From: Oscillibacter valericigenes
GTDB taxonomy: Bacteria; Bacillota; Clostridia; Oscillospirales; Oscillospiraceae
DNA: 64,000 bases
Reading direction: 5' to 3'
Assembly: GCF_016902445.1 (NCBI RefSeq)
Contig: NZ_JACSNX010000014.1
Coordinates: forward strand, 1-64,000
Below, piece by piece: positions 1-64,000 of the stretch. Position numbers and translations under genes: made by a program. Below the pieces are notes generated by a model that ran no database searches, was not told where the DNA came from, and was given only the letters and a program-made list of their open reading frames with translations. Position 1 is the stretch's first letter. Each line of letters starts with the position of its first letter.

Positions 1-378
1 CGCCCTGCGGTCCGGCGGGGCCCTGCTCGCCCTGCGGTCCGGCGGGGCCCTGCTCGCCCTGCGGTCCGGCGGGGCCCTGCTCGCCCTGCGGTCCGGCGGG
101 GCCCTGCTCACCCTGCGGTCCGGCGGGGCCCTGCTCACCCTGCGGTCCGGCGGGGCCCTGTTCGCCCTGCGGCCCGGCGGGGCCCTGCTCGCCCTGCGGC
201 CCGGCGGGCCCCTGCTCGCCCTGCGGTCCGGCGGGCCCCTGCTCGCCCTGCGGTCCGGCGGGGCCCTGCTCGCCCTGCGGCCCGGCGGGGCCCTGCTCGC
301 CCTGCGGCCCGGCGGGGCCCTGTTCGCCCTGCGGTCCGGCGGGGCCCCGTTCGCCCTGCGGTCCGGCTGGGCCCTCTG
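1..378. repeat. 27-bp tandem repeat coding for collagen Gly-X-Y
   Basis: Fourteen consecutive units of exactly 27 bases run from the window edge to 378. They differ only at a few positions, for example t/c in the proline codon and ctg/ttg in the Gln-Gly junction. Each unit codes nine residues on the minus strand, so gain or loss of units keeps the frame. The array continues beyond position 1. Confidence 0.95.
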
Positions 379-547
379 GACCGGGCTTTCCCCGGGGAAT
401 GGCAAATTCCAGCTCCACACCGCAGGGCGTTGGCGAGGCGGTCACTCTGGCCCGGGTACCGGGCGGTGTGGTGATGGTGCTGCCTACTGTTACAGTGGGA
501 ATTGGACAGCACGGAGGACAGCATGGGTCCCCCTTGAAATGATGCAT
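1..547 (-). CDS. Collagen-like repeat surface protein (3' end outside window)
   Basis: Read on the minus strand from ATG at 547, this opens with [15 protein letters not shown], a Cys/Pro-rich head. About 45 residues of Thr/Pro/Val-rich sequence follow. From about residue 57 it becomes uninterrupted Gly-X-Y, dominated by the nonapeptide GEQGPAGPQ. The frame stays open to the window edge, so the C-terminus is not visible. An AGGAGG lies about 9 bases before the ATG. Collagen-like proteins of this build are spore-coat/exosporium or cell-surface fibres in Firmicutes; that role here is inference. A CATATACT upstream at 578-585 region resembles a sporulation-sigma -10, which is weak evidence. The gene follows cinA on the same strand after 54 bases, so read-through is possible. 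The Arg-rich frame over the same DNA (up to 569) is an artefact of the repeat. Confidence 0.85.
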
Positions 548-601
548 ATACAAAAGCCTCCTCTCTCAAAGGCTAGGCCAGTATATGCGCCACAGGCCGC
601 C

Positions 602-1870
602 TCAGGTGCGCCCCTGTTCGATAGGCAGACCGGTGAGATACCGACGGACCACATCCAGGGCATGGTTTGCGGCCAGATCCTGGATCCGGTCCCGCCTGCG
701 GCGGCCGGAGTCCGTCCGGCGGCAGAAGGTGCCGTCCGGCGTGGCCAGACCGATGTACACCAGCCCCACCGGATTGTCCCGCTCGTCCCGGTCCGGGCCA
801 GCCACGCCGGTGACAGACACGCCGATGTCTGCCCCTGTGATCCGCCGGGCGCCCTCCGCCATGGCCCGGGCCGTCTCCTCCGACACGGCGCCGTGCTGGT
901 CCAGGATCGCCTGGGGAACGCCCAGCACATCGGCCTTGACGGAGGTCCAGTAGCTGACCACGCCGCCCCGGTACACGCTGGAGACGCCGGGCAGGGCGGT
1001 GATCCGCTCCGCCACCCGGCCGCCGGTGCAGCTCTCGGCGGTGGCCAGGGTGAGATCCCGCTCCTTCAGCAGATGGAAACAGACCTCCGCCAGATCTTTC
1101 ACGTCCACCCCGTATACCACGTCCCCCAGGGCGGAGCGGACCTCCGCCACCACCGGGGCCAGCATGGCCTCTGCCTCTGCCTGGCTGGCAGCCTTGGCGG
1201 TGGCCCGCAGCCGCACCTCGCAGGGCTTGGCGTAGGTGGCGAGGGACGGGTTCACCATGTGGGCCATCCGGTCGTGGAGCAGCTGGTCCACGGAGCTCTC
1301 CCCCATGCCGAAGGTCATGATGTCGCGGGAGACGATAACCTCTCTGGAGAGGGCCCGGAGATACGGCTCCACACACCGGCGGAGCATGGTCTCACACTCA
1401 TGGGGCGGACCGGGCAGCATCAGCACATGGACGCCGCCGGCCTCGAAGGCGCAGCCGGGGGCGGTGCCCACCGGGTTGTCGAATACGGTGCAGCCCTCCG
1501 GCAGCTCCGCCTGCTGGATGTTGTTCTCCGGCATGGGCACGTGGAGGGCGGACTGATAAAAGGCCCGGATGTCCGCCAGAATGTCCGTATGGAGCACCAG
1601 CTTCTGCCCGAAGGCCTCACAGATGGTCTGCTTGGTCAGGTCGTCATAGGTGGGGCCCAGGCCGCCGGTGGTGAGGATGATGTCCGCACGGCGGCGGGCG
1701 ATGTCCAGCGCCTGGCGCAGCCGCTGGGGGTTGTCCCCCACCACAGTGTGCCAGAAGACGTTGATGCCCAGGGTGGACAGGCTCTGGGAGAGCATCTGGG
1801 CGTCGGTGTTGGCGATGTTGCCCAGCAGGATCTCGGTGCCCACGGCGATGATCTCGGCGGTGTGAGACAT
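602..1870 (-). CDS. cinA: CinA-family nicotinamide-nucleotide amidohydrolase
   Basis: A 422-residue protein with the usual two-domain CinA build. Residues 1-170 form the MoaB-like domain (opens SHTAEIIAVGTEILLGNI), with the TTGGLGPTYDDLT segment near residue 65. The C-terminal domain from about 255 carries the PncC-type signature ATAESCTGGRVAERI and the GVAGPDRDERDNPVG loop. The family cleaves nicotinamide mononucleotide or related pyridine nucleotides, and in some species is linked to competence. I chose ATG at 1870 because AAAGGA lies about 9 bases upstream; a TTG six codons earlier is in frame but has no better site. It is upstream of the collagen-like gene. Confidence 0.95.
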   Translation of the reverse strand: MSHTAEIIAVGTEILLGNIANTDAQMLSQSLSTLGINVFWHTVVGDNPQRLRQALDIARRRADIILTTGGLGPTYDDLTKQTICEAFGQKLVLHTDILADIRAFYQSALHVPMPENNIQQAELPEGCTVFDNPVGTAPGCAFEAGGVHVLMLPGPPHECETMLRRCVEPYLRALSREVIVSRDIMTFGMGESSVDQLLHDRMAHMVNPSLATYAKPCEVRLRATAKAASQAEAEAMLAPVVAEVRSALGDVVYGVDVKDLAEVCFHLLKERDLTLATAESCTGGRVAERITALPGVSSVYRGGVVSYWTSVKADVLGVPQAILDQHGAVSEETARAMAEGARRITGADIGVSVTGVAGPDRDERDNPVGLVYIGLATPDGTFCRRTDSGRRRRDRIQDLAANHALDVVRRYLTGLPIEQGRT

Positions 1871-1908
1871 CAGATCACATCCTTTCAATATTACGAGAGC
1901 TTCATCAG

Positions 1909-2058
1909 ATAGGAGTGAGAAGATAGGAGATAGGAGTTCGATTAGGAATGAGAAATTAGGAATTTAGGAATTGATGTGCCGCCTGCGGCGGCGAATTTCA
2001 ATTCGTCCGGCTCCGCCGGACACCTCAACTCCTAACTCCTCATTCCTAACTCCTAACT
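1909..2058. repeat. Degenerate 7-bp repeats flanking a palindromic core
   Basis: The gap between thiI and cinA holds a left arm built of TAGGAGT/TAGGAAT-type heptamers (about 1911-1964). A GC-rich palindromic core (about 1978-2022, ccgcctgcggcgg and ccggctccgccgg) follows. The right arm (about 2025-2056) reads, on the other strand, TTAGGAG TTAGGAA TGAGGAG TTAGGAG. The arms are inverted relative to each other, giving a MITE- or REP-like layout. No gene is seen here. Confidence 0.7.
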
Positions 2059-2059
2059 T

Positions 2060-3274
2060 TTAACCGATCCGGGGCGCATCGGTGGGCTTCACCCGCACCC
2101 AGGTCTCGCCGGAGAGGGCCTTTTGGACCAGGGCGTCCACGTCCAGGGCGGACTCCGCCGCCCGCACGTCCTCCAGCCGGGGCCGGGTGGCGGGGTGGCG
2201 GGGGGTGAACACGGTGCAGCAGTCCTCATAGGGGAGGATGGAGGTCTCGAACACCCCGATGTCCCGGGACATGCGGATGATCTCCACCTTGTCCATGCCG
2301 ATCAGGGGCCGCAGCACCGGCAGCGTGGTCACGTCCTCCGTGACGCCCAGGGCCAGCATGGTCTGGCTGGCCACCTGGCCCAGGGATTCGCCGGTGACCA
2401 GGGCGCCGGCATTGGCCTTCTTGGCGATGGCCTCGGCGATGCGCATCATGAACCGGCGCATGATGAGGGTGAAATACTCCTCCGGGCAGTTCCGCCGGAT
2501 CTCCTCCTGGATCTCCGTGAAGGGGACGATGTGGACCAGCAGCCGCCCCGTCCAGGCGGTCAGCAGCCGGGCCAGCTCCAGCACCTTGTCCTGGGCCTGC
2601 TGGGAGGTGTAGGGCGGCGAGACGAAGTGGACCATCTCCAGCTCCACGCCCCGGCGGGCCATCATCCAGGAGGACACCGGAGAGTCGATGCCGCCGGACA
2701 GCAGGCTCACCGCCCGGCCGCCCATGCCGATGGGCAGCCCGCCGGCACCGGGGACGGAGGGGGCGTGGACGTAGGCGTACTTCTCCCGGATCTCCACGAA
2801 CACTGTCAGGTCCGGGCTGTGGACATCCACCGCCACGTTGGGAAACAGCTCCGCCAGGTCGCCGCCCACCGCCTGGCTCAGCTGGATGGAGTTCATGGGG
2901 AACGTCTTGTCCGCCCGCTTGCTCTCCACCTTGAAGCTCTTCGCGGCGGCAAAGGCGCCGCCCAGATAGGCCCTGGCCGTCTCCACGATGGCGGGGACCG
3001 TTTTCTCACAGGGCACGGCACGGGCCACGGCGGCGATGCCGAACACCTGGCGGCAGGCGGTCCAGGCGGCCTCCATGTCGCAGTCGTCGCTCTGGGGCTC
3101 CACGTAGATGGTGCTCTGGCGGAGGGAGCACTGGAAGCTGCCGCAGTTCTTCACCCGGCGGCGGACATTGGCCAGCAGCTTGTCCTCAAAGGACTGGCGA
3201 TTCTGTCCCTTCAGGACCACCTCGCCCAGTTTCAGCAAAAAGATCTCCTGCGGGGCAGGGGAAGCGTTCATCAT
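2060..3274 (-). CDS. thiI: tRNA 4-thiouridine synthase ThiI
   Basis: 404 residues, the Firmicutes form without the C-terminal rhodanese domain. The N-terminus (FLLKLGEVVLKGQNRQSFE) and the following segment to about residue 165 are the ferredoxin-like/THUMP region for tRNA binding. The PP-loop pyrophosphatase motif is SLLSGGIDSPVSSW near residue 195. ThiI adenylates U8 of tRNA and transfers sulfur to make 4-thiouridine; it can also feed sulfur to thiamine. Lacking the rhodanese cysteine, sulfur must come directly from a cysteine desulfurase; none is in the window. Two adjacent ATG codons (3274, 3271) follow a GGAGGT. The protein ends in VRVKPTDAPRIG. Confidence 0.95.
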   Translation of the reverse strand: MMNASPAPQEIFLLKLGEVVLKGQNRQSFEDKLLANVRRRVKNCGSFQCSLRQSTIYVEPQSDDCDMEAAWTACRQVFGIAAVARAVPCEKTVPAIVETARAYLGGAFAAAKSFKVESKRADKTFPMNSIQLSQAVGGDLAELFPNVAVDVHSPDLTVFVEIREKYAYVHAPSVPGAGGLPIGMGGRAVSLLSGGIDSPVSSWMMARRGVELEMVHFVSPPYTSQQAQDKVLELARLLTAWTGRLLVHIVPFTEIQEEIRRNCPEEYFTLIMRRFMMRIAEAIAKKANAGALVTGESLGQVASQTMLALGVTEDVTTLPVLRPLIGMDKVEIIRMSRDIGVFETSILPYEDCCTVFTPRHPATRPRLEDVRAAESALDVDALVQKALSGETWVRVKPTDAPRIG

Positions 3275-3490
3275 AACGGACCTCCATATCAGAAGATTTT
3301 GGAATATCGGCCCCTATTATAGCGCATTTTCCCGGGAATAGAAAGCCTGTTTTGCGGGGAAGGACCGGCGGTGCAAAAAAATAAAAAAATTTTCCGGCCG
3401 GTGCAATAAAACCTCTGCCGCCGCCGTTAATGGTGCAGAAGGGGCGGGAGAGACCCGCCGACAGCAGACTTTTGAAAAGGAGAATGAACG

Positions 3491-4318
3491 ATGAAGAAGA
3501 ACGGTTTCTGGAAGGGCTTCGGCTCCGGCTTGATCCTGACGGTCCTGATCGTGGCGCTGGGCGTCACGGCCACGGCCACCTCCCGCCGCAGCATTCAGGT
3601 GGAGGACGGCGTCGGCATCACCCTCAACGGCGCAAAATTCACCCCCCGGGACGCCGACGGCAAGGAGGTCTCCGTGTTCCTGTACAACGGCACCACCTAC
3701 GTTCCCGTCCGGGCCATCAGTGAGGCCATGGGTATGGATGTGTCCTTCAACTCCGCTACCCGTACTGTGGTGCTGACCACTGCGGACCGCACCGCCAGCC
3801 AGCAGGGCTCCACCGCCGCCTCCGGCGACTATATCAGTGCCGACCGGGCCAAGCAGATCGCCCTGAACGACGCCGGCGTGAAAGAGTCTGCCGCCGTGTT
3901 CCTGCGGGCCAACCTGGACTGGGACGACGGCCGCATGAAGTACGAGGTGGAGTTCTACAGCGGAAATACGGAGTACGACTACGACATCGACGCGGTCACC
4001 GGCGCCATCCTCAGCTCTGACCGGGATCTGGAGGACTTCCAGATCTGGAACAGCGGCACCAGCACCAACCGTCCCGCCAACGTCTCCTCCGGCAGCGCCT
4101 CCAGCGGCAACTACATCACCGCGGAGCGGGCCCAGCAGATCGCCCTGGCGGAGTGCCCCAGCGGCTCCACCGTTTACAAGTGCCAGTTCGACTGGGACGA
4201 CGGCCGGGCGGAGTACGAGGTGGAGATCCGCAACGGCTGGACCGAGTATGACTTTGAGATCGACGCCGTCACCGGCACCATCCTCAGCCGGGACATCGAC
4301 AACGACAGATACGACTGA
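3491..4318 (+). CDS. Membrane-anchored stalk domain / PepSY-repeat protein
   Basis: 275 residues. An N-terminal hydrophobic segment (residues 11-29, FGSGLILTVLIVALG) is a signal anchor. Residues 38-100 match the copper-amine-oxidase N-terminal-like 'stalk' domain (FLYNGTTYVPVRAISEAMG). Two PepSY domains follow, at about 112-185 and 205-275. They are near-copies, each with DW/FDWDDGR, a YEVE strand and IDAVTG(A/T)ILS. PepSY domains are extracellular and thought to inhibit or chaperone proteases; the substrate here is unknown. AAGGAG precedes the ATG by 8 bases and a strong terminator follows, so it is monocistronic. Confidence 0.9.
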   Translation: MKKNGFWKGFGSGLILTVLIVALGVTATATSRRSIQVEDGVGITLNGAKFTPRDADGKEVSVFLYNGTTYVPVRAISEAMGMDVSFNSATRTVVLTTADRTASQQGSTAASGDYISADRAKQIALNDAGVKESAAVFLRANLDWDDGRMKYEVEFYSGNTEYDYDIDAVTGAILSSDRDLEDFQIWNSGTSTNRPANVSSGSASSGNYITAERAQQIALAECPSGSTVYKCQFDWDDGRAEYEVEIRNGWTEYDFEIDAVTGTILSRDIDNDRYD

Positions 4319-4320
4319 GA

Positions 4321-4350
4321 AAAAAGAGGCGCCGCCGGCGCCTCTTTTTT
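4321..4350 (+). terminator. Intrinsic terminator after the PepSY gene
   Basis: A 13-bp perfect stem (AAAAAGAGGCGCC with its complement, 3-base loop) ends in six T's immediately after the stop codon. Confidence 0.95.
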
Positions 4351-4547
4351 CATGAGGAATTAGGAGTTAGGAATTAGGAATTTCTGCAGAATGCGGCGTA
4401 GGGGCGGTGATCTGCCGCCCGGAAGATGAATGCAGAGAGTGGAGAGTGAAGAGTGGAGAGTTGAGATAAAAGATCAGGGATAAAAGATAAGAGATACCCC
4501 TTCGCCGGGAAATAAAGGTTATCTTTTATCTTTTCACTTTTATCTTC
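4351..4547. repeat. Heptamer repeat cluster around a palindrome
   Basis: Three heptamer families follow each other: GAGGAAT TAGGAGT TAGGAAT TAGGAAT (4354-4381); GGAGAGT GAAGAGT GGAGAGT (about 4441-4461); and a series like AAAGATC AGGGATA AAAGATA AGAGATA (about 4465-4495). Beyond a short GC core (ccccttcgccggg) the last family returns inverted: the reverse strand of 4515-4550 reads ATAAAAG TGAAAAG ATAAAAG. No coding sequence is seen. The first family is the same as in the thiI-cinA gap. Confidence 0.7.
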
Positions 4548-5045
4548 TTAGTCTTCCCACTCCACCTTGTGGGCCTCCCACCACGCCGGGAAGTTCGGGT
4601 CTTTCGGGGAGAGAGTCGCGGGATAAAGAAAAGGGAGAGGGGCTGCCTTGGACTGGCAGTCAAATGGCATGATAGATGTTGTCGCACTGCCCAAATGCAA
4701 AAATTTCAATACGGCCCCATTGCTTTCTGTCCAAGTTTCCCCATTATATTTTTGGAATACCTCATTCAACGAAATAGAATTTTTTTCCTGGTGTCTGCTC
4801 AAAAGCTGGCCATAGAGATATTGAATGGCTTTTTTCTCTTGTCCTATTTTCTTCTTGTCAAACAATACGGGAATATGTTTGTTCAGTAAACCCAATTCCA
4901 CATCCATGATCGAAGTACCGATTGTATCGGTTGTTTGCTCCGTAATCAAGCACCGCTCAAAGATGGCCTGGACATTGTCCTCGTTCAGATCGATCAGATG
5001 AAAGCCCTCGGTTTTCATAATTGGTTTTTTATTGAGAAAGCCCAT
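4548..5045 (-). CDS. AT-rich orphan protein of unknown function
   Basis: 165 residues (starts GFLNKKPIMKTEGFHLIDL after the Met; ends WWEAHKVEWED). No family recognised. No signal peptide or membrane segment is visible, so it is probably cytoplasmic. It contains a charged stretch KKKIGQEKKAIQYLYGQLL around residues 70-90 and a Trp/Pro-rich acidic tail. ATG at 5045 has GGAGGGGG about 9 bases upstream. Its base composition is clearly lower in GC than every neighbour, with many AAA/AAT/ATT codons. Its 3' end abuts a heptamer-repeat cluster. Both suggest recent arrival by transfer. The frame is open throughout, which supports a real gene. Confidence 0.6.
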   Translation of the reverse strand: MGFLNKKPIMKTEGFHLIDLNEDNVQAIFERCLITEQTTDTIGTSIMDVELGLLNKHIPVLFDKKKIGQEKKAIQYLYGQLLSRHQEKNSISLNEVFQKYNGETWTESNGAVLKFLHLGSATTSIMPFDCQSKAAPLPFLYPATLSPKDPNFPAWWEAHKVEWED

Positions 5046-5155
5046 TGTGCAATCCCCCTCCCGCGCCGGAACGGCGCCAAATCATTTCATCCCCATCATA
5101 CCGGATTTTCCCCCGCCCCGCAAGGGGCGTTTTCCGCCTCCCGCCTGGGCGGGGG

Positions 5156-5184
5156 TTGTCCCGGCGCGGGGCCTCTGCTATAAT
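5156..5184 (+). promoter_or_regulatory. Sigma-70-type promoter of the flavodoxin-family gene
   Basis: TTGTCC (5156-5161), 17-base spacer, TATAAT (5179-5184), about 42 bases before the chosen start. Confidence 0.8.
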
Positions 5185-5226
5185 AAAGACACATCCAGGG
5201 GAAACCAAATCATGGAGGGGAAGTTT

Positions 5227-5853
5227 ATGAAGATCGTGGCCATCAACGGCAGTCCCAGAAAGAACGGCAATACCGCCCAGGTGCTGGAGGTGGCCCGGCG
5301 GGAGGTGGAGGCCGCCGGCGTGGAGTTCCAGGTGTTCCAGCCCGGCGCAAAGGTCCATCCCTGCCTGGCCTGCTACCACTGCCTGAACACCGGCAGCCTC
5401 CGGTGCGTCCAGACCGACGACATGGTCAACGACATCATCGCCGCCTGCATCGAGGCGGACGGCATCCTGCTGGCCGCGCCCGTGTACCACGGCGGCATCG
5501 CCGGGGGCATGAAGTGTGTGCTGGACCGGCTGATGCTGGCGGCGGGCTGCGGTGTGAACCAGCTCCACCACAAGGTGGGCGGCGCCCTGTGCACCCTGCG
5601 CCGCAGCGGCGGCATGGAGACGTACCAGCAGCTGCTGGGCACCATGGACGCCATGGAGATGGTGATCGTCACCTCTGACTACTGGGGCGCAGTCCACGGC
5701 GCGGACCCCGGCGAGGTCCAGGGAGACACCGAGGGCATGGAGGTGGCCGCCAAGCTGGGCCGCAACATGGCCTGGATGGTGAAGGTCCTGGCGGAGAGCA
5801 AGATCCCCGTGCCGGAGACCCACCCCCGCACCATGACCAACTTCATCCGGTAA
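5227..5853 (+). CDS. Flavodoxin-family NAD(P)H-dependent FMN oxidoreductase
   Basis: 208 residues. It opens with the FMN-phosphate loop of the iron-sulfur flavoprotein/NADPH-FMN reductase superfamily, KIVAINGSPRKNGNTAQVL. It continues with LLAAPVYHGGIAGGMKCVLDR, the second flavin-binding loop. The ACYHCLNTGSLRCVQTDDM segment (about residues 45-63) places cysteines where iron-sulfur flavoproteins bind a cluster. The spacing differs from the canonical CX2CX2CX(4-7)C, so cluster binding is uncertain. The start at 5227 is preferred over an in-frame ATG at 5212, which itself overlaps the GGAGGGG ribosome site. Role: probably reduction of a small electron acceptor; substrate unknown. Confidence 0.85.
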   Translation: MKIVAINGSPRKNGNTAQVLEVARREVEAAGVEFQVFQPGAKVHPCLACYHCLNTGSLRCVQTDDMVNDIIAACIEADGILLAAPVYHGGIAGGMKCVLDRLMLAAGCGVNQLHHKVGGALCTLRRSGGMETYQQLLGTMDAMEMVIVTSDYWGAVHGADPGEVQGDTEGMEVAAKLGRNMAWMVKVLAESKIPVPETHPRTMTNFIR

Positions 5854-5974
5854 ACCGGGGAGACCGCCTGTACGGCCCCGGCAGCTGCTGGAAGGGGGAT
5901 TTTGAAGATGTACCCGCTGCTGGCGGCCCTGTTGGCCTGGAACCGGCACTGAACGCCTTATTCCCACAAAAGCG

Positions 5975-6010
5975 AACCAGGCGGCCCCATGGCGGGGCCG
6001 CCTGGTTTGT
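5975..6010. terminator. Bidirectional terminator between convergent genes
   Basis: A 14-bp stem (AACCAGGCGGCCCC and its complement, 5-base loop) followed by TTTGTTT on the plus strand. It sits between the flavodoxin-family gene and the 3' end of comM. Confidence 0.8.
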
Positions 6011-7528
6011 TTATCCCTTGAGAATATCCGTGTTCCGGAATTGAATGGCCTCCGCCAGATGCTCCGGGCCGATGGCCTCCGCGTTGTCCAGGTCCGCGAT
6101 GGTCCGGGCCACCCGCAGGATGCGGTCGTGGGACCGGGCGGTGAGGCCCATCCGCTCGAAGGCGGACTTCATCAGCGCGTCCCCGGCGCTGTCCAGGCGG
6201 CAGAAGTCCCCGATCATGGGGGCGGGCATATAGGCATTGCAGGTGACGCCGGTGCCGGCAAAGCGGGCGGTCTGGACGGCCCGGGCGGCGTCCACCCGGC
6301 GCTTCACGTCGGCGGAGCTCTCCGGCGTCTCCTTCCGCCGCATGGAGGCGTAGTCCACCGAGGGGACGCTGACGTGGAGGTCGATCCGGTCCAGCAGGGG
6401 GCCGGAGATCTTTTCCACGTACTTGGCCACCTCCCGGTCTGAGCAGGTGCACCGGCCCGAGGGGTGTCCCCGCCAGCCGCACCGGCAGGGGTTCATGGCG
6501 CACACCAGCTGGAACCGTGCCGGCAGGTGCAGCGTTCCGCCGGAGCGGGCCACGGTCACGGTGCCGTCCTCCAGGGGCTGGCGCAGGGTCTCCAGCACAT
6601 CCCGGTGGAACTCCGGCAGCTCGTCCAGAAACAGCACACCGTTGTGGGCAAGGGAGATCTCCCCCGGCCGCAGCAGGGGCCCGCCGCCGGCCAGGGCAGC
6701 GGCGGAGGCGGTATGATGGGGAGCGCGGAAGGGCCGCCGGGTCAGCAGGGGGTGCTTCGGGTCCGCCAGCCCCGCCACGGACCAGATGCCGGAGACCTCC
6801 AGCGCCTCCTCCCGGCTCATGTCCGGCAGGATGGAGGGCAGCCGCTTGGCCAGCATGGACTTGCCGGCGCCGGGAGAGCCGATCAGCAGCAGGTTGTGGC
6901 CGCCCGCGGCGGCGATCTCCAGGGCCCGCCTGGCGTTTTCCTGGCCCATCACGTCCCGCAGGTCCGGGCCGGCGGCTTCGTCCGCCTCCGGCACCCAGGC
7001 CGTGGCGGGGGAGAGGCGGTCCTCTCCCCGCAGATGGCGGGCAAGAGCCCCCACATCCGGTACGCCGTAGACGGTGAGACCGTCCGCCAGTGTGGCCTCG
7101 GCGGCGTTTTCCGCCGGGACGTACAGCTCCTTGACGCCGGCGTCCCGGGCGGCCAGGGCCATGGGCAGCACGCCGGTGATGCCCCGCAGCGCCCCAGTGA
7201 GGGACAGCTCCCCGAGAAACGCCGCCTCCGCCGGAGGCGGCGGCAGCTCTCGGGCGGCTGCCAGGATCCCCACGAAGATAGGCAGGTCGTAGACCGTGCC
7301 GGCCTTTTTCTGCCCGGCCGGGGCCAGGTTCACGGTGATCCGGCTGACAGGGAACTTGGCCCCGCAGTTTTTCACCGCCGCCCGGACCCGCTCCCGGGCC
7401 TCCCGCACGGCGGCGTCCGGCAGGCCCACAATGTCAAAGGCGGGCAGGCCGCCGGAGAGAAAGCACTCGGCACTGACCGCATACCCCGCGATGCCGTTCA
7501 GCCCCAGGGAGCGCACCGTCACCACCAT
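6011..7528 (-). CDS. comM: YifB/ComM family Mg-chelatase-like AAA+ ATPase
   Basis: 505 residues, the normal family length. Residues 1-165 are the Lon-like ChlI domain (SLGLNGIAGYAVSAECFLSG). Walker A is LLIGSPGAGKSMLAKRLPS near residue 212, followed by the RPFRAPHHTASAAALAGGG loop and Walker B GVLFLDELPEF. A Cys-rich MNPCRCGWRGHPSGRCTCSD insert and the C-terminal Mg_chelatase_C helix bundle follow. In naturally transformable bacteria ComM is a branch-migration helicase acting during DNA integration. I started at ATG 7528, with GGAGGT 9 bases upstream; the open frame to 7738 upstream has no homology. Confidence 0.95.
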   Translation of the reverse strand: MVVTVRSLGLNGIAGYAVSAECFLSGGLPAFDIVGLPDAAVREARERVRAAVKNCGAKFPVSRITVNLAPAGQKKAGTVYDLPIFVGILAAARELPPPPAEAAFLGELSLTGALRGITGVLPMALAARDAGVKELYVPAENAAEATLADGLTVYGVPDVGALARHLRGEDRLSPATAWVPEADEAAGPDLRDVMGQENARRALEIAAAGGHNLLLIGSPGAGKSMLAKRLPSILPDMSREEALEVSGIWSVAGLADPKHPLLTRRPFRAPHHTASAAALAGGGPLLRPGEISLAHNGVLFLDELPEFHRDVLETLRQPLEDGTVTVARSGGTLHLPARFQLVCAMNPCRCGWRGHPSGRCTCSDREVAKYVEKISGPLLDRIDLHVSVPSVDYASMRRKETPESSADVKRRVDAARAVQTARFAGTGVTCNAYMPAPMIGDFCRLDSAGDALMKSAFERMGLTARSHDRILRVARTIADLDNAEAIGPEHLAEAIQFRNTDILKG

Positions 7529-7865
7529 GAGAAGACCACCTCCAAAAGTGTTTCGGCGGGGATTGGATGTCCGCCGCCGGAAGGACCCGTTGCGAATTGT
7601 CGAAAAGTGCTGTTTTCGCAAGAGAGAGTTTACCACAAAATGACCAAATAGAAAACCCCCTGATTCAAAATCTGCCGAAAAAACAGAGAAGCTTTGTCCT
7701 TTCCGCAGAAATTCGAAAATTTGCGCAAAAAATAACAAGGCGGTTATTTACATGGGAAAATTCAAGTGATATAATATAAACGCATGAGCGTTCGGGGGAA
7801 TGCGACCGTGTTCATGTTGGCATAAAATGTCGCGACGAGAGCGGCAATTTATAGGAGGTAAGTTT
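7529..7865. other. Divergent intergenic region comM / pyruvate oxidoreductase
   Basis: About 337 AT-rich bases between two divergent genes. The right half holds the promoter of the oxidoreductase. No further gene, riboswitch or conserved RNA was recognised. Confidence 0.5.
7747..7775 (+). promoter_or_regulatory. Promoter of the pyruvate:ferredoxin oxidoreductase gene
   Basis: TTTACA (7747-7752), 17-base spacer, TATAAT (7770-7775). A leader of about 80 bases precedes the AGGAGGT at 7853-7859. Confidence 0.85.
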
Positions 7866-10800
7866 ATGGCAAGAAAGTTCAAGTCCATGGACGGTAACAA
7901 CGCAGCTGCGTATGTCAGCTATGCGTTTACCGAAGTGGCGGGGATCTATCCCATCACCCCGTCCTCTCCCATGGCAGACTTGGTCGACCAGTGGTCCGCC
8001 GCTGGTCAGAAGAACATTTTCGGCACCACCGTCAAGGTCGTCGAAATGCAGTCTGAGGCAGGTGCCTCCGGCACGGTCCACGGCTCCCTGGCCGCCGGCG
8101 CGCTGACCACCACCTACACGGCGTCTCAGGGCCTGCTGCTGATGATCCCCAACATGTACAAGATCGCCGGCGAGCTGCTGCCCTGCGTGTTCCACGTGTC
8201 CGCCCGGACCGTGTCCACCCACGCCCTGAACATCTTCGGCGATCACTCCGACGTCATGGCCTGCCGCCAGACCGGCTTCGCCATGCTGTGCGAGGGCAAC
8301 GTGCAGGAGGTCATGGACCTGGCGCCCGTGGCCCATCTGGCCGCCATCGAGGGCCGCGTTCCCTTCCTGAACTTCTTCGACGGCTTCCGCACCTCTCACG
8401 AGATCCAGAAGGTCGCCGTGTGGGATTACGACGACCTGAAGGAGATGTGCGACATGGACGCCGTGGCGGCGTTCCGCAAGCACGCCCTGAATCCCGAGCG
8501 GCCCAACATGCGGGGCTCCCACGAGAACGGCGACATCTTCTTCCAGCATCGTGAGGCCTGCAACAGCTACTACAACGCTCTGCCCGACGTGGTGGAGAAG
8601 TACATGGGCAAGATCAACGAGAAGCTGGGCACCGACTATCAGCTGTTCAACTACTACGGCGCCGCCGACGCGGACCGTGTGATCATCGCCATGGGCTCCA
8701 TCTGCGACGTGGCCGAGGAGGTCATCGACTACCTGAACGCCAACGGCGAGAAGGTGGGCCTCATCAAGGTCCGTCTGTATCGGCCCTGGCGCGCGGACAA
8801 GCTCCTGGCCGCCATCCCCGCCACCTGCAAGAAGATCGCCGTGCTGGACCGCACCAAGGAGCCCGGCTCCCAGGGCGAGCCCCTGTACATGGACGTGGTC
8901 ACCGCTCTGGCCAACGCCGGCCGGACCGACATCCAGGTGATCGGCGGCCGTTACGGCCTGGGCAGCAAGGACACCCCGCCCGCCTCCGTCTTCGCCGTGT
9001 ATGACGAGCTGAAGAAGGACGCCATGAAGCGCGAGTTCACCATCGGCATCGTGGACGATGTGACCAACCTGAGCCTGGAGGAGAAGCCCGCTCCCAGCGT
9101 GGCTCCCGCCGGCACCATCGAGTGCAAGTTCTGGGGCCTGGGCGGCGACGGCACCGTGGGCGCCAACAAGAACTCCATCAAGATCATCGGCGACCACACC
9201 GACAAGTATGTCCAGGCGTACTTCCAGTACGACTCCAAGAAGACCGGCGGCGTCACCATCAGCCACCTGCGCTTCGGTGACTCCCCCATCAAGTCCTCTT
9301 ACTACATCAACAAGGCCGACTTCGTGGCCTGCCATGTGCCTGCCTACATCACCAAGCACTTCCCCATCGTCCGGGACGTGAAGCCCGGCGGCACCTTCCT
9401 GATCAACTGCCAGTGGAGCGATGAGGAGCTGAGCCACCACCTGGACGCTGCCTCCAAGCGGTACATCGCCAAGAACAACATCCAGGTCTACACCATCGAT
9501 GCCATCGATCTGGCCAAGGAGATCGGCATGGGCAAGCGGACCAACACCATCCTCCAGTCCGCCTTCTTCTCTCTGGCCAAGGTCATGCCCGAGAGCGAGG
9601 CCATCCAGTACATGAAGGATGCCGCCACCCACTCCTACCTGAAGAAGGGCCAGGACATCGTGGACATGAACCACAAGGCCATCGATGCCGGCGCCACTGC
9701 CTACAAGAAGTTCGACGTGCCCGCCGACTGGGCCAACGCCGTGGATGAGACCGAGGCCGTCAAGCACGAGGGTCCCGCCGCTCTGGTGGAGCAGGTCTCC
9801 ACGATCCTGGATCCCGTGGGCCGCATGGACGGCGACAGCCTGCCCGTGTCCGCCTTCGTCAAGCACGTGGACGGCCAGTTCGAGCTGGGCGCCGCCGCCT
9901 ATGAGAAGCGCGGCGTGGCCGTGTCTGTGCCCACCTGGGATGCCACCAAGTGCATCCAGTGCAACAACTGCGCCTATGTCTGCCCCCACGCCACCATCCG
10001 TCCCTTCGCTCTGACGGAGGAGGAGGCCAAGAACGCCCCCGCCGCCGCCAAGATCGTGGACGTGAAGGCCGGCAAGGGCAAGGGCGTGTACAAGTACACC
10101 ATGGCCATCAGCCCGCTGGACTGCATGGGCTGCGCCGTGTGCGTGGGCCAGTGCCCGGTGAACGCCCTGACCATGGTCCCGCAGGAGGACGAGGCCGCCC
10201 AGCAGGACGTCTTCAACTACTGCGTGGCCAGCGTGTCCGAGAAGAAGGACATGCAGGACAACACCGTCAAGGGCAGCCAGTTCCGCCAGCCCATGCTGGA
10301 GTTCTCCGGCTCCTGCGCCGGCTGCGCCGAGACCAGCTATGCCCGCCTGATCACCCAGCTGTTCGGCGACCGGATGTACATCTCCAACGCCACCGGCTGC
10401 TCCTCCATCTGGGGCGGTCCGGCTGCCACCTCTCCCTACTGCACCAACAAGGACGGCCACGGCCCCGCCTGGTCCAACTCCCTGTTCGAGGATAACGCCG
10501 AGCACGGCCTGGGTATGTATCTGGGCCAGCAGGCCACCCGCAGCCGTCTGGCAGACCTGACCCGTCAGCTGATCGCGCTGTCCTGGTCCACCGCCGAGAT
10601 CAAGGAAGCCGGCCAGAAGTGGCTGGATACCATGGAGGACGGCGCCGCCAACGGCGAGGCCTCCAAGGCCTATATCGCCGCTCTGGAGAAGGGCATCTGC
10701 ACCGTGGACGAGCTCATCGCCAGCGGCAAGCCCGAATTTGAGGCCCACGGCAAGGAGCTGAAGGCCGCCGGCAAGCAGTTCTGCGACTGCGACGCCTGCA

Positions 10801-11492
10801 AGCTGGTCGCTGAGATCCTGGCGGACAAGGAGTTCCTGTCCAAGAAGTCCATGTGGATCTTCGGCGGCGACGGCTGGGCTTACGACATCGGCTTCGGCGG
10901 CCTGGATCACGTCCTGGCCTCCGGCAACGATGTGAATGTCTTCGTCTTCGATACCGAGGTGTACTCCAACACCGGCGGCCAGGCCTCCAAGGCCTCCAAC
11001 ATCGGCCAGGTGGCCCAGTTCGCCGCCTCCGGCAAGGAGACCAAGAAGAAGTCCCTGGCGGAGATCGCCATGAGCTACGGCTACGTCTACGTGGCCCAGG
11101 TGGCCATGGGCGCCAACCCCGCCCAGACCCTGAAGGCCATTCAGGAGGCCGAGGCCTATCACGGCCCGTCCCTGATCATCGGCTACGCTCCCTGCGAGAT
11201 GCACTCCATCAAGGGCGGCATGATGAACTGCCAGCACGAGATGAAGAAGGCTGTGGAGTGCGGCTACTGGAACCTGTTCCGCTTCCAGCCCGACGACAAG
11301 GGCGGCAAGTTCACCCTGGACTCCAAGGAACCCGCTGGCGGCTATCAGGAGTTCCTGATGAACGAGGCCCGGTACAGCCGGCTGACCCGCGAGTTCCCCG
11401 ACCGCGCCAGCGAGCTGTTCCAGCGCAACGAGAAGGCTGCCATGGACCGCTATCAGCACCTGCTGAAGCTGAAGGCCATGTACAGCGAGTAA
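7866..11492 (+). CDS. nifJ: Pyruvate:ferredoxin (flavodoxin) oxidoreductase, single chain
   Basis: 1,208 residues, the homodimeric one-chain form. Reaction: pyruvate + CoA + oxidised ferredoxin to acetyl-CoA + CO2 + reduced ferredoxin. Domains in order: pyrimidine-binding domain with the GNNAAAYVSYAFTEVAGIYP opening; transketolase C-like domain; gamma domain (CKFWGLGGDGTVGANKNSIK, about residue 418); an eight-iron ferredoxin-like domain with CIQCNNCAYVCP and CMGCAVCVGQCP near residues 696 and 752; then the TPP-binding domain with the third cluster (SGSCAGCAETSY) and IFGGDGWAYDIGFGG. The start follows AGGAGGTAAGTTT. It is monocistronic, with strongly biased codon use as for a highly expressed gene. 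The acetyl-CoA can go to pta (27189) or to butyrate synthesis. Confidence 0.97.
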   Translation: MARKFKSMDGNNAAAYVSYAFTEVAGIYPITPSSPMADLVDQWSAAGQKNIFGTTVKVVEMQSEAGASGTVHGSLAAGALTTTYTASQGLLLMIPNMYKIAGELLPCVFHVSARTVSTHALNIFGDHSDVMACRQTGFAMLCEGNVQEVMDLAPVAHLAAIEGRVPFLNFFDGFRTSHEIQKVAVWDYDDLKEMCDMDAVAAFRKHALNPERPNMRGSHENGDIFFQHREACNSYYNALPDVVEKYMGKINEKLGTDYQLFNYYGAADADRVIIAMGSICDVAEEVIDYLNANGEKVGLIKVRLYRPWRADKLLAAIPATCKKIAVLDRTKEPGSQGEPLYMDVVTALANAGRTDIQVIGGRYGLGSKDTPPASVFAVYDELKKDAMKREFTIGIVDDVTNLSLEEKPAPSVAPAGTIECKFWGLGGDGTVGANKNSIKIIGDHTDKYVQAYFQYDSKKTGGVTISHLRFGDSPIKSSYYINKADFVACHVPAYITKHFPIVRDVKPGGTFLINCQWSDEELSHHLDAASKRYIAKNNIQVYTIDAIDLAKEIGMGKRTNTILQSAFFSLAKVMPESEAIQYMKDAATHSYLKKGQDIVDMNHKAIDAGATAYKKFDVPADWANAVDETEAVKHEGPAALVEQVSTILDPVGRMDGDSLPVSAFVKHVDGQFELGAAAYEKRGVAVSVPTWDATKCIQCNNCAYVCPHATIRPFALTEEEAKNAPAAAKIVDVKAGKGKGVYKYTMAISPLDCMGCAVCVGQCPVNALTMVPQEDEAAQQDVFNYCVASVSEKKDMQDNTVKGSQFRQPMLEFSGSCAGCAETSYARLITQLFGDRMYISNATGCSSIWGGPAATSPYCTNKDGHGPAWSNSLFEDNAEHGLGMYLGQQATRSRLADLTRQLIALSWSTAEIKEAGQKWLDTMEDGAANGEASKAYIAALEKGICTVDELIASGKPEFEAHGKELKAAGKQFCDCDACKLVAEILADKEFLSKKSMWIFGGDGWAYDIGFGGLDHVLASGNDVNVFVFDTEVYSNTGGQASKASNIGQVAQFAASGKETKKKSLAEIAMSYGYVYVAQVAMGANPAQTLKAIQEAEAYHGPSLIIGYAPCEMHSIKGGMMNCQHEMKKAVECGYWNLFRFQPDDKGGKFTLDSKEPAGGYQEFLMNEARYSRLTREFPDRASELFQRNEKAAMDRYQHLLKLKAMYSE

Positions 11493-11512
11493 GCGAGATC
11501 CCTTCCAAGCAC

Positions 11513-11547
11513 AAAAGGACCGCGGGATTTTCCCGCGGTCTTTTTTT
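11513..11547 (+). terminator. Terminator of the pyruvate oxidoreductase gene
   Basis: GACCGCGGGA stem with a TTT loop, followed by seven T's. Confidence 0.95.
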
Positions 11548-11561
11548 CGTCAGAGATCTGA

Positions 11562-11595
11562 TAAAAGGCCCCCGGACGCTGCGGCATCCGGGGGC
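11562..11595 (-). terminator. Terminator of the S41 protease gene
   Basis: Stem GCCCCCGGA/TCCGGGGGC just beyond the stop at 11615, with a T run (complement of aaaa at 11563-11566) on the minus strand. Confidence 0.85.
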
Positions 11596-11614
11596 TCTTG
11601 GAACATTTTGAGGA

Positions 11615-13330
11615 TTACAGCAGGGCCTGGAGACGATCCGCCATGGCGGCGCCCTGGGCCCGGGTGATCCCGGCAGAGGCGCCTGCGGCTTCCGGCAGCA
11701 GGCCCCAGCGCCAGGCCCGTGCCAGAGCATCCGGATCCCAGGCGCCCGCCGTCAGCCCGTCGGGCAGGGGAGCGGTGCGGACCGCCTCCGGCTCCAGTCC
11801 CAGCGCGTCCGCAGTACGGACCAGGAACACGGCGGCCTCCTGCCAGGTGAGGGGACGGGCGGCGGCAAAGGTCCCGTCGGCGGTGCCGCCGGTGACGCCG
11901 GCCTCCGCGGCCCAATTCACCGCGGGCAGATACCACTCCACGCCCAGCAGGTCCCCAAAACCGGCGGCTTCCGACGGGGCGGGGGACCCGGCCGCCTCAT
12001 ACAGCAGGCCCACGAACCGGCCCCGGGTCAGAGGCGCGTCGGGATATGCACGCTGCTCCAGCTGCTCCGGGTGGTCCAGCAGCCACTCCACAGCGGTGTC
12101 CCGGTCAGCCAGCGTGTCCGCCATGGTCTGGGGGACCGTCACATCCGGCTCCAGGGACTCCACGCCCCGGCCAGCGTCGGCATCCAGCAGGGTGCCCAGA
12201 TCGATGTACTTGGTGGACACGCCCACCTGGACCCCGGAGTTGGGCAGGGCGAAGGAGCCCACGGAGCCGAAGTGGTCCACGCTGCCGCTGGCAGGCTCTC
12301 CCACCAGTACGGCGCCCATCTCCTGCAGCTTCACGGCGTTGATGACGGCGGAGGAGAAGGTGGTCTCCCCGATGAGCCCCACCAGCTGGGCCCCGTCATC
12401 CATCTCCTGCCGCAGCACGGCCAGCAGGGGCCAGATCACGCCGTCAGACCCGCCGCCGTTGTTCCGCAGATCCAGCAGGACCCGGCTGTAATCGCCAGCG
12501 TCCAGATCTGTCTGCACCTGAGCGGCGAAGGTCTCCATGGGCAGCTCCGGGTCCTCCCGGCAGGTGTTGTACTGAATGTAATAGGTGACATCATTCAGCG
12601 GAGCACTCCAGTAGGAGTCCTCTGTGGCGGCGGTGGCCGGGGAGACGGTGATTTGATCCGACAGCCGGGCCAGGGAGACAGACCCCAGCGCCGCCGCGTC
12701 CACCGGCTCCACCGCCAGGACCGGCCCGCCCGCCAGGGTCAGCTCCAGATCGCCGCCCTCCGGAACCAGGCCCACATACTCATACAGGTCCGCCACGTTG
12801 CAGCTCTGCCGGTACTGCCGCCGGAGCTTCACCGGGTTGTCAGCACTCAACAGAGCGGAGAAGGACTCCAGCACCGCCTCCATAGAATGGCCATTGACGG
12901 CGGTGACCTCCGAGCCCAGTAGGTCCCCATGGGCTTGCTCCGCCGTGGTGAGATACCAGTGGCCGTCGTACCAGGTGAGGACCATCGGGTAGAAGCGCAC
13001 CTGGTTCGCCACCGCGTTTAGGGACACCTGGGTGTGGGAGTCCCCTGCCAGGGCCGCCAGGCTCTGGAGGTCCAAGGAAAAGTCCACGTCGCTCTCTCCG
13101 GCAAGCCGGGCTTCGATCTCCGCCTTCCGGGCCAGAAAATCCGCCTCCGGTGTGTTGGCAAACAGATCCGGATGATACTGGACCAGAGATCGATAGAGCA
13201 CATCCAGGTCCTGCTGCCTGGCATCTGCCGGAGACAGGGCCGGTTCTGCGGCCTGGGCACACGCCCCAAGGGCCAGCGCGGCGGACAGAGCCAGTCCGCC
13301 GGTCCTCCGAAGGAAAGTTGATCGCTGCAT
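11615..13330 (-). CDS. Secreted S41-type peptidase with C-terminal SLH repeats
   Basis: 571 residues. The N-terminus (QRSTFLRRTGGLALSAALA) is a signal peptide. The LGAC at its end could be a lipobox, so it may be a lipoprotein. Residues 30-400 match the S41/C-terminal-processing peptidase fold: LDLRNNGGGSDG, then GETTFSSAVINAVKLQEMG, where the second Ser of TFSS aligns with the usual nucleophile. A canonical PDZ domain is not obvious. Residues 425-571 hold S-layer-homology-like repeats (YPDAPLTRGRFVGLLYEAAG; EWYLPAVNWAAEAGVTGG), which bind cell-wall polymers. Target peptide unknown. ATG 13330 follows GAGAGGAG. A strong promoter with an 18-bp palindrome lies just upstream. Confidence 0.85.
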   Translation of the reverse strand: MQRSTFLRRTGGLALSAALALGACAQAAEPALSPADARQQDLDVLYRSLVQYHPDLFANTPEADFLARKAEIEARLAGESDVDFSLDLQSLAALAGDSHTQVSLNAVANQVRFYPMVLTWYDGHWYLTTAEQAHGDLLGSEVTAVNGHSMEAVLESFSALLSADNPVKLRRQYRQSCNVADLYEYVGLVPEGGDLELTLAGGPVLAVEPVDAAALGSVSLARLSDQITVSPATAATEDSYWSAPLNDVTYYIQYNTCREDPELPMETFAAQVQTDLDAGDYSRVLLDLRNNGGGSDGVIWPLLAVLRQEMDDGAQLVGLIGETTFSSAVINAVKLQEMGAVLVGEPASGSVDHFGSVGSFALPNSGVQVGVSTKYIDLGTLLDADAGRGVESLEPDVTVPQTMADTLADRDTAVEWLLDHPEQLEQRAYPDAPLTRGRFVGLLYEAAGSPAPSEAAGFGDLLGVEWYLPAVNWAAEAGVTGGTADGTFAAARPLTWQEAAVFLVRTADALGLEPEAVRTAPLPDGLTAGAWDPDALARAWRWGLLPEAAGASAGITRAQGAAMADRLQALL

Positions 13331-13349
13331 GATGATCGCTCCTCTCGCT

Positions 13350-13367
13350 GTATTATTTAAATAATAC
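13350..13367. promoter_or_regulatory. 18-bp perfect palindrome, candidate operator
   Basis: GTATTATTTAAATAATAC is a perfect inverted repeat. It overlaps the last bases of the -10 and the expected transcription start of the S41 protease promoter, the position expected of a repressor site. Confidence 0.6.
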
Positions 13368-13394
13368 AATAATACGAAAGGAACGGCTTGTCAA
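13366..13394 (-). promoter_or_regulatory. Promoter of the S41 protease gene
   Basis: On the minus strand: TTGACA (13394-13389), 17-base spacer, TATTGT (13371-13366). Confidence 0.8.
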
Positions 13395-13522
13395 GAACCT
13401 CTTCCTCCCGTATGCCATCTATACGGAACAGATGGAAAGGATTCTTCAAATTACATGAAAGTTCCGTTAAAAAATTGAAAAAAATTCGCAAAAAGTTCAT
13501 GGAATCCGGGAGAAAAACAAGC

Positions 13523-13528
13523 TATAAT
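13523..13528 (+). promoter_or_regulatory. -10 element of the LtaS-like gene
   Basis: TATAAT at 13523-13528; no convincing -35. A start near 13535 would leave the ATG at 13537 leaderless, which favours the ATG at 13561 as translation start. Confidence 0.55.
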
Positions 13529-13560
13529 AAAGGGCCATGTATAGAAAGAAGGTCATCACC

Positions 13561-15564
13561 ATGCAACAGACATCTCAGCCGGCGGCCGTGGATGCCAAAT
13601 GGCATCCACAGGAACGCTATGCGTTCCTGTATCTCCCCCTGCTGGCCCTGCTGGTCACGATCGTGGTGGAGCTGTTCAATCACAAGAGCTTTACGGAGGG
13701 CCTGACCGGCTTTTGGAATTTTCTCTCCCAGGATCCCCTGGCGATGCTTGTCAATGTATTGATCGTGCTGGTGACGCTGGTCCCGGCGTTCTTCCTGCGG
13801 CGGAGGGTCTTCTGGTGCGCACTGGTCGCATTTTTGTGGCTGGTCTGCGGCGGTGTGAACGGCTTCATTCTGCTCAACCGGATGACGCCCTTCACGGTGG
13901 CGGATCTGACGGTGTTCGAGACGGGACTGGACACCGTGCCGAACTATCTCTCCACCGGGTACATCATCCTGCTGGTCTCGGCGCTGGCGGCTGTGGCCAT
14001 CGGCCTGATCCTGCTGTTCTGGAAGGGGCCCCGCAGCACCCAGCCTGCGCGGACGCGCTTTCTCACCGGTGTGGCGGCCCTGGCGGTCTCCGGCACGCTG
14101 ACGGGCGGCGCCTGCGCCGCGGCATTCGCCACGGGAGACCTGTCCAATCAGTTCGCGAATCTGGCCTTTGCCTATGAGGACTATGGCTTTTCCTACTGCT
14201 TCCTGCAGACCTGGCTGAACCGGGGCATCCGCCGCCCGGACAATTACAGCCGGACAACGGTGGAGAAGATCCGCCAGCAGGTGGAGGAAAAGACGGCGGC
14301 CTCGACGGCAGTGCCCCAGACGGATGTGAACGTCATCTTCATCCAGCTGGAGTCTTATATCGATCCCTCCATGGTGCAGGGCCTGGAGCTGTCAGAGGAC
14401 CCGGTGCCCAACTGGACGGCACTGAAGGAGCAGTATACCTCCGGCTACCTGACTGTGCCGGTGGTGGGCGCAGGAACGGCCAATACGGAATTTGAGGTCC
14501 TCACCGGCATGAGTTCCCGGTTTTTCGGGCCGGGCGAGTATCCCTTCCAGACATGCCTGACGGACCAGACCGTGGAGTCTGTGGCCTTTGACCTGAAGGC
14601 CAACGGCTATGCCACCCACGCCATCCACAACCACCGGGCGGCATTCTACAGCCGGAACGAGGTCTATCCGAACCTGGGCTTTGACGATTTCACCGCCCTG
14701 GAGTATATGCCCACAGTTGCGAAGACCCCCACCAACTGGGCCAAGGACGGCGTGCTGAAAGATCAGATCCTCCAGGCGCTGGATGTGACGGAGGACCAGG
14801 CAGACCTGGTGTTCACGGTGTCTGTGCAGGGACACGGCAAATATCCCATGGAGCAGAAGCTGCAGGATCCGGCCATTACAGTGGAGGCCTGTCCTGATGA
14901 GGAATACCGCTATGCCATGGAGTATTATGTCAATCAAGTCCACGAAATGGACGCCTTTGTGGGAGAGCTGATCGAGGAGCTGTCCCAGCGGGACGAGCGG
15001 ACCGTGCTGGTCCTTTACGGCGACCATCTGCCGGCGCTGAATCTGGAGGCTGAGGACATGGAGAGCAGCAGCCTCTACCGGACAGAGTACATCATCTGGG
15101 ACAACTTCGGCCTGGAGCAGCAGGATGAGCCCCTGGCGGCCTATCAGCTGTCGGCGGCCGTGCTGGAGCGGCTGGGGATCACCACGGGGCTGATGAATCA
15201 GTTCCAGCAGACGTTCCGGGAGGAGCCCACCTACCGGGCGAATCTGCGTCTCCTGCAGTATGACGCCCTGTACGGGAGCGGTTATCTGTATGAGGACCAG
15301 GGCCGGTATGAACCCACGGAAATGAAAATGGGCATGGTGCCCATCCGGATCACCGGTATGAAGCAGCAGGGGGAGACCTGGTACATCCTGGGAGAGAACT
15401 TCACCCCCTACTGTGTGGTGACGGAGGACGGCAGACAGCTGGAGACGGAATATCTTGCGCCCTGGCTGCTGCGGCTGCAGGATATGCCGGATACCGCAGA
15501 CTGGCGCGAACTGTCCATCAGTGTGGTGGATAAGCACAACGAGATCCTCAGCAATACGGAATAG
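13561..15564 (+). CDS. LtaS-type membrane sulfatase / phosphoglycerol transferase
   Basis: 667 residues. The N-terminal part (to about 205) has five hydrophobic segments, for example YLPLLALLVTIVVELF and LAMLVNVLIVLVTLVPAFF. The rest is an extracellular alkaline-phosphatase-superfamily domain: NVIFIQLESYIDPSM carries the first metal-binding acid, GTANTEFEVLTGMSS the probable catalytic Thr, and LVLYGDHLPALN the late metal ligands. The family polymerises or transfers glycerol-phosphate (lipoteichoic acid synthases and relatives) outside the membrane. Whether this one makes lipoteichoic acid cannot be told from sequence. Start 13561 has AAGAAGG upstream; ATG 13537 is an alternative. A strong terminator follows. 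Confidence 0.9.
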   Translation: MQQTSQPAAVDAKWHPQERYAFLYLPLLALLVTIVVELFNHKSFTEGLTGFWNFLSQDPLAMLVNVLIVLVTLVPAFFLRRRVFWCALVAFLWLVCGGVNGFILLNRMTPFTVADLTVFETGLDTVPNYLSTGYIILLVSALAAVAIGLILLFWKGPRSTQPARTRFLTGVAALAVSGTLTGGACAAAFATGDLSNQFANLAFAYEDYGFSYCFLQTWLNRGIRRPDNYSRTTVEKIRQQVEEKTAASTAVPQTDVNVIFIQLESYIDPSMVQGLELSEDPVPNWTALKEQYTSGYLTVPVVGAGTANTEFEVLTGMSSRFFGPGEYPFQTCLTDQTVESVAFDLKANGYATHAIHNHRAAFYSRNEVYPNLGFDDFTALEYMPTVAKTPTNWAKDGVLKDQILQALDVTEDQADLVFTVSVQGHGKYPMEQKLQDPAITVEACPDEEYRYAMEYYVNQVHEMDAFVGELIEELSQRDERTVLVLYGDHLPALNLEAEDMESSSLYRTEYIIWDNFGLEQQDEPLAAYQLSAAVLERLGITTGLMNQFQQTFREEPTYRANLRLLQYDALYGSGYLYEDQGRYEPTEMKMGMVPIRITGMKQQGETWYILGENFTPYCVVTEDGRQLETEYLAPWLLRLQDMPDTADWRELSISVVDKHNEILSNTE

Positions 15565-15567
15565 CAG

Positions 15568-15608
15568 GCAAAAATCGGGGAGGCCGTACGGCCTCCCTGA
15601 TTTTTTGC
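15568..15608 (+). terminator. Terminator of the LtaS-like gene
   Basis: Long stem GGGGAGGCC-GTAC-GGCCTCCC with flanking A and T runs that extend the pairing, ending TTTTTT. Confidence 0.9.
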
Positions 15609-15673
15609 AGATGAGAACGGTCTGCCCGCAGGCGTGCTCCGCCGGAGCACAGCGGTCGGCCGGACCAGGACGC

Positions 15674-16411
15674 TTATTGTTTGGCTTCCGCCCGCAGCTT
15701 CAGCTGCTCCGCCGTGATGGCGTAGCCAGCCTCTGCGTAAGGGAATGCCGGCCGCTCCTCCGGCAGGGGAATGCCCCGCCGGGCGCAGATGGCCGCCGCC
15801 ACAGCTTCCAGCAGCCGGGGATTCTTCACCAGAAGCGGTCCGGTGAGCTCCGAGGCGAACACGTTCTTCCAGTGGAAGCCCTCGGGGCCCTTCTCCGCCT
15901 CGTTGCCGAAGCCCATGGTGAGTCCGGTGAGCAGCGGTGTCTCCACTCCGTGGGTCTCACCGCATTTGTTCATGAATCCGACGACCGGCTCCGGGTACAG
16001 GTCTGTACTGCCGTACACGTCCCCCACGATGCGCCTGCTGCCCTGGACCGTGGTAAAAGCGGCCAGACCGATGCCGCTGTATGTCTCTCCGTCCTTGTCG
16101 GTGACGGAGGCGCCCAGCAGCTCCATGGCCGTACCGGCGAACAGCATGGCGCAGCCGTCCTCCGCCAGGGCCTTCACCGCCGGGCCGTACTGGACGAAAT
16201 CCCCGGCGGCGAACCGCTGGGCCCGCTCCGTGCCGGCCCCCATGAAGAGAAAATCCGCGCCGGCGATGTCCGCGCCTTCGCCGGGCCGGACGGGCTGGAC
16301 GGTGACCGTGCAGCCCAGCGCCTCCAGATACCGCCGGAGCACGGATACATTGGCATAGCTGCCGTACAGGCTCATGAGATCCGGATAGAAATGGATGATC
16401 TTCAGTTCCAT
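15674..16411 (-). CDS. GatD-like class I glutamine amidotransferase lacking catalytic residues
   Basis: 245 residues, full family length. It aligns end to end with GatD, the glutaminase subunit of lipid II isoglutaminyl synthase: LKIIHFYPDLMSLYGSYAN at the start, GADFLFMGAGTERAQ, and WKNVFASELTGPLLVKNP near 181-198. In canonical GatD the nucleophile is the Cys of an ICGGYQ elbow and the His lies in a YLHGP segment. Here the elbow reads FAGTAME (Ala92 in place of Cys) and the His segment reads ELTGP (Thr190 in place of His). Glutamine hydrolysis by the usual triad is therefore not expected. Its ATG is 4 bases after the murT stop, so the two are surely co-translated. The frame is intact and not decaying. 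Confidence 0.9.
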   Translation of the reverse strand: MELKIIHFYPDLMSLYGSYANVSVLRRYLEALGCTVTVQPVRPGEGADIAGADFLFMGAGTERAQRFAAGDFVQYGPAVKALAEDGCAMLFAGTAMELLGASVTDKDGETYSGIGLAAFTTVQGSRRIVGDVYGSTDLYPEPVVGFMNKCGETHGVETPLLTGLTMGFGNEAEKGPEGFHWKNVFASELTGPLLVKNPRLLEAVAAAICARRGIPLPEERPAFPYAEAGYAITAEQLKLRAEAKQ

Positions 16412-16415
16412 GTTC

Positions 16416-17744
16416 TCACGCCTCCTTTACCACCTGGGAGAGGATCTTGTCCCGGTCCGAGAAGCAGGTGACCACGTAGAGATCCTCGCTGCCCGCCGCC
16501 TTCAGCTCCGCCGCCGCGGCGGGGATGTCCGGCTGGACCGTGACCTTTTCCCAGGGAATGTCCGTGAAGGAGAACCGCTCCGCCAGGTCGTTGCAGTACC
16601 GGCCGGAGAGGATCACCCGCTGCACCTGGGGGGCGTTCAGCTGGTTGAAGTCGATGTCCCACAGCCAGCTGGTCTCGCTGGTGAAGTACTTCCGGCTCAC
16701 CGCGTCCACGATCACCAGAACGGTGCAGGGGTCCTGGGCAGCGCGGATGTACCGGAGGTTGGTGTCATAGGCGATGGAGTTCTCGTGCTTGCTGGTCAGC
16801 AGCATCCCGCGGTGGGCGCCCAGGGTGAACTTCTGCATCCGGCCGTTCTTCAGGATGTAGTTGTTGATGACGCCGGCGGCGGTGTCAGACGCCACGCCGC
16901 ACTCCCGGCAGGCGGCGTAGGCCGCCAGGACGTTGTAGACATTGTAGATGCTGCGGAAGGCCAGCTGGATGGTGACGCTGCCGTCGATGGTCAGCGTGCC
17001 CCGCTCCAGGTCCAGGGCCGTGGCGGTGTAGTCCGTGGCGGGCTTCCGGTGGCCGCACTTCGTGCAGCGGAAGGCGCCGATGTGGTTGTAGTGGACGTAG
17101 TCGTATTCCATGGGAGCGCGGCACACCGGGCAGTATGCCCCGTCGCGGTACGCGCCGGTGGGGGCGTCCGTGTCGGAGGGGCAGCGGTCCAGGCCGAACC
17201 ACTTCACCTTCTCATGCCCCCGGGCGAAGCAGCTGGACAGGGGATCGTCAGCGTTCAGGATCAGCTCCGTCTCCGGGTGGATGGCCGGCAGGATGGCGTC
17301 GTAGACCCACTCCGGGTGGCCGTTCCGGGTCAGCTGGTCCCGGTACAGATTGGTGATAACGAACTCCGTGGGGTGGAAGTACCGGAAGCTCTGGGCCGCG
17401 TACCGCTCGTCGGACTCGATCAGCAGCACATCCGCCCGGACGGCGCCGGTGAGGGACGCGTGGGTCAGCACCGTGGTGGTGACGCCCTCGATCTGGTTGG
17501 AGCCCTCCTCGTTGTAGACCACGGTCTTGCCGCCCGCCCGGAGGATGGCGGCGATCATCTCCACCGTGGAGGTCTTTCCGTTGGAGCCGGTGACGGCGAT
17601 GACATGCTGGGGCAGCCGGACCCGGGCCAGAATGTCCGGGCAAATCTTCAGGGCGAATTTGCCGGGCATGGAGCTGCCCTTGCCCACCAGCTTGCCCACG
17701 GCACGGCCGAATTTACATACCAGGATGGCGAGAAATTTTTTCAA
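16416..17744 (-). CDS. MurT-like Mur ligase family protein (partner of GatD-like subunit)
   Basis: 442 residues. ATP-binding loop VIAVTGSNGKTSTVEMI near residue 48; Mur ligase middle domain with NADDPLSSCF; an inserted zinc ribbon CPVC...CTKC at about 201-224, as in MurT; C-terminal DUF1727 domain. MurT with GatD amidates the alpha-carboxyl of D-Glu in lipid II. Two C-terminal motifs differ from the usual MurT: the KNPAG segment reads SKHENSIA (about 315), and the DGRD just before the TSW motif reads FTSE. The latter Asp is reported to complete the GatD triad in Staphylococcus aureus. So both halves of the pair diverge at the same functional site. Its start overlaps the cyclase gene by 4 bases. 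Confidence 0.88.
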   Translation of the reverse strand: MKKFLAILVCKFGRAVGKLVGKGSSMPGKFALKICPDILARVRLPQHVIAVTGSNGKTSTVEMIAAILRAGGKTVVYNEEGSNQIEGVTTTVLTHASLTGAVRADVLLIESDERYAAQSFRYFHPTEFVITNLYRDQLTRNGHPEWVYDAILPAIHPETELILNADDPLSSCFARGHEKVKWFGLDRCPSDTDAPTGAYRDGAYCPVCRAPMEYDYVHYNHIGAFRCTKCGHRKPATDYTATALDLERGTLTIDGSVTIQLAFRSIYNVYNVLAAYAACRECGVASDTAAGVINNYILKNGRMQKFTLGAHRGMLLTSKHENSIAYDTNLRYIRAAQDPCTVLVIVDAVSRKYFTSETSWLWDIDFNQLNAPQVQRVILSGRYCNDLAERFSFTDIPWEKVTVQPDIPAAAAELKAAGSEDLYVVTCFSDRDKILSQVVKEA

Positions 17745-18415
17745 AGCGCATCCGTCTCCTTTCCCTCCGGGACATCCCGGAATTCCGCCACGGCCCGCAC
17801 CGGCGCGCCGTCGGCGTTTTCAAATTTCAGCGGCAGGGCATAGAGGGTCATGTCTCCGTGGCCCACCGCCTGCTTCAAACATAAGCTCTCCAGGATCACC
17901 AGTCCGCCGCCCAGCAGCGTCCGGTGGACCGGATACGTCTCGTCCTCCAGCGCGTCCACGCTGAGGGCGTCCGTCCCCACGCCCTTGAGGCCCCGGGACA
18001 CCAGATACCGGGCTGCCTCCCGGTCGGGGACGGGGAAACCGCCGTCACAATAAGCGGGGGTGCCCCACCGCTGTTCCCAGCCGGTGCAGAACAGGAGGAA
18101 CTCCGCCCCGCGGAACATCGCCTCCCGCTCCCGCAGGAACTCCGCCGTCAGGACGCTCCCCGGCGGCAGGTCCGACACGTCCAGCACCATCGCCTGCCCG
18201 CAGAACCGGGAGACGGGCAGCGCCTCCAGCGAGGCGCCGTCCCCCAGCATGTGGGCAGGGGCGTCCATATGGGTGCCGGTGTGGGAGGCGAGGGTCAGCA
18301 ACGTCTCCCGGTACCCGTCCCGGTCCAGCGCGGCGGCGGGGGCGAGAGCAGGCGCGGGGGAGCCGGGATACATGGGCATCTCCGGCGTGATGGTGTGGGT
18401 CAGGTCGATGAGCAA
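17741..18415 (-). CDS. Cyclase-family (kynurenine formamidase-like) metal hydrolase
   Basis: 224 residues. It has the family metal motif HTGTHMDAPAHML (residues 45-57) and a LIDLTHTITPEMPMYPG opening. A later VGTDALSVDALED and YPVHRTLLGGG complete the fold. Members hydrolyse N-formylkynurenine, isatin or similar cyclic amides; the substrate here is unknown and no tryptophan-catabolism gene is near. The start codon is TTG (18415), chosen because AGGAGGAAGG lies right upstream and the N-terminus matches the family. It sits between mnmG (33 bases upstream) and the MurT-like gene (4-base overlap), so it belongs to that operon. Confidence 0.88.
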   Translation of the reverse strand: MLIDLTHTITPEMPMYPGSPAPALAPAAALDRDGYRETLLTLASHTGTHMDAPAHMLGDGASLEALPVSRFCGQAMVLDVSDLPPGSVLTAEFLREREAMFRGAEFLLFCTGWEQRWGTPAYCDGGFPVPDREAARYLVSRGLKGVGTDALSVDALEDETYPVHRTLLGGGLVILESLCLKQAVGHGDMTLYALPLKFENADGAPVRAVAEFRDVPEGKETDAL

Positions 18416-18448
18416 GGGGACCTTCCTCCTTCTGCCGGGGCGGCGGTG

Positions 18449-20317
18449 TCAGTGCCGCTCCAGATAGATCATGAGCGCCGTCACATCCGCCGGGCTGACG
18501 CCGGAGATGCGGGACGCCTGTCCCAGATCCGCCGGGCGCACGGCGTCCAGCTTCTCCCGGGCCTCCAGCCGCAGCCCCTGGATGGCACTGTAGTCCAGGT
18601 CCGGCGGCAGGCGGCGCCGCTCCATCTTCCGGAAGTCCTCTACCTGCTTTTGCTGGCGCTGGATGTAGCCGGCGTACTTCACGCTGATCTCCACCTGCTC
18701 CGCCACATCCGGCGGCAGGTCCGGCCGGTCCGGGTCGAAGGGGGCCAGGTCGGCGTAGGTCAGCTGGGGCCGCCGCAGCAGGGCGATGAGGGAACAGCCG
18801 TCCGGGGCGTCCGCCGTGCCATGTTCCGTGAGGAACGAGGCCAGGGCGGGGGAGGGGGCCACGCCGGTGTGGGTCAGCCGGGCGATCTCCCGGTCCACGG
18901 CGGCGTATTTCTCCTCCACCTGCCGGAGCCGCTCCTCCGGCACCAGGCCGATGTCCCAGCCCCGGCGGGTCAGCCGCTGGTCGGCGTTGTCCTGCCGCAG
19001 CAGCAGCCGGTACTCGCTGCGGGAGGTCATCATGCGGTAGGGCTCGTAGGTGCCCTTGGTCACCAGGTCGTCGATGAGGGTGCCGATGTAGCTCTCCGAC
19101 CGGGAGAGGATGAAATCGCTCTGGCCCTGCAGCCTCCGCGCGGCGTTGACCCCGGCGCAGAAGCCCTGGACCGCCGCCTCCTCATACCCGGAGGAGCCGT
19201 TGAACTGCCCCGCGCCGTACAGCCCCGGAATGGCCTTCACCTCCAGGGTGGGCCGCAGGGCCAGGGGGTCGATGCAGTCGTACTCGATGGCGTAGGCGGG
19301 CCGGGTCATCACGGCATGCCGCAGCCCCGGCACGCTGTGGAGCATCTGGATCTGCACCTCCTCCGGCATGGAGGAGGAGAAGCCCTGGATGTACAATTCC
19401 TCGGTGTTCAGCCCCATGGGCTCCACAAACAGCTGGTGGCGGAGCTTGTCCGGGAACCGGACCACCTTGGTCTCAAAGGAGGGGCAATAGCGCGGGCCCA
19501 CGCCCTCGATGACGCCGGAGTACATGGGCGCCCGGTCCAGGTTCTCCCGGACGATGCGGAGGGTCTCCTCCGTGGTCCAGGTGAGCCAGCACACCGCCCG
19601 GTTCTCCGGCGGGGCCTTCGTGGTGAAGGAGAAGGGCACCGGCAGAACGTCGCCGGGCTGGACCTCCATCTCGTCAAAGTCCACCGTCCGGGCGTTGACC
19701 CGGGGCGGGGTGCCGGTCTTGAACCGCCGCAGGGGCAGGCCCAGCCGCAGCAGGGAGTCCGTCAGCCGTCCGGCGGCGTGCATCCCGTCGGGGCCGGAGT
19801 CCTCCACGCACTCGCCCACGATGGTGCGGCCCGCCAAATACGTGCCGGTGGCGAGAATGACGGCCTTCACGGAGAACACCGCCCCGGTGGAGAGCACCAC
19901 TGCGCTGACGGCGCCGCCCTCCGTGCGGACCTCCACCACCTCGCCCTGGCGGACCGTCAGGTGGTCCTGCCGCTCCAGGGTGTGCTTCATGTATTCCTGA
20001 TAGCGCCGCCGGTCCGCCTGGGCCCGGAGGGACCAGACGGCGGGGCCCTTGCCCTTGTTCAAAAGACGGTACTGGATGCAGCATTCGTCGGCGGCTTTCG
20101 CCATTTCGCCCCCCAGGGCGTCCAGCTCCCGGACCAGGTGGCCCTTGCCGGTGCCGCCGATGGCGGGGTTGCAGGGCATGTTGCCCACGGCGTCCAGGTT
20201 GATGGTGAACACGATGGTCTCCATCCCCAGCCGGGCGGCGGCCAGGGCCGCCTCGATGCCGGCGTGGCCCGCGCCGATGACGGCGATGTCAAATTGTCCG
20301 GCGTTGAATTCGGTCAT
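18449..20317 (-). CDS. mnmG: tRNA uridine-5-carboxymethylaminomethyl synthesis enzyme MnmG
   Basis: 622 residues, normal length. FAD-binding motif FDIAVIGAGHAGIEAALAAARLG at the N-terminus, PCNPAIGGTGKGHLVRELDALGG near 47, RFKTGTPPRVNARTVDFD near 200, and the C-terminal helical tRNA-binding domain (ISVKYAGYIQRQQKQVEDF). With MnmE it modifies wobble U34 of several tRNAs. mnmE, its usual neighbour, is not in this window; instead mnmG heads an operon with the cyclase and MurT/GatD-like genes. AAAGGA about 10 bases before ATG 20317. Confidence 0.97.
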   Translation of the reverse strand: MTEFNAGQFDIAVIGAGHAGIEAALAAARLGMETIVFTINLDAVGNMPCNPAIGGTGKGHLVRELDALGGEMAKAADECCIQYRLLNKGKGPAVWSLRAQADRRRYQEYMKHTLERQDHLTVRQGEVVEVRTEGGAVSAVVLSTGAVFSVKAVILATGTYLAGRTIVGECVEDSGPDGMHAAGRLTDSLLRLGLPLRRFKTGTPPRVNARTVDFDEMEVQPGDVLPVPFSFTTKAPPENRAVCWLTWTTEETLRIVRENLDRAPMYSGVIEGVGPRYCPSFETKVVRFPDKLRHQLFVEPMGLNTEELYIQGFSSSMPEEVQIQMLHSVPGLRHAVMTRPAYAIEYDCIDPLALRPTLEVKAIPGLYGAGQFNGSSGYEEAAVQGFCAGVNAARRLQGQSDFILSRSESYIGTLIDDLVTKGTYEPYRMMTSRSEYRLLLRQDNADQRLTRRGWDIGLVPEERLRQVEEKYAAVDREIARLTHTGVAPSPALASFLTEHGTADAPDGCSLIALLRRPQLTYADLAPFDPDRPDLPPDVAEQVEISVKYAGYIQRQQKQVEDFRKMERRRLPPDLDYSAIQGLRLEAREKLDAVRPADLGQASRISGVSPADVTALMIYLERH

Positions 20318-20372
20318 GGAAAAGCGGATCCTTTCATCGGTGTGCGTGGGGAGCGTCCGTGCGGCCCTCCCG

Positions 20373-21233
20373 TCAGTCTGCTGCCCGGCGCAGCGTCACC
20401 ACCGCCACCTCCGGCCGGTTGAACACCCGGAAGGAGGGACCGGAGTTCCCCAGTCCCCGGGTGACGAACAGCACAGAGCCGTTTTCCGCGTACAGCCCGG
20501 CGGTGTAAGAGGGGAACAGGTCCAGATCGTGGGATACCAGCCCGTCCGTAAACGGCAGGCGGATGATGCCGCCGTGGGCGTGGCCGGAGCACACCAGATC
20601 CGCCCCCAGCAGGCTGTACTGAGAGGCGAAGCGATTGTTCCGGTGGGCCAGCAGGATCCAGAAGGGGTCCCCGTGGGCGGCATAGACCTCGGCAGCCAGC
20701 TCCTCCGGCGTCTTCTGGTCCGCGTACCCGTTGGGATCGTCAATGCCTGCCAGCACGATGGCGTCTCCGTTTCGCTCCAGAGTCACGAACTGGTTGGACA
20801 GCACCGTGACGCCGTTGGCGGCAAGGATCTCCTTCAGCTTCGGGACTTCGCCGATGGCCCACTCGTGGTTGCCGGTGACGTAATAGGTGGGGGCGATGGC
20901 AGACAGGCCCCGGGCGATCTCCGCCGCATAGCCGTCCTCCGGCCCCCGGTATTTGTCCTCCAGGTCCCCCAGGAAGAAAATGTACTCCGGCTGCTCTGCA
21001 GCCACTTTGTCAAAAAGGTCCTGATGATGCCTGCCGAATCCCGCACCATGAAGATCGCTGAGCACCACGATCCGGCAGCCGTCAAACCCGGCGGGCAGAT
21101 CGGTGAACGCGGGCGAGAAGCGGGTCACCTGCAGGGCGGTGTTGCTCCAATACAGGAATCCGGCCAGACACAGGACCGACAGCGCCAGTGCGGCGAGTTT
21201 CCGCCGGCTGCGGCGCCTGGGATGTTTTGGCAT
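20373..21233 (-). CDS. Membrane-anchored metallophosphoesterase (YkuE/YaeI-like)
   Basis: 286 residues. A basic N-terminus (KHPRRRSRRK) and one membrane segment at about 11-29 anchor the protein. Metallophosphoesterase motifs follow: VVLSDLHGAGFG, IFFLGDLEDKY (GD), VTGNHEW (GNHE) and SGHAHGG (GHxH). Relatives act on outer-leaflet phosphoesters such as UDP-diacylglucosamine or undecaprenyl-linked substrates; specificity here is open. GGAGGAGG precedes ATG 21233. It lies 55 bases upstream of mnmG and may share its transcript. Confidence 0.92.
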   Translation of the reverse strand: MPKHPRRRSRRKLAALALSVLCLAGFLYWSNTALQVTRFSPAFTDLPAGFDGCRIVVLSDLHGAGFGRHHQDLFDKVAAEQPEYIFFLGDLEDKYRGPEDGYAAEIARGLSAIAPTYYVTGNHEWAIGEVPKLKEILAANGVTVLSNQFVTLERNGDAIVLAGIDDPNGYADQKTPEELAAEVYAAHGDPFWILLAHRNNRFASQYSLLGADLVCSGHAHGGIIRLPFTDGLVSHDLDLFPSYTAGLYAENGSVLFVTRGLGNSGPSFRVFNRPEVAVVTLRRAAD

Positions 21234-21551
21234 GAAAAATACGGCCTCCTCCGCCGTTTTATGAAAACACGTCCGGGACGTGAGCTGACCCTGGCGCAGG
21301 GCTGCCCGCCGAAGGCGGCCCTGCAGAATATTCCTTATTATATCATAGCAGTATGGACATGGCGAGAGGAAAAATACACAAAGTAGGGGAAATCGGCAGA
21401 GCAGCCGGCTTTTTTTGAGGCGGCGCGGAAGAAGAATTGTACAAAAACTTTACAAAAATTTTATGTAAACTGTTCATTCCGCCCCTTGCAGATGGCGCGG
21501 CAGCCTGTTATACTGTATTCTGGAATCCAAGGAAAGAAAGGAGGGATCACG
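21234..21551. other. Intergenic region upstream of the 27-residue peptide gene
   Basis: 318 bases. The left part carries short GC inverted repeats (CAGGGC...GCCCTG at about 21296-21324). The right part holds the promoter of the small gene. Nothing else was recognised. Confidence 0.5.
21486..21514 (+). promoter_or_regulatory. Promoter of the 27-residue peptide gene
   Basis: TTGCAG (21486-21491), 17-base spacer, TATACT (21509-21514). Confidence 0.8.
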
Positions 21552-21635
21552 ATGATGAAGTGGACCTGGCTTGATCAGGATGATGTGGACGATCTGATTT
21601 TCACCGACGCCGGTTGGATGCACAGCGAGCGGTAA
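21552..21635 (+). CDS. 27-residue acidic, Trp-rich small protein
   Basis: The frame reads MMKWTWLDQDDVDDLIFTDA then GWMHSER and stop. It is too short for ordinary gene callers, but everything a gene needs is present: a good promoter (21486-21514), AAGGAGGGATC about 7 bases before the ATG, and a strong terminator 20 bases after the stop. The peptide has seven Asp/Glu, three Trp, no Cys and no leader-type hydrophobic stretch. No export or modification genes lie beside it. It could be a small regulatory protein; a precursor peptide is less likely without partners. I do not recognise a family. Confidence 0.65.
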   Translation: MMKWTWLDQDDVDDLIFTDAGWMHSER

Positions 21636-21953
21636 GAGCAGAAAAGACGATGAGCCACGCCGGAGGCGTGGATTTTTCTTTTTTTGCGGTCCTGGCGTCT
21701 GACAGAATTCGCGGGTACGTTGTGTCCCGCTGACAATATGATCCCATCAGAAAGAGCCTTTGGCCGCCGCCCCCGTACCGGGGGCGGCGGCTCCTGTCAT
21801 ATCTGGGAAAAAGCTGTCAAAATATCATGAAAAAGTTCAAAAGTGTATGGCTTTTTCCGGAAAACTGTGATACGCTGATAACAGAGAGAGGAAATCTGGC
21901 AGTCGGGGCCGCGGGGCGTTCTGCGGGCCCGTTTGGGAGAAGGAGAGAGGGAA
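21636..21953. other. Intergenic region with a perfect GC hairpin
   Basis: After the small-gene terminator, a 12-bp perfect stem GCCGCCGCCCCC (21763-21774) pairs with 21780-21791 around a 5-base loop. It has no T run, so it is not a standard terminator. An AT-rich stretch before the lipoprotein gene probably holds its promoter; I could not fix one. Confidence 0.55.
21655..21685 (+). terminator. Terminator of the 27-residue peptide gene
   Basis: CCACGCC-GGA-GGCGTGG stem followed by a T-rich tract (ATTTTTCTTTTTTT). Confidence 0.92.
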
Positions 21954-22598
21954 ATGAGGTTCTGGAGATTGCTGGCCGTCCTGCTGTGCCTGTGGGGCCT
22001 GGCCGGATGCGGCGCACTGCCGGCCGCAGAGCAGAGCGGGGACGAAGCGCCCCCCGCAGTCGAGGCGGCGGCGCCGGAGACAGACGGCGGCCTGTCTGCC
22101 GCCATGCTGGAACGGGAGGCCCGCACGCTGACAGAGGAGGAGGTCCGCGCCGCCTATGACCGGGCGGAAACGGCCTATGGGTGGTTTTACCTGGAGACCC
22201 TGCCCAGCGGCCCCCAGACCCAGGAAGTGGACGGCTGGACCTATGAGCGGGTGGATTACCCCGGCATGGAGAATCTGGCAGATCTTCAGGCCTATCTGCG
22301 GGGACTGTTTTCCGAGGAGATGGTGGACGATCTGCTGGCTGTGGGAGGATCCCATCCCCTTTACCGGGATGTGGACGGAGTGCTGTATGTCCTTCCCTCC
22401 GGCCGGGAGCGGGATCCCTCCAAGGGCGCGGCCGTGATCCAGGTCGAGCACACGGGGGAGACGGCATATTCCGTGGATGTGACGGTGGACCTGCTGGATG
22501 AGAACGGGGAGACGGTGACGGGCGTGGAGTGTTATGCGTTTCCATACGAATTCGTAGAGGATCACTGGGTCTTTACGGATTTCCGCATGGTCTACTGA
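21954..22598 (+). CDS. Lipoprotein, possibly IseA-like DL-endopeptidase inhibitor
   Basis: 214 residues. Lipoprotein signal RFWRLLAVLLCLWGLAGCG, with lipobox LAGC giving Cys at about 18; then a 50-residue Ala/Glu/Pro linker. The folded part (about 60-214) has AAYDRAETAYGWFYL, YPGMENLADLQAYLRGLFS, YRDVDGVLYVLPSGRE and EFVEDHWVFTDF. This pattern resembles the IseA family, which inhibits cell-wall DL-endopeptidases in Bacillus; I recall it only loosely, so the name is tentative. AAGGAGAGAGG precedes ATG 21954; the in-frame ATG at 21933 lacks a site and would spoil the signal peptide. Confidence 0.8.
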   Translation: MRFWRLLAVLLCLWGLAGCGALPAAEQSGDEAPPAVEAAAPETDGGLSAAMLEREARTLTEEEVRAAYDRAETAYGWFYLETLPSGPQTQEVDGWTYERVDYPGMENLADLQAYLRGLFSEEMVDDLLAVGGSHPLYRDVDGVLYVLPSGRERDPSKGAAVIQVEHTGETAYSVDVTVDLLDENGETVTGVECYAFPYEFVEDHWVFTDFRMVY

Positions 22599-22621
22599 GC
22601 CGTCTGACGATTTGGCGAGGA

Positions 22622-22654
22622 GCCGCCGGGCATTCTGCCCGGCGGCCCTTTTTT
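22622..22654 (+). terminator. Terminator of the lipoprotein gene
   Basis: GCCGCCGGGC-ATTCT-GCCCGGCGGC stem, then CCTTTTTT. Confidence 0.93.
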
Positions 22655-22763
22655 GGCCCTGCCGGAGGAGGGAGCAGGTCCCCAAAGCTGCCCGGTTCCG
22701 CCTCCGCATGGGGAAGCGCACAAAATGCGACAGCGTTTGCGCCATCTGTTGCCTAATATTTTC

Positions 22764-22791
22764 TTGAATTTTTTCTGCTACGTGCTAAAAT
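22764..22791 (+). promoter_or_regulatory. Promoter of the membrane pyrophosphatase gene
   Basis: TTGAAT (22764-22769), 16-base spacer, TAAAAT (22786-22791). Confidence 0.65.
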
Positions 22792-22825
22792 GTACGTATA
22801 ACGATTGCGAAAAGGAGTGGGAAAC

Positions 22826-24949
<2,124 letters not shown>

Positions 24950-24966
24950 AGAGGTACGGATCATGC

Positions 24967-24999
24967 GGCCGGACCGCCTTTTGGCGGTCCGGCCCTTCT
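24967..24999 (+). terminator. Probable terminator after the pyrophosphatase gene
   Basis: 12-bp stem GGCCGGACCGCC/GGCGGTCCGGCC around TTTT, with a weak CTTCT tail. Confidence 0.65.
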
Positions 25000-25067
25000 A
25001 TGTCTGCGGAAAAGGTGCCGGACAGAAAGAAATTTGCGGAGAAATGACGGGTTTACACGGCCTTTGC

Positions 25068-25096
25068 TTGACAGGGTAATCGTTTGCCGATATAAT
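25068..25096 (+). promoter_or_regulatory. Consensus promoter of enolase
   Basis: TTGACA (25068-25073), 17-base spacer, TATAAT (25091-25096): an exact consensus sigma-70 promoter. Confidence 0.93.
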
Positions 25097-25107
25097 AGAC
25101 CCGGTAA

Positions 25108-26484
<1,377 letters not shown>

Positions 26485-26502
26485 GCAGCAGAAGCATTAT
26501 GC

Positions 26503-26537
26503 AAAGCCGCCCGAACGGGCGGCTTTGCTGTTTCTTT
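26503..26537 (+). terminator. Terminator of enolase
   Basis: AAAGCCGCCCG-AA-CGGGCGGCTTT stem followed by a T-rich stretch. Confidence 0.9.
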
Positions 26538-26723
26538 TATCCGAAGTCATGCCGCCCGCCGCAGGAGATCCCCAGTTCCTCCAACAGCGTCACCACAGCC
26601 TCAATCTTTTGGAAACAGCGTTCATCGGAGAGAGTCATCTGCCAGGATGTCCCTGATGCGGAGCAGTGCCCGACCTGCGGCATCGGACACCAGGCAGCGA
26701 TAAAATTCCTGTTCGGTCTGCAT
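26537..26723 (-). pseudogene. Frameshifted small protein (family ending RHDFG)
   Basis: From ATG 26723 (AGGAGGC upstream) the frame reads MQTEQEFYRCLVSDAAGRAL, then LRIRDILADDSLR and a stop at 26622. The neighbouring frame carries on without a gap as SDERCFQKIEAVVTLLEELG then ISCGGRHDFG, ending at 26537. The break lies in a TC dinucleotide run (GACTCTCTCC). One more TC unit would join the frames as ILADDSLSDERCF. Small proteins of this type, ending RHDFG, occur beside XRE regulators in related Clostridia (from memory; function unknown). It is divergent from the XRE gene, with a palindrome between them. It could be a dead gene, a phase-variable gene or a sequencing error. Confidence 0.65.
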
Positions 26724-26748
26724 AAAATGCCTCCTATGGTTGATATAT

Positions 26749-26761
26749 AGACTAATAGTCT
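26749..26761. promoter_or_regulatory. Palindrome between divergent small genes, candidate XRE operator
   Basis: AGACTA-A-TAGTCT is a perfect 13-base inverted repeat in the 111-base gap between the frameshifted gene and the XRE regulator. Confidence 0.5.
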
Positions 26762-26834
26762 CACATATCGCCCACGCAATACAAACCCCTTCTGTACATT
26801 GAAAGTATCCAATTTCCAGAAAGGCGGGGCGTGT

Positions 26835-27077
26835 GTGGACACCAGAACGGCTGTGGCGAACCGGTTGATCCGGCTGTGTGGGGAAAAGGGGCTGACCATT
26901 CACAAGCTGGCAATCCTCTCAGGAGTCTCTCCATCTACCGTAAAGAGCATCTTGTATGGAAAGAGCCGGAATCCGGGCGTCGTCACCATCAAGCTACTGT
27001 GTGACGGACTGGAGATCTCTCTGGAGGAGTTCTTCTCTGGGCCGGAGTTTGCGTCCCTGGAACCGGAATTGAAATGA
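26835..27077 (+). CDS. Small XRE-family helix-turn-helix regulator
   Basis: 80 residues that are nearly all one HTH_3 domain: VANRLIRLCGEKGLTIHKLA, ILSGVSPSTVKSILYGKSRN (recognition helix about 31-42), then VVTIKLLCDGLEISLEEFF. GTG at 26835 is chosen, with AGAAAGGCGG about 10 bases upstream. A TTG at 26799 in the same frame would add 12 residues unlike the family. A DNA-binding repressor acting on its own divergent region is the simplest role. Confidence 0.85.
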   Translation: MDTRTAVANRLIRLCGEKGLTIHKLAILSGVSPSTVKSILYGKSRNPGVVTIKLLCDGLEISLEEFFSGPEFASLEPELK

Positions 27078-27124
27078 ACGACCACGGGGACTTGAGTTTG
27101 GCCATGCTCTTGAGATGTTCGCAA

Positions 27125-27163
27125 ATAAAAAAGAGAGGCAGACGCACCGGCGTCTGCCTCTCC
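27125..27163 (-). terminator. Terminator of pta
   Basis: 13-bp stem GAGAGGCAGACGC/GCGTCTGCCTCTC; on the minus strand it is followed by TTTTTT. Confidence 0.9.
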
Positions 27164-27188
27164 TTAATTATAATGTATGAATCGCCGT

Positions 27189-28169
27189 TCAGTCCGCGCA
27201 CAGGCCGGCGGTGATGATGGCCATGGAGTAGACCTCCTGGGCATTGCAGCCGCGGGACAGGTCGTTGATGGGGGCGTTCAGACCCTGCAGGATGGGGCCG
27301 TAAGCGGCGAAGGAGCCCATCCGCTGGCAGATCTTGTAGCCGATGTTGCCGGCGTTGATGTCCGGGAAAATGAAGGTGTTGGCATGACCGGCCACCGTGG
27401 AATCGGGGCACTTGGTGTGGGCCACCTTGGGGGACACGGCGGCGTCGAACTGCAGCTCGCCGTCCATCTCCAGGTCGGGGCGCAGGGCCTTGGCCTTGGC
27501 GCAGGCGTTGCGCATCTTGTCCACGTCCTCGCCCTTGCCGGAGCCCAGGGTGGAGTAGCTCAGGAAAGCGATCTTCGGGTCGATGCCGAAGGTCTTGGCG
27601 GTCTCCGCGGTCTCCACGGCGATCTCCACCAGCTCGTCCTCGGTGGGCTTGATGTTGATGGCGCAGTCGCCCATGGCCAGGACCTCACGGTCGCCGGTGG
27701 CGGAGGGACGCACCAGGATGAAGCAGGAGGACACGATCTTGCTGCCGGGCTTGGTCTTGATGATCTGCAGAGCGGGACGGACCGTGTCGGCGGTGGAGTA
27801 GGTGGCGCCGCCCAGCAGAGCGTCGGCGTAGCCCATCTTCACCAGCATGGTGCCGAAGTAGTTGCCCTGCTTCAGCAGCTTGCGGCACTCGTCCTCGGTC
27901 ATCTTGCCCTTGCGCAGCTCCACCATCAGAGCCACCATCTTGTCCATCTCCGCAAAGGTCTCGGGATCGATGATCTCCGCGCCGCGGATGTTGAAGCCGG
28001 CTTCCTCGGCGGCGGCCATCACGGCCTCCGGATTGCCCACCAGGACGGGGGTCAGGAAGGTACCGGACAGCAGACGGGCGGACGCCTCCAGAATGCGGGG
28101 ATCCGTGCCCTCGGTGAAGACGATCTTCCGGGGATGGGCCTTCAGCTTATTGATCAAAAACTCAAACAT
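27189..28169 (-). CDS. pta: Phosphate acetyltransferase
   Basis: 326 residues, the short single-domain Pta. Typical segments: RKIVFTEGTDPRILEASARL, GGATYSTADTVRPALQIIKT, SCFILVRPSATGDREVLAMG and AGHANTFIFPDINAGNIGYK. Converts acetyl-CoA and phosphate to acetyl phosphate; with acetate kinase (not in the window) it yields ATP from the acetyl-CoA made by the pyruvate oxidoreductase. GGAGG before ATG 28169; own terminator. A phosphotransbutyrylase is a possible alternative for this superfamily, but these segments fit Pta better. Confidence 0.94.
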   Translation of the reverse strand: MFEFLINKLKAHPRKIVFTEGTDPRILEASARLLSGTFLTPVLVGNPEAVMAAAEEAGFNIRGAEIIDPETFAEMDKMVALMVELRKGKMTEDECRKLLKQGNYFGTMLVKMGYADALLGGATYSTADTVRPALQIIKTKPGSKIVSSCFILVRPSATGDREVLAMGDCAINIKPTEDELVEIAVETAETAKTFGIDPKIAFLSYSTLGSGKGEDVDKMRNACAKAKALRPDLEMDGELQFDAAVSPKVAHTKCPDSTVAGHANTFIFPDINAGNIGYKICQRMGSFAAYGPILQGLNAPINDLSRGCNAQEVYSMAIITAGLCAD

Positions 28170-28387
28170 TTGATTTCCTCCAAATCATACAGAATCAGGG
28201 CAAAAACGATACTATACCCATTATACACGACTCTTCGGCCCGGTCAATTGAAAAATCAAAATAACCTTACAAAAATTTCCGGAATCAGATGCCCGGCATA
28301 ATCAAAAGTACTAGCATCCACTAGATGTTGTGTTTCCAAAATGCGGAAAACACGAGAAAAAAGAGAACTTTTTTAACAATTTTATAC

Positions 28388-28416
28388 TTGACTGGAAGGG
28401 GAAAATAGCGTATGAT
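28388..28416 (+). promoter_or_regulatory. Promoter of the M23 peptidase gene
   Basis: TTGACT (28388-28393), 17-base spacer, TATGAT (28411-28416). An imperfect dyad GGTAACAAATTGTAACC covers the expected start site (about 28421-28437). Confidence 0.8.
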
Positions 28417-28468
28417 TACAAACGGTAACAAATTGTAACCATTTTGTTTGAGCTTTTACGGAGACGAT

Positions 28469-30307
28469 ATGAGCGAACATATGAAAAAAGTGAATCCGGA
28501 CGCCAGGCAGCCCCGCCGCGGCGGCAAGCGCCTGGCTGGAAAAGAGCCGCACCACGCACCGGATACGGTGCGGGCGGAGACGACTGGATCTGCCCCCACG
28601 GCCGTGAAGCCGCTGATCCCGGAGTGGGAGGAGACGCCCGCCCCCCAGGCCGGTCACGGGGAAAAGCGCCGCCGCAGGAACATGCGGGAGGCGGTCCGCT
28701 CCTGGCAGGAGAGCGAGGGAGAGATCAGCCCCGTGGTAACAGGCTGCCAGGCTCTGGCGGAAAAAGCGAAGGAGACCCGGCGCCACTGGCGCCGTCTGGT
28801 GCGGGAGAGACGGGCGAAACGCTTCCCGGAGTCTGAACGGCTCCCGGTCCAGCTGCTGCTGCTGGCCTGGGGGATGCTGCCCACGCTGGGCAGCCTTTTG
28901 GGCGAGCGTGTGCGGACCCGCCGCAAGCAGCGGGGAGAGCGGGTATCCGCCCTGCGGGCCAAGCTGGGGCGCTGGCGCATCCATCCCCTGGCGCTGCTGG
29001 GCGGCGGCTGCGTTGCGGCGGCCATCGGCCTGTTCTTCTCCAGCTACACGTTCGGGACCACAGTGCTGTACGACGGCGAGGTGGTGGCCGCCGTGGGCTC
29101 CCAGTCCACGGCGGAGGAGGCGGCGGCCCAGCTGGAGACCGTCACGTCCCGGACGCTGGGAGAGCAGTACACCATCGACGCCTCCCGGATCCAGTACACC
29201 TCCGGCTTGCTGCGGCGGCAGGATGTGGTGGATGAGACCACGCTGGAGGAGGACCTGTCTCAGGAGATCGGCCTGGTGACCCAGGCATACAGCCTGTATG
29301 TGGACGGGGAGCTGGTGGGTGCCACGCCCTATGAGGGGGCGCTGGATGAGCTGCTGGCCCAGCTTCAGAGCAGCACGGCGGACGAGAACACCATCTCCTG
29401 CGAGTTCGCGGAGGATGTGGAGATCAAGCACGAGTACGTTCCCACGGAAAAGGTCATGAACCTGGGGTACCTGGCGGAGCTGCTGTACAGCACAAAGACC
29501 GCAGAGGTCACCTACACCGTCAAGGCGGGAGACACCTGGTCCGAGATCGCAGAAGATCACGACATGACGTCCAAAGAGCTGCTGGAGATGAACCCCGGCT
29601 ATGACATCGACAAGATCCAGATCGGCGAGGTGCTGACCCTGTCAGAGGCTGTGCCCTACCTGACGGTGACGGTGAAGCAGCGGGAGTACTATGTGGAGGA
29701 TGTCATGTATGACATCGAGTACACAGACACGGCCTATCTGTACAAGGGCGATTACAAGGTGGTCTCCGCCGGCGAATACGGCGCCGCCGATGTGGTGGCC
29801 AATGTCACCTATGTCAACGGCGTGGAGACGGAGCGGACGATCCTGTCCTCCGTCACACTGAAGGAGCCTGTGACGGAGCAGCGGCTCCAGGGCACCAAGG
29901 AGCGGCCGACCTGGTATCCCACCGGGACCTTCCGCTGGCCCATCAGCGGACGGATCACCTCCTACTTCGGCGGGCGGTCCTCTCCCGGCGGCATCGGATC
30001 CACCAACCACCAGGGCATCGACATCGCAGGCAGCTACGGCACGCCGGTCTATGCCTCGGACGGCGGCACGGTCACCTATGCCGGCTGGATGGGCGGTTAC
30101 GGCTATCTGGTGGAGATCGACCACGGCAACGGCTATGTGACCCGGTATGGTCACAACAGCAGTCTGACGGTCTCTGTGGGCCAGCACGTCTACAAGGGCC
30201 AGCAGATCGCCCGCGTGGGCTCCACCGGCAACTCCACCGGCAACCACTGCCACTTTGAGGTCCGGTACAATGGCGTGGCAAGAAATCCCCTGAACTATCT
30301 TCCCTGA
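28469..30307 (+). CDS. Membrane-anchored M23 metallopeptidase with LysM and G5 domains
   Basis: 612 residues. A long basic cytoplasmic part (about 1-175) precedes one membrane segment (about 177-196, PLALLGGGCVAAAIGLFFSS). Outside follow a coiled region, a LysM domain (EVTYTVKAGDTWSEIAEDHD, about 348-395), a G5 domain (TVTVKQREYYVEDVMYD to about 475), and a C-terminal M23 domain. Zinc ligands are visible in NHQGIDIAG (H, D) and GNHCHFEV (HxH). It cleaves peptidoglycan cross-bridges, with LysM binding the glycan. ATG 28469 is chosen (ACGGAG upstream). Confidence 0.93.
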   Translation: MSEHMKKVNPDARQPRRGGKRLAGKEPHHAPDTVRAETTGSAPTAVKPLIPEWEETPAPQAGHGEKRRRRNMREAVRSWQESEGEISPVVTGCQALAEKAKETRRHWRRLVRERRAKRFPESERLPVQLLLLAWGMLPTLGSLLGERVRTRRKQRGERVSALRAKLGRWRIHPLALLGGGCVAAAIGLFFSSYTFGTTVLYDGEVVAAVGSQSTAEEAAAQLETVTSRTLGEQYTIDASRIQYTSGLLRRQDVVDETTLEEDLSQEIGLVTQAYSLYVDGELVGATPYEGALDELLAQLQSSTADENTISCEFAEDVEIKHEYVPTEKVMNLGYLAELLYSTKTAEVTYTVKAGDTWSEIAEDHDMTSKELLEMNPGYDIDKIQIGEVLTLSEAVPYLTVTVKQREYYVEDVMYDIEYTDTAYLYKGDYKVVSAGEYGAADVVANVTYVNGVETERTILSSVTLKEPVTEQRLQGTKERPTWYPTGTFRWPISGRITSYFGGRSSPGGIGSTNHQGIDIAGSYGTPVYASDGGTVTYAGWMGGYGYLVEIDHGNGYVTRYGHNSSLTVSVGQHVYKGQQIARVGSTGNSTGNHCHFEVRYNGVARNPLNYLP

Positions 30308-30314
30308 GCATGTG

Positions 30315-30348
30315 AAAGAGCCCCCGGCTGAAGCCGGGGGCTCTTTTT
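30315..30348 (+). terminator. Terminator of the M23 peptidase gene
   Basis: GAGCCCCCGGC-TGAA-GCCGGGGGCTC stem with flanking A and T runs. Confidence 0.95.
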
Positions 30349-30502
30349 CGATCCTGCGGACCAGGCCGCGAAGATGAAAAAGATCGGCGGGAAACTTGAC
30401 AGCATCGGGAGCAGATGGTATGGTTAAGGCAGAAATGGAAACGTTTGCGAGGCCGGGGCCGCATGTCCGGTGACTGGTCTGAGAACAAGGAGGGCAAAGG
30501 TT

Positions 30503-31537
30503 ATGAGAGGCATCCCCAATCCGGAGCGGCAGCGCCTGGGGGCGCTGCTGGAGCAGGAGACCCAGGAGACAGTGATGGCGAAGATCCCGCAGTTCGCGGA
30601 AGCTGAGACGGAGAATTGGGCGCCTGCGCCGGCGGCGGTGCCGGAGCAGCTGGGCATCCTGGTGTTCAACATGGAGCGCGGCGTCCATCTGGAGGAGCTG
30701 GGAGATTTCCTGCAGGACTGCCCGGACATCCGGCCCCTGGACGTGGTGCTGGCCAATGAGCTGGACGACGGGTGCGTCCGGTCCGGCGGACGGAACACGG
30801 CCCGGGAGCTGGCGGAGCGGTTCGGCTGGAACTATGCCTACGGCCTGGAGTTTATCGAGCTGGTGAACGGAGCGGACCCAAAGGGATTTCACGGCAACGC
30901 CATATTTTCCCGGTGGCCCATTCGGCGGGCCTGGACTGTGCGGCTGCCGGAGCAGTACAACTGGTACTTTGACCGCCAGCGGCGGATCGGCGGCCGGTGT
31001 GCCGTGCTGGCGGAGCTGGACATCGGCGGCCGTCCGCTGGGCGTGGCGTCCATCCATCTGGAGAACCGCACCCACGGAGAGGGGCGCCGTCTTCAGATGG
31101 AGACTGTGCTGCAGGCGGCGGAGCGGCTGCTGCCAGGCATCCCGGTGGTGCTGGGCGGGGACCTGAACACCAATACCTTCGACGGCCGGGACAAGGATGT
31201 CATCCAGGAGATCGCAGGCAGCCCGGAGCTGCAGCGCCGCTGCCTGGAGGATGTGGCCCGGTATGAGGCGGCGCTGTCTGCTGCGGAGGATATGGGGTAC
31301 TGTGTCGTTCCGCGGGAGCCGGCGGTCACCCGGCGCAAGCCGCTGCCGGATGGAAGCAGCCTGGGCCTGCGGCTGGACTGGCTGCTGATGCGCGGCGTAG
31401 TGCCCGGAGAGAGCCGTGTGCTCTCCACCCGGACAGCGGACTGCGGCTTTGCCCGGCCGGATTCGGCGCTGGCGCAGTTTCAGGAGGAGGAGCTCTCCGA
31501 CCACAACGCGGTGTGGGCAGTCTGCGGACGCCCCTAA
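30503..31537 (+). CDS. Endonuclease/exonuclease/phosphatase (EEP) family hydrolase
   Basis: 344 residues. EEP-fold motifs in order: LGILVFNMERGVHLEEL (metal-binding Asn/Glu), DVVLANELDDGCVRSGG (catalytic Glu), HGNAIFSRWPIRRAW, GVASIHLENRTHGEGR, VVLGGDLNTNT (GDLN) and, at the end, LSDHNAVWAV (SDH). No signal peptide. The family cleaves phosphodiesters in DNA, RNA or lipids; the substrate cannot be deduced. AAGGAGGG sits before ATG 30503; a terminator follows. Confidence 0.88.
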   Translation: MRGIPNPERQRLGALLEQETQETVMAKIPQFAEAETENWAPAPAAVPEQLGILVFNMERGVHLEELGDFLQDCPDIRPLDVVLANELDDGCVRSGGRNTARELAERFGWNYAYGLEFIELVNGADPKGFHGNAIFSRWPIRRAWTVRLPEQYNWYFDRQRRIGGRCAVLAELDIGGRPLGVASIHLENRTHGEGRRLQMETVLQAAERLLPGIPVVLGGDLNTNTFDGRDKDVIQEIAGSPELQRRCLEDVARYEAALSAAEDMGYCVVPREPAVTRRKPLPDGSSLGLRLDWLLMRGVVPGESRVLSTRTADCGFARPDSALAQFQEEELSDHNAVWAVCGRP

Positions 31538-31560
31538 TTCGAAAAAGCATGGAACCGACA

Positions 31561-31597
31561 GACAGGCGGCTGCCTCTGGGGCAGCCGTCCGTCTTTT
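31561..31597 (+). terminator. Terminator of the EEP-family gene
   Basis: Stem GACAGGCGGCTGCC/GGCAGCCGTCCGTC around TCTGG, followed by TTTT. Confidence 0.88.
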
Positions 31598-31761
31598 GCC
31601 GCCCGACAGGTGCCGGAGAGCCTACATAGATGGAGAAAAAAGAGGCGGGAACGAGAAAAAACGGCGGCGCAGAAAGAGATTTTGCCATTTGGGGCATCCT
31701 AACCGCAAAATTATCTGCTATGATAGAGGGGCATTTTAGAAAGAGAGAGAGGAATGCCCCT

Positions 31762-32853
31762 ATGCCCAGAAAGACCATCCAGAAGAATTTAGCCTATGAT
31801 ACGGAGCGGCGATTGTACTATGCAGTCTTCCGGGAGGACGGACGGCGCTATACCCGGACCTACCACACCCGGGAAGAGGCCCAGGCCGCGTTGGAGGGGC
31901 GGCCCTATGCCAGCCGCCGTCTGCCTGGAAAGGACTGTTCCCTGCGAGATTGGCTGCTCTTCTGGCTGGAAGAGGTCGTGGCCAGGGACCGGGCGGAGAG
32001 CACGCTGTATGCCTATCGGAACATGGCCCGGTGCCATGTGCTGCCGGCCTTGGGAAAGATCCCGCTGGCAGAGCTGACGCCGCTGCGGATACAGAGCTAC
32101 CTCTATGAAAAAATGGACCAGGGGCTTTCTCCCAACACGGTGATCAAGCACTATGTGATGCTGACCACGGCCCTGGGGGTGGCGGTTCGGCTGGAGATCC
32201 TGGAACGCAGCCCCATGGACCGGGTCAAACCGCCCAAAAAGCAGGAGACCCGCTTCAGCTTCTATTCGCCGGAGCAGCTGCAGCGGCTCTTTGCGGCTGT
32301 GGCGGGGACGGCCATGGAGCTGCCGGTGAAGCTGGCGGCCTATCTGGGCCTGCGCCGCAGTGAGATCTGCGGCCTGCGGTGGAAGCATGTGGACCTGGAG
32401 GTGGGCCTGCTCTATATCCAGGAGGTGCGCACAGAGGTGGGCGGCACAGTGGTGATGAAATCCCCCAAGACGCGGACGTCCCACCGGAGACTGGGCATCG
32501 CCGGGCTCCAGGACCTGCAGCAGATCCTGTACCGGGCCTGGGAACGGCGGAACACGGACGACCCGGAGGAGTGGGTGGTGATGCGGAGCGACGGCACGCC
32601 GCCCAAGCCGGATGAGCTCACCCGGGAGCTGCTGCAGATCGTGCGGAGGAACGGCCTGCCCAAGATCTCTCTCCACGGGCTGCGGCACAGCTTTGCCTCT
32701 GTGGCCAACAGCCAGGGAGTGCCCATGTTCGACATCTCCCGCACGCTGGGCCACAGCTCCATGACGGTCACCAGCAACATCTATACGCATCTGTTTGACG
32801 ACACGGGCAACCACACGCTGGCCGCCGTGGCAAAGGCCATCGAAAAGGCCTGA
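31762..32853 (+). CDS. Tyrosine-type site-specific recombinase (lone integrase)
   Basis: 363 residues. An N-terminal Arm-type DNA-binding segment (LAYDTERRLYYAVFREDGR) precedes a SAM-like core-binding domain (about 60-150) and the catalytic domain. All active-site residues are visible: Arg in AYLGLRRSEICGLRW, HGLRH, LGHSSMTVTSNIYTH (His and nucleophile Tyr). No excisionase, relaxase, replication or cargo genes are beside it and no flanking direct repeats were noticed. Hence it is a remnant of an element or a domesticated recombinase. A TATGAT at 31719-31724 is a possible -10. ATG 31762 has GAGAGAGG about 10 bases upstream. Confidence 0.93.
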   Translation: MPRKTIQKNLAYDTERRLYYAVFREDGRRYTRTYHTREEAQAALEGRPYASRRLPGKDCSLRDWLLFWLEEVVARDRAESTLYAYRNMARCHVLPALGKIPLAELTPLRIQSYLYEKMDQGLSPNTVIKHYVMLTTALGVAVRLEILERSPMDRVKPPKKQETRFSFYSPEQLQRLFAAVAGTAMELPVKLAAYLGLRRSEICGLRWKHVDLEVGLLYIQEVRTEVGGTVVMKSPKTRTSHRRLGIAGLQDLQQILYRAWERRNTDDPEEWVVMRSDGTPPKPDELTRELLQIVRRNGLPKISLHGLRHSFASVANSQGVPMFDISRTLGHSSMTVTSNIYTHLFDDTGNHTLAAVAKAIEKA

Positions 32854-32969
32854 GGACACTTTACAGGAATTTTACAGATCCGCGCTTTTCGATTTTATCT
32901 TTTTGTGCCAATCTGGTATATGTGAAATACCGTGCCCTGACAGGGGCAGGGAAAAGGAGCAACGTCAGT

Positions 32970-33875
32970 ATGAAGATCGCCATCGTGGACCTGGGGTCCA
33001 ACACCATCCGGCTGTCCGTCTATCACACGCTGCCGGACGGCAGGTTTGAGCTGCTGTTTTCAGAAAAGGAGATGGCAGGACTGGTCAGCTATGTCCACGG
33101 GGGGAGGCTCTCCCCGGAGGGCATCCAGCGGGCCTGTACAGGCATCCGGGATTTTCAGGGTCTGCTGCGGCAGTTTGACATGGGGGCGCCTCACGTGTTC
33201 GCCACGGCATCCCTGCGGAATATCCGCAATACGGAGGAGGCGGTGGCCCAGATCCGGGAGGCCACCGGTGTGGAGGTGGATGTGATCTCCGGCGAGCTGG
33301 AGGCAAAGCTGGGGTATTACGGCACCCGTCTTGCCACCAATCTGCGGGACGGCGCGGTCTTTGACATCGGCGGCGGCAGCACGGAGATCCTGGAGGTCCG
33401 GGGCGGAGAGATCCGGAAGGCCCAGAGCCTGCCCATCGGGTCCCTGGCACTGTTCAACACCTGTGTGGACGGGCTGTGGCCCAAAAAGAAGGAGCTGAAG
33501 AAGATCCGGACGGCGGTGGTATCTGCCCTGAAGGAGGCGTGGCTGCCGGAGCAGCGGGTGGAGAAGGTCTGCGGCGTGGGCGGCACGGCCCGGGCGGTGC
33601 TGAAGATCGCCAACGCATGGTACGAAAAGCCGGCGGGCAACCGGAGCCTGACGCCGGCGGAGGTCCGCCGGCTGACCCGGCTGCTGCTGGAGCGGGATCA
33701 CCAGGCCCGGAAGCTGATCCTGCGCAGTTGCCCGGACCGGGTGCACACCATCCTGCCGGGGATGATGCTGATGAACACGCTGACAGAGAAGCTGTGCTGT
33801 GGGGAGCTGTATATCAGCCCCTATGGCGTCAGGGAGGGATATTTGTGTCACAAACTGCTGAACGCTGGGACCTGA
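32970..33875 (+). CDS. ppx: Ppx/GppA-type exopolyphosphatase
   Basis: 301 residues, the short two-subdomain form. Phosphate-binding motifs: AIVDLGSNTIRLSVYH, a VFATASLRNIRN segment, AVFDIGGGSTEILEV and GVGGTARAVLK. Removes terminal phosphate from polyphosphate or pppGpp. AAAAGGAGC before ATG 32970. Its last 31 bases overlap ppk1, so the two are translationally coupled, making and breaking polyphosphate from one message. Confidence 0.92.
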   Translation: MKIAIVDLGSNTIRLSVYHTLPDGRFELLFSEKEMAGLVSYVHGGRLSPEGIQRACTGIRDFQGLLRQFDMGAPHVFATASLRNIRNTEEAVAQIREATGVEVDVISGELEAKLGYYGTRLATNLRDGAVFDIGGGSTEILEVRGGEIRKAQSLPIGSLALFNTCVDGLWPKKKELKKIRTAVVSALKEAWLPEQRVEKVCGVGGTARAVLKIANAWYEKPAGNRSLTPAEVRRLTRLLLERDHQARKLILRSCPDRVHTILPGMMLMNTLTEKLCCGELYISPYGVREGYLCHKLLNAGT

Positions 33876-35947
33876 GCTATACCCAAAACCGGGAGCTGAG
33901 CTGGCTGGCCTTTGACCAGAGGGTGATGGAGGAGGCCGCAGACCCCGCCGTCCCGCTGATGGAGCGGCTCCGCTTCCTCTCCATCTTCACCAGCAATCTG
34001 GACGAGTTCTTCATGGTGCGGGTGGGGAGCCTGACGGACCTGGCTCTGGTGGCCCCCGGCTCCCAGGAGAACAAGGGGGGCTTTTCCCCGGCGGAGCAGC
34101 TGCGGCGGATCTATGCGGCGGTGGTGCCGCTGATCCGGCAGCGGGACAAGGTGTATCAGGATCTGATGGGTGCCCTGGCGGAGCACGGCGTGGTGGACAT
34201 CCCCTATAAGGAGCTGAAAAACGGCGACCGGGAGTATGTGCGCACCTGGTACCGGGAGACCATGCGGCCGCTGCTGATGCCCCAGATCATCGACCCCAGC
34301 CATCCTTTCCCCCACCTGAAGAACAAGACCCTGTACGCTGCGGCGCTGCTGCGGGAAGGGGACAAGCGGCGGCTGGGCATCGTGGGGGTGCCGGATGTGG
34401 TACCGCCCATCGTGATGCTGCCGGACCGCCCCGGCGCCTTTGTGCGGACGGAGGACATCCTGGCCCATCATCTGCGGAAGATCTTCAAGATCTATCAGAT
34501 CGAAGAGCAGGCGGTGGTGTCGGTCACCCGGAACGCGGACCTGAGCTATGACGAGGCCATGGACCAGGAGGACCTGGATCTGCGGACCCAGATGACAAAG
34601 CTGCTGCGCCAGCGGGAGCGGCTGGCGCCGGTCCGCCTGGAGATGCAGGGCGAGGCGCCTGCCCTGCGGGAGATGCTGCTGCAGCGGCTGAAGCTGGTGC
34701 CGGAGCAGAGCTATGTCTGCACCTGCCCCCTGGTGCTGAAGTACGCCTATCAGCTGGACAGCCTGGACAGCGGCCTGTTCTATCCGCCCCATGCCCCGGC
34801 CTATCCCGCCTGGCTGGACCGGGAGGTGCCCATGTGGGAGCAGATCCGGCAGCGGGACATCCTGCTGTTCTATCCCTATCACTCCATGCAGCCCTTTCTG
34901 GACCTGCTGCGCCAGAGTGCTGCGGACCCGGCGGTGGTGTCCATCCAGATGACCATCTACCGGGTGGCCGGAAAGTCGGCCGTCATCAAGCATCTGTGCG
35001 CGGCGGCGGAGAACGGCAAATCGGTCACGGTCCTGGTGGAGCTGCGGGCACGGTTCGACGAGGGCAACAACATCACCTGGGCCCGGGAGCTGGAGGAAGC
35101 CGGCTGCCGGGTGATCTACGGCCCCGCCGGCTACAAGTGCCACGGCAAGATCTGCCTTATCACCCGGCAGGAGAAAAACGGCCTGTCCTATGTGACCCAG
35201 ATCGGCACCGGCAACTACAACGAGAAGACCGCGGCCCTGTACACGGACTTTTCCCTGCTGACGGCGGACCGGTCCATTGCGGCGGACGGCGTGGCCTTTT
35301 TCCAGAATATGCTGATCGGCGACCTGCGGGGCAGCTATGATAAGCTACTGGTGGCGCCGGTGTCCCTGAAACAGACGCTGATGCGGCTCATCGACGGGGA
35401 GATCGCCCGGGGCGAGCGGGGGCGGATCATCCTCAAGACCAATGCTGTCACGGAACGGGAGCTGATCGACAAGCTGGCGGAGGCCTCCCAGGCGGGCGTG
35501 CGGATCGATCTGATCGTCCGGGGCATCTGCTGCCTGGTGCCGGGGGTCCCCGGCAAGACGGACCATATCACCGTCACCAGCATCGTAGGGCGGTTTCTGG
35601 AGCACTCCCGCATCTACTGCTTCGGCGAGGGCGCTCTGCGGCAGATCTACTTATCCTCCGCGGACATCATGACGCGGAACCAGGAACGGCGGGTGGAGAT
35701 CGCCTGCCCGGTGGAGAGCCAGGAGGTGCGGGATTTCCTGTCCGACTACCTGGCCCGTCTCCTGGGGGACAATGTGAAGGCCCGGCGCCTGCAGCCGGAC
35801 GGGCGCTTTGTGAAGGTGGAGGACCCCGGTGCCGGCGCCGTCTCCGTACAGCAGTACTATCTCTCCCATCCGCCTGTGTTTCAGGCCACAGAGGAAAAAA
35901 AGAGCCGCCGCTGGAAGCTGCCGGCCCTTTTCCGAAAGCGCAGATGA
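33845..35947 (+). CDS. ppk1: Polyphosphate kinase 1
   Basis: 700 residues, normal PPK1 length. N and head domains (NRELSWLAFDQRVMEEAADP; IFTSNLDEFFMVRVG) lead to two phospholipase-D-like domains. The catalytic region has RARFDEGNNITWARELEEAG, then YKCHGKICLIT with the autophosphorylated His, and GTGNYNEKTAALYTDFSLL. It transfers the gamma-phosphate of ATP to polyphosphate. The start is GTG at 33845, inside the end of ppx, with AGGGAGGG 6-7 bases upstream; the frame is open further upstream but that part is only ppx in another frame. Confidence 0.96.
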   Translation: MSQTAERWDLSYTQNRELSWLAFDQRVMEEAADPAVPLMERLRFLSIFTSNLDEFFMVRVGSLTDLALVAPGSQENKGGFSPAEQLRRIYAAVVPLIRQRDKVYQDLMGALAEHGVVDIPYKELKNGDREYVRTWYRETMRPLLMPQIIDPSHPFPHLKNKTLYAAALLREGDKRRLGIVGVPDVVPPIVMLPDRPGAFVRTEDILAHHLRKIFKIYQIEEQAVVSVTRNADLSYDEAMDQEDLDLRTQMTKLLRQRERLAPVRLEMQGEAPALREMLLQRLKLVPEQSYVCTCPLVLKYAYQLDSLDSGLFYPPHAPAYPAWLDREVPMWEQIRQRDILLFYPYHSMQPFLDLLRQSAADPAVVSIQMTIYRVAGKSAVIKHLCAAAENGKSVTVLVELRARFDEGNNITWARELEEAGCRVIYGPAGYKCHGKICLITRQEKNGLSYVTQIGTGNYNEKTAALYTDFSLLTADRSIAADGVAFFQNMLIGDLRGSYDKLLVAPVSLKQTLMRLIDGEIARGERGRIILKTNAVTERELIDKLAEASQAGVRIDLIVRGICCLVPGVPGKTDHITVTSIVGRFLEHSRIYCFGEGALRQIYLSSADIMTRNQERRVEIACPVESQEVRDFLSDYLARLLGDNVKARRLQPDGRFVKVEDPGAGAVSVQQYYLSHPPVFQATEEKKSRRWKLPALFRKRR

Positions 35948-35954
35948 AGAACGA

Positions 35955-35990
35955 GCCGGCAGGATGCCACAGGGCATCCTGCCGGCTTTC
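35955..35990 (+). terminator. Terminator of ppx-ppk1
   Basis: 14-bp perfect stem GCCGGCAGGATGCC/GGCATCCTGCCGGC, loop ACAG, tail TTTC. Confidence 0.85.
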
Positions 35991-36021
35991 AGCGGTTCGG
36001 CAGACGGGAGGCGGCAGGTAC

Positions 36022-36053
36022 AAAAAGGACCCGGCTGATGCCGGATCCTTTTT
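36022..36053. terminator. Bidirectional terminator between ppk1 and megL
   Basis: AAAAAGGA and TCCTTTTT flank CCGGC-TGAT-GCCGG, giving A/T runs on both sides. Confidence 0.85.
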
Positions 36054-36176
36054 GGGGCCGCTCCGGCGTTTGGGGACTCGACCGGGAACGGCGAAAGGAG
36101 GTACGCGTATCCGCTGGAAGGCAGAGCCGCTCCTGCCTGGGGGAGCAGGATCGGAGCGGCTCCGCAGCGGGTTCTC

Positions 36177-37373
36177 TTACAGCAGAGTATCCAGCGCCTG
36201 CTTGAAGTCGGCGATGACGTCTTCGGGATCCTCCAGGCCCACACTGATGCGGACCAGACCCTCGGAGATGCCGGCGGCGGCCAGCTCCTCAGAGGTGTAG
36301 GTGGAGTGGGTCATGGTGGCGGGATGCTCCACCAGGGTCTCGGCGTCACCCAGGGAGACGGCGATGGTGCACAGCTCCAGCTTGTTCAGGGCGGCGGCGG
36401 TGGCGGCCTTGTCGGCCTTCAGCTCGATGGAGATCATGCCGCCGGGCAGCTTCATCTGCTTGGCCGCGATCTCGTGGCCGGGGAAGCTGTCCAGGCCGGG
36501 ATAGTAGACCTTGTCGACAGCGGGGTGGCTGGCGAAGAACTCCGCCACCTTCTTGGCGTTGGCGCAGTGGCGCTCCATCCGGATGTCCAGGGTCTTCAGG
36601 CCGCGGGCCATCAGGAAGGCATCGAAGGGGCTCATGACGGCACCGGTCATATCCTTCAGACCGAACATGCGGCACTGGCCGATGAAGTCCGCCTTGCCGA
36701 TGACGATACCTGCGATCACATCGCCGTGGCCGTTGAGGTACTTGGTGGCGCTGTGGACCACCACGTTGGCGCCCAGCTCCAGCGGCCGCTGCAGATACGG
36801 CGTGCAGAAGGTGTTGTCCACGATGACCCGGATGTCGGGATTGAATTCATGGGCGGTCTTGGCGATCAGCTCAATGTCCAGCAGCTTCAGCGTGGGGTTG
36901 CAGGGGGTCTCGAAATAGACCACCTTGGTCTTGTCGGTCAGGTTCTTCTTCAGATTCTCAATGTTGGACAGATCCGTCAGGGTGACCTTCACGCCGAACT
37001 TGGTCATGCCGTGGTTCAGCAGCGCATATGTACAGCCATACAGCGTCTCATCAGCCACGATCTCGTCCCCGGCCACAACAGAGGTCCACAGGGCAGAGGA
37101 GATGGCGCCCATGCCGGAAGCAGCGGCCATGGCAGCCTCGCCGCCTTCCAGGGAGGCCAGCTTTTCCTCAACGGCTGCCAGAGTGGGGTTGCCCAGGCGG
37201 GAATAGATGTAGCCGTCTTCCTTCCCGGCAAAGCGGGCACCGCCCTGTTCCACAGAGGAGAAGGCGAAGGTGGAGGTCTGATAGATGGGGGCGCACAGGG
37301 CGCCAGCAGCGTTGTCAATGTGCCCGGCGTGGATCTGACGGGTGGCGAAGCCTAATTTTTTCTCGGTGTTCAT
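36177..37373 (-). CDS. megL: Methionine gamma-lyase
   Basis: 398 residues, a Cys/Met-metabolism PLP enzyme. PLP lysine in VVVHSATKYLNGHGDV (about Lys209); cofactor and partner-subunit contacts GYIYSRLGNP. The discriminating feature is TLYGCTYALLNHG: Tyr112 and Cys114 match the Tyr114 and Cys116 of Pseudomonas methionine gamma-lyase, with the same two-residue offset at Tyr57. This Cys is characteristic of methionine gamma-lyases within the family. Reaction: methionine to methanethiol, ammonia and 2-oxobutyrate. O-acetylhomoserine sulfhydrylase is the main alternative. AAAGGAAG precedes ATG 37373. Divergent LysR regulator and NhaC carrier support a methionine-use module. Confidence 0.88.
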   Translation of the reverse strand: MNTEKKLGFATRQIHAGHIDNAAGALCAPIYQTSTFAFSSVEQGGARFAGKEDGYIYSRLGNPTLAAVEEKLASLEGGEAAMAAASGMGAISSALWTSVVAGDEIVADETLYGCTYALLNHGMTKFGVKVTLTDLSNIENLKKNLTDKTKVVYFETPCNPTLKLLDIELIAKTAHEFNPDIRVIVDNTFCTPYLQRPLELGANVVVHSATKYLNGHGDVIAGIVIGKADFIGQCRMFGLKDMTGAVMSPFDAFLMARGLKTLDIRMERHCANAKKVAEFFASHPAVDKVYYPGLDSFPGHEIAAKQMKLPGGMISIELKADKAATAAALNKLELCTIAVSLGDAETLVEHPATMTHSTYTSEELAAAGISEGLVRISVGLEDPEDVIADFKQALDTLL

Positions 37374-37730
37374 ACAGTCGATCTTCCTTTCTCGCGGGGG
37401 GCCCCAGAAGCAGATGAAAAGGAGCCTCCGTTGCTGCGTTCAAATTTTTTGCTATCAAACAAAGAAATTGAGATGTTGTGGGACAGAGAAGGAATAGAGT
37501 GGATTTTCTGTGGATTCATCGGAATACAAGGTAATATTGACTAGAAAAACCGGAAAACTAAAGTCTGCTTTTGTCAGGTTCTACTTATAGCATAGCACGA
37601 TTGCCAAAAACCTGTTAATATCCGTTTTCCGGGATGCGTTCGCAGTTTTTTTGATAGCCATTTGACAATTCCCGCAAAATCGATATAATGGGAAGCAGAT
37701 CTCAAAATGCCAAAGGGGGCTTGGTCCGCG
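37374..37730. other. Divergent regulatory region megL / lysR
   Basis: 357 AT-rich bases. GCTATCAAA (37451-37459) on the megL side and its reverse complement TTTGATAGC (37650-37658), just before the lysR -35, are an inverted pair and candidate LysR-binding half-sites. No SAM riboswitch was recognised. Confidence 0.5.
37662..37689 (+). promoter_or_regulatory. Promoter of the LysR regulator gene
   Basis: TTGACA (37662-37667), 16-base spacer, TATAAT (37684-37689). Confidence 0.85.
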
Positions 37731-38684
37731 ATGACATTTCAGCAGCTGGAGTATATTGTGGAGATCTCCAAATGCGGCTCCATCAACAAGGCCGCGCAGA
37801 AGCTGTTCCTCTCTCAGTCGGGCATTTCCACCGCCGTCCGGGAACTGGAGAGCGAACTGGGGATCGCACTGCTGGCCCGCAGCAACCGGGGCGTGGAATT
37901 TACGCCGGAGGGGAAGGAGTTCCTCAGCTATGCCGTGTCGCTGCTGGAGCAGAAGCGGTGGATCGAGGGGCTGTACGGTGAGGCCCGGAACAGCGCGGCA
38001 CCCGTTCGGTTCCTGGTGTCCAGCCAGCGGTATCCCTTTGTGGCGGACGCTTTTCTGCGGCTGCTCCAGGTCTCGGATGAGAACCGCTTCCGCCTGGGGC
38101 TGCGGGAGACGGGGATGGACGGCGTCATCGACGATGTCTATGACCACCGGGCGGATATCGGCGTCATCTGCCTGACGGATCTGACGGAGAAGATCATCCG
38201 GCGGCTGCTGGACGCCCGGGAGCTGGAGTTCCACGAGCTGGCGGCGGTCTCTCCCTGCGTGTATCTCCGGCGGGGCCACCCGCTGGCGGACCGGACGAGC
38301 CTGACGGAAGAGGACCTGGACGGCTATCCCTATGTGGCCTTTGAGCACGATCAGGGCGTCGCCTCAGACTTTTTTGAGGAATACCCCATGTCCACGCTGA
38401 AAAAGCCGGGGAAGTACATCAGCGTCAACAACCGCGCTACCGCCATTTACGTGCTGTGGGCCACGGATGCCTTTACCACCGGCAGCGGCCTGCTCTCCAA
38501 GGGCCTGACGGACGAGGATGTGGTCACGATCCCGCTGGAGGGGAAGACCTCGGTCCATCTGGGATGGATCCACCTGCGGAACACACGGATCTCGCCGCTG
38601 ACGGCGCAGTTCATCAAGCTGCTGGAAGAGGCGCTGGCGGACTCCATCACCTTCACCCGGCAGCTCCAGAACACGCCGGAGTGA
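37731..38684 (+). CDS. LysR-family transcriptional regulator
   Basis: 317 residues. Winged-HTH at the N-terminus (FQQLEYIVEISKCGSINKAA, QKLFLSQSGISTAVRELESE), then the effector-binding domain from about residue 90 (VRFLVSSQRYPFVADAFLRL). Effector is unknown. Placed between and divergent from megL, and convergent with the NhaC carrier gene, it is the natural candidate regulator of both. An AGGGGGC lies about 10 bases before ATG 37731. Confidence 0.94.
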   Translation: MTFQQLEYIVEISKCGSINKAAQKLFLSQSGISTAVRELESELGIALLARSNRGVEFTPEGKEFLSYAVSLLEQKRWIEGLYGEARNSAAPVRFLVSSQRYPFVADAFLRLLQVSDENRFRLGLRETGMDGVIDDVYDHRADIGVICLTDLTEKIIRRLLDARELEFHELAAVSPCVYLRRGHPLADRTSLTEEDLDGYPYVAFEHDQGVASDFFEEYPMSTLKKPGKYISVNNRATAIYVLWATDAFTTGSGLLSKGLTDEDVVTIPLEGKTSVHLGWIHLRNTRISPLTAQFIKLLEEALADSITFTRQLQNTPE

Positions 38685-38704
38685 CGAGCGGCAGTTCACG
38701 TTTC

Positions 38705-38745
38705 GAAAAAAAGAAGGCCGGGCGCTGTATGCGCCCGGCCTTTTC
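38705..38745. terminator. Bidirectional terminator between lysR and nhaC-type gene
   Basis: GGCCGGGCGC-TGTAT-GCGCCCGGCC stem with AAAAAAAGAA on the left and TTTTC on the right. Confidence 0.88.
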
Positions 38746-38759
38746 TGTGAGAGGGAACG

Positions 38760-40184
38760 TCAAACGGTCTTTGCGGCCTCCTGCCGCTCCAGCTCGATGG
38801 CGGCCTTCTTGGCGGCCACGCCGGACTCCGCCACGTCATACTCCCAGTTCCAGGGATCCTTGCGGCAGATGCCGTCTGCGAAGGGGATGAAGATGGAGAG
38901 GATGCCGACAACAGCCAGGATCCAGCAGTACCACATATGGGGCAGGATATCCATGGGGCTCATGGCCACGCCGTACACAGCCGTCAGGCTGGCAGCGGTC
39001 AGCAGCTGGGCGCCCCAGGGGATGATGCCCTGCAGCACGCAGGAGAACACATCCAGCAGAGAGGCGGACCGGCGGGGATCCACCTTGTGGATCCTGCTCA
39101 TGTTCTTGGCCATGGGACCGCTGACGATGATGGCCACCGTGTTGTTGGCAGTGGCGCAGTCCGCCAGAGACACCAGAGCGGCAATGCCCACCTGGGCGGA
39201 CTTGTTGCTCCTCATCATGCCGCCCAGCTTTTCGATCAGCCAGTCGATGCCGCCGTTGTGGGCGATCATCTCAGACATGCCGCCGCAGAACAGGGACAGG
39301 AAGAACACCTCGTTCATGCCGGTGAAGCCGTTGTAGATGCTCTGGGCAAAGAGGGGGATATCCAGATCGCCCAGGGCCAGGCCGATGATGCCGGCGGCAA
39401 AGATGCCGATGGTCAGCACCAGGAACACGTTCATGCCGATCAGGGCCAGCACCAGCACAGCGACGTAGGGAATGACCTTGATGATGTTGAAGGAGAGGTC
39501 ACCCATCTCCGTCACGGTCTCGGGCCGTCCCACGACCAGCAGGACGACGATGGTGATGATGGCGGCGGGCAGGGCGATCCAGAAGTTGACCTTGAACTTA
39601 TCCCGCAGCTCGCACCCCTGGGTGCGGGTGGCGGCGATGGTGGTATCGGAGATCATGGACAGGTTGTCGCCGAACATGGCGCCGCCCACGCAGGCGCCCA
39701 GGAACAGCGGCAGGCTCAGGCCGGATTTGTCCGCCACGCCCACGGCGATGGGGACGATGGCGCTGATGGTGCCCATGGAGGTGCCGGTGGCGGTGCCCAT
39801 GAACGCGGAGATTACGAACACGCCGGCGGCCAGGAAGTGGATGGGAATGACGCTGAGGCCCAGATTCACGGTGGCTTCCACGCCGCCCATGGCGCTGGCC
39901 ACAGTGGAGAAGGCGCCGGCCAGGATGTAAATGATCAGCATGGTCAGCACGTTCTCATTGGCGGCGCCCCGTGCGAAGATGGTGAATTTCTGGTCGATGG
40001 TGCCCTTGCCCTGGCAGAAGGCGAGGAGCAGCGCGATAAACATTGCGGTAACGGAGGGGAACTGGTAGAATGCCATCTCTACGCCCTGGGACTGGAAATA
40101 CAGGCCAGCGCCCAGATAGATGACGATGAACAGCAGGAACGGGAGCAGTGCCGAGCCTTTACCCTTTTTCTCCAGAGTTTCCAT
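38760..40184 (-). CDS. NhaC-family Na+-coupled carrier (possible methionine transporter)
   Basis: 474 residues, about 11-12 membrane segments. Family landmarks: FMGTATGTSMGTISAIVPIA, GACVGGAMFGDNLSMISDTT and CATANNTVAIIVSGPMAK. NhaC members exchange Na+ and H+, sometimes with an organic anion. The MetT branch of this family has been proposed to import methionine. Proximity to megL and the LysR regulator makes methionine uptake plausible here; that is inference. AAGGAGG before ATG 40184. Confidence 0.9.
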   Translation of the reverse strand: METLEKKGKGSALLPFLLFIVIYLGAGLYFQSQGVEMAFYQFPSVTAMFIALLLAFCQGKGTIDQKFTIFARGAANENVLTMLIIYILAGAFSTVASAMGGVEATVNLGLSVIPIHFLAAGVFVISAFMGTATGTSMGTISAIVPIAVGVADKSGLSLPLFLGACVGGAMFGDNLSMISDTTIAATRTQGCELRDKFKVNFWIALPAAIITIVVLLVVGRPETVTEMGDLSFNIIKVIPYVAVLVLALIGMNVFLVLTIGIFAAGIIGLALGDLDIPLFAQSIYNGFTGMNEVFFLSLFCGGMSEMIAHNGGIDWLIEKLGGMMRSNKSAQVGIAALVSLADCATANNTVAIIVSGPMAKNMSRIHKVDPRRSASLLDVFSCVLQGIIPWGAQLLTAASLTAVYGVAMSPMDILPHMWYCWILAVVGILSIFIPFADGICRKDPWNWEYDVAESGVAAKKAAIELERQEAAKTV

Positions 40185-40542
40185 ATACGTACCTCCTTAT
40201 GTTCTCTTTCCTCTTCTCATACACCCCGGTTCGTCTGAATACACAGATTTTTGAAATGGAATCCACCCTTCTCTGTGCAATATTATAGCATCCTCCGGCG
40301 GGGAATGACCAGAGCCAATCTCCACCAACCGGCTATCATTCAAACAGATAACGGGACAGGGAGGCCGGAGGCCGCGGCACAGAGGCGAAACGGGAGTAAA
40401 AGGGACGGGATCTGCGGAACAGGGGAGAAAAAGGGGAGGATTTGGCGCGGTACGGTTGCTTTTGCAGACCGGCACCATTATAATCAGAGGAAGAACGACA
40501 GGCCGGCCCGGCTGCGGGCGGCCGGACAGGAGGACAGGCGCC
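40185..40542. other. Divergent intergenic region nhaC-type / fhs
   Basis: 358 bases. A TATAAT on the minus strand (complement of 40282-40287) is the probable -10 of the carrier gene; no -35 stands out. The fhs promoter lies at the right. The middle (about 40330-40450) shows nothing recognisable. Confidence 0.5.
40456..40484 (+). promoter_or_regulatory. Promoter of formate-THF ligase
   Basis: TTGCTT (40456-40461), 17-base spacer, TATAAT (40479-40484). Confidence 0.75.
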
Positions 40543-42216
40543 ATGGCCCTGAAAAGCGACATCGAGATCGCCCAGGAGGCGAGGCCTCTCCCAATCACCG
40601 CCATTGCGGAGGCGTGCGGTGTGGACGAGGCATATCTGGAGCAGTACGGCAGATACAAGGCGAAGATCGACAACCGATTTCTGAAGGAGACCGCCCGGCC
40701 GGACGGCAGACTGGTGCTGGTGACCGCCATCACCCCGACACCTGCCGGAGAGGGCAAGACCACCACCACCGTGGGCCTGGCGGACGGTCTGCGGAAGATC
40801 GGAAAGAACGCTGTGGTGGCACTGCGGGAGCCGTCTCTGGGGCCGGTGTTCGGCATCAAGGGCGGCGCCGCCGGCGGCGGCTACGCCCAGGTGATCCCCA
40901 TGGAGGACATCAACCTCCACTTCACCGGGGACTTCCACGCCATCGGCGCGGCCAACAACCTGCTGGCGGCGATGCTGGACAACCACATTCAGCAGGGCAA
41001 CGCCCTGGGCATCGACCCCAAGCAGATCACCTGGCGGCGGTGCGTGGATATGAACGACCGGCAGCTGCGGAACATCGTGGACGGCCTGGGGGGGCGGATG
41101 CAGGGCGTGCCGAGAGAGGACGGCTTCGACATCACCGTGGCTAGCGAGGTCATGGCTGTGCTGTGCCTGGCGTCGGACATCCCGGACCTGAAGGCCCGGC
41201 TGGGCCGGATCATCGTGGGATACACCTACGCCGGCGCACCGGTGACCGCCCATGACCTGAAGGCGGAGGGCGCCATGGCGGCCCTGCTGAAGGACGCCCT
41301 GAAGCCCAATCTGGTCCAGACCCTGGAGCACACGCCGGCCCTGATCCACGGCGGGCCCTTTGCCAACATCGCCCACGGCTGCAACTCCGTCACCGCCACC
41401 CGGATGGCCCTGAAGCTGGGGGATTACGCCATCACGGAGGCGGGCTTCGGCGCGGACCTGGGGGCGGAGAAGTTCCTGGACATCAAGTGCCGCATGGCGG
41501 GACTGAAGCCTGACGCGGTGGTGCTGGTGGCCACGGTCCGGGCACTGAAGCACCACGGCGGCGCCGCCAAGGCGGACCTGGGCAGGGAGGACCTGGCGGC
41601 GCTGGAGCGGGGCCTGCCCAACCTGCTGCAGCACGTGGACAACATCAAGAACGTGTTCGGCCTGCCCTGCGTGGTGGCCGTCAACGCCTTCCCCACCGAC
41701 ACGGCGGCAGAGCTGCAGCTGGTGGAGGACAAGTGCCGGGAACTGGGCGTCCGCGTGGCGCTCAGCGAGGTGTGGGCCAAGGGCGGAGAGGGCGGCCGGG
41801 CCCTGGCGGAGGAAGTGGTGCGCCTGTGCGGGCAGCCGTCGGACTTCCGCTACAGCTACGACCTGGACGGCTCCATCGAGGACAAGCTGGAGGCCATCTG
41901 CCGCCGGGTGTATCGCGCCGACGGCGTGGCGCTGACGCCTGCCGCCAAAAAGCAGGCCCAGCGGCTGACGGAGCTGGGATTCGGGGGCCTGCCCATCTGC
42001 ATGGCCAAGACCCAGTACAGCTTCTCCGACGACCCGGCCCTGCTGGGGGCGCCCCGGGGGTTCACCGTCACCGTGCGGAACCTGAAGGTGTCCGCCGGCG
42101 CGGGCTTCCTGGTGGCTCTGACCGGGGACATCATGACGATGCCCGGCCTGCCGAAGGTGCCGGCGGCGGAAAAGATCGACGTGGATGAGGACGGCCGGAT
42201 CAGCGGGTTGTTCTGA
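40543..42216 (+). CDS. fhs: Formate-tetrahydrofolate ligase
   Basis: 557 residues, normal length. ATP-binding loop [20 protein letters not shown] near residue 62; also [20 protein letters not shown] and [20 protein letters not shown]. The C-terminus has [12 protein letters not shown] and [20 protein letters not shown]. Makes 10-formyl-THF from formate, THF and ATP for purine and one-carbon metabolism or the Wood-Ljungdahl methyl branch; no other Wood-Ljungdahl gene is in the window. ACAGGAGGAC before ATG 40543. Confidence 0.97.
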
Positions 42217-42410
42217 AATATGGTCATGCCGCCGCAGGTGCGGCATCCAGGCGTCCTGCCGGAGGCGGGACCTTGAACCGGGGGGCGGTCGGATCCAGGC
42301 GGGGCCCCGCGGGGCGTGCCCCGTGAGGCAGCCCATGCCGAAGACAGGATGGCTCCCGGTGACAGGGGACGCATGCAATTATGATTATGAATGAGAGCGT
42401 CAGAAGATGC

Positions 42411-42442
42411 AAAAAGACCGGCCGCCCGGGAGGGCGGCCGGT
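42411..42442 (-). terminator. Terminator of the glutamate dehydrogenase operon
   Basis: GACCGGCCGCCC-GGGA-GGGCGGCCGGTC stem; on the minus strand it runs into TTTTT. Confidence 0.92.
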
Positions 42443-42470
42443 CTGCGTATTTCTATAGAGCGGGAAGCAC

Positions 42471-43817
42471 TTACAGCCCCTGGGCGATCATGGCAGTGGA
42501 GATCTTCTTGAAGGCAGCAATATCGTTGCCGGCGATCAGGTCATAGCCCAGGCCGTACTCCTCTGCCGCGGCGGCGGAGGCGTCGTAGATATCGCCCATG
42601 ATCTGCTTCAGGCGGCTGTCCACCTCCTGGCGGGTCCAGCTGTAGCGGACGCTGTTCTGGACCATCTCCAGGGCGGAGACCACCACGCCGCCGGAGCCGG
42701 AGGCCTTGGAGCCGGCGGTGAGGATCTTGGGGCTCAGCCGCAGGAGGCGCAGGGCCTCGGCGGTGGCGGGCATGTTGGCCGCCTCCACATAGTAGCGGAC
42801 ATTATTGGCCACGATCATCACGGCGTCGTCCACATCCAGCTCATTCTGGGTGGCGCAGGGGATCACGATGTCCACCGGCACCTCCCAGGGCTTTTTGCCG
42901 GCATAGAACTCCACGCCGAACTTCTCGGCATAGGGCTCCACCTTGTCCACGCCGCTGGCACGCATGGACAGCATGAAGTCAAATTTCTCCTGGGTGCAGA
43001 CGCCGTCGGGGTCATAGACATAGCCGTCGGGACCGGAGAGAGTGACCACCTTGCCGCCCAGCTCCGCGCTCTTGCGGCACACGCCCCAGGACATGTTGCC
43101 GAAGCCGGAGATGGCCAGGCGCTTGCCCTCCAGGGTCTCGCCCTGGTGCTCCAGCATCCGGGCCAGGAAGTAGATGGTGCCGAAGCCGGCGGCCTCCTGG
43201 CGGATCAGACTTCCGCCGTAGGTCAGGCCCTTGCCGGTGAGGGCGCTGCTCTCCGCCTTGCCGGTGAGGCGCTTGTACTGGCCGTACAGGTAGCCGATCT
43301 CCCGGCTTCCAACGCCGATGTCTCCGGCGGGGATATCGGTGTCGGCGCCGATCAGGCGGTACAGGGCGGTCATGAAGCTCTGGCAGAACCGCATGATCTC
43401 CCGGTTGCTCTTACCCCGGGGGTCGAAGTCCGCGCCGCCGGCGGCGCCGCCGATGGGCAGGCCGGTCAGGGCGTTCTTGTAGGTCTGCTCAAACCCCAGG
43501 AACTTCACGATGGAGGGATTGACGGAGGGGTGGAACCGCAGGCCGCCCTTGTAGGGGCCAATGGCACTGTTGAACTGCACCCGGTAGCCGTGGTTGGTGT
43601 GGGCGCAGCCCTGGTCGTCCAGCCAGGGCACGGTGAAGGTCAGCATCCGGTCCGGCTCCACCATGCGGGTCAGCAGGTCCAGCCGCTTATAGGCGGGCTC
43701 GTCCTTCAGCGCCGGAGCGATCATCTCCAGCCAGGTGAGAACGGCCTGGAGATACTCCGGCTGATCGGCGTACCGCTGCTGCAGGGCAGCGGACACGCTG
43801 GAAACATAGTCGCTCAT
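42471..43817 (-). CDS. Glutamate dehydrogenase paralogue lacking the catalytic lysine
   Basis: 448 residues, same length and overall sequence as clostridial hexameric glutamate dehydrogenase (SGPDGYVYDPDGV, MRASGVDKVEPYAEKFGVEF, YGLGYDLIAGNDIAAFKKI). Substrate lysines corresponding to Lys89 and Lys113 of Clostridium symbiosum are kept ([16 protein letters not shown]), and PAGDIGVG keeps the catalytic Asp. But the [13 protein letters not shown] loop, which carries catalytic Lys125, reads PIGGAAGGADFDP: Ala126 replaces the lysine (codon GCC). Normal oxidative deamination should be severely impaired. It lies 13 bases after the first copy in one operon. ATG 43817 has AAGGGGGG upstream. It may act as a regulatory partner subunit, or have another substrate. 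Confidence 0.92.
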   Translation of the reverse strand: MSDYVSSVSAALQQRYADQPEYLQAVLTWLEMIAPALKDEPAYKRLDLLTRMVEPDRMLTFTVPWLDDQGCAHTNHGYRVQFNSAIGPYKGGLRFHPSVNPSIVKFLGFEQTYKNALTGLPIGGAAGGADFDPRGKSNREIMRFCQSFMTALYRLIGADTDIPAGDIGVGSREIGYLYGQYKRLTGKAESSALTGKGLTYGGSLIRQEAAGFGTIYFLARMLEHQGETLEGKRLAISGFGNMSWGVCRKSAELGGKVVTLSGPDGYVYDPDGVCTQEKFDFMLSMRASGVDKVEPYAEKFGVEFYAGKKPWEVPVDIVIPCATQNELDVDDAVMIVANNVRYYVEAANMPATAEALRLLRLSPKILTAGSKASGSGGVVVSALEMVQNSVRYSWTRQEVDSRLKQIMGDIYDASAAAAEEYGLGYDLIAGNDIAAFKKISTAMIAQGL

Positions 43818-43830
43818 CCAGCAGCCCCCC

Positions 43831-45249
<1,419 letters not shown>

Positions 45250-45251
45250 CT

Positions 45252-45281
45252 ATTCTAGTCTTGGGAAAATCTCCCTGTCAA
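45252..45281 (-). promoter_or_regulatory. Promoter of the glutamate dehydrogenase operon
   Basis: On the minus strand: TTGACA (45281-45276), 18-base spacer, TAGAAT (45257-45252). Confidence 0.85.
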
Positions 45282-45452
45282 CGACTTTTGTCCGCTGTAA
45301 ATGTAGGTTTGGCGAACTTTTCAAGTTTTAATCGTTTTGATCAGACCATTCTGGTGCATTTCTTTTGATATTCAAAAATAAATTCAAAAATTTTCCAATT
45401 ATATCAAGACTGGGCGGAGGGTGTCCGCAGGAGGGCATCTTCTGTCCGCCGC

Positions 45453-45920
45453 TCACAGCGCCATGGACCGCAGCAGATCCACCATCTCGATGGCGCCCTG
45501 GGCGCACTCAGCCCCCTTGTTGCCGGCTTTGGAGCCTGCCCGCTCGATGGCCTGCTCGATGGTATCGGTGGTGAGGACGCCGAACAGCACCGGCACGCCG
45601 CTCTCCAGCGCCGCATGGGCGACGCCCTTGGACACCTCCGCGCAGACGTAGTCATAGTGGCTGGTGGAGCCCCGGATCACCGCCCCCAGGGCGATGACGG
45701 CGTCGTACCGCCCGCTCTTGGCCATTTTTGCGGCCGCCAGGGGGATCTCGAAGGCGCCGGGGACCCAGGCCACGTGGATGTCATCTCCCCGGACGCCCCG
45801 GCGCAGCAGGCCGTCCTCGCAGCCGGAGAGGAGCTTGGAGACGATGAATTCATTGAACCGGGCGCACACCACGCCCACCCGAATACCGTTCGCTACCAGA
45901 TTGCCCTCATAGATCTTCAT
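45453..45920 (-). CDS. ribH: 6,7-dimethyl-8-ribityllumazine synthase
   Basis: 155 residues. Family motifs: [53 protein letters not shown] and [16 protein letters not shown] with the catalytic His in SHYDY. Condenses the pyrimidine product of RibD with dihydroxybutanone phosphate. Last gene of the operon; AAGGAGGACG before ATG 45920. No clear terminator after the stop. Confidence 0.97.
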
Positions 45921-45984
45921 GTTGCTCGTCCTCCTTAAATAGTAAATTCCCTATGATCCGTTATTCTGCCAACAGGGACGGGGC

Positions 45985-47187
45985 TCAATACCGGACCAGG
46001 TGTCCCATCCGCCGCTGCTTGGTCCGCAGGTAATCGAGGTCCTCCGCCGTGGCGGGGATCTGGATGGGCACCCGCTCCGTGATCTCCAGTCCGAAGTCTG
46101 ACAGCTGGTAGATCTTGTCCGGGTTGTTGGTCAGCAGCCGCATGGTCGTGATCCCCAGGTCCCGGAGGATCTGGGCGCCGATCCAGTACTCCCGCAGGTC
46201 CGGGGCAAAGCCCAGCTTCACGTTGGCGTCCACGGTGTCCAGCCCCTGCTCCTGAAGGGCATACGCCTTCAGCTTGTTGATGAGGCCGATGCCCCGGCCC
46301 TCCTGCCGCATGTACAGTACCACGCCCCGGCCCTCCGCCTCGATCTGGCGCATGGCGGCGGAGAGCTGCTCTCCGCAGTCGCAGCGTTTGGAGCCGAACA
46401 CGTCCCCGGTGAGGCACTCGGAGTGGACCCGGCACAGCACATTTTCTCCGTCGCCGATGTCCCCCTTCACCAGGGCCACGTGGTGCTCCCCGGTCAGGTC
46501 ATTGACGTAGCCGAAGATCCGGAAGTTTCCGTATTTGGTGGGCATTTTCGCCGCGGCTTCCCGCACCACATGCTTGTCATGGCGGCGGCAGTAGTCCTGG
46601 AGAGCCTGGATGGTCAGCACCTTCAGACCCCACTCCTTCGCCTTTTCCAGCAGTTCCGTGGTGCGCATCATGGCGCCGTCATCCCGCATGATCTCACAGC
46701 ACAGTCCGCACTGGGCCAGCCCCGCCAGGCGGCACAGGTCCACGGTGGCCTCCGTGTGGCCATTGCGCACCAGCACGCCGCCCCGCCGGGCCACCAGCGG
46801 GAACACGTGACCGGGCCGGCGCAGATCCTCCGGGCGGGTGGCCGGGTCCACGCACTTGCGGCAGGTGTAGCCCCGCTCCTCCGCGCTGATGCCGGTGGTG
46901 GTGTCCACATGGTCGATGGACACGGTGAAGGCGGTGGAGTGGTTGTCGGTGTTGACCTTCACCATCTGCTCCAGCCCCAGCCGGCCGGCGATCTCGGCGC
47001 TCATGGGGGTGCAGATCAGCCCCTTGGCATGGACGGCCATAAAGTTGACGTTCTCCGTGGTGGCGAACTGGGCGGCGCAGATCAGGTCCCCCTCGTTTTC
47101 CCGGTCCGGGTCGTCGATGGTGATGATGAGGTGGCCGGCGCGGAGCTCCTCCAGCGCCTCCTCCACCGTGCAGAATTGGGAATCCAT
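45985..47187 (-). CDS. ribBA: Bifunctional dihydroxybutanone-phosphate synthase / GTP cyclohydrolase II
   Basis: 400 residues. RibB domain 1-200 ([36 protein letters not shown]). RibA domain 205-400: zinc cysteines in [20 protein letters not shown], catalytic segment [20 protein letters not shown], then [15 protein letters not shown]. It supplies both early precursors of riboflavin. AAGGAGG precedes ATG 47187; the frame extends upstream through ribE but without homology. Confidence 0.97.
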
Positions 47188-47204
47188 GGGCCGTTCCTCC
47201 TTAC

Positions 47205-47855
47205 TCAAAATCCGTTTTCCGTCAAAAATTCCAGGGAGATGGAGCTGTTCCTGGGGGCGCTGTCCGCCGTCGGACGCAGCAGCTTCTCCACGTATTTGCC
47301 GATGATGTCCGTCTCCAGGTTGACGATGTCCCCCGGCCGTTTGCGGCCCAGCACTGTCACCGCTGCCGTGTGGGGGATGACGGACACGGAGAACCGGTCC
47401 GTTTCCACGGCCGCCACCGTCAGGGAGATGCCGTCGATGGCGATGGAGCCCTTCTCCACGATGTGCCGCAGCAGGGTCGGGGCGGCGGAGACGGTGTACC
47501 ACACGGCGTTGTCGTCCCTCCGCGTTTCGGCGATGGTGCCGGTGCCGTCGATGTGGCCGGAGACGATGTGACCCCCGAACCGGCCGTCTGCCGCCATGGC
47601 CCGCTCCAGATTCACCGGACTTCCCGGGATCAGGGCCCCCAGGGAGGAGCGGCGAAGCGTCTCGTGCATCACGTCAGCAGTGAAGCCGCCGCCGTCCACG
47701 GAGGTGGCGGTGAGGCAGACCCCATTCACCGCCACGCTGTCGCCGAGCTTCAAATCGGACAGCACCGTCTCCGCTCCGATGGACAGCACCGCCGAGCGGG
47801 CGCCCCGCCGGATGGAGCGGATGACGCCCATCTCCTCAACAATTCCCGTGAACAT
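47205..47855 (-). CDS. ribE: Riboflavin synthase alpha chain
   Basis: 216 residues with the expected two lumazine-binding repeats: [14 protein letters not shown]...[20 protein letters not shown] and [16 protein letters not shown]...[17 protein letters not shown]. Dismutates two lumazine molecules to riboflavin. AAGGAGAGGTG precedes ATG 47855. Its first 20 bases overlap the end of ribD. Confidence 0.96.
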
Positions 47856-48948
47856 CCGCGTCCACCTCTCCTTCCAGCAAGAAGTCTTCCCCAAGTTGGG
47901 TGACGGTGGTACTCCGCAAACGCGCCGCCTGGGCCGGGAGCTCCACCCCGGCCCCCTCCACCGGGGATTTGGCGGCCCCGCCGCCGAAGAGCTTGGGAGC
48001 GATGTAGGCCTGGACCCGCTGCACCAGTCCCGCCTCCAGCATGGACCAGTTCAACGTGCCGCCGCCCTCCAGCAGCACGCTGTCGATCTCCGCCGCCCCC
48101 AGGCGGTCCATCAGGGCGGACAGGTCCACGTGGCCGTCCCGCTCCGGCAGCCGCCACACCTGGCAGCCGGCGGCGGTGTAAGGGGCGATTTTTCCGCCGT
48201 CTGTCTCGCAAGTGGCCAGGATGGTCTCCACCTCGCCGGCGGTGCGGACGATCCGGCTCTCCAGCGGGGTCCGCAGGTGGGTGTCGCAGAGGATCCGCAC
48301 CGGGTTCCGGCCGCCCTCCATCCGGCAGGTCAGCAGGGGATCGTCCGCCAGCACCGTGCCCACCCCCGCCAGGATGCCCCGGTAGCGGTGCCGGTCCCGG
48401 TGGACCCGCTGCCGGGCCGCCTCCCCGGTGATCCACTGTGATGCCCCGGTGCGGGTGGCGAGCTTCCCGTCCAGGGTCATGGCGTACTTCATCACCACAT
48501 AGGGCCGCTTGGTGCGGATGTAGTGGAAGAACACCGGGTTCAGGGCGTCACACTCCGCCTGGAGCACGCCGGTCTCCACCTCCACCCCATGGGAGCGGAG
48601 GATCTCCACGCCCTTGCCGGCTACCAACGGGTTGGGATCCAGGCTGCCCACCACCACCCGGCGGATGCCGGCGGCCAGGATGGCGTCCGTACAGGGGGGC
48701 TGGCGGCCAGTGTGGCAGCAGGGCTCCAGGGTCACATACAAGGTAGCTCCCGCCGGATCCTCCCGGCAGTCCGCCAGGGCGGCCCGCTCGGCGTGGAGGC
48801 CGCCGCACCGGGCGTGCCAGCCCTGGCCGATGATGTGCCCGTCCCGCACCAGGACGGCCCCCACCAGGGGGTTGGGGCTGACCCAGCCAGCGCCCCGCTC
48901 CGCAAGCTCCGCCGCCAGGCGCAGATAGTCCTTGTCGTCCAATGTCAT
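47836..48948 (-). CDS. ribD: Bifunctional riboflavin deaminase / reductase
   Basis: 370 residues. Deaminase domain with zinc motif GLHAERAALADC and TLEPCCHTGRQPPCTDAIL. Reductase domain from about 145 (YVVMKYAMTLDGKLATRTGA; VLLEGGGTLNWSMLEAGLVQ). Carries out the second and third steps after GTP cyclohydrolase II. ATG 48948; its GGAGG is placed directly against the T run of the riboswitch terminator, so termination and translation start are tightly linked. First gene of ribD-ribE-ribBA-ribH. Confidence 0.97.
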   Translation of the reverse strand: MTLDDKDYLRLAAELAERGAGWVSPNPLVGAVLVRDGHIIGQGWHARCGGLHAERAALADCREDPAGATLYVTLEPCCHTGRQPPCTDAILAAGIRRVVVGSLDPNPLVAGKGVEILRSHGVEVETGVLQAECDALNPVFFHYIRTKRPYVVMKYAMTLDGKLATRTGASQWITGEAARQRVHRDRHRYRGILAGVGTVLADDPLLTCRMEGGRNPVRILCDTHLRTPLESRIVRTAGEVETILATCETDGGKIAPYTAAGCQVWRLPERDGHVDLSALMDRLGAAEIDSVLLEGGGTLNWSMLEAGLVQRVQAYIAPKLFGGGAAKSPVEGAGVELPAQAARLRSTTVTQLGEDFLLEGEVDADVHGNC

Positions 48949-48956
48949 CGCCTCCG

Positions 48957-48989
48957 AAAAAAAGATGCTCTGAACCAGCGGTTCAGAGC
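48957..48989 (-). terminator. Riboswitch terminator 2, abutting the ribD ribosome site
   Basis: GCTCTGAACC-loop-GGTTCAGAGC stem (48967-48989) followed on the minus strand by a seven-T run (48963-48957), then immediately GGAGG. Confidence 0.92.
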
Positions 48990-49026
48990 GTCGTGAAAAA
49001 GCGGAACAGCCTCCGTCCACGAAACC

Positions 49027-49059
49027 AAAAACGCCCCGGAATGCACGCATTCCAGAGCG
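49027..49059 (-). terminator. Riboswitch terminator 1
   Basis: CGCTCTGGAATGC pairs with GCATTCCGGGGCG (two G-U pairs) around a 2-base turn, followed by TTTTTGG. The tight turn means the real loop is probably a few bases larger. Confidence 0.7.
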
Positions 49060-49098
49060 AACGTCCATGGACGCAGGAATCCATCCCTGCGGTCACAC

Positions 49099-49207
49099 GA
49101 TCTTCTTCCATCCAGACTATACTGTCGGCCTTGGAGTTTCACCAAGTCATGCCTTTCGGCTCGCGGGCTGTACCGCCGGTGGGGAATCGCACCCCGCCCT
49201 GAAGATC
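49099..49207 (-). ncRNA. FMN riboswitch (RFN element)
   Basis: The minus strand carries the conserved RFN core in order: GGGCGGGGTGCGATTCCCC, ACCGGCGGTA, AGCCCGCGAGC, the GACTTGGTGAAACTCC arm, CCGACAGTATAGTCTGGATG and closing GAAGAAGATC. Helix P1 is GATCTTC (49207-49201) with GAAGATC (49105-49099). It binds flavin mononucleotide and, with the terminators below it, shuts the rib operon when FMN is plentiful. Confidence 0.97.
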
Positions 49208-49224
49208 CTGATTCAATTGACGCA

Positions 49225-49253
49225 AGTATAGACCAGATGCGCCGGGCTGTCAA
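49225..49253 (-). promoter_or_regulatory. Promoter of the riboflavin operon
   Basis: On the minus strand: TTGACA (49253-49248), 17-base spacer, TATACT (49230-49225), ending about 17 bases before the riboswitch. Confidence 0.92.
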
Positions 49254-49427
49254 TCCCTCTTGTGCAATCTGCCTTGTGCAATCTGCCCGGCAGCTTGCGG
49301 GGCGGAACGGGAAACATCAAAAACAGATCAAATTTGAGTAAAATTTGCGTAAAAAACAGGGCGGTTCAGAGGACGATCGGCCGGAGCCCTGTCAAGTAAA
49401 TGATGGAACCGCCGAAAAAATTCTGCA

Positions 49428-49439
49428 TTTTGCGCAAAA
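49428..49439. promoter_or_regulatory. Palindrome TTTTGCGCAAAA upstream of the sugar ABC operon
   Basis: Perfect 12-base palindrome about 46 bases upstream of the -35; related half-palindromes lie at 49343-49354 and 49443-49454. Candidate activator or repressor site. Confidence 0.45.
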
Positions 49440-49484
49440 AAGTTCCGCAAAATTGTCATAATAGCTGTTTTTTACGCTAACACA

Positions 49485-49513
49485 TTGACGGTTTGGAACA
49501 ATCATGATAAAAT
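49485..49513 (+). promoter_or_regulatory. Promoter of the sugar ABC operon
   Basis: TTGACG (49485-49490), 17-base spacer, TAAAAT (49508-49513). Confidence 0.8.
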
Positions 49514-49587
49514 CAAGTCACTTTCACATGTGGGAAATTTTCCCGGACGTGTGGAGGAAATCAATCAAGAAGGAGAAAAGAAGTAAG

Positions 49588-50595
49588 ATGAAGAAGTTTT
49601 TTGCACTTCTCCTCGCGCTCGTCATGTCTCTGTCCCTGGTGGCATGCGGCGGCGGCGATGACGCCACCACCGATGATACCACCGATGACGCCACAAACGA
49701 GGAGACCGGTGGTGAGACCACCAACGACTACAAGATCTCTGTTGTTCTGAAGACCCTGTCCTCCGAGTACTGGGGCTATGTGAAGGCCGGCTGCGACGCC
49801 GCTGCCGCAGAGCTGGGCGTGGAAGTTTCCGTCGTGGGCCCCGGCGCTGAGAGCGACATCGAGGGCCAGGTCGCCCAGATCGAGCAGCAGATCGGCGCCG
49901 GCTGCGACGCCATCATCTGCGCCCCCAACGATGCCGGCGCTGCCGCCAACGCGCTGCAGGCCGCTCTGGATCAGGGCATCCCCGTTCTGAGCGTCGACAC
50001 CGACGTGGGGATCGAGGGCCAGACCACCTTCGTGGGCACCTCCAATGTGGACGCTGCCTATGAGGGCGGCAAGTGGGCCATCGGGCAGGCCGGCGACGGC
50101 GCCAAGGCCGTCATCATCTACGGCCAGGAGGGCGACAACACCTCCAACATGCGCCGTGAGGGCTATCAGAAGGCCTGCGACGAGGCTGGCGTTGAGGTCC
50201 TGGCCGCTCTGTCCGGTCAGAACACCACCGACGGCGCCACCAAGACCATGGAAGATATGCTGAGCGCCCATCCCGGCGAGATCGACATCGTGCTCTGCCA
50301 CAATGACGACACCGCCATCGGCGCCATGAACGCCTGCAAGAACGCCGGCGTGTCCGACGTCATCATCGTCGGCTTCGACGGCAACGCCTCCGCCGTGGAT
50401 CTGATCCTGGCCGGCGACCTGATCAAGGCCACCGTGGCCCAGCAGCCCTATGAGATGGGCTACCAGGCCGTTGAGGCTGCCGTGGAAGTCCTGAACGGCG
50501 GCACCGTGGAGTCCGTGATCAACGCCCCCGTCGAGGTCGTCACCGCTGAGAACGGCCAGGCCTATCTGGACAACCTGGCTTCCATGCAGGGCTGA
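49588..50595 (+). CDS. Sugar ABC transporter substrate-binding lipoprotein (ribose/galactose type)
   Basis: 335 residues. Signal KKFFALLLALVMSLSLVACG with lipobox Cys at about 21, then an Asp/Thr-rich linker. The rest is a type I periplasmic-binding domain of the RbsB/MglB family: ISVVLKTLSSEYWGYVKAGC, AIICAPNDAGAAANALQAAL, IPVLSVDTDVG and VDLILAGDLIKATVAQQPYE. Captures a pentose, hexose or nucleoside outside the cell. Nucleoside hydrolase and a ribokinase-type kinase downstream suggest ribose or ribonucleosides. Codon use is strongly biased (high expression). AAGGAG sits about 12 bases before ATG 49588. Confidence 0.94.
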   Translation: MKKFFALLLALVMSLSLVACGGGDDATTDDTTDDATNEETGGETTNDYKISVVLKTLSSEYWGYVKAGCDAAAAELGVEVSVVGPGAESDIEGQVAQIEQQIGAGCDAIICAPNDAGAAANALQAALDQGIPVLSVDTDVGIEGQTTFVGTSNVDAAYEGGKWAIGQAGDGAKAVIIYGQEGDNTSNMRREGYQKACDEAGVEVLAALSGQNTTDGATKTMEDMLSAHPGEIDIVLCHNDDTAIGAMNACKNAGVSDVIIVGFDGNASAVDLILAGDLIKATVAQQPYEMGYQAVEAAVEVLNGGTVESVINAPVEVVTAENGQAYLDNLASMQG

Positions 50596-50632
50596 TCCCC
50601 GGATGGCTCAGATCTCTGAAATCTGAATGAAA

Positions 50633-50667
50633 GGAATATGGCGGCAGGACCTCTGCCGCCATATTCC
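50633..50667 (+). other. Intercistronic 15-bp perfect hairpin
   Basis: GGAATATGGCGGCAG pairs perfectly with CTGCCGCCATATTCC around a 5-base loop, between the binding-protein and ATPase genes. It has no T tract, so it more likely stabilises the upstream message against 3' decay than ends transcription. Confidence 0.75.
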
Positions 50668-50735
50668 CGTTCCGAACATCCCCCGCAGGCGGCGGGGAGA
50701 CTGAAATCAGGAAACAGAAACGAGGTAATCATCCC

Positions 50736-52238
50736 ATGAGTGAGTACGTTGTCGAACTGAAGAACATTACCAAACGTTTTCCTGGTGTCGTCGCTTTGAA
50801 AAATATGTCTATTGGCATCAGACCGGGAGAGATCCACGGCCTGATCGGTGAGAATGGCGCCGGCAAATCCACCTTGATCAAGGTGCTCACCGGCGTGCAT
50901 ATGCCGGAGGAGGGGGAAATCTATGTGGACGGCCAGAAGGTCGTGTTCCACAACCCTGTCCAGTCCCGCGAGGCGGGCATCGCCTGCGTGTACCAGGAGC
51001 TGAACATTGTCAAACAGCTGTCTGTCACGGATAACGTTTTCATGGGACGCGCCGTTAAGAAAAACGGCCTTCTGGATTATCCCAGAATGTATGAGGAGGC
51101 CAAGCAGGCACTGACTACGCTGGGCCACCCCGAGATCGATGTCAAAATGGAATGCGGCAAGCTGGGCACCGGCCAGCAGCAGATGGTGGAGATCGCCAAG
51201 GCTGTGTCGCTGGATGCCAAGCTGATTATCATGGACGAGCCGACCTCCTCCCTGGGCAAGGAGGAGATCAATCAGCTGATGGAGACCGTCCGGGGCCTGA
51301 AGGCCAAGGGCGTGGCCATCCTGTTCGTCTCTCATAAATTGGAAGAGCTGTTCGAGCTCTGCGACCGGGTCACCGTCATGCGGGACGGTGAGCTCATCGT
51401 GACCGAGGATATCGGCAACATGACGGAGGACTCCCTGATCACCGCCATGGTGGGCCGGACGCTGGACAACCTGTATCCCAAGGAGTTCGGCGTCAAGGGC
51501 GATGTGTGGCTGGAGGCGAAGGGCCTCAATGAGTTCGGTGTCCTCCACGACGTGAGCTTCCAGGCCCACGCCGGCCAGATCACCGGCTTCGCCGGCCTGG
51601 TGGGCGCCGGCCGGACGGAGACCATGCGGGCCATCTTCGGCGCTGACAAGCTGGACAGCGGCGAGGTGTACATCAAGGGCGAGAAGGTGCATATCCGCTC
51701 TCCCAAGGACGCCATCAAGCACAAGATCGCCTTCCTGACGGAGGACCGCAAGGGCCAGGGCCTGGTGCTTTCCCTGGACGTGCGGACCAACCTGATCCTG
51801 GCCAACATGAAGGGCTTCTCCAACGGTCCCTTCCTGAACAGATCCAGGATCGAAAAGGCCGGCCAGGAGAATGTGGAGTCCCTGCGCATCAAGACCCCGT
51901 CCCTGGACGAGGTGACGGCCCAGCTCTCCGGCGGCAACCAGCAGAAGGTGGTCATCGGCAAGTGGGTCAACACCGATGCGGACATCTTTATTTTCGACGA
52001 GCCCACCCGCGGCATCGACGTGGGCGCGAAGATCGAGGTCTACCATGTCATGAACGATTTGGTCAAGGCCGGCAAGTGTGTGATCATGGTCTCCTCCGAG
52101 CTGCCGGAGATCCTGGCCATGAGTGACCACGTGGTGGTCATGCGGGGCGGCCGGGTCATGGCCAATATCGACCGTGACACCCCGCACTTCAACTCTGAGG
52201 ATATCATGAAAGCGGCCTGGGGAGGAGAGTTAGACTGA
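50736..52238 (+). CDS. Sugar ABC transporter ATPase with two cassettes (RbsA/MglA-like)
   Basis: 500 residues. First cassette: Walker A GLIGENGAGKSTLIKVLTGV, signature LGTGQQQMVEIAKAVSL, Walker B IIMDEPTSSLG. Second cassette (from about 255): GFAGLVGAGRTETMRAIFGA as a degenerate Walker A, signature LSGGNQQKVVIGKWV, then IFIFDEPTRGIDVGA. This pairing of one intact and one degenerate ATP loop is normal for RbsA/MglA. Energises the permease directly downstream (1-base gap). Confidence 0.96.
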   Translation: MSEYVVELKNITKRFPGVVALKNMSIGIRPGEIHGLIGENGAGKSTLIKVLTGVHMPEEGEIYVDGQKVVFHNPVQSREAGIACVYQELNIVKQLSVTDNVFMGRAVKKNGLLDYPRMYEEAKQALTTLGHPEIDVKMECGKLGTGQQQMVEIAKAVSLDAKLIIMDEPTSSLGKEEINQLMETVRGLKAKGVAILFVSHKLEELFELCDRVTVMRDGELIVTEDIGNMTEDSLITAMVGRTLDNLYPKEFGVKGDVWLEAKGLNEFGVLHDVSFQAHAGQITGFAGLVGAGRTETMRAIFGADKLDSGEVYIKGEKVHIRSPKDAIKHKIAFLTEDRKGQGLVLSLDVRTNLILANMKGFSNGPFLNRSRIEKAGQENVESLRIKTPSLDEVTAQLSGGNQQKVVIGKWVNTDADIFIFDEPTRGIDVGAKIEVYHVMNDLVKAGKCVIMVSSELPEILAMSDHVVVMRGGRVMANIDRDTPHFNSEDIMKAAWGGELD

Positions 52239-52239
52239 T

Positions 52240-53268
52240 ATGAAAAAGAAGAGTTCCGCAAGAGAGCTTCTGCAAAAGCTCGGCACCCTGATGGCGCTGT
52301 TTATCCTGGTCCTGATTTTCTGCATCATGATGCCGGATACGTTCCCGAAGATCACCAACATCATGAACATCTTCAAGCAGGCGTCCATCAACTGCCTGAT
52401 CGCCTCCGGCATGCTGTGCGCCCTGATCACCGCCGGCATTGACCTGTCCGTGGGCTCCAACTGCGTGCTGTGCACCTGCACCATCGGTGTTCTGGTGGAG
52501 AACTTCGGCATCACCAGCACGCCGCTGCTGATCATCGCCGGCCTGGCGGTGAGCACCTTCGCCGGCTTCATCAACGGCACCCTGCTGACCCGCCTGGATC
52601 TGCCCCATCCCTTCGTGTCCACCATGGGCATGAAGAACGTGCTGTGGGGCATCGCACTGGTCATCACCGGCTCCAAGTCCATCGGCTTCACCAACAAGGG
52701 CGTGGACAGCCTGATGGCCATCGGCGGCAACTCCGTCTTCACGACCTACAATGCCGACGGCACCGTGAACTTCCCCGGCATCCCCATTAGCTTCATCCTG
52801 GTGCTGGTGGTGTTCTGCATCTTCCACGTGTTCCTGACCCGGTCCGCCCTGGGCCGTCAGATCTACTGCGTGGGCGGCAACCCGGAGGCGGCCCGCCTGT
52901 CCGGCATCCCCTCCAAGAACGTGCTGACCTTCGTGTATACCCTGTCCGGCTTCATGGCCGGCATGGCTGGCGTCATCTCTGTGGGCCGTCTGGCCTCTGC
53001 CAACGGCAACGCCGGCCAGACCTACGATAACGACGCCATCGCGGCCTGCATCGTGGGCGGCGCCTCCTTCACCGGCGGCAAGGGCACCATCTGGGGCACC
53101 CTGATCGGCGCCCTGCTGATGGCAGTCATCCGCAACGGCCTGAACCTGATGGGCGCCTCCAACGATATCCAGTACATCGTCATCGGCGCGGTCATCATCC
53201 TGGCGGTCACGGTGGACGTGTTCCGCAACAAGGCTGAGGCCAAGGCCCGGAAGATGGCCGCCCAGTAA
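52240..53268 (+). CDS. Sugar ABC transporter permease (RbsC-like)
   Basis: 342 residues, about 8-10 membrane segments. Family signatures: LIASGMLCALITAGIDLSVG, VGGNPEAARLSGIPSKNVL and VGGASFTGGKGTIWGTLIGA. One such permease forms a homodimer in ribose-type transporters. Starts one base after the ATPase stop. A bidirectional terminator follows. Confidence 0.95.
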   Translation: MKKKSSARELLQKLGTLMALFILVLIFCIMMPDTFPKITNIMNIFKQASINCLIASGMLCALITAGIDLSVGSNCVLCTCTIGVLVENFGITSTPLLIIAGLAVSTFAGFINGTLLTRLDLPHPFVSTMGMKNVLWGIALVITGSKSIGFTNKGVDSLMAIGGNSVFTTYNADGTVNFPGIPISFILVLVVFCIFHVFLTRSALGRQIYCVGGNPEAARLSGIPSKNVLTFVYTLSGFMAGMAGVISVGRLASANGNAGQTYDNDAIAACIVGGASFTGGKGTIWGTLIGALLMAVIRNGLNLMGASNDIQYIVIGAVIILAVTVDVFRNKAEAKARKMAAQ

Positions 53269-53295
53269 GCGGATCTTCCCGGAGCAAACATGCAA

Positions 53296-53332
53296 AAACA
53301 GGCGGCGGAGACACAGTCTCCGCCGCCTGTTT
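53296..53332. terminator. Bidirectional terminator after the sugar ABC operon
   Basis: AAACAGGCGGCGGAGAC and its complement around ACA (17-bp perfect stem). Confidence 0.85.
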
Positions 53333-53351
53333 CTGCGATGATGCCGAAGGG

Positions 53352-53946
53352 TCAGGGGCTTGATTCCACAAAGTGCACGGCGGACCGCTCCCAATACCGC
53401 CGAAAGACCCGGCCCTCTGTTCCGTCAAGATCCAGCTGGTACATCCGGAACAGGACCAGCCGGTTTTTGGGCTGCCACTGCTCCTCATACCTCATACGAG
53501 TACTGGTACCGCATGCCCAGCCGCTGCATGACCCGGCCGCTTCGCGGATTGCGGACGTCATGCGTCGCGGTCAGATAGGGGATGCCGTCCCGCCTTACCT
53601 GTTCGATGACCGCCCGTCCTGCCTCTGTGGCGATCCCCCTGTGCCAGAATTCCCTGCGGAGCCCGTAGCCGAGATCGTGGCTGTCATCTGAAACGACGTG
53701 GATGTAGCCGATGGGGATGTTCTCGGCTTTCAGGCAGATCGCATAGCGATACGCGCATGGCAGGCGGTAGGCGCGGACATACCTGGCTTCATAGAAGTTC
53801 CTGGCGTCGTCCAGGCTTTTCAGCGGGAGCCAGGGCAGAAACGTGTTGACCTCCTCGTCGCGGAAGATCTCATAGAGGGCATCCAGATCCGCCGCTGTGA
53901 ATTTCCGCAGCAGAAGCCGCTGCGTCTCAAGTGTTGGCGTATTCAT
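53352..53946 (-). pseudogene. GNAT acetyltransferase broken by a 7-bp tandem duplication
   Basis: From ATG 53946 the frame gives a RimJ/RimL-type GNAT (LETQRLLLRKFTAADLDALY; HDLGYGLRREFWHRGIATEA, with acetyl-CoA loop features). It stops at 53485 right after GMRYQYSYE with V and stop. The adjacent frame continues exactly where the family continues: YEEQWQPKNRLVLFRMYQLD and on to VHFVESSP, ending at 53352. The cause is visible: CTCATAC is duplicated in tandem at 53484-53490 and 53491-53497. Removing one copy restores TCG TAT GAG GAG CAG and a protein of about 195 residues. Function of the intact protein: N-acetyl transfer, substrate unknown. Confidence 0.88.
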
Positions 53947-54121
53947 CATCCGCCTCCTTCAGTTCCCGCGTTTTACAGGAGCATTGTACCACGGGACGCG
54001 TCCGGCTTCAAGGAGGGCGGGGGGCGTGTGCCCCGGTTCGGCGTGACAAGACGCCGGAGATGTGGTAAGATAAAAACCCGGCCGGAGGGCCGGGATCAAT
54101 CTGAACGAGCGAGGTGTCCCC

Positions 54122-55276
54122 ATGAACCAAAGAGAGCTGGGTGAGCTGCGCCGCCGGTTCCGGCCGGAGAAGAGCGCCATCAGCCGCGTGTACGGCTGCT
54201 ATGTGAACAGCAGCCGCGAGATCATCGCCTACATCGACCAGTCCCTGGGCCTGATGCCCCAGGAGGAAGCGGAAAAATATCTGGGCCTGCTGAAAAAGGC
54301 CCTGTCCGGCACGCTGGGCCGGAATCTGATCGACATCGTGTTCTCCACCCAGCAGGTGGCCGACAGTGAGGAGCACCGGCTGCTCTCCGCCCTGCGGAAC
54401 TCCGAGCTGAAGGACGCGGAGGCGCGGGAGGCCTTTTACCAGAAGGTCATCGCCGCTTTGGACATGGGGGAGAGCAACTACCTGATCCTGCTGGGGGCCG
54501 ACGCCTACGACGTGCCCCACCGGGGCAGGGACGGCGAGGTGGACCGGGACGCCGGCGAGGAGGTGTTCCGCTACGTGGTCTGCGCCGTCTGCCCGGTGAA
54601 GGACGGGACGCCGGAGCTGGGATACTTCCACGGGGAGAACGAGTTCCACATCTCCGTGGAGAAGCAGATCGTGGGCCAGCCGGAGCTGGGCTTCCTGTTC
54701 CCGGCATTTGACGACCGGACGGCCAATCTCTACAACGCCCTGTTCTACAGCCGGAAACCGGACGCCATCCACCAGGAGTTCATCGACGCCGTGTTCCGCA
54801 CGGAGCCGCCCATGTCCGCCGCCGAGCAGCGGGAGACCTTCCAGTCCGCCCTGTGTGACGCCCTGGAGGAGTCCTGCAGCATGGAGGTGGTCCAGTCCGT
54901 TCACGACTACCTCCGCCAGCGGATCCAGGAGCACAAGGACAGCCGGGACCCGGAGCCCCTGGCGGTCACCGCCGGCGAGGTGAGCGGCGTGCTGCGGAAC
55001 TGCGGCGTGCCGGAGGCGCGGGTGGAGGCCTTCCAGTCCGCCTGCGGGAAATCCTTCGGCGAGGGGGCCCTGGCTCCCGCCAACCTGATCGATGCCAAGC
55101 ACTTTGCCGTAAAGACTGCCGACGCCACCATCCAGGTGGATCCGGAGCGGAGCTACCTGGTGGAGGCCCGCATCATCGACGGCCGGCGCTATCTGCTGGT
55201 GCCGGCGGACGAGAGCGTGGAGGTCAACGGCCTGGGCGTCCGCATCGCCACCCGGGACAGCGGAGAGACGAACTGA
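54122..55276 (+). CDS. DUF4317 family protein
   Basis: 384 residues. It matches the DUF4317 pattern as I remember it: NQRELGELRRRFRPEKSAIS, RVYGCYVNSSREIIAYIDQS, YFHGENEFHISVEKQIVGQP, LGFLFPAFDDRTANLYNALF. No membrane segment or signal peptide; function unknown. It lies 16 bases before the nucleoside hydrolase gene on the same strand, so the three genes 54122-57139 are probably one transcript. A TAAGAT near 54067 is a possible -10. Confidence 0.85.
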   Translation: MNQRELGELRRRFRPEKSAISRVYGCYVNSSREIIAYIDQSLGLMPQEEAEKYLGLLKKALSGTLGRNLIDIVFSTQQVADSEEHRLLSALRNSELKDAEAREAFYQKVIAALDMGESNYLILLGADAYDVPHRGRDGEVDRDAGEEVFRYVVCAVCPVKDGTPELGYFHGENEFHISVEKQIVGQPELGFLFPAFDDRTANLYNALFYSRKPDAIHQEFIDAVFRTEPPMSAAEQRETFQSALCDALEESCSMEVVQSVHDYLRQRIQEHKDSRDPEPLAVTAGEVSGVLRNCGVPEARVEAFQSACGKSFGEGALAPANLIDAKHFAVKTADATIQVDPERSYLVEARIIDGRRYLLVPADESVEVNGLGVRIATRDSGETN

Positions 55277-55292
55277 GAGGGGAGAGCGGGAG

Positions 55293-56243
55293 ATGCTGAA
55301 GAAGATCCTGATCGACGCCGATACCGGCATCGACGATTCCATCGCCATTCTGTTTGCGCTGAAGCGGCCGGATGTCCGGGTGATGGGCGTCACCACCGGC
55401 TTCGGGAACACCACCGCCCGACAGGCGGCGGAGAACTCCCTGCGGCTGATCCGGCTGGCCGGTGTGCCCTATGAGGTGCCGGTGGCCGTGGGGGCCACGG
55501 AGCCGCTGGCGGGGAACTGGAAGGGGCCGGATCCCCACATCCACGGGCCCAACGGCATCGGCGGCGTGGAGCTGCCGCCCTCGCCCCAGCAGCCGCTGGA
55601 GGAGCCGGCCTGGGACTTCATCGCCCGGATGGCCCGGGAGCACCCCGGTGAGCTGACCCTGGTGACCCTGGCCCGGATGACGAATCTGGCAAAAGCGCTG
55701 GAGCGGGAGCCGCAGCTGCCTCGGCTTTTGAAAAAAGTGGTGTTCATGGGCGGCACCTTCCGTGCGCCGGGGAATGTCTCCCCGGTGGCGGAGGCCAACA
55801 TCGCCGGGGACCCGGAGGCGGCGGACCGGGTGTTCCAGGCGGGCTTTGACCTGACCATGGTGGGCCTGGACGTGACCCAGAAGGTGCGGCTGACCACGGC
55901 CCACGTGGACATCCTGGACAAGTACGCCGCCCCGGAGAACCGGCCCATCGCGGACTATCTGAAGCAGGCCCTGCCCTTTTACTTCCGGTTCAACCGGCTG
56001 CAGAACAACTGCCTGGACCACTGCCCGGTCCACGATCCCCTGGCCATGCTGACGGCGGTGGATCCCAGCGTGGTGACGGTGCGGACCATCCCTGCCCGGG
56101 TGGAGTGCGGCGGCACCTTCTGCCGGGGCATGGTGGTGGCGGACCTGCGGGAGCATCCCATCGAGGCTCCCGGCGTCTCCATCTGCGTGGATGTGGACAG
56201 CCGCCGGGCGCTGGAGGAGCTGCTTACCACCTTTATGGCGTAA
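55293..56243 (+). CDS. Inosine-uridine preferring nucleoside hydrolase
   Basis: 316 residues. N-terminal calcium/ribose-binding DADTGIDDSIAILFAL is the family hallmark; GVTTGFGNTTARQAAENSLR and a late HCPVHDPLAMLTAVDP with the DP ligand complete the site. Splits a ribonucleoside into ribose and base, in the cytoplasm. Followed after 14 bases by a ribokinase-type gene, which would phosphorylate the released ribose. Confidence 0.93.
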   Translation: MLKKILIDADTGIDDSIAILFALKRPDVRVMGVTTGFGNTTARQAAENSLRLIRLAGVPYEVPVAVGATEPLAGNWKGPDPHIHGPNGIGGVELPPSPQQPLEEPAWDFIARMAREHPGELTLVTLARMTNLAKALEREPQLPRLLKKVVFMGGTFRAPGNVSPVAEANIAGDPEAADRVFQAGFDLTMVGLDVTQKVRLTTAHVDILDKYAAPENRPIADYLKQALPFYFRFNRLQNNCLDHCPVHDPLAMLTAVDPSVVTVRTIPARVECGGTFCRGMVVADLREHPIEAPGVSICVDVDSRRALEELLTTFMA

Positions 56244-56257
56244 GGGAGGAGAAGCGT

Positions 56258-57139
56258 ATGCGTGTTGTAAATTTCGGCTCGCTGAATATCGACTATGTCT
56301 ACCGGGTGGACCACTTTGTCCGGCCGGGGGAGACCATGAGCGCCCAGTCCCTGCAGGTCCAGTGCGGCGGCAAGGGACTGAACCAGTCCGTGGCCCTGGC
56401 CCGGGCCGGGGTGGAGACCTGGCATGCGGGCCTGATCGGTCCGGAGGGCCGTTTCCTGAAGGAGACGCTGGACCGGGCGGGCGTCCATACCCGGTTCGTG
56501 GAGGAGACCGCCGGCAGCACCGGCCACGCCATCATCCAGGTGGACAGCACCGGCCAGAACAGCATCCTGCTCCACGACGGCGCCAACGGCCGGCTGACGC
56601 CGGAGTTTGTGACGGCGGTGCTGGATCAGTTCTCCGCCGGAGACGCCGTGCTGCTGCAAAATGAGACCAGCTGCGCCGGAGACATCCTGCGGGAGGCGGC
56701 CCGCCGCGGGATGCGGGTGGCCATGAACGCGGCTCCCGCCAATGAGACCCTGCATGGCCTGCCGCTGGAGACATTGTCCTGGCTGCTGGTGAACGAGGTG
56801 GAGGGCGCCTTCCTGGCGGGGACGGAGGAGCCGGAGGCCATTCTGGACACGCTTGCAGAGCGGTACCCGGACACCACCGTGGTGCTGACCCTGGGAGAAC
56901 AGGGGGCTGCGGCGGCCCGGGGGAGCCTGCGGGCACGGGTCCCGGCCCGGCAGACGACCGTGGTGGACACCACCGCCGCAGGGGATACCTTCACCGGCTA
57001 CTTCCTGCGGCGGGCGCTGGAGGGGGCCTCTCTGGAGGAGGCGCTGACGCTGGCCGCCGCGGCAAGCGCCCTGGCGGTGAGCCGCCCCGGCGCTGCAGAT
57101 GCGGTGCCGGGCTATACAGAGGTCCTGGCAGCCCTGTGA
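56258..57139 (+). CDS. PfkB-family sugar kinase, probably ribokinase
   Basis: 293 residues. VVNFGSLNIDYVYRVDHFVR at the N-terminus, the sugar-binding GGKGLNQSVALARAGVE loop, and the anion-hole/catalytic signature VVDTTAAGDTFTGYFL with the base Asp. Fits ribokinase (ribose to ribose-5-phosphate), as context with the ribose-type transporter and nucleoside hydrolase suggests; other PfkB substrates cannot be excluded. AAGGGAGGAG before ATG 56258. Confidence 0.9.
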   Translation: MRVVNFGSLNIDYVYRVDHFVRPGETMSAQSLQVQCGGKGLNQSVALARAGVETWHAGLIGPEGRFLKETLDRAGVHTRFVEETAGSTGHAIIQVDSTGQNSILLHDGANGRLTPEFVTAVLDQFSAGDAVLLQNETSCAGDILREAARRGMRVAMNAAPANETLHGLPLETLSWLLVNEVEGAFLAGTEEPEAILDTLAERYPDTTVVLTLGEQGAAAARGSLRARVPARQTTVVDTTAAGDTFTGYFLRRALEGASLEEALTLAAAASALAVSRPGAADAVPGYTEVLAAL

Positions 57140-57148
57140 ATACGAAGC

Positions 57149-57184
57149 CCGCCCCTGGACAGAGACTGTCCGGGGGCGGTTTTT
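57149..57184 (+). terminator. Terminator of the nucleoside/ribose operon
   Basis: CCGCCCCTGGACAG pairs with CTGTCCGGGGGCGG (one mismatch), then TTTTT. Confidence 0.9.
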
Positions 57185-57269
57185 GATGGATCGACATCCG
57201 GGCCACAAGGCCCTCCATCTCCGCCGGGCAATGGCGGGAACCGCCCGGGGCCGGCGGCAGGGGATGGAA

Positions 57270-58601
57270 TCAGCTCTGCTTCCTGGCGGCGGCAGAGCCG
57301 AGACGAAGCTCCATCCGATACTTGGCCACAGTGCGGCGGGCGATGTGGATGCCCTGCTCCTCCAGCAGCTCCGCCAGCTTCTGATCGCTGAAGGGGCGCT
57401 TGCGATCCTCCTGCCGGATCAGTTCCAGCAGCCGCAGCTTCACGGTCTGCTGGGAGGGGCCCTGTTCCCCCAGGGCCCGGCTGAAGAAATAGCGGAGGGG
57501 ATACGTCCCCTGGCGGCACTGGAGGTATTTTTCCCGGGTGGCCCGGGAGATGGTGGAGGGATGGAGCTGCAGCTGCTCTGCCAGAGTCACCATCGTCATG
57601 GGGGCCAGCTCCGTGGACTGACCGGAGAAGAAGGCGTACTGGGACTCCAGAATGGCCTCCGCGCACTGGCGGAGGGTGCTGCCTCGCCGCTCCAGACTGT
57701 TCAGCAGCCATTTGGCCTGCTGCATCTTCTGCTGGAGATAGGTGCGGGTCTCCGGCTCGTCGGACTCCTTCAGCAGCCGCACATAGTACTGGCTGATGGA
57801 CACCCGGGGCAGGTAGTAGTCGTTCAGGATCACCTGCAGCTTCCCGTCCAGCTCTGCGATGAACAGGTCCGGACGGATATAGAGGGTGGGTTCCGCCGGC
57901 TGGAAGGAACGGCCGGGATAGGGATCCAGGGCGGAGATCCGCTTCTCCGCCGCCCGGACCTCCTCCAGCGTGGTGTGAAGCTCACGGGCAATGAGGCCGT
58001 AGTGCTTCTTCCCCAGATCCGGCAGGAACCGGCGGACGATCTCCATGTCCAGGGGAGAGGCGCTGCCCTGCCGGGCCAGCTGCAGCAGCAGGCACTCAGA
58101 GAGGGAGCGGGCGCCCACGCCGGCGGGGTCCAGCCCCTGCACGGTCTCCAGCGCCTGCTGGATCAGCGCCTGGGGGATCTTCAGATCCACCACGCCGTCC
58201 AGATCCTCCTGGCTGAGGCGGCCGTCCTCATCCACCAGCTCCGCCAGATACCGGGACAGGGCCAGCAGCGGCTTGGGCAGCCGCAGCCGCTCCAGCTGGT
58301 CACAGAGGAAGGCGGAGAGGCTCTCGGTCTCCCGGTCTGTGACGCCCCGCTCCGGCATGGCGCCGTGGCCGTCTTCCGGCAGACCGCCGTTGATCCAGTG
58401 GACCTTCTGCCGCAGGGCCTCATAGGCGCTGTGGAGCTGGGAGAGGTCTGACTGCTCCACCAGGGGGTTTTCCTCGCTGACCTGATTCAGATAGTCCAGA
58501 AGCTCCTGGGAATTCATCTGGAGCACTTCCATGGACTGCAGGAGCTGGGGCGTCAGCTTCAGCTCCTGCCGCAGCTCCGTGCTCAGATGGATCAAACTCA
58601 T
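57270..58601 (-). CDS. rpoN: RNA polymerase sigma-54 factor
   Basis: 443 residues. Region I is Gln/Leu-rich (LRQELKLTPQLLQSMEVLQM) and binds activators. The core-binding domain follows at about 75-260 (LDPAGVGARSLSECLLLQLA). DNA-binding HTH at about 340-380 (LAEQLQLHPSTISRATREKY) and the C-terminal RpoN box ARRTVAKYRMEL. It directs polymerase to -24/-12 promoters and needs an ATP-driven activator. Here it is 16 bases downstream of such an activator gene. ATG 58601 has AAAGGAGGCG upstream. Confidence 0.96.
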   Translation of the reverse strand: MSLIHLSTELRQELKLTPQLLQSMEVLQMNSQELLDYLNQVSEENPLVEQSDLSQLHSAYEALRQKVHWINGGLPEDGHGAMPERGVTDRETESLSAFLCDQLERLRLPKPLLALSRYLAELVDEDGRLSQEDLDGVVDLKIPQALIQQALETVQGLDPAGVGARSLSECLLLQLARQGSASPLDMEIVRRFLPDLGKKHYGLIARELHTTLEEVRAAEKRISALDPYPGRSFQPAEPTLYIRPDLFIAELDGKLQVILNDYYLPRVSISQYYVRLLKESDEPETRTYLQQKMQQAKWLLNSLERRGSTLRQCAEAILESQYAFFSGQSTELAPMTMVTLAEQLQLHPSTISRATREKYLQCRQGTYPLRYFFSRALGEQGPSQQTVKLRLLELIRQEDRKRPFSDQKLAELLEEQGIHIARRTVAKYRMELRLGSAAARKQS

Positions 58602-58617
58602 GGTGCTTCGCCTCCTT

Positions 58618-60045
58618 TCATGCCCGGCTGCCGACGTATTTTGCGATTTTCCGGGCCGCTGTGGCCTGGGAGATCCCCAGGTCCTTGGCAACGGCCACAG
58701 TCGTGCCGCACCGCTGATAAGAGTCCCGGATGATCTGCGCTTCATAGGCGTCCATCCGCTCGGACAGAGTCCCGCCGGGCATCAGATGCTCCGTACCGGA
58801 GGACTTGGGCGCGGTGTATTCCAGCGGGAGAGAGGGGATGTCCAGAATGGGATCCTGGGCAGTGATCACTAGCCGCTCCATCAGATTTTCCAGCTGGCGG
58901 ACATTGCCGGGCCAGTCATACTGCTCCAGAAAGGCCAGGAACCGGGGACTGCAGGTGAGCGGCTTGTTGTATTCTCCGCAGAATCGGGCCAGGAACTGGT
59001 GGGCCATGGGAACGATGTCCTCTTTCCTCTGCCGCAGAGGGGGGATGTGGATGCGGATGACGTTCAGCCGGTAGAAGAGGTCCGACCGGAACAGCCCCCG
59101 CTGCACCGCCTCCTCCAGATTGCGGTTGGTGGCCACGATCAGCCGGAAGTCCAGCTCGATCTTCTGGGTGCCGGAGAGGCGCTCGATGGTCTTCTCCTGG
59201 ATCAGCTGCAGCAGCTTGGACTGGATGTGGGCCGGCAGCTCACCGATCTCGTCCAGGAACAGCGTGCCGTGGTTGGCCAGCTCGATCTTGCCGATCTTGC
59301 CGGAGGAGGATGCGCCCGTAAAGGCGCCCTTCTCGTAGCCGAACAGCTCCGACTCGATGAGGTTCTCATGGAGGACGGCACAGTTGACCTCGATGAAGGG
59401 GCCGTTGGCCCGGTTGCTCATCTTGTGGATGGCCTTGGCGATGGCGCTCTTGCCCACGCCGGTCTCTCCGGTGATGAGGATGTTGGCCCGGGTGTTGGCG
59501 GTGTTCTGCATCAGCGTCCACAGCCGCTGCATGGGGGCGCTTTTGAACAGGAGATTGGTGGAGGTGGCCCGGGTCCGCAGCTCGGCGATCTCCTGGGAGT
59601 AGTGCTGCAGGGAGTCCTGCATCCGGCGGTAGTTCCGCTGGATGGAGTTGATCTGCTCCATGGACACGGTGTTGAAGCAGACGGCGTATTTCAGGTCTCC
59701 GCTGGCGTCAAACAGAGGGATGCCCACGGTCATCACATTTTTGTGGGTGTGGTTGATGGTCTGGGTGGCACTGATCTTCTTCTTCTGCCGGATGACCTCT
59801 GCCGTGATGCAGGGGGTGAAGGTGCCGTCCGCCTCCAGGTCGAAGGCGGAACGGCCCACGATGGAGTCGTGGGCGAAGCCGAAGTTCTTCTCATAGGTCT
59901 CGCTGACCCGCAGGATGATGCCGTTGGCATCGGAGACCATCATGTCGTCTGCCAGCACCAGATTGTTTTCCGGACTCAGGATCTCCAGGAGCCCTTCAAG
60001 ATTGATCCCCTCATCATGAAGGGCGGAAAGGGATGAAAACGGCAT
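58618..60045 (-). CDS. Sigma-54-dependent activator with PAS, AAA+ and Fis-type HTH
   Basis: 475 residues. PAS sensor about 25-140 ([40 protein letters not shown]). AAA+ domain from about 165: Walker [17 protein letters not shown], sigma-54 contact loop GAFTGA intact in [13 protein letters not shown], Walker [12 protein letters not shown], and [16 protein letters not shown]-terminal [23 protein letters not shown]. It lacks a receiver domain, so it senses a small ligand or redox state rather than phosphorylation. Its own -10 (60104-60099) is overlapped by a candidate binding site. ATG 60045 follows GAGGAGGT. Cotranscribed with rpoN; divergent from the operon it probably drives. Confidence 0.95.
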
Positions 60046-60086
60046 CTGTGCAGACCTCCTCACCGGGCCGCCGGACCCGGAAATTC

Positions 60087-60102
60087 TATTCAAAAGTGAG
60101 TA
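60087..60102. promoter_or_regulatory. Candidate activator site A
   Basis: TATTCA-AAAG-TGAGTA, one mismatch to a perfect dyad. Overlaps the -10 of the activator gene; 21 bases (two helical turns) from site B. Confidence 0.75.
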
Positions 60103-60104
60103 TA
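60099..60104 (-). promoter_or_regulatory. -10 element of the activator-rpoN operon
   Basis: TATACT on the minus strand; -35 weak. It lies between and partly under sites A and B, implying autorepression. Confidence 0.6.
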
Positions 60105-60107
60105 GCA

Positions 60108-60123
60108 TATTCAAAAGTGAATA
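60108..60123. promoter_or_regulatory. Candidate activator site B
   Basis: TATTCA-AAAG-TGAATA, a perfect dyad, in the spacer/-35 region of the activator's own promoter. Confidence 0.8.
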
Positions 60124-60234
60124 GGAAGAGGAAATGGCATTTCTGAAGCCGTGAAAACAGACGAAATTTTTGGGGTTTTCTAGCGAATTTCCACAAGAAA
60201 TGAAAGTGCCCGCGGCAGAATACGACAAATCGCC

Positions 60235-60250
60235 TATTCATATTTGAATA
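60235..60250. promoter_or_regulatory. Candidate activator site C (enhancer)
   Basis: TATTCA-TATT-TGAATA, a perfect dyad, 115 bases upstream of the -24 element: the normal distance for a sigma-54 enhancer. Confidence 0.8.
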
Positions 60251-60364
60251 ACTCCGCCCGGAAAGGTGCGTCAGGTCCGGAAATTTCCAGCGTTTTGGCG
60301 GAAAGATTTTAGCATCCTGTACAAAAAAGCGGGGCGGAAACTGAGAGAATTGCCTCTGGAAAGG

Positions 60365-60380
60365 TGGCATATTTTTTGCT
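60365..60380 (+). promoter_or_regulatory. Sigma-54 (-24/-12) promoter of the crotonase operon
   Basis: TGGCATATTTTTTGCT: TGGCA and TTGCT with the GG-to-GC distance exactly that of the consensus (TGGCAC-N5-TTGCW). Start of transcription expected near 60391. Confidence 0.92.
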
Positions 60381-60437
60381 ATAAATAGAGTGTTGAATGA
60401 TCTCGCTTCAACGATTTTTATCAGGGAGGTTTTTGAG

Positions 60438-61238
60438 ATGTATCAGACCATTCGATATGAAAAGCAGGACGGCATCGCGATCGTTACCATCAATCGCCCG
60501 GAGGCGCTGAACGCGCTGAATTCCACTGTGATCTCCGAGCTGGAGCAGGTGATCGGCGAGGTGGAGAAGGATCAGGAGCTGGGCGCCATGATCCTCACCG
60601 GCGAGGGCCGCTCTTTCGTGGCCGGCGCCGACATCGGCGAGCAGTACGGCCTGGATGTGGCTGCCGGCCGCAAGTGGGGCCAGCGGGGCAGCGCTCTGAT
60701 GCGCCGCATCGAAAAGCTGGAGATCCCCACCATCGCTGCAGTGAACGGCTTTGCCCTGGGCGGCGGCTGCGAGTTGGCCATGTCCTGCGACATCATTCTG
60801 GCCGCCGGCCCCAATGCTGAGGGCAAGGGCGGCGCCAAGTTCGGCCAGCCTGAGGTGGGCCTGGGCATCACCCCCGGCTTCTCCGGCACCCAGCGTCTTC
60901 CCCGCCGGGTGGGCATCGCCAAGGCCAAGGAGCTGATCTTCTCCGGCAAGACCATCGGCGCCCAGGAGGCCAAGGAGATCGGCCTGGTGAACGCTGTGTA
61001 CGCTCCGGAGGAGCTGATGAACGGCGCGGTCGCCATGGCAAAGTCCTTCATGGTCAACGCCCCCATCGCCGTGAAGTACGCCAAGGCCTGCATCGACCGC
61101 GGCATGCAGATGGACATTGACGACGGCATCGCCGTGGAGAACGAGCTGTTCGCCATGTGCTTTGCCACCGAGGACCAGAAGGAGGGCATGGGCGCCTTCC
61201 TGGAGAAGCGCAAGGAGAAGCACTTCCAGAACAAGTAA
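60438..61238 (+). CDS. Crotonase / enoyl-CoA hydratase
   Basis: 266 residues. Oxyanion-hole segments GRSFVAGADIGEQYG and VNGFALGGGCELAMSCDI, with the first catalytic Glu in GGCELAM and the second in FGQPEVGLGITPGFSGTQRL. Hydrates crotonyl-CoA to 3-hydroxybutyryl-CoA, or the reverse. In 4-hydroxybutyrate fermentation part of the crotonyl-CoA is oxidised through this step to acetyl-CoA while the rest is reduced to butyryl-CoA. First gene behind the sigma-54 promoter; AGGGAGGT before ATG 60438. Confidence 0.93.
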   Translation: MYQTIRYEKQDGIAIVTINRPEALNALNSTVISELEQVIGEVEKDQELGAMILTGEGRSFVAGADIGEQYGLDVAAGRKWGQRGSALMRRIEKLEIPTIAAVNGFALGGGCELAMSCDIILAAGPNAEGKGGAKFGQPEVGLGITPGFSGTQRLPRRVGIAKAKELIFSGKTIGAQEAKEIGLVNAVYAPEELMNGAVAMAKSFMVNAPIAVKYAKACIDRGMQMDIDDGIAVENELFAMCFATEDQKEGMGAFLEKRKEKHFQNK

Positions 61239-61299
61239 GCACCTACCGGCGAGACGCCATCCACTTTATTACATTTGATAAAAAAGAGGGAAGTCAGGC

Positions 61300-62856
61300 A
61301 TGAAAAAAGTTCGCGTGCTTACCGCTGAAGAGGCGGCGCTGCTGGTGAACGACGGCGACACCATCGCCACCGGCGGATTTGTCAGCTGCGCCTGCCCGGA
61401 GGCGCTGTCCAAGGCACTGGAAAAGCGGTTTCTGGAGACCGGCCATCCCAAGGATCTGACGCTGTTCTTCGCGGCCGGCCAGGGCCACCGGGATGGCACC
61501 GGCGGCGACCACTACGGCCACGAGGGAATGGTGAAGCGGGTCATCGGCGGCCACTGGGACCGGGCCCCCAAGCTGGGCGACCTGGCCCTGGCCAACAAGA
61601 TCGAGGCGTACAACCTGCCCCAGGGCGTCATCTCCCACATGTACCGGGACATCGCCGCCCACAACATCGGCACCATCACCACCGTGGGCCTGTACACCTT
61701 TGCCGACCCCCGCAACGGCGGCGGCAAGCTGAACGACTGCACCACGGAGGACCTGGTGAAGGTCATCAACATCGAGGGCAAGGAGCTGCTGCTGTACAAG
61801 GGATTCCCCATCAACGTGGTGTTCCTGCGGGCCAGCTACGCCGATGAGTACGGCAACTGCACCGTCCACCGGGAGATCGGCCCCATCGACGTCACCGCCA
61901 TGGCCCAGGCCTGCAAGAACTCCGGCGGCAAGGTCATCGTGCAGGTGGAAAAAATTGTGCAGGGCGGCAGTCTGGATCCGAAACTGGTGGCAATTCCCGG
62001 TATCTATGTGGACTCCATTGTGGTAGGATCCATTGAGGACAACGAGCAGTGCCTGGGCATGCCGTATGACGGCAGCCTGACCGGCGAGTTCCGCATCCCT
62101 GTGGACGCCATCCCGCCCATTCCCCTGGACGCCAAGAAGATCATCGCCCGCCGGGCGGCCATGGAGCTGCCGGAGAACGCCATCGTGAACCTGGGCACCG
62201 GCGCCCCGGAAAAAATCGCCAATGTGGCGGCGGAGGAGGGCATCTCCGACAAGATGACCCTGACCGTGGAGGCCGGCTCCATCGCCGGCGTGCCCATGGG
62301 CGGCACCCAGTTCGGCGCCGCGGCCAACTCCATGGCCATCCTGCCCCACAACGTCCAGTTCGACTTCTATCAGGGCGGCGGCCTGGATGTGGCCTTCCTG
62401 GGCCTGGCGGAGACGGCCCCCAACGGCGACCTGAACGTGTCCAAGTTCGGTACCCGCCTGGCCGGCGCCGGCGGCTTCATCGACATCACCCAGAACGCCA
62501 AGAAGGTGGTCTACTGCGGCACCTTCACCGCCAAGGGCCTGAAGACCGAGTGCCGGGACGGCAAGCTGGTCATCACCCAGGAGGGCGCCAAGAAGAAGTT
62601 CGTCAACCAGGTGGAGCACATCACCTTCTCCGGCAAGTACGCCGTGCAGGTGAAGCAGCCGGTCCTGTACATCACCGAGCGGGCCGTGTTCGAACTGCGG
62701 CCCGAGGGCGTGACCCTCATCGAAATCGCCCCCGGCATCGACCTCCAGACCCAGGTGCTGGATCAGATGGAGTTCATGCCGAAGATCGCCGAGGACCTGA
62801 AGCTCATGGACGAGCGCATCTTCAAGGATGAGCTGATGGGATTGGCGGAAGACTAA
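61300..62856 (+). CDS. Fused alpha/beta acyl-CoA:carboxylate CoA-transferase
   Basis: 518 residues. Alpha half (LTAEEAALLVNDGDTIATGG; FFAAGQGHRDGTGGDHYGHE) and beta half (AIVNLGTGAPEKIANVAAEE) in one chain, as in propionate/acetate CoA-transferases (Pct, YdiF). The catalytic Glu is in TLTVEAGSIAGVPMGG. This is a different family from the 430-residue Cat2/AbfT enzymes that normally activate 4-hydroxybutyrate. From its operon it probably moves CoA between acetyl- or butyryl-CoA and 4-hydroxybutyrate, by inference. ATG 61300 lies 61 bases after the crotonase stop. Confidence 0.92.
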   Translation: MKKVRVLTAEEAALLVNDGDTIATGGFVSCACPEALSKALEKRFLETGHPKDLTLFFAAGQGHRDGTGGDHYGHEGMVKRVIGGHWDRAPKLGDLALANKIEAYNLPQGVISHMYRDIAAHNIGTITTVGLYTFADPRNGGGKLNDCTTEDLVKVINIEGKELLLYKGFPINVVFLRASYADEYGNCTVHREIGPIDVTAMAQACKNSGGKVIVQVEKIVQGGSLDPKLVAIPGIYVDSIVVGSIEDNEQCLGMPYDGSLTGEFRIPVDAIPPIPLDAKKIIARRAAMELPENAIVNLGTGAPEKIANVAAEEGISDKMTLTVEAGSIAGVPMGGTQFGAAANSMAILPHNVQFDFYQGGGLDVAFLGLAETAPNGDLNVSKFGTRLAGAGGFIDITQNAKKVVYCGTFTAKGLKTECRDGKLVITQEGAKKKFVNQVEHITFSGKYAVQVKQPVLYITERAVFELRPEGVTLIEIAPGIDLQTQVLDQMEFMPKIAEDLKLMDERIFKDELMGLAED

Positions 62857-62879
62857 GGGATTTTCACCGTTGCGGCGAT

Positions 62880-63049
62880 GCGATTTCCGGCCCTGACCGG
62901 GCCGCAAATCGCGCCGCTGCCTCGAAACCGGCTCGCTTGCTCCGCCGCTGGCGGCGCTTCGCCGGTTTCCCCTCTCCCTCGCACGGCGAGGGAGCCGCGC
63001 CCAATGGCACGGGCAGAAGTGTTCCGGGCAGGCGGAGCCCGCCCGGAAC
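62880..63049. repeat. Four consecutive perfect hairpins between CoA-transferase and abfD
   Basis: GCGATTT/AAATCGC with inner GGCCC/GGGCC (62880-62912); GAAACCGGC/GCCGGTTTC with an inner CCGCC/GGCGG (62924-62969); CTCCCTCGC-ACG-GCGAGGGAG (62974-62994); GTTCCGGGC/GCCCGGAAC (63021-63049). None is followed by a T tract. They look like REP-type palindromes or RNA processing/stability elements inside the operon. No ORF is supported in this 236-base gap. Confidence 0.8.
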
Positions 63050-63092
63050 GGATTGAAAATAGACCCCCATTTTTACGAGGAGGAAAAAAGAA

Positions 63093-64000
63093 ATGGCATT
63101 GATGACCCCCCAAGAGTATGTTGAGAGCCTGCGGAAGCTGAACACCCGGGTGTACATGTTCGGGGAGAAGATCGACAACTGGGTGGATCACCCCATGATC
63201 CGCCCCTCCATCAACTGCGTGGCCATGACCTACGCCCTGGCCCAGGATCCCCAGTATGCGGACCTGATGACGGTGAAGTCCAGCCTGACGGGCCACACCA
63301 TCAACCGCTTCACCCACCTGCATCAGTCCACCGAGGATCTGATCAACAAGGTGAAGATGCAGCGTCTGCTGGGCCAGAAGACCGCTTCCTGCTTCCAGCG
63401 CTGCGTGGGCATGGACGCCTTCAACGCCGTGTTCTCCACCACCTATGAGATCGACGAGAAGTACGGCACCCACTACCACGAGAACTTCAAGAAGTTCCTG
63501 ACCTTCGTGCAGGATAACGACCTGACCGTGGACGGCGCCATGACCGACCCCAAGGGCGACCGGTCCAAGGCCCCCAGCCAGCAGGCTGACCCGGACATGT
63601 ACGTCCACGTGGTGGAGCGCCGCCCGGACGGCATCGTGGTCTGCGGTGCCAAGTGCCACCAGACCGGCTCCATCAACTCCCACTGGCACATCTTCATGCC
63701 CACCATCTCCATGGGCGAGGCGGACAAGGACTGGGCAGTTTCCTTCGCCTGCCCCACCGACGCCGAGGGCATGTACATGATCTACGGCCGTCAGTCCTGC
63801 GACACCCGGAAGCTGGAGGAGGACGCCTCCATCGACGTGGGCAATGCCAAGTTCGGCGGCCAGGAGGCCCTGGTGGTCCTGGACCACGTGTTCATCCCCA
63901 ACGAGTACATCTTCCTCAACGGCGAGTATGAGTTCGCCGGCATGATGGTGGAGCGGTTCGCCGGCTATCACCGCCAGTCCTACGGCGGCTGCAAGGTGGG
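63093..64000 (+). CDS. abfD: 4-hydroxybutyryl-CoA dehydratase / vinylacetyl-CoA isomerase (3' end outside window)
   Basis: The first 302 residues are visible. Opening TPQEYVESLRKLNTRVYMFG and WVDHPMIRPSINCVAMTYAL are typical. The four ligands of the [4Fe-4S] cluster known in Clostridium aminobutyricum (Cys99, Cys103, His292, Cys299) all align with a constant one-residue offset: Cys100 and Cys104 in TASCFQRCVG, His293 in AGYHRQSYGG and Cys300 in GGCKVG. FAD-binding parts such as KCHQTGSINSHWH are present. The enzyme dehydrates 4-hydroxybutyryl-CoA to crotonyl-CoA by a radical route and is oxygen-sensitive. ACGAGGAGG precedes ATG 63093. The gene runs off the right edge. Confidence 0.97.
   Translation, partial: MALMTPQEYVESLRKLNTRVYMFGEKIDNWVDHPMIRPSINCVAMTYALAQDPQYADLMTVKSSLTGHTINRFTHLHQSTEDLINKVKMQRLLGQKTASCFQRCVGMDAFNAVFSTTYEIDEKYGTHYHENFKKFLTFVQDNDLTVDGAMTDPKGDRSKAPSQQADPDMYVHVVERRPDGIVVCGAKCHQTGSINSHWHIFMPTISMGEADKDWAVSFACPTDAEGMYMIYGRQSCDTRKLEEDASIDVGNAKFGGQEALVVLDHVFIPNEYIFLNGEYEFAGMMVERFAGYHRQSYGGCKV

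Follow-up and report, generated by a model that had tools for sequence, protein, structure and literature searches.

A predicted sigma-54 circuit with rpoN beside its activator gene at a divergent butyrate-forming operon of Oscillibacter valericigenes

Sigma-54 enhancer-binding proteins (EBPs) have been assigned to butyrate genes before. In the parts of Nie et al. (2019; PMC6615313) considered here, XanR is predicted to act with a -24/-12 promoter on the abfD operon of Clostridium (abfD-nifU-hyp-ach-golB), CrbR is assigned to crt-hbd-thl, and CrbR, AhcR, XcgR and YctR are all predicted EBPs for butyrate genes. A described system of similar build is GabR of Bacillus thuringiensis, a PAS-AAA+-HTH EBP that serves a sigma-54 promoter of a neighbouring metabolic pathway, that of GABA/succinic semialdehyde; in the sections of that report used here, the GabR footprint covers a repeat region, its own promoter is unbound and the units are gabT and gabRD (PMC4279683). 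Two further systems, again taken from portions of their reports, concern departures from sigma-54. NtrC of Caulobacter and Rhodobacter lacks GAFTGA through deletion of the L1 loop (eight residues in Caulobacter) and acts on sigma-70 promoters (PMC10274813), and Neisseria pilE is transcribed independently of sigma-54, in species with a defective rpoN, and retains the -24/-12 sequence (PMC6755734).

We analysed a 64,000-nucleotide stretch of Oscillibacter valericigenes DNA (the window) in which an EBP gene and an operon opening with a crotonase gene diverge (Table 1). The EBP matches PF00158 (1.4e-66), AAA_lid_14, HTH_50 (1.1e-7) and PAS_9, the last (2.9e-5) at 24.7 bits, which is below the Pfam cut-off of 27. 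As the original prediction held, its GAFTGA motif is intact (residue 240), and Pfam and the alignment agree on a sigma-54 EBP of the NtrC/NifA superfamily, with Walker A and DE motifs in PF00158 and a C-terminal Fis-type HTH. GAFTGA is intact in 45 of the 48 orthologues in the genus, the window included, the exceptions being L059, L061 and L062. The protein does not belong to the PrdR equivalog NF041552 (364.8 bits against a curated cut-off of 795), and an AlphaFold model (mean pLDDT 52.9, pTM 0.27) was set aside. Upstream of the gene, the sequence shows a GGAGG ribosome site. On the same strand, 16 bases past the EBP stop codon, comes rpoN, the only strong sigma-54 match in a genome that encodes six further EBPs. 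The two genes adjoin in 41 of 48 EBP loci and probably form one transcription unit.

In the divergent operon, the crt product scores 352 bits against PRK05809, under the cut-off of 394, and the CoA-transferase has YdiF (2ahu, 3.9e-135) as its sole solved relative at E<=1e-20. We take 4-hydroxybutyrate CoA-transferase (AbfT/Cat2) to be of the PF02550 type; the operon's enzyme reaches just 23.3 bits with PF02550 (cut-off 24) and was assigned to the PF01144, YdiF-like type instead. AbfD matches the solved 4-hydroxybutyryl-CoA dehydratase over its full length (residues 3-490). The GC-rich stretch between the CoA-transferase gene and abfD, considered as a dispersed repeat, was found in a single copy. 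Past the end of the window, the contig carries the remainder of abfD followed by bcd and etfB, so the operon extends to butyryl-CoA and its earlier label, 4-hydroxybutyrate to crotonyl-CoA, was too narrow; a Flavonifractor relative carries crt-bcd-etfB under an orthologous EBP, with no abfD within its 15-kb locus.

Table 1. Features of the locus, in window positions
Feature	Position	Strand	Evidence or remark
rpoN (sigma-54)	57270..58601	-	TIGR02395 5.4e-114; Sigma54_AID/CBD/DBD
PAS-AAA+-HTH sigma-54 EBP, 475 aa	58618..60045	-	Pfam; GAFTGA, Walker A and DE in alignment
Dyad 1, TATTCA-N4-TGAGTA	60087..60102	.	one mismatch; right half overlaps extended -10 of EBP-rpoN promoter
Extended -10 (TGCTATACT) of predicted EBP-rpoN promoter	60099..60107	-	in the space between dyads 1 and 2, partly overlapped by them
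Dyad 2, TATTCA-N4-TGAATA	60108..60123	.	motif search and conservation
Dyad 3, TATTCA-N4-TGAATA, predicted proximal operon enhancer	60235..60250	.	motif search and conservation
Sigma-70-like -35/-10 overlapping -24/-12 box, TGGAAA-N17-TATAAA	60357..60385	+	9/12 matches
-24/-12 sigma-54 promoter TGGCATATTTTTTGCT	60365..60380	+	sole exact window match; conserved in relatives
crt, short-chain enoyl-CoA hydratase (crotonase)	60438..61238	+	PF00378 6e-67; PRK05809 1.7e-105
CoA-transferase, PF01144/YdiF type	61300..62856	+	PF01144 2.1e-30
abfD	63093..64000, continuing on the contig past the window	+	1u8v 2.1e-276; then bcd, etfB

The gap between the EBP gene and crt holds the three dyads that had been described there, at the distances given for them: the starts of dyads 1 and 2 are 21 bases apart, and 114 bases separate dyad 3 from the -24/-12 box. 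At up to two mismatches, the window contains four matches to the dyad against 0.33 expected, a number reached in none of 100 shuffles; the fourth lies at 45369 and deviates at two positions. With no more than one mismatch allowed, the whole genome adds to the dyads of the gap just a single site, at C18:26936, which we take as chance, and we therefore rejected a wider dyad regulon in this genome. In the relatives that keep the gene pair, every one of the 36 loci in which the EBP gene diverges from crt or abfD, that of the window among them, has the triplet (up to two mismatches per dyad). This is the strict count; with L068, where the triplet is present and the contig ends within the gap between EBP gene and operon, it becomes 37, and L067 (contig ending 59 bases past the EBP gene) and L060 (EBP gene cut by the contig end) lie outside it. 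The loci are related, and these counts are not independent trials. The shuffles, the genome-wide rarity and the conservation together led us to reject chance matches. In L282, a second EBP groups with the window EBP (41% identity), and a one-mismatch dyad lies 7 kb from that second EBP.

Further, 12 genomes in which no EBP gene adjoins the operon still have the triplet and a -24/-12 box ahead of it, with dyads 1 and 2 spaced by 21 bp, and no dyads were found beside the 10 EBPs located away from the operon, indicating that the sites follow the operon and not the EBP gene. Twelve genomes have abfD and no EBP that we could find (one of the six abfD copies of G078 was taken, and G035, with an abfD match of 70%, was left out). 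Nine of these, the upstream region being visible in eight, have no dyad near abfD at up to two mismatches and no -24/-12 box in the promoter region, which favours a link between the dyads and the activator. Two of the twelve, G042 (93% complete) and G002 (56%), carry the triplet; neither an EBP orthologue nor rpoN was found in them, likely because of assembly gaps.

The promoter assigned to the operon, an exact -24/-12 match as originally described, owes its support to conservation and not to rarity: at one mismatch the pattern occurs five times in the window against 7.4 expected, and TGG[CT]A-N6-TTGC[AT] is found in 46 of 49 triplet-bearing operons. In these 46 loci, dyad 3 starts 127-158 bp ahead of the -24 box, within the 100-250 bp typical of EBP sites, and the start-to-start distances fall into classes (127-131, 138-141, 148-151 or 158 bp) that differ by a turn of the helix (at 10.3 bp, R=0.84). 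A p-value for this phasing that was based on ten distances chosen by hand was set aside. On a tree that omits L060 and L063 (split EBP frame) and places 42 of the 46 loci, the distance class changed at least 11 times.

We propose, with a probability of roughly 0.85, that the EBP-rpoN unit controls the divergent butyrate-forming operon through the dyads and the -24/-12 promoter. Its targets would be crt, the CoA-transferase gene, abfD, bcd, etfB and the genes beyond. Conservation and co-occurrence predict that the EBP binds all three dyads. Some 12 helical turns separate dyad 3 from the -24 box downstream of it, and about 12 more lie between dyad 3 and the pair formed by dyads 1 and 2. By analogy with its family, dyad-bound EBP would contact the sigma-54 RNA polymerase of the -24/-12 promoter by looping and open it via GAFTGA. 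The signal for the PAS domain, a pathway ligand or redox state in the original prediction, may, at a guess, be a metabolite near crotonyl-CoA or 4-hydroxybutyrate. The constant layout, the helical phasing and the sites that travel with the operon support the original idea that the activator drives the operon from these dyads, as do the adjacency of rpoN, the joint loss of rpoN, GAFTGA and the -24/-12 box described below, and an EBP paralogue (53%) whose recognition helix is altered and which, in two genomes, has dyads of a TATGCA/TGCATA-like form (those of L152 being imperfect).

The -24/-12 box appears to sit nested in a sigma-70-like promoter skeleton. Many relatives show TTGaAA-N18-TATAAT at the operon promoter (the -35 in the window's genome, TGGAAA, is weak), and five loci lacking the EBP have the skeleton without the box. 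The control promoters comprised 20 of 22 rows, two L065 minus-strand rows being left out as likely coding. In three relatives rpoN was not found and neither GAFTGA nor the -24/-12 box is intact; a sigma-70-like promoter occupies the position of the box, with the EBP and all three dyads kept. All three are draft genomes: G044 is 96% complete, G068 is 88% complete and split over some 640 contigs, and G069 is 71% complete. A further genome, G032 (77% complete), keeps GAFTGA and the box, yet a search for rpoN next to the EBP gene and in the rest of the genome found none. We consider it possible, at somewhat short of even odds, that the operon promoter is sigma-exchangeable, the box lying inside a skeleton TTGAAA-N18-TATAAT of one register with the -12 GC beside an extended -10. 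In genomes with rpoN, silent sigma-54 polymerase could occlude the sigma-70 promoter and at the same time put the operon under the EBP, which would throttle its own supply and that of sigma-54. The joint loss of rpoN, GAFTGA and the box would seem to have happened independently in three lineages, leaving the EBP on unchanged sites as a sigma-70 regulator.

Because the dyads are kept and a sigma-70-like promoter is in place where GAFTGA and the box are gone, the EBP of the rpoN-less lineages is probably a repressor or activator of the sigma-70 type. Alternatively, the three GAFTGA-less genes may simply be decaying, with no sigma-70 role; their longer tree branches point this way, and the dN/dS of L059 and L061 against their sisters (0.10-0.17) equals or exceeds the values for five intact pairs (0.03-0.11). 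However, these ratios are well under 1, the intact but divergent pair of L064 and the window EBP reaches 0.23 (dS is saturated for L062), the frames are open with Walker A, DE and HTH retained, and all three dyads persist, so we regard decay as unlikely. A sigma-70 role would resemble that of GAFTGA-less NtrC, whose Caulobacter deletion removes the same number of residues as are missing in L061; here, in contrast to the portion of that work considered, no rpoN was found, the target -24/-12 box is broken too and intact sister lineages are available for comparison (PMC10274813). The rpoN-less relatives also differ from Neisseria pilE, as covered in the part of that report used, in having lost the box and kept the activator sites (PMC6755734).

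The original prediction also had the activator repress itself, and this was supported only in part. Unlike GabR, as far as the sections used describe it, the EBP has two dyads overlapping its own predicted promoter (PMC4279683). An extended -10, TG-N-TATA[CA]T, is bracketed by dyads 1 and 2 in 37 of 37 loci with an adjacent EBP gene and absent from all 12 non-adjacent operons; likewise, the right half of dyad 1 reads TGAGTA (33) or TGATTA (4) at the 37 adjacent loci and neither at the 12. This fixed defect of dyad 1 spells the EBP-rpoN promoter's extended -10, which supports autoregulation. Because the two dyads straddle this sigma-70-type element, bound EBP should curb its own synthesis and that of sigma-54. 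Such bracketing would suit a reading in which the twin dyads serve autorepression only and dyad 3 is a lone enhancer. We give this little credence, since the pair is kept at its spacing before operons lacking both the adjacent EBP gene and the extended -10, and the EBPs located elsewhere have no dyads; dyads 1 and 2 thus also belong to the operon enhancer.

It had further been claimed that no regulator of abfD-type operons of such design was described. This does not hold, as XanR was predicted in 2019, and an EBP lies beside abfD in 10 of 17 abfD loci of other Clostridia. The window EBP could be orthologous to one of the regulators reconstructed earlier for Clostridiales, as XanR and CrbR have targets of like kind (Table 1 of PMC6615313, the part considered here). 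The operon, however, differs from the XanR target in that source, and on a quick tree eight of the 10 abfD-linked EBPs, which stand in for XanR itself, fall in a clade apart from the window EBP. These EBPs are 33-39% identical to it, and that tree gives no support for orthology with them; we consider orthology to XanR or CrbR improbable. Least likely of all, the dyads may bind some regulator other than the EBP: operators often take the form of short AT-rich dyads and G042 and G002 carry the triplet with no EBP orthologue found, but the nine EBP-less abfD genomes lack dyads, dyad 3 is helically phased to the -24 box and changed half-sites accompany the changed recognition helix of the paralogue.

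Oscillibacter is counted among the butyrate-pathway taxa in the portion of one survey considered here, which found it in more than 90% of human samples (PMC5715108), and our literature search found no paper on the control of its butyrate operon. The locus offers a compact sigma-54 circuit whose sigma factor is probably co-transcribed with the activator, so that a signal from the pathway might determine how much sigma-54 is available to the genome's other EBPs. Its intact, physically separated and sigma-54-less versions form a natural series in which the handover of an enhancer-dependent promoter to the housekeeping polymerase can be studied.

The genome was placed in the Oscillibacter/Dysosmobacter group, and its PAS-AAA+-HTH sigma-54 enhancer-binding protein (EBP) is 95%, 84% and 79% identical to proteins of Candidatus Oscillibacter excrementigallinarum, a Dysosmobacter sp. 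MAG and Oscillibacter sp. 1-3, respectively. Its PAS domain is a weak match (24.7 bits, under the Pfam cut-off), and its sigma-54 contact loop, GAFTGA, begins at residue 240. The gene order crt, CoA-transferase, abfD, bcd, etfB of the divergent operon indicates a route to butyryl-CoA by way of crotonyl-CoA. AbfT enzymes usually belong to the PF02550 type, to which this transferase does not, so that "4-hydroxybutyrate CoA-transferase" is only a putative label. A GC-rich stretch (62907-63040) occupies the interval between the transferase gene and abfD, and its core is single copy in the genome.

Features of the EBP/crt region (window positions)
Feature	Position	Strand	Remarks
rpoN	57270-58601	-	TIGR02395, 5.4e-114; start 16 bases past EBP stop codon
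EBP	58618-60045	-	475 residues; PAS, sigma-54 interaction AAA+ domain, its lid, C-terminal HTH
Dyad 1	60087		one mismatch
Dyad 2	60108		motif match
Dyad 3	60235		motif match
-24/-12 box	60365	+	exact match
crt	first gene of operon	+	upstream of CoA-transferase and abfD
CoA-transferase	between crt and abfD	+	PF01144; YdiF relative (2ahu)
abfD	3' of CoA-transferase	+	match to 1u8v, 2.1e-276
bcd, etfB	past window end, up to contig end	+	contig beyond window

At one mismatch or fewer, the dyad TATTCA-N4-TGAATA occurs in the whole 2.84-Mb genome only at the three gap sites and at position 26936 of contig C18. At one mismatch, a -24/-12 pattern is to be expected by chance, and the weight of the box therefore rests on comparison. 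The comparison covered 48 EBP orthologues across 48 genomes in the GTDB genus (the window's own among them), with identities of 63-100%; relatedness of the loci inflates all counts, and most genomes are drafts in which gaps can mimic absence. The three dyads, on which the original prediction had built its circuit, were kept together (two or fewer mismatches per dyad) in 36/36 loci with the EBP divergent from crt or abfD, as well as in L068, whose contig ends in the gap, giving 37 in all. Dyads 1 and 2 are always 21 bp apart, and dyads 2 and 3 mostly 127-131 bp (outliers 119, 120, and three at 137). When the EBP lies elsewhere (10 genomes), no dyads were found upstream of it at three or fewer mismatches in 600 bases (about 255 in L054); L067 is cut by a contig end. 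These 10 genomes, together with G042 and G002, in which no EBP orthologue was found, carry the triplet and the -24/-12 box before crt, which argues that the sites belong to the operon. An abfD match was present in 55 of the 86 genomes of the genus, and 12 of these, G042 and G002 included, had no EBP orthologue among the EBP matches listed. With G035 left out, the nine others served as negative controls and showed neither a dyad at two or fewer mismatches nor a -24/-12 match in the promoter region, the upstream sequence being visible in eight (it is cut in L304); in three of them (L301, L305, and L306) abfD lacks a preceding crt. L300 does have TGGCA-N6-TTGCG, but about 1.4 kb upstream of crt.

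Three genomes with an EBP, G044 (L059), G069 (L061), and G068 (L062), yielded no rpoN and no other EBP above 33 bits. GAFTGA is broken in three different ways in their EBPs (KDSSTG with two residues missing, eight missing, and four missing), and their gaps contain no -24/-12 match at one mismatch or fewer (L062 has one two-mismatch site), while Walker A, DE, HTH, and all three dyads are retained. GAFTGA and the box are both present in the remaining 34 of the 37 loci (p = 1.3e-4 for the same three loci losing both, a value that presumes independence although the loci are related). Three losses were reconstructed by parsimony. The L061 EBP is sister to an intact EBP (support 100/86), the L059 EBP falls in a clade with intact EBPs (96/82), and a common clade of all three was rejected, weakly and with long branches (p-AU 0.041). 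The dN/dS of L059 and L061 against intact sisters was 0.10-0.17 (dS was saturated for L062). Five pairs of intact EBPs gave 0.03-0.11, and L064, which is intact but divergent, gave 0.23 against the window's EBP. These values indicate purifying selection, perhaps in relaxed form, on the GAFTGA-less genes. One exception is G032 (77% complete), where rpoN was not found, yet GAFTGA and the box are kept. GAFTGA-less NtrC proteins that use sigma-70, which these three EBPs resemble in their defective loop, are known (PMC10274813), and in Neisseria with a defective rpoN, pilE is transcribed independently of sigma-54 (PMC6755734). Among the open-licence papers searched, we recognised none on this regulator or on coupled loss of rpoN, GAFTGA, and box.

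Position counts around the box revealed a sigma-70-like skeleton, with TTGaAA upstream and TATAAT beginning at the last T of TTGCT. The mean best sigma-70 score of 46 operon promoters was 9.28 of 12 (34 at 9 or more), compared with 7.25 for 20 other sigma-54-like sites of the genus (three at 9 or more) and 6.19 for shuffled flanks, the scores being inflated by shared ancestry and the control sites only partly established as promoters. The window's own site is weaker (score 9, TGGAAA-17-TATAAA). The GAFTGA-less loci have TTGCAA-18-TATAAA, TTGAAA-17-TAATAT, and TTGTCA-18-TATAAT. Upstream sequence is visible in eight EBP-less loci. Five of these (L299, L300, L302, L303, and L307) have a site no more than 300 bases from crt that scores 10-11 of 12, and the abfD-first L301, L305, and L306 score 9 at most; the judgement that all have a single register in common with the sigma-54 loci was made by eye.

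In the 46 loci with a box, dyad 3 lies 127-131, 138-141, 148-151, or 158 bp from it and never between these classes, which were defined after data inspection (resultant length 0.84 at 10.3 bp). The class changed at least 11 times by parsimony (42 of 46 loci placed on the EBP tree). Such spacing is what looping from one helix face predicts.

Elsewhere in the class, 14 genomes supplied 17 abfD loci, 10 of them with an EBP beside abfD and nine of these with a -24/-12 match in between. Eight of the 10 EBPs grouped apart from the window's EBP, so that abfD seems to have come under sigma-54 control through EBPs that are not orthologous. Nie et al. 2019 (PMC6615313) predicted several EBPs for butyrate genes and, for abfD-nifU-hyp-ach-golB, XanR, which, like ours, is an EBP predicted to act on an abfD operon, the operons being different; a 2025 survey (PMC12316311) describes COG2368, to which 4-hydroxybutyryl-CoA dehydratase belongs, as being under sigma-54 regulation, primarily in Clostridia. 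At L282 (G267), a pair of EBPs shares one abfD locus: one belongs to the abfD-linked clade, and the other groups with the window's EBP (41% identity). At L287 (G349, distant Clostridia), the genes for an other-clade EBP, sigma-54 (rpoN), and AbfD are consecutive and on the same strand. L152 (G041) and L153 (G063) carry a 53% paralogue before an apparent ABC-type solute-binding protein gene, with an exact -24/-12 box and a CoA-transferase relative about 5.5 kb downstream; the dyads there are close to TATGCA/TGCATA, though imperfect in L152, and are spaced by about 20 bp. L195 (Candidatus Flavonifractor intestinipullorum) has a 69% orthologue before crt-bcd-etfB, and its locus lacks abfD; all three dyads are present in decayed form (1, 2, and 1 mismatches), together with TGGCAC-N5-TTGCG and the TGAGTA defect of dyad 1; rpoN was not found within the 15-kb locus.

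The gene next to the EBP is rpoN in 41/48 loci; it is not in six (L052, L059, L061, L062, L064, and L087), and the locus is truncated in L060. Two strong rpoN matches occur together in none of the genus's genomes, and all six other EBPs (>200 bits) of the window's genome would depend on the rpoN adjoining the EBP. In L063 (G038:C1:1793282-1794696; one contig, 3.58 Mb), the EBP match is split over two reading frames by a frameshift or sequencing error, with dyads, box, and rpoN all present. The right half of dyad 1 is never perfect in the 37 loci with the EBP adjacent (TGAGTA in 33, TGATTA in 4), and neither variant occurs in the 12 non-adjacent operons. On the EBP strand it reads TG-N-TATACT or TG-N-TATAAT, an extended -10, and the simplest reading is that one stretch would serve as both EBP site and EBP-rpoN promoter. 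The self-repression inferred in the original prediction thereby gains an extended -10 that overlaps dyad 1 in 37/37 adjacent loci, with repression itself predicted. GabR, a PAS-type EBP of the neighbouring GABA pathway, is described as not binding its own promoter (PMC4279683), whereas here dyads 1 and 2 overlap the predicted EBP-rpoN promoter. The shared stretch supports the view that the EBP may limit its own supply and that of sigma-54.
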